Source: an uncultured Clostridia bacterium (GTDB lineage Bacteria; Bacillota_A; Clostridia; Peptostreptococcales; Anaerovoracaceae). Taken from it: a DNA stretch of 7,271 nucleotides. A program made the position numbers and the translations under genes. The stretch lies in assembly GCA_946645735.1 (NCBI GenBank), contig CAMPCK010000041.1, positions 1 through 7,271 of the forward strand, given 5' to 3'. The notes below the pieces were generated by a model, which had not been told where the DNA came from, made no database searches, and saw only the letters and a list, made by a program, of their open reading frames with translations. Positions 1-7,271 of the stretch are shown here, piece by piece (within the stretch, counting starts at the first letter, position 1; every line of letters starts with the position of its first letter).

Positions 1-1625
1 AGACAAGAAACGGCAAGCGTACAGCACAGGCTGCCGGAAAGATCGCTGTAGACATGGTAGGCGAAGGTCTTATCGACAAGGCTACAGCTGTTACAAGACT
101 TGAACCTCAGCAGATCGATCAGCTGCTCCATCCTATGTTTGCGGCTGACGAGCTCAAGAAAGCAAAGGATATCGCCAAGGGACTTCCCGCTTCTCCCGGA
201 GCGGCCTGCGGACACATCTACTTCTCAGCTGATGAGGCTACAGAAGCCGCTGCAAACGGTGAGAAGGTCATCCTCGTAAGAGCGGAGACATCACCTGAAG
301 ACCTTGCGGGAATGGTTGCAGCTGAGGGTATCCTCACAGCCAGAGGCGGTATGACTTCACACGCTGCAGTAGTTGCCAGAGGAATGGGCAAGTGCTGCGT
401 TGCAGGATGCTCAGAAGCCAGAGTGGATGAAGAGACCAAGACGGTATCCTTCGAGTCAGGCGCAACCTTCAAAGAAGGAGACGTGATCTCCATAGACGGA
501 TCCACAGGTTTCATCTATGGTGAAGCCATAAATACTGTAGAACCCGACGTTTCAGGAGACTTTGCTACGCTCATGGGCTGGGCGGACGAGATAAGGACGC
601 TTAAGGTCAGAGCCAACGCAGACAATCCCAGAGACGCTAAGCAGGCTGTGGAATTCGGATGTGAAGGAATCGGTCTTTGCAGGACCGAGCACATGTTCTT
701 CGAGGAAGAAAGAATACCTGCCATCAGAAGGATGATCGTAGCTGAAACAGCTGAAGAGAGAAAGGCTGCTCTTGATATAATCAGACCTTTCCAGCAGGGA
801 GATTTCAGAGAGATGTACAAGGTACTGGGAGAGATGCCCATGACCGTCAGACTCCTGGATCCTCCTCTCCACGAATTCCTTCCTCATACTGAGGAGGAGA
901 TCAGAGATCTCGCAAAGACGATGAATATCAGCTATGAGAGACTCCAGGGCACAGTTGATGAGCTCCATGAGCTCAATCCTATGCTCGGAACCAGAGGATG
1001 CAGACTTGCAGTTCTTTATCCGGAGATCGCAGAGATGCAGACCGAAGCCATAATCGGCGCAGCTATAGAAGTAAAGAAGGAATGCGGTTTCAATATCGTT
1101 CCTGAGATAATGATACCTCTCGTAGGTGAAGCCAGAGAACTTACCTTCGTAAAGGAAAAGGTAGTGGAGACCGCTGACAGGATGATAGAAGAAGCAGGTA
1201 TCGAGATGAAGTACATGGTGGGAACCATGATCGAGATACCCAGAGCAGCTCTTACGGCAGATGAGATCGCCAAGGACGCTGAGTTCTTCTCATTCGGAAC
1301 CAATGACCTTACCCAGATGACTCTGGGCTTCTCCAGAGACGACACAGGCAAACTCCTTGAGTACTATGTCGATAAGGGAATCTATGAAGAGGATCCTTTC
1401 AAGACTATAGACGTCGACGGAGTAGGCAAGCTCGTTGAGATGGCTGTTAAACTCGGCAAGCAGACAAGACCCAATATCAAGCTCGGCATCTGCGGAGAGC
1501 ACGGCGGAGATCCGAAGAGCATCGATTTCTGCCACAGGGTGGGCCTGACATACGTATCATGTTCACCTTTCAGAGTTCCTATTGCAAGACTGGCTGCTGC
1601 CCAGGCTGCAATAAAGAACAGATAA
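1..1625 (+). CDS. ppdK: Pyruvate, phosphate dikinase (C-terminal part, cut by left window edge)
   Basis: Cytoplasmic enzyme interconverting pyruvate + ATP + Pi and PEP + AMP + PPi; in anaerobes it often runs in the glycolytic, ATP-forming direction. The frame is open from base 3, so the gene starts upstream; by comparison with the about 874-residue Clostridium symbiosum enzyme, about 335 residues (the ATP-grasp part) are missing. What remains is the swivelling phospho-histidine domain, motif GGMTSHAAVVARG with the catalytic His codon at 360-362, and the complete PEP/pyruvate TIM barrel. Barrel residues recalled from the C. symbiosum enzyme are all present: Arg (GLCRTEH, 681-683), Arg (TVRLLDPP, 849-851), Glu (MIEIPRA, 1233-1235), Asn (GTNDLTQ, 1302-1304) and the acid/base Cys (GICGEHGG, 1491-1493). 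The Thr two residues before the His (354-356) is the position phosphorylated by PPDK regulatory proteins in plants and some bacteria. The stop is TAA at 1623-1625. No terminator follows, so transcription may run into the next gene. Confidence 0.97.
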   Translation, partial: TRNGKRTAQAAGKIAVDMVGEGLIDKATAVTRLEPQQIDQLLHPMFAADELKKAKDIAKGLPASPGAACGHIYFSADEATEAAANGEKVILVRAETSPEDLAGMVAAEGILTARGGMTSHAAVVARGMGKCCVAGCSEARVDEETKTVSFESGATFKEGDVISIDGSTGFIYGEAINTVEPDVSGDFATLMGWADEIRTLKVRANADNPRDAKQAVEFGCEGIGLCRTEHMFFEEERIPAIRRMIVAETAEERKAALDIIRPFQQGDFREMYKVLGEMPMTVRLLDPPLHEFLPHTEEEIRDLAKTMNISYERLQGTVDELHELNPMLGTRGCRLAVLYPEIAEMQTEAIIGAAIEVKKECGFNIVPEIMIPLVGEARELTFVKEKVVETADRMIEEAGIEMKYMVGTMIEIPRAALTADEIAKDAEFFSFGTNDLTQMTLGFSRDDTGKLLEYYVDKGIYEEDPFKTIDVDGVGKLVEMAVKLGKQTRPNIKLGICGEHGGDPKSIDFCHRVGLTYVSCSPFRVPIARLAAAQAAIKNR

Positions 1626-1663
1626 GTCGCTATTGACCGCGTATCATGACAGATCCACGGTAC

Positions 1664-1670
1664 AGAAAGG
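1664..1670 (+). promoter_or_regulatory. Ribosome binding site fixing a GTG start
   Basis: AGAAAGG ends 6 bases before GTG at 1677. It supports the unusual GTG start, because no ATG with a comparable site occurs at the start of the conserved N-terminus (MKGILYTFF). Confidence 0.65.
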
Positions 1671-1676
1671 ATAACT

Positions 1677-2129
1677 GTGAAAGGTATACTTTACACATTT
1701 TTCATATCAATGGTCCCTGTTATTGAACTGAGGGGAGGGATCCCCGCAGGAGTGGCAGCAGGACTCCCGGTATTCTGGGCTGCTTTGATATCCATTATCG
1801 GAAATATGATACCGGTGCCTTTTGTACTCTTCTTCATCAGAAAACTGCTGGTGTGGATGGAGCAGAAGAGCAGCCTGCTCGGGAGGTTCGCAAAGATGCT
1901 CAGGGACAGGGCTGACGCCAATAAGGAAAAGGTCCTGAAATATGAATTCTGGGGTCTGGTCCTTCTGGTCGCCATACCGCTTCCGGGAACGGGAGCGTAT
2001 ACCGGCGCATTGGTAGCTGCCATGGTTGATATGCAGATCAAGAGAGCTGTACCTGCCATATTTATAGGCGTAGTCATAGCGGCAATAATAGTAAGTCTGG
2101 TTACTACCGGTGTAGTGGCTATGTGGTAA
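1677..2129 (+). CDS. COG2426-type small multidrug export family membrane protein
   Basis: A 150-residue hydrophobic protein that I recognise as the COG2426 / Sm_multidrug_ex (PF06695) type. Family membership rests on the motifs PVIELRGGIP (residues 14-23) and PLPGTGAYTGA (about 101-111), which are typical of these proteins, and on the short length. Hydrophobic segments lie at about residues 4-28, 31-58, 91-117 and 124-148. A charged loop of roughly residues 61-90 (EQKSS...RDRADANKEK) sits between the second and third, giving about four membrane passes. The 'multidrug export' name is a database label; the substrate and even the transport role are not well established for the family. Start is GTG at 1677, 51 bases after ppdK. 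The next gene follows after only 14 bases, so it is almost certainly co-transcribed with the sigma-54 activator. That leaves open a link between the activator's signal and export or uptake of a metabolite, which is speculation. Confidence 0.82.
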   Translation: MKGILYTFFISMVPVIELRGGIPAGVAAGLPVFWAALISIIGNMIPVPFVLFFIRKLLVWMEQKSSLLGRFAKMLRDRADANKEKVLKYEFWGLVLLVAIPLPGTGAYTGALVAAMVDMQIKRAVPAIFIGVVIAAIIVSLVTTGVVAMW

Positions 2130-2143
2130 AGAGAAACACACAC

Positions 2144-4231
2144 ATGAAAGACTTTGGCATTAAAAGGGTACTGGAACCCAAGGGCTCCATACCCGTAGCG
2201 GCATGGAAACTTGATAATTCAAAGAAGATCCGGTCTGATGAGATCCGGATCTCTTTGGATTGGATAGATTTTGAAAGAGACAATATGGACCAGATCGCTT
2301 CGATCTCGGGATATGATCAGGCAGAGACGAGAGCCCGTATCATGAAGATCGTAGAGGAGAGGGGAAAGTTCCATAACCCTTACACTGAATCAAGCGGAGT
2401 TTTTTCGGGGATCATAGAAGCCTGCGGCAAGAACGTGGATCTGGATTCCAAGGGACTCAGGATAGGAGACAGGGTAGTGGCTGCCTGTCCTCTGGCAGGC
2501 CTTCCCATGTATCTGGAAGAGATAACCGAACTGGATTTCAACTACAGCCAGGCCAAGGTGAAGGGATACGTGATCTGCTTTGAGACCACCAACCTTTACC
2601 GCGTTGATGACAGCATAACGAACATCCAGCATCTTCTGAGGGCTATCGATGAAGAAGGAAACTTCGAGGGCATACAGTATGAACTCATGACCCACAGGTC
2701 GAGAAACGTTGCCGTCGTAGGAAGCAATCTGGCTGAAGCGGTCCTCTATTCAAACCTGGTCAAGAAGACGTGGTTCGGAGACTGCAGGGTCACCTTCATA
2801 ATGGATAAAGCCTATCTTTATGAGGGAATGGAGGAGGACCTCAGGGAGGTATTCGGAAACGCCGCAGACAGGATCATCGGAGTCAGCCTGTCCAGTCCCT
2901 ATGAGGCCGGCCTTGAAGTGGTCAGGAGCGAAGAAGGCAGACTGTTTGACTGTACGATAAACCTCGAGAATATTGCGGGATGCGACAGCTTCACGGCGCT
3001 GATTACCAGGAATAAGGGTGAGATCTGCTTCATAAGCATGAGCAACAGATACAATCAGAGCATGCTCGCAGCGGATTCCATGGGCAAGGAAGTCTTCTTC
3101 TACGCACTGGACGGATTCAAGGATACGACCTTCGAGTTTTCCAGAGAACTGGTAGAGTATTCCAGGTCATGTCTTGAAAGGCTTGACAGCTTCTATGCTG
3201 AAAAGACTTCTCAAAGAGGAATGCCTATACTGGAGGCATCCCTGGGAGAGAGGACGAAGAAAGCCGCAAAGAATATCGACAACTTCATTTACGAGTCTCC
3301 GAAGACCGGTGAAATGGTCGAGGAGATCCTGAACATCGCCCGCTACGACGCGAACGTGATCATTCAGGGAGAGACCGGTTCCGGAAAGGAAAGAGTATTC
3401 GACCTGATCCTGCAGAATTCCATTAGAAGGGATAAACCGGCCATAAAGATAAACTGTGCCACCATCCAGGAAAACCTGGCAGAAAGCGAGTTTTTCGGCT
3501 ACGAAAAGGGATCTTTCACAGGAGCTTCATCGGACGGAAAAGAAGGATACTTCTCCCTTGCGAACAACGGAACTTTGTTTCTGGATGAGATAGGAAGCCT
3601 GCCTCTTGACATGCAGGCCAAGCTTCTCAGAGTCCTTCAGGAGAACACTTTCTATAAGATAGGAGGGACTGAACCCATACATGTCAACGTAAGGGTCATC
3701 GTGGCGAATAACGTACCTCTCAAAAAACTTGTCGAAGAAGGAAAGTTCAGAGAAGACCTCTATTACAGACTGAATATATGTCAGATAAACGTTCCGCCTC
3801 TGAGAGCCAGAACGGAGGACATAGTTTGCCTTGCAGATGCCTTCCTTGAGAATTACAGCAGGAAGTACGGCATAGCAAAATCATTCTCTGCCGACGCCTA
3901 CAAGGAACTCATGACATATCACTGGCCCGGAAACGTAAGGGAACTGGAGAACACAGTTCACAGGCTCTACATCACTGAAAGAAGCGATGTGATAGACGGC
4001 GATGATGTGAACGGAATGCTGAATGAAAGCGTGTTCGATGACGTGGTCGTGGACGTCAAAAATGAGTTCAGCAGAGAGAAGGATCTGAACTTTGATTCAA
4101 TAATGAGTCAACAGGAGAAGCGTCTCATCGCTTTTGCACTTAAAAAAGAGGGCACGACGAGGGCTGCAGCGGAGTTTTTGGGAATGTCCCAGGCAACTCT
4201 TGCCAGAAAAAAGCTGAAATACGGGCTGTAA
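2144..4231 (+). CDS. Sigma-54 enhancer-binding activator with a Kdd-like (3,5-diaminohexanoate dehydrogenase) sensor domain
   Basis: A 695-residue transcription activator of RNA polymerase-sigma-54. Residues 1 to about 355 resemble L-erythro-3,5-diaminohexanoate dehydrogenase of lysine fermentation, judged from memory. Shared features are an N-terminal RVLEPKG..PVAAWKLDN segment, a GroES-like SGVFSGIIEACG...IGDRVV part (about 84-112) and a Rossmann half. In that half the expected GxGxxG is degraded to VVGSNLAEA (about 191-199), so binding of NAD or catalysis may be lost. Residues about 383-620 are the AAA+ domain: Walker A GETGSGKE (409-416), a GSFTGA sigma-54 contact loop (456-461, usual form GAFTGA), Walker B LFLDE (D481, E482), arginine fingers in FREDLYYR (R536, R542) and sensor II WPGNVRE (594-600). 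Residues about 661-695 form a Fis-type HTH. ATG at 2144 is preferred; an in-frame GTG at 2123 would overlap the previous gene and has no good ribosome site. There is no phosphoacceptor receiver domain, so a small ligand is the likely signal. Confidence 0.92.
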   Translation: MKDFGIKRVLEPKGSIPVAAWKLDNSKKIRSDEIRISLDWIDFERDNMDQIASISGYDQAETRARIMKIVEERGKFHNPYTESSGVFSGIIEACGKNVDLDSKGLRIGDRVVAACPLAGLPMYLEEITELDFNYSQAKVKGYVICFETTNLYRVDDSITNIQHLLRAIDEEGNFEGIQYELMTHRSRNVAVVGSNLAEAVLYSNLVKKTWFGDCRVTFIMDKAYLYEGMEEDLREVFGNAADRIIGVSLSSPYEAGLEVVRSEEGRLFDCTINLENIAGCDSFTALITRNKGEICFISMSNRYNQSMLAADSMGKEVFFYALDGFKDTTFEFSRELVEYSRSCLERLDSFYAEKTSQRGMPILEASLGERTKKAAKNIDNFIYESPKTGEMVEEILNIARYDANVIIQGETGSGKERVFDLILQNSIRRDKPAIKINCATIQENLAESEFFGYEKGSFTGASSDGKEGYFSLANNGTLFLDEIGSLPLDMQAKLLRVLQENTFYKIGGTEPIHVNVRVIVANNVPLKKLVEEGKFREDLYYRLNICQINVPPLRARTEDIVCLADAFLENYSRKYGIAKSFSADAYKELMTYHWPGNVRELENTVHRLYITERSDVIDGDDVNGMLNESVFDDVVVDVKNEFSREKDLNFDSIMSQQEKRLIAFALKKEGTTRAAAEFLGMSQATLARKKLKYGL
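4093..4110 (+). promoter_or_regulatory. Copy 1 of the 18-bp TGANTCA-pair motif, inside the activator gene
   Basis: TGATTCA-ATAA-TGAGTCA: two pseudo-palindromic heptamers whose starts are 11 bp apart. It is nearly identical to the intergenic copy at 4273-4290 (16 of 18 bases). It lies in the coding region just before the HTH and encodes DSIMSQ, so it could be chance. The match in sequence and in spacing to the intergenic copies argues that it may be a distal operator, about 350 bp upstream of the predicted sigma-54 start site. Confidence 0.4.
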
Positions 4232-4241
4232 CCATCAGCTA

Positions 4242-4259
4242 TGACTCAAAAATGACTCA
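4242..4259 (+). promoter_or_regulatory. Copy 2 of the 18-bp motif: candidate upstream activator site
   Basis: TGACTCA-AAAA-TGACTCA: a direct repeat of two pseudo-palindromes one helical turn apart (starts 4242 and 4253). It begins 10 bases after the activator's stop codon. At about -203 to -186 relative to the predicted start site near 4445, it falls in the usual range for sigma-54 enhancer sites. The Fis-type HTH of the adjacent gene product is the expected binder (inference). Confidence 0.6.
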
Positions 4260-4272
4260 AAAGCTCCTTAAA

Positions 4273-4290
4273 TGATTCAATAATGAATCG
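4273..4290 (+). promoter_or_regulatory. Copy 3 of the 18-bp motif: candidate upstream activator site
   Basis: TGATTCA-ATAA-TGAATCG, containing the perfect inverted repeat GATTCA-ATAA-TGAATC. It starts 31 bp after copy 2, almost exactly three helical turns, so both copies face the same side of the DNA. A further degenerate pair (TGAATAT-GAAA-TGATCG, 4304-4320) continues the 11/20 bp rhythm but matches poorly. Confidence 0.6.
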
Positions 4291-4321
4291 AATCGAGCGG
4301 ATATGAATATGAAATGATCGT

Positions 4322-4360
4322 GGCTTTGGATGTTTTGACAGGCATCCGAAGCCTTTTTTT
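4322..4360 (+). terminator. Rho-independent terminator of the activator gene
   Basis: GGCTTTGGATG (4322-4332) pairs with CATCCGAAGCC (4343-4353): 11 pairs with one G-U, around a 10-base loop, followed by seven T. It should end the transcript that runs through the membrane-protein and activator genes. It sits between the proposed activator sites and the sigma-54 promoter, so it also insulates the repeat-protein gene from read-through. Confidence 0.9.
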
Positions 4361-4372
4361 ACAAAAAACGGG

Positions 4373-4401
4373 TTTTAAAAAAATTTTTTTAAGAATTTTT
4401 T
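4373..4401 (+). other. A/T tract (A7T7 plus T6) between activator sites and sigma-54 promoter
   Basis: TTTT, then A7T7 at 4377-4390, then AAGAA and T6. Phased A/T runs of this kind can curve DNA. At this place, between enhancer sites and a sigma-54 promoter, curvature could help looping in place of IHF. I see no IHF consensus. The functional reading is inference. Confidence 0.35.
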
Positions 4402-4418
4402 CGCTTTCCGGATAGTTT

Positions 4419-4434
4419 TGGCACGCATGATGCT
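4419..4434 (+). promoter_or_regulatory. Sigma-54 (-24/-12) promoter of the repeat-protein gene
   Basis: TGGCACG-CATG-ATGCT against the consensus TGGCACG-N4-TTGCW has one mismatch. The invariant GG (4420-4421) and GC (4432-4433) are separated by exactly 10 bases. With the C of the GC at -12, transcription would start near G4445, leaving an A-rich leader of about 54 bases without obvious structure. No sigma-A promoter with clear -35 and -10 boxes is seen here. A sigma-54 activator gene directly upstream makes the call much stronger. Confidence 0.88.
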
Positions 4435-4484
4435 TTATATATGGGCGTAAACCGAAAAAAAAATAAACTTATATAAATAAATGT

Positions 4485-4490
4485 GGAGGG
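4485..4490 (+). promoter_or_regulatory. Ribosome binding site deciding the start at 4499
   Basis: GGAGGG lies 8 bases before ATG at 4499. The in-frame ATG at 4481 overlaps this site and has no ribosome site of its own, so it is not the start. Confidence 0.8.
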
Positions 4491-4498
4491 AAAGAAAA

Positions 4499-5242
4499 AT
4501 GGATATGAAGAAATACCTTGATTTCGCTTTTGAAACTGCAGTAGATACTATCGACGTAGGAGCTTTTGGTCATGATGACGCTAAGAAGATCATCATCACC
4601 GGTATGAAGGCTTTCCTTAAGAAGAACGATTTCGAATTCACAGATGAAGAGATCGAAGCAAGAGCAGAAGCAGGCCTTAAGGGACTTGCAGTAGCTGACG
4701 CTGATTTCGATACAAAGCACAGAGCTGATTCCGTAAACGCTCCCAAGGAAACCACAAGAGAAGATCTCCTTGGATATGCTTTCGATTCTGTTACAGCAAC
4801 TCTCGATCTCGGCGGATTCAAGGCTGAGGACGCTGTTAAGATGGCAGTAACAGGAATGATGGCTTATTCTGCATCAAACGGCCAGAACTTCTCACAGGAA
4901 GAAGTAAAGGCTTTCGTAGCTAAGAAGATGAAAGAACTCGCAGTAGCAGACGCTGACTTCGATAAAGAGCACAGAGATGATTCCGTAAACGCTCCTAAGG
5001 AGACTACACATGAAGACTTCCTTGAATTCGCATTCGATTCCGTAACAGCAACTCTCGACCTCGGCGGATTCAGACCTGAAGATGCACTTAAGATGGCAGT
5101 TACAGGAATGAAGGCTTATGCATATGATAACAACCAGAAGTTCACAAACGAAGAGATCATCAACGCTGCAAAGAAGAAGATGAAAGAGATCTTCGGAGCT
5201 TCAAAGGATTACGAGTATCAGGATTGGTCAATGCCCAGATAA
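4499..5242 (+). CDS. Unrecognised acidic protein with three tandem 84-residue repeats
   Basis: I do not recognise this 247-residue protein. It is built from three head-to-tail units of 84 residues without indels: 5-88, 89-172 and 173-247, the last shortened and divergent after about 55 residues. Each unit has a helical-looking first half ([FY]AF[DE]..., then [LI]D[LV]G[GA]F...[DE]DA.K, then TGM.A[FY]) and a second helix (EE[IV]...). In units 1 and 2 this is followed by a conserved segment, LAVADADFD.[KE]HR.DSVNAPKETT. The protein has no Cys, one Trp, no signal peptide and no membrane segment. By my count it has about 49 Asp+Glu against 32 Lys+Arg, so it is acidic and probably soluble in the cytoplasm. 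The DxDxD in units 1 and 2 recalls an EF-hand loop, but the Gly at position 6 and the acidic residue at position 12 are missing. A sigma-54 promoter, a strong ribosome site and a narrow codon choice suggest high, conditional expression. It is apparently monocistronic, closed by a terminator at 5352-5380. Confidence 0.93.
   Translation: MDMKKYLDFAFETAVDTIDVGAFGHDDAKKIIITGMKAFLKKNDFEFTDEEIEARAEAGLKGLAVADADFDTKHRADSVNAPKETTREDLLGYAFDSVTATLDLGGFKAEDAVKMAVTGMMAYSASNGQNFSQEEVKAFVAKKMKELAVADADFDKEHRDDSVNAPKETTHEDFLEFAFDSVTATLDLGGFRPEDALKMAVTGMKAYAYDNNQKFTNEEIINAAKKKMKEIFGASKDYEYQDWSMPR
4511..5239 (+). repeat. Three tandem 252-bp coding repeats
   Basis: Units start at 4511, 4763 and 5015 with an exact 252-bp period; the third is 225 bp up to the last sense codon. 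Units 2 and 3 are the closer pair in their first halves (shared FAFDSVTATLDLGGF-like coding stretch). Units 1 and 2 share the linker half, including GATTCCGTAAACGCTCC in both. This pattern suggests internal duplication followed by loss of the linker half in the last unit. Confidence 0.9.
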
Positions 5243-5249
5243 ACCGGTA

Positions 5250-5342
5250 TTAAGAGAACATCCGGGTCAGCCTTAATAGATAAGATAAGTTAATAAAGAT
5301 AAATAAAGATAAGATAATTATACCGACCCTATTTTCTCTTAA
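5250..5342 (+). other. Long-range hairpin around a GATAA-rich 3' UTR segment
   Basis: TTAAGAGAA (5250-5258) is perfectly complementary to TTCTCTTAA (5334-5342). Inside it, GGGTC (5264-5268) pairs with GACCC (5325-5329). The enclosed 56 bases are A/purine-rich with five GATAA copies starting at 5279, 5284, 5298, 5308 and 5313. It lies between the repeat-protein stop and its terminator, so it would be part of that mRNA's 3' UTR. Role unknown; mRNA protection or protein/RNA binding are possibilities. Confidence 0.45.
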
Positions 5343-5351
5343 ATATAAAAC

Positions 5352-5380
5352 AAAAAACTGCGCCAGAAGCGCAGTTTTTT
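5352..5380 (+). terminator. Strong intrinsic terminator after the repeat-protein gene
   Basis: Bases 5352-5363 (AAAAAACTGCGC) pair perfectly with 5369-5380 (GCGCAGTTTTTT) around a CAGAA loop, giving a 12-bp stem with an A-tract before and a T-tract after. Its symmetry means it could work in both directions. Confidence 0.93.
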
Positions 5381-5381
5381 G

Positions 5382-5411
5382 TTGACTGGGGAGAAGGGGA
5401 TATAGTATATT
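5382..5411 (+). promoter_or_regulatory. Sigma-A promoter of the uracil permease-pyrR operon
   Basis: TTGACT (5382-5387) and TATATT (5406-5411) are separated by 18 bases. A start site near 5418 would leave a leader of about 170 bases containing the attenuator. The overlapping TATAGT at 5401 is too close to the -35 box. Confidence 0.7.
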
Positions 5412-5427
5412 AGTTTATGGAAAAAAC

Positions 5428-5517
5428 ATCTTTAAATCGGTACAGAGAGACCGGCAAGATCTAACATAGGGTGACAGATATGCTTTAACTTGACTTGCCG
5501 CGGGGCAGGTCTTTTTT
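5428..5517 (+). promoter_or_regulatory. PyrR-type pyrimidine attenuator (binding loop, antiterminator, terminator)
   Basis: Three mutually exclusive RNA structures can be drawn. The PyrR-binding anti-antiterminator has ATCTT (5428-5432) with AAGAT (5456-5460), then TCGGT (5437-5441) with ACCGG (5450-5454), around a loop holding CAGAGA (5443-5448). This loop matches the CNGNGA loop known for PyrR sites, although the closing pair is A-G rather than the usual C-G. The antiterminator pairs CGGCAAG (5452-5458) with CTTGCCG (5494-5500). The terminator pairs GACTTGCC (5492-5499) with GGCAGGTC (5504-5511), followed by six T. Expected logic: UMP-bound PyrR holds the first hairpin, frees the terminator and lowers expression of the permease and of pyrR itself, which is encoded at 6973. 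Confidence 0.85.
5492..5517 (+). terminator. Attenuator terminator in the uracil permease leader
   Basis: An eight-pair stem (one G-U) with a GCGG loop and a T6 tail. Its 5' arm is the same sequence used by the antiterminator, so termination should be conditional. Confidence 0.85.
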
Positions 5518-5585
5518 GTTGCATAGACCCCGTGCCAGGCAGATGTTTTTAGGAAATTATCACTGGTAACCATAAGGAGGAAATT

Positions 5586-6950
5586 ATGGGAAAGACACAG
5601 AATCAAACAGCCATCTATGACGCCAGAAAAGAACTGGGTCACGGCAAGGTGGCAATACTGGGACTTCAGCACATGTTCGCCATGTTCGGCGCGACTGTAC
5701 TCGTACCCATCATCACAGGTTTAAGCGTATCTACAACACTTTTATTCGCGGGACTTGCAACGCTGTTCATGCACTTTGTGACAAACTTCAAGGTTCCTGT
5801 ATTCTTAGGCTCATCCTTCGCATTCCTCGGAGGATATGCAGCGGTCAAGGCTGCCGGAGTGGCAATGGGATATTCCGACAGGGTCTCCCTTAACTACGCA
5901 TGTATAGGCGTTGCCTGCGCAGGACTTGTATACTTCGTCCTCGCACTTGTCTGCAAGGCCTTCGGTTCCAAGAGGGTAATGAAATTCTTCCCTCCTGTAG
6001 TTACAGGACCCATCATCCTGGCCATCGGCCTTATCCTGGCACCTTCTGCCATCAACAACTGCTCCACCAACTGGCCCATCGCACTTGTAGCCATCCTGGT
6101 GGTTATCATCTGCAATATCTGGGGTAAAGGAATGATCAAGATCGTTCCCATCCTTCTCGGAGTTATAGTTTCCTATGCTTTTGCTGCTGTTACGGGAAAC
6201 GTCGATTTCTCAGCGATAGCAGACGCTCCCTGGATCGGACTTCCCGTTATCTGGGAGAACACAGGACTCTCGATCTTCACTGAAGGCAGTGTTGATGCAG
6301 GTCTCTTACTTACAGCCATCATAACCATCGTTCCCATCTCATTTGCTACCATGATGGAGCACGTTGGCGACATCTCCGCTATCGGAGGAACGGTAGGAAA
6401 GAACTTCATCGAAGATCCCGGTCTCCACAAGACGCTTATCGGTGACGGTATCGGAACATCCATCGCATCACTGTTCGGAGCTCCCGCAAACACCACCTAT
6501 GGTGAGAACACCGGAGTTCTCGCTCTTACCAAGGTATACGATCCCTTCGTAGTAAGGCTTGCAGCCTGCTACGCTATGGTGCTCTCATTCTGCCCCAAGT
6601 TCGCGGCAGTGATCGAGATCATGCCCGCAGCTACCATCGGCGGCGTATCCATCATCCTCTACGGTATGATCTCCGCTATCGGTATCAGAAACATGGTTGA
6701 AAACAAGACTGACTTCCAGCAGTCAAGAAATATCATCATCGCAGCCCTCATCATCGGCCTTGCTCTCGGAATCAACTTCTCCGATGCAGGAGCAGTAAGC
6801 TTCATGATTGGCTCCATGAGCGTAAACCTTTCCGGACTTGCAGTCGCTTCCATCGTAGGTATCGTGCTCAACGCCATCCTTCCCGGAAGAGATCAGGCCT
6901 TCGGAGACCAGCCGGACGAGACGCTGGCATCATCTCTCGGAAAGTATTGA
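5586..6950 (+). CDS. pyrP: Uracil permease (NCS2 / UraA-PyrP family)
   Basis: A 454-residue polytopic inner-membrane nucleobase transporter, expected to import uracil by proton symport for the salvage pathway. Full length for the family. It has many hydrophobic stretches, starting with LGLQHMFAMFGATVLVPIITG, the typical NCS2 opening. The two substrate/proton Glu residues of E. coli UraA (E241, E290) correspond to E258 in MMEHVGDIS and E307 in NTTYGENTG; the 49-residue spacing is conserved. The segment GDGIGTSIASLFGAPANTTYGEN is a hallmark of uracil rather than xanthine/urate members. AAGGAGG (5574-5580) stands 5 bases before the ATG. The PyrR-type leader and the pyrR gene 22 bases downstream both support uracil as the substrate. 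The name pyrP follows the Bacillus usage; uraA is the equivalent. Confidence 0.95.
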   Translation: MGKTQNQTAIYDARKELGHGKVAILGLQHMFAMFGATVLVPIITGLSVSTTLLFAGLATLFMHFVTNFKVPVFLGSSFAFLGGYAAVKAAGVAMGYSDRVSLNYACIGVACAGLVYFVLALVCKAFGSKRVMKFFPPVVTGPIILAIGLILAPSAINNCSTNWPIALVAILVVIICNIWGKGMIKIVPILLGVIVSYAFAAVTGNVDFSAIADAPWIGLPVIWENTGLSIFTEGSVDAGLLLTAIITIVPISFATMMEHVGDISAIGGTVGKNFIEDPGLHKTLIGDGIGTSIASLFGAPANTTYGENTGVLALTKVYDPFVVRLAACYAMVLSFCPKFAAVIEIMPAATIGGVSIILYGMISAIGIRNMVENKTDFQQSRNIIIAALIIGLALGINFSDAGAVSFMIGSMSVNLSGLAVASIVGIVLNAILPGRDQAFGDQPDETLASSLGKY

Positions 6951-6972
6951 TCCCCTTTAAGAGGTGACCAAA

Positions 6973-7271
6973 ATGAAAATAAAAGCTGAGATCATGAACG
7001 GAGATCAGATGAGACGGGCCATCAAGCGCATGTCTCACGAGATCCTTGAGAGAAACTCCGGCGCGGATGATCTGGTCCTTCTCGGGATAGTAAGCCGCGG
7101 TGTACCGCTGGCTGAAGAGATCGCTAAAAATATCCTGGACATAGAAGGGGCGGTCGTACCCGTAGGGAAACTTGACGTCAAGGCTTTCGATGACAGGAAG
7201 AAGGTGGATCCGATGGAAGTAGCCCCGGATCCCGGAGTTGATATCGACGGGAAAAAGGTGATCCTGGTGGA
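6973..7271 (+). CDS. pyrR: PyrR bifunctional pyrimidine attenuator / uracil phosphoribosyltransferase (5' part, cut by right window edge)
   Basis: 99 complete codons are visible of a protein usually about 180 residues long. The segments AEIMNGDQMRRAIKRMSHEILERN, GIVSRGVPLAEEIAKNI and the VPVGKLDVKAFDD-type stretch match PyrR, and the window ends at KKVILV, just before the expected DD..TGRT PRPP-binding loop. PyrR binds pyr leader RNA in the presence of UMP/UTP, promoting termination, and has uracil phosphoribosyltransferase activity. GAGGTG (6961-6966) stands 6 bases before the ATG, and 22 bases separate it from the permease stop, so both should be on one attenuated transcript, giving autoregulation. 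The remaining catalytic part cannot be checked here. Confidence 0.93.
   Translation, partial: MKIKAEIMNGDQMRRAIKRMSHEILERNSGADDLVLLGIVSRGVPLAEEIAKNILDIEGAVVPVGKLDVKAFDDRKKVDPMEVAPDPGVDIDGKKVILV

Follow-up and report, generated by a model that had tools for sequence, protein, structure and literature searches.

A candidate self-contained sigma-54 module with a KDD-like sensor and an unannotated repeat protein in an uncultured Clostridia bacterium

Introduction

The closest described kind of system to the locus reported here is the one-component sigma-54 regulon of clostridia. In the parts of a published reconstruction drawn on here (Nie et al. 2019, PMC6615313), 170 of 263 activators have a single operon as their target, and targets mostly co-localise with their activators. 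Such regulons combine an AAA+ activator carrying its own small-molecule sensor with an adjacent target, upstream sites and a consensus -24/-12 promoter; OrdR, acting on ord-ortBA-oraSEF-orr-nhaC, comes nearest, with amino-acid catabolism that includes the nhaC transporter. Here, we report a locus in a window (the whole stretch of DNA analysed, 7,271 nucleotides; contig CAMPCK010000041.1) from an uncultured Clostridia bacterium, in which an activator homologous in its N-terminal half to L-erythro-3,5-diaminohexanoate dehydrogenase (KDD) adjoins a gene for a protein of no known family.

Results

An original prediction made from the letters of the window had described a sigma-54 activator gene with its terminator, phased paired TGANTCA sites, a near-consensus -24/-12 promoter and one target gene closed by a terminator. 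All of these were recovered (Table 1), with three operators of the form TGANTCA-N4-TGANTCA, one more than predicted, centred at about -318, -169 and -138 relative to the promoter GG. The exact pair at operator A recurs at the matching place before the activator stop in loci L001 to L004. Three terminator-like sites were found in 4100-5600 (1.2 expected); the hairpin at 5349-5383 was listed by the program on the minus strand, and its plus-strand T6 was judged by eye.

Table 1. Features of the sigma-54 locus, in window coordinates
Feature	Position	Strand	Evidence or remark
KDD-type sigma-54 activator, 695 aa	2144..4231	+	PF00158 E 7.8e-63, PF25601, PF18024; relatives found
Sensor region, homologous to KDD	2153..3202	+	residues 4-353
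AAA+ sigma-54 interaction domain	3287..3787	+	PF00158, residues 382-548
GSFTGA loop	3509-3526	+	read in sequence; GAFTGA variant
Operator A TGATTCAATAATGAGTCA	4093..4110		exact pair inside the activator's coding end
C-terminal HTH DNA-binding domain	4100..4228	+	PF18024, residues 653-695
Operator B TGACTCAAAAATGACTCA	4242..4259		exact pair
Operator C TGATTCAATAATGAATCG	4273..4290		one mismatch; 31 bp from operator B
Intrinsic terminator of activator gene, between operators and promoter	4322..4360	+	14-pair stem 4322-4353 and T-run
Sigma-54 -24/-12 promoter TTGGCACGCATGATGCT	4418..4434	+	consensus
Ribosome-binding site GGAGGG	4485..4490	+	sequence
Target gene for a 247-aa protein of three domains and no known family	4499..5242	+	36 relatives
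Domain repeat 1 with linker (ADFDTKHRADSVNAP)	4499..4753	+	repeat comparison
Domain repeat 2 with linker	4754..5005	+	repeat comparison
Domain repeat 3 with conserved C-terminal tail DYEYQDWSMPR	5006..5239	+	repeat comparison
Terminator hairpin past target gene	5349..5390		16-pair stem 5349-5383; T6 on plus strand by eye

On profile and alignment evidence, the activator was shown to be a fusion in which a domain homologous to KDD is followed by a complete AAA+/GSFTGA motor and an HTH domain. Its Sigma54_activat domain (PF00158) scored 211.6 bits (curated cut-off, 20.2), an AAA lid (PF25601) and HTH_50 (PF18024) follow, and GSFTGA is listed among the working variants of the GAFTGA loop in the part of the clostridial reconstruction used here (PMC6615313). 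The predicted Kdd-like sensor was borne out by NF052381 (E 6e-30) and by solved KDD sequences, which match residues 4-353 (PDB 7dl3, E 1.1e-18). The NF052381 score of 104.5 bits lies below the cut-off of 200, whereas the KDD enzyme of a same-species genome (G001; target protein 98% identical), used as a stand-in for the window's genome, scores 238.1. In the alignment, the glycine-rich nucleotide motif of that enzyme, VIGGGGKSG, is replaced by VVGSNLAEA in the activator. The sigma-54 marker for rpoN (PF04552) was present in G001 and in three of the four genomes searched overall, with no match in G003.

The 247-residue protein is acidic, lacks cysteine, has three domains and is probably helical. 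An open reading frame of 253 codons opens at 4481; because of the position of the ribosome-binding site, the true start is probably 4499. The prediction of an undescribed repeat protein agrees with the three repeats found and with searches of Pfam and NCBIfam (nothing above cut-off) and the PDB (no clear match). Rfam gave nothing at gathering score, and viral contigs gave no relative. PHROGs gave weak matches (best E 3.5e-4, to a family of unknown function), with no stretch passing alone. The best profile matches of the domain in the PDB (designed helical repeats, E 2.6e-4; Crp/Fnr regulators, E ~0.01) were read as helix-composition matches, and the Pfam labels PF13031 (once) and PF09682 (twice) on 3 of 36 target relatives were set aside because the window protein scores below both cut-offs.

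The small size of the domain and the conservation of its C-terminal end would fit a ribosomally made peptide precursor, with a Nif11-like or LigA-like leader and the tail as core peptide, and SonA-type LigA-domain chains do match weakly (E 0.48-1). We regard this as highly improbable: inspection of the neighbours by eye showed no modifying enzyme, Nif11 gave no Pfam match at the thresholds used, and the tail is conserved, whereas cores are usually variable.

The closest known family of the domain is probably the N-terminal domain of YqeY, through a match that is weak yet specific. YqeY (PF09424) scored 15.9 bits against the target (E 0.015; cut-off, 27). A Pfam search of related genomes yielded eleven YqeY proteins, and these took the top 10 of 266 places against the single-domain profile and the top 11 against repeat 2. 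Against an alignment of the 11, hhalign probabilities were 58.5 (single-domain profile), 69.3 (repeat 2) and 11.4 (repeat 1). By eye, the target linker ADFDxxxRxDSVNAP resembles ADFExxxRTDLV of YqeY; the target proteins differ in lacking the GatB-like C-terminal domain and in carrying 1 to 3 tandem domain copies instead.

The codon adaptation index of the target was 0.83 (median, 0.50; rank 4 of 98 genes in G001), and its codon usage resembles that of ribosomal-protein genes. This strong bias suggests a product that is abundant when induced, and makes the abundance originally proposed probable. Substitution rates in the target point to selection, with dN 0.17 and dS 0.91 for the window versus G002 and dN 0.34 and dS 1.02 for G003 versus G002; the window and G001 (dN 0.010, dS 0.013) are too close to show it.

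The activator-target pair is, by genome comparison, a recurrent one in related rumen and gut bacteria, and the predicted linkage was conserved. Among 349 family genomes, 20 of the 21 closest activators (E up to 4.6e-143) have a domain gene within the flanks examined, the lone exception being G090:C58, and more distant activators in G063, G192 and G289 also adjoin one. The activator-adjacent domain genes mostly lie behind sigma-54 promoters: TTGGCA[CT]N5[AT]TGC was found within 450 bp of 23 of 24 activator-adjacent genes (window included; the exception is in G155) versus 5 of 17 other domain genes. Within 300 bp upstream of the promoter at these 23 loci, 52 operator sites (up to 3 mismatches) were counted versus 4.07 expected from mononucleotide shuffles, and operator pairs were spaced 31-33 bp in 14 loci and 21 bp in 2, with no such pair in 7.

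That an ordinary hypothetical gene lies by chance behind an unrelated activator, with accidental promoter and operator look-alikes, is hardly credible: linkage, promoter and operators recur in relatives, the gene is absent (E 1e-5) from all 40 family genomes that were picked because they have no close activator, and no point in favour of chance was found.

An obligate pair was rejected, since some activators lack the gene and some genomes carry the gene with no close activator. All 10 further activator loci inspected (L129 to L138) have no domain gene in their flanks, and on the tree the pairing label must change at least 7 times. Five genomes (G076, G133, G166, G286 and G344) have the domain gene and a far weaker best activator-profile match (E 3e-80 to 2e-93); among them, only in G166 does the gene, which lies close to the end of a contig, have promoter and operators.

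The domain search covered 393 genomes, of which 50 matched at E 0.001; the 30 at E 1.4e-5 or below were kept and 20 weaker ones dropped. Eight of the dropped matches were inspected by eye (five YqeY and three UvrB, including a weak extra match in G193). In another search, matches in G087 and at G090:C20:142508 (YqeY) were excluded from the domain family, as was that in G173, whose model span is the same as theirs, and the counts do not include G090:C20:79618, a frame containing TAA. The 30 retained genomes are all members of the G001 family; in the class sample, only G001 and G076 of 391 carry the domain.

Exact operators number 2, 2, 3 and 3 in the draft genomes G001 to G004 and all lie at the target locus, with no exact pair elsewhere in these drafts; the activator therefore probably has one target in the window lineage, as predicted. 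Sigma-54 itself was rejected as dedicated to this target: across 18 related genomes, TTGGCACN5WTGCW occurs 2-16 times per genome on both strands versus 0-3 in the reversed control, and each genome has 5-31 PF00158 matches, a count that includes other AAA proteins because all 14 control genomes match.

G001 also encodes a paralogous KDD-type activator, flanked by the genes for KDD, KamA and KamB to one side and that for Kal to the other; a sigma-54 promoter is present in both directions. This placement in a lysine-fermentation cluster suggests a lysine-pathway compound as the sensor ligand. Relatives often have one domain of about 79 aa and a sigma-54-driven antiporter; because the antiporter beside the activator has a sigma-54 promoter in many of them, a link between the system and basic-amino-acid metabolism is probable. 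Genes for LysO and arginine/ornithine-type antiporters also lie near some activators.

These neighbours raise the reading that the product is a soluble accessory of an NhaC/ArcD-like antiporter, regulating or stabilising basic-amino-acid exchange, and the pair a transport module, to which the near-operators upstream of antiporters, seen only in G142 and G175, would add. We consider it unlikely. The G044 and G145 antiporters showed no near-operators in their upstream regions; the copies in G001 and G003 lie elsewhere and lack the TTGGCA-type promoter that those in G175, G044, G145 and G090 have; and G004 and G166 have the domain gene with no close antiporter match, both assemblies being possibly incomplete.

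Discussion

We favour, at a probability of about 60%, a self-contained one-component sigma-54 switch in which a KDD-like sensor drives one probably abundant neighbour protein. The KDD-like half would be a pseudo-enzyme whose ligand is an intermediate of lysine fermentation or some other basic amino acid, with 3,5-diaminohexanoate, 3-keto-5-aminohexanoate or similar as candidates. Binding would free the AAA+ motor to assemble on the phased operators, loop the DNA and open RNA polymerase-sigma-54 at 4418, giving strong output of one protein. The domain of the product is probably a distant relation of the YqeY N-terminal domain, on weak profile scores. As a guess, the product most likely serves basic-amino-acid metabolism as an abundant binding or adaptor protein with no catalytic role, and its conserved tail may be a docking end. 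The ancestral activator probably controlled a small protein and an antiporter; in the window lineage, the sigma-54 promoter of the antiporter has apparently been lost, and three domains stand in tandem in the target.

A fuller explanation, which we hold as doubtful, makes the sensor a retired KDD and the output a stand-alone YqeY-N-like stoichiometric adaptor or buffer that re-tunes the lysine-fermenting cell, tandem duplication (1-3 domains) setting its valency. The role of such an adaptor might be translation- or enzyme-complex-related.

PspA acts as a negative-feedback partner on PspF, a sigma-54 activator beside a conserved non-enzymatic target, and differs from the present case in that the activator here has a ligand-type sensor. 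By analogy, the small protein could be an anti-activator that binds the AAA+ motor or sensor and shuts off its own synthesis. A feedback pair would be expected to look like this locus, with a conserved target that bears no enzyme signature next to its activator, and the C-terminal tail is conserved. It is nonetheless an improbable reading: within the same group, several activators are accompanied, over the region examined, by an antiporter but not by a domain gene, many domain paralogues lie away from such activators without the promoter, and the codon bias suggests much more protein than a regulator needs. Since 12 of 17 paralogues lack the promoter, the general job of the domain cannot depend on the activator.

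The switch driven by the KDD-like sensor, if correct, gives uncultured rumen bacteria a clean sigma-54 circuit of one activator and one target, and its target domain is an unannotated small-protein family; knowing which ligand is bound would reveal how the pathway is sensed in lysine fermenters. The original prediction stood in its Kdd-like sensor, operators, promoter, repeat protein and linkage, and probably in its single target and abundance; what fell was the claim that a single adjacent target is unusual, which is ordinary given how common single-target activators are in the clostridial reconstruction. No report of this sensor-target system was found in the literature searched, which takes in a minority of subscription journals.

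Compared with KDD itself (NF052381; PDB 7dl0, 7dl1 and 7dl3), the N-terminal half of the activator aligns and keeps the RV-x-x-PKG start and GK-x-x-NP segment; it differs in its sub-cut-off score, its lost nucleotide motif and its fusion to a sigma-54 activator. In the parts of the clostridial survey considered here (PMC6615313), sensors are PAS, GAF, ACT, CBS and others, with the KDD-like type not named among them; Table 1 of that survey holds no lysine-fermentation activator; and 15 groups use a TGT-N10-12-ACA operator, unlike the TGANTCA pairs found here. Set against those regulons, the unusual part of this locus is that the sole target seen in the lineage resembles neither enzyme nor transporter.

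The activator carries an AAA+ sigma-54 domain (domain search; E value, 7.8e-63) with lid and HTH_50, and solved L-erythro-3,5-diaminohexanoate dehydrogenases (KDD) align with its residues 4 to 353 (E value, 1.1e-18), bearing out the original prediction of a KDD-like sigma-54 activator. Its GSFTGA loop is a variant listed as functional in PMC6615313. On the NCBIfam KDD model, the activator scored 104.5, below the cut-off of 200; the KDD enzyme of G001 (MAG RUG12614, "uncultured Clostridiales bacterium," taken to be of one species with the window and encoding a 98% identical repeat protein) reached 238.1 bits. Aligned with that enzyme, the activator has VVGSNLAEA in place of VIGGGGKSG and retains the starting RV-x-x-PKG motif as well as the GK-x-x-NP segment; we infer that its KDD-like half is a pseudo-enzyme with the small-molecule pocket kept.

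Features of the activator-target region and flanking genes
Feature	Position	Strand	Remark
PEP-utilising enzyme, ppdK-like	3-1625	+	gene name by eye
PF06695 membrane protein	1677-2129	+	
Activator	2144-4231	+	
Paired TGANTCA-N4-TGANTCA operator	4093		exact; inside activator gene
Paired TGANTCA-N4-TGANTCA operator	4242		exact
Paired TGANTCA-N4-TGANTCA operator	4273		one mismatch
Activator's terminator	4322		between operators and promoter
Sigma-54 promoter	4418		TTGGCACGCATGATGCT
Repeat protein	4499-5242	+	
PF00860 permease	5586-6950	+	
Phosphoribosyltransferase start, pyrR-like	6964 on	+	gene name by eye

The permease leader (5415 to 5520) contains a terminator-like hairpin (5492 to 5511) resembling pyrimidine attenuation; an Rfam search of the window gave no family at gathering score there.

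The repeat protein (pI 4.7, zero cysteines) matched none of the Pfam or NCBIfam families above cut-off, and PDB searches gave it no clear relative; its 36 relatives (163 to 253 amino acids) and the 41 relatives of its domain (58 to 93 amino acids) bear uninformative names. Most examined loci encode one domain copy, G195 two (the G341 protein is similar), and the window clade, G269, and G348 three; both three-domain genes outside the window clade (L252 on G348:C136; L151 on G269:C25, 3426 to 4112) follow a sigma-54 promoter. A C-terminal tail like DFxxQTWTMK closes most aligned single-domain members. The target's codon adaptation index in G001 was 0.83, ranking 4th among 98 genes taken from eight regions, whose median was 0.50; the activator had 0.44 (reference, six ribosomal-protein genes named by eye). 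Against G002, dN was 0.17 and dS 0.91; against G001 (0.010 and 0.013), changes were too few to judge selection.

YqeY was the protein's best Pfam match (E value, 0.015). We used the domain profiles to rank 11 YqeY proteins (from 14 Pfam matches in 12 genomes) together with 255 others. YqeY took places 1 to 10 (probabilities, 21 to 75) and 15 on the single-domain profile and places 1 to 11 (8 to 82) on that of repeat 2; repeat 1 was less clear (best, 39; background proteins interleaved). An earlier comparison giving 93% was biased, since its YqeY sequences had been domain-profile matches. The target domain is probably, with some reserve, a distant relative of YqeY, a relation that alone confers no function.

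The predicted linkage of activator and target is conserved: the activator lies directly upstream of the repeat gene in 4/4 genome-contig relatives (L001 to L004), and 20 of the 21 closest activators have a domain gene in the flanking sequence examined (1.5 kb about the N-terminal match, reaching about 0.5 kb beyond the activator end), the exception being L152 (G090:C58). At the next 10 activator loci examined (L129 to L138), none of these flanks had one, nor did wider regions of nine. The target profile matched 19 of 197 sampled family genomes (three-repeat protein in G001 to G003, shorter relatives in 14, YqeY-type matches alone in 2); the activator profile matched 184 of 349 at an E value of 1e-20, mostly as weaker KDD-type matches. 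At an E value of 1e-5, a domain gene was found in 7/16 intermediate-activator genomes picked from the activator-profile list and in 0/40 picked for weak or absent matches (21 with only weak KDD-type matches, 19 with none listed); in G192 and G289 it fell just outside (1.4e-5) yet stands beside an activator. The gene is present in G076, G133, G166, G286, and G344 despite weak best activator matches (3e-80 to 2e-93). About 7 kb separates it from the activator in G343, G348, and G349, where it has the promoter, and in G168, where none was seen. On a tree of 39 rows, the label "gene adjacent" needs at least 7 changes, which looks like an ancient association interrupted repeatedly, although the deepest rows have long branches.

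Many domain paralogues lie in recurring positions near dnaE-, pfkA-, or aroK-like genes (named by eye) with no sigma-54 promoter (among them L187, L192, L194, and L204, and L047, L205, and L206); the domain family has a role independent of the regulator.

As originally predicted, relatives' genes follow the promoter: 23/24 activator-adjacent domain genes (window and G001 entered separately) have one within 450 bp, compared with 5/17 other domain genes, two of which share one promoter. The miss, L044 (G155), has a sigma-70-like TTGACA-N17-TAACAT upstream of 5935; similar sequences lie between sigma-54 promoter and domain gene in G109 and G182 (all by eye). Draft genomes G001, G002, G003, and G004 contain 2, 2, 3, and 3 exact operator pairs, all at the activator-target locus, the first preceding the activator stop codon in 4/4, as in the window; allowing one mismatch, 2, 1, 0, and 1 lie elsewhere. 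Upstream of the 23 promoter-bearing genes, we counted 52 sites resembling the operator (three or fewer mismatches, with half-register matches that overlap counted too) versus 4.07 expected from mononucleotide shuffling. Window operators 4242 and 4273 are 31 bp apart; pair spacing was 31 to 33 bp in 14/23 genes, 21 bp in 2 (G109 and G324), and neither in 7.

An NhaC/ArcD-like antiporter gene (members tested by Pfam and NCBIfam, the remainder named by eye) with its own sigma-54 promoter adjoins the activator in G073, G175, G193, G195, G269, G339, and G341, and also in G343, G348, G349, G168, G270, and G145, where the domain gene is not next to the activator. LysO lysine exporter genes and an arginine/ornithine-type antiporter gene lie near some activators. 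Near-operators occur at 2 of five other antiporter copies (G142 and G175). The antiporter of G001 and G003, located elsewhere, had neither a TTGGCA-type promoter nor paired operators within 400 bp, so the window lineage seems to have been left with a single target. At L208 (G175:C35) this antiporter has a sigma-54 promoter and near-operators, and at L211 (G001:C7:16676) a sigma-70-like promoter (by eye), a possible case of sigma-factor switching. A second KDD-type activator in G001 (L148; G001:C17, 574 to 6996) has a sigma-54 promoter on each side, with KDD, lysine 2,3-aminomutase (KamA), and KamB genes on one side and a Kal gene on the other; it is apparently a lysine-fermentation regulator, of which we found no report in the literature searched.

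In the proposed circuit, a metabolite would bind the KDD-like half, the AAA+ ring would assemble on the operators, looped DNA would let the sigma-54 promoter be opened, and the target protein would accumulate. The regulatory part is highly probable; a ligand from the lysine pathway or a basic amino acid stands at even odds, and any specific role for the product is improbable. We give the whole explanation a probability of roughly 0.6, slightly lowered because some genomes have the domain gene but no close activator. A single adjacent target, initially considered unusual for sigma-54, is common in Clostridiales (170/263 activators) according to PMC6615313, whose Table 1 has OrdR controlling an ornithine operon containing nhaC. 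The system is of a known kind, a one-component sigma-54 regulator, here combining an unusual sensor with an unusual target.
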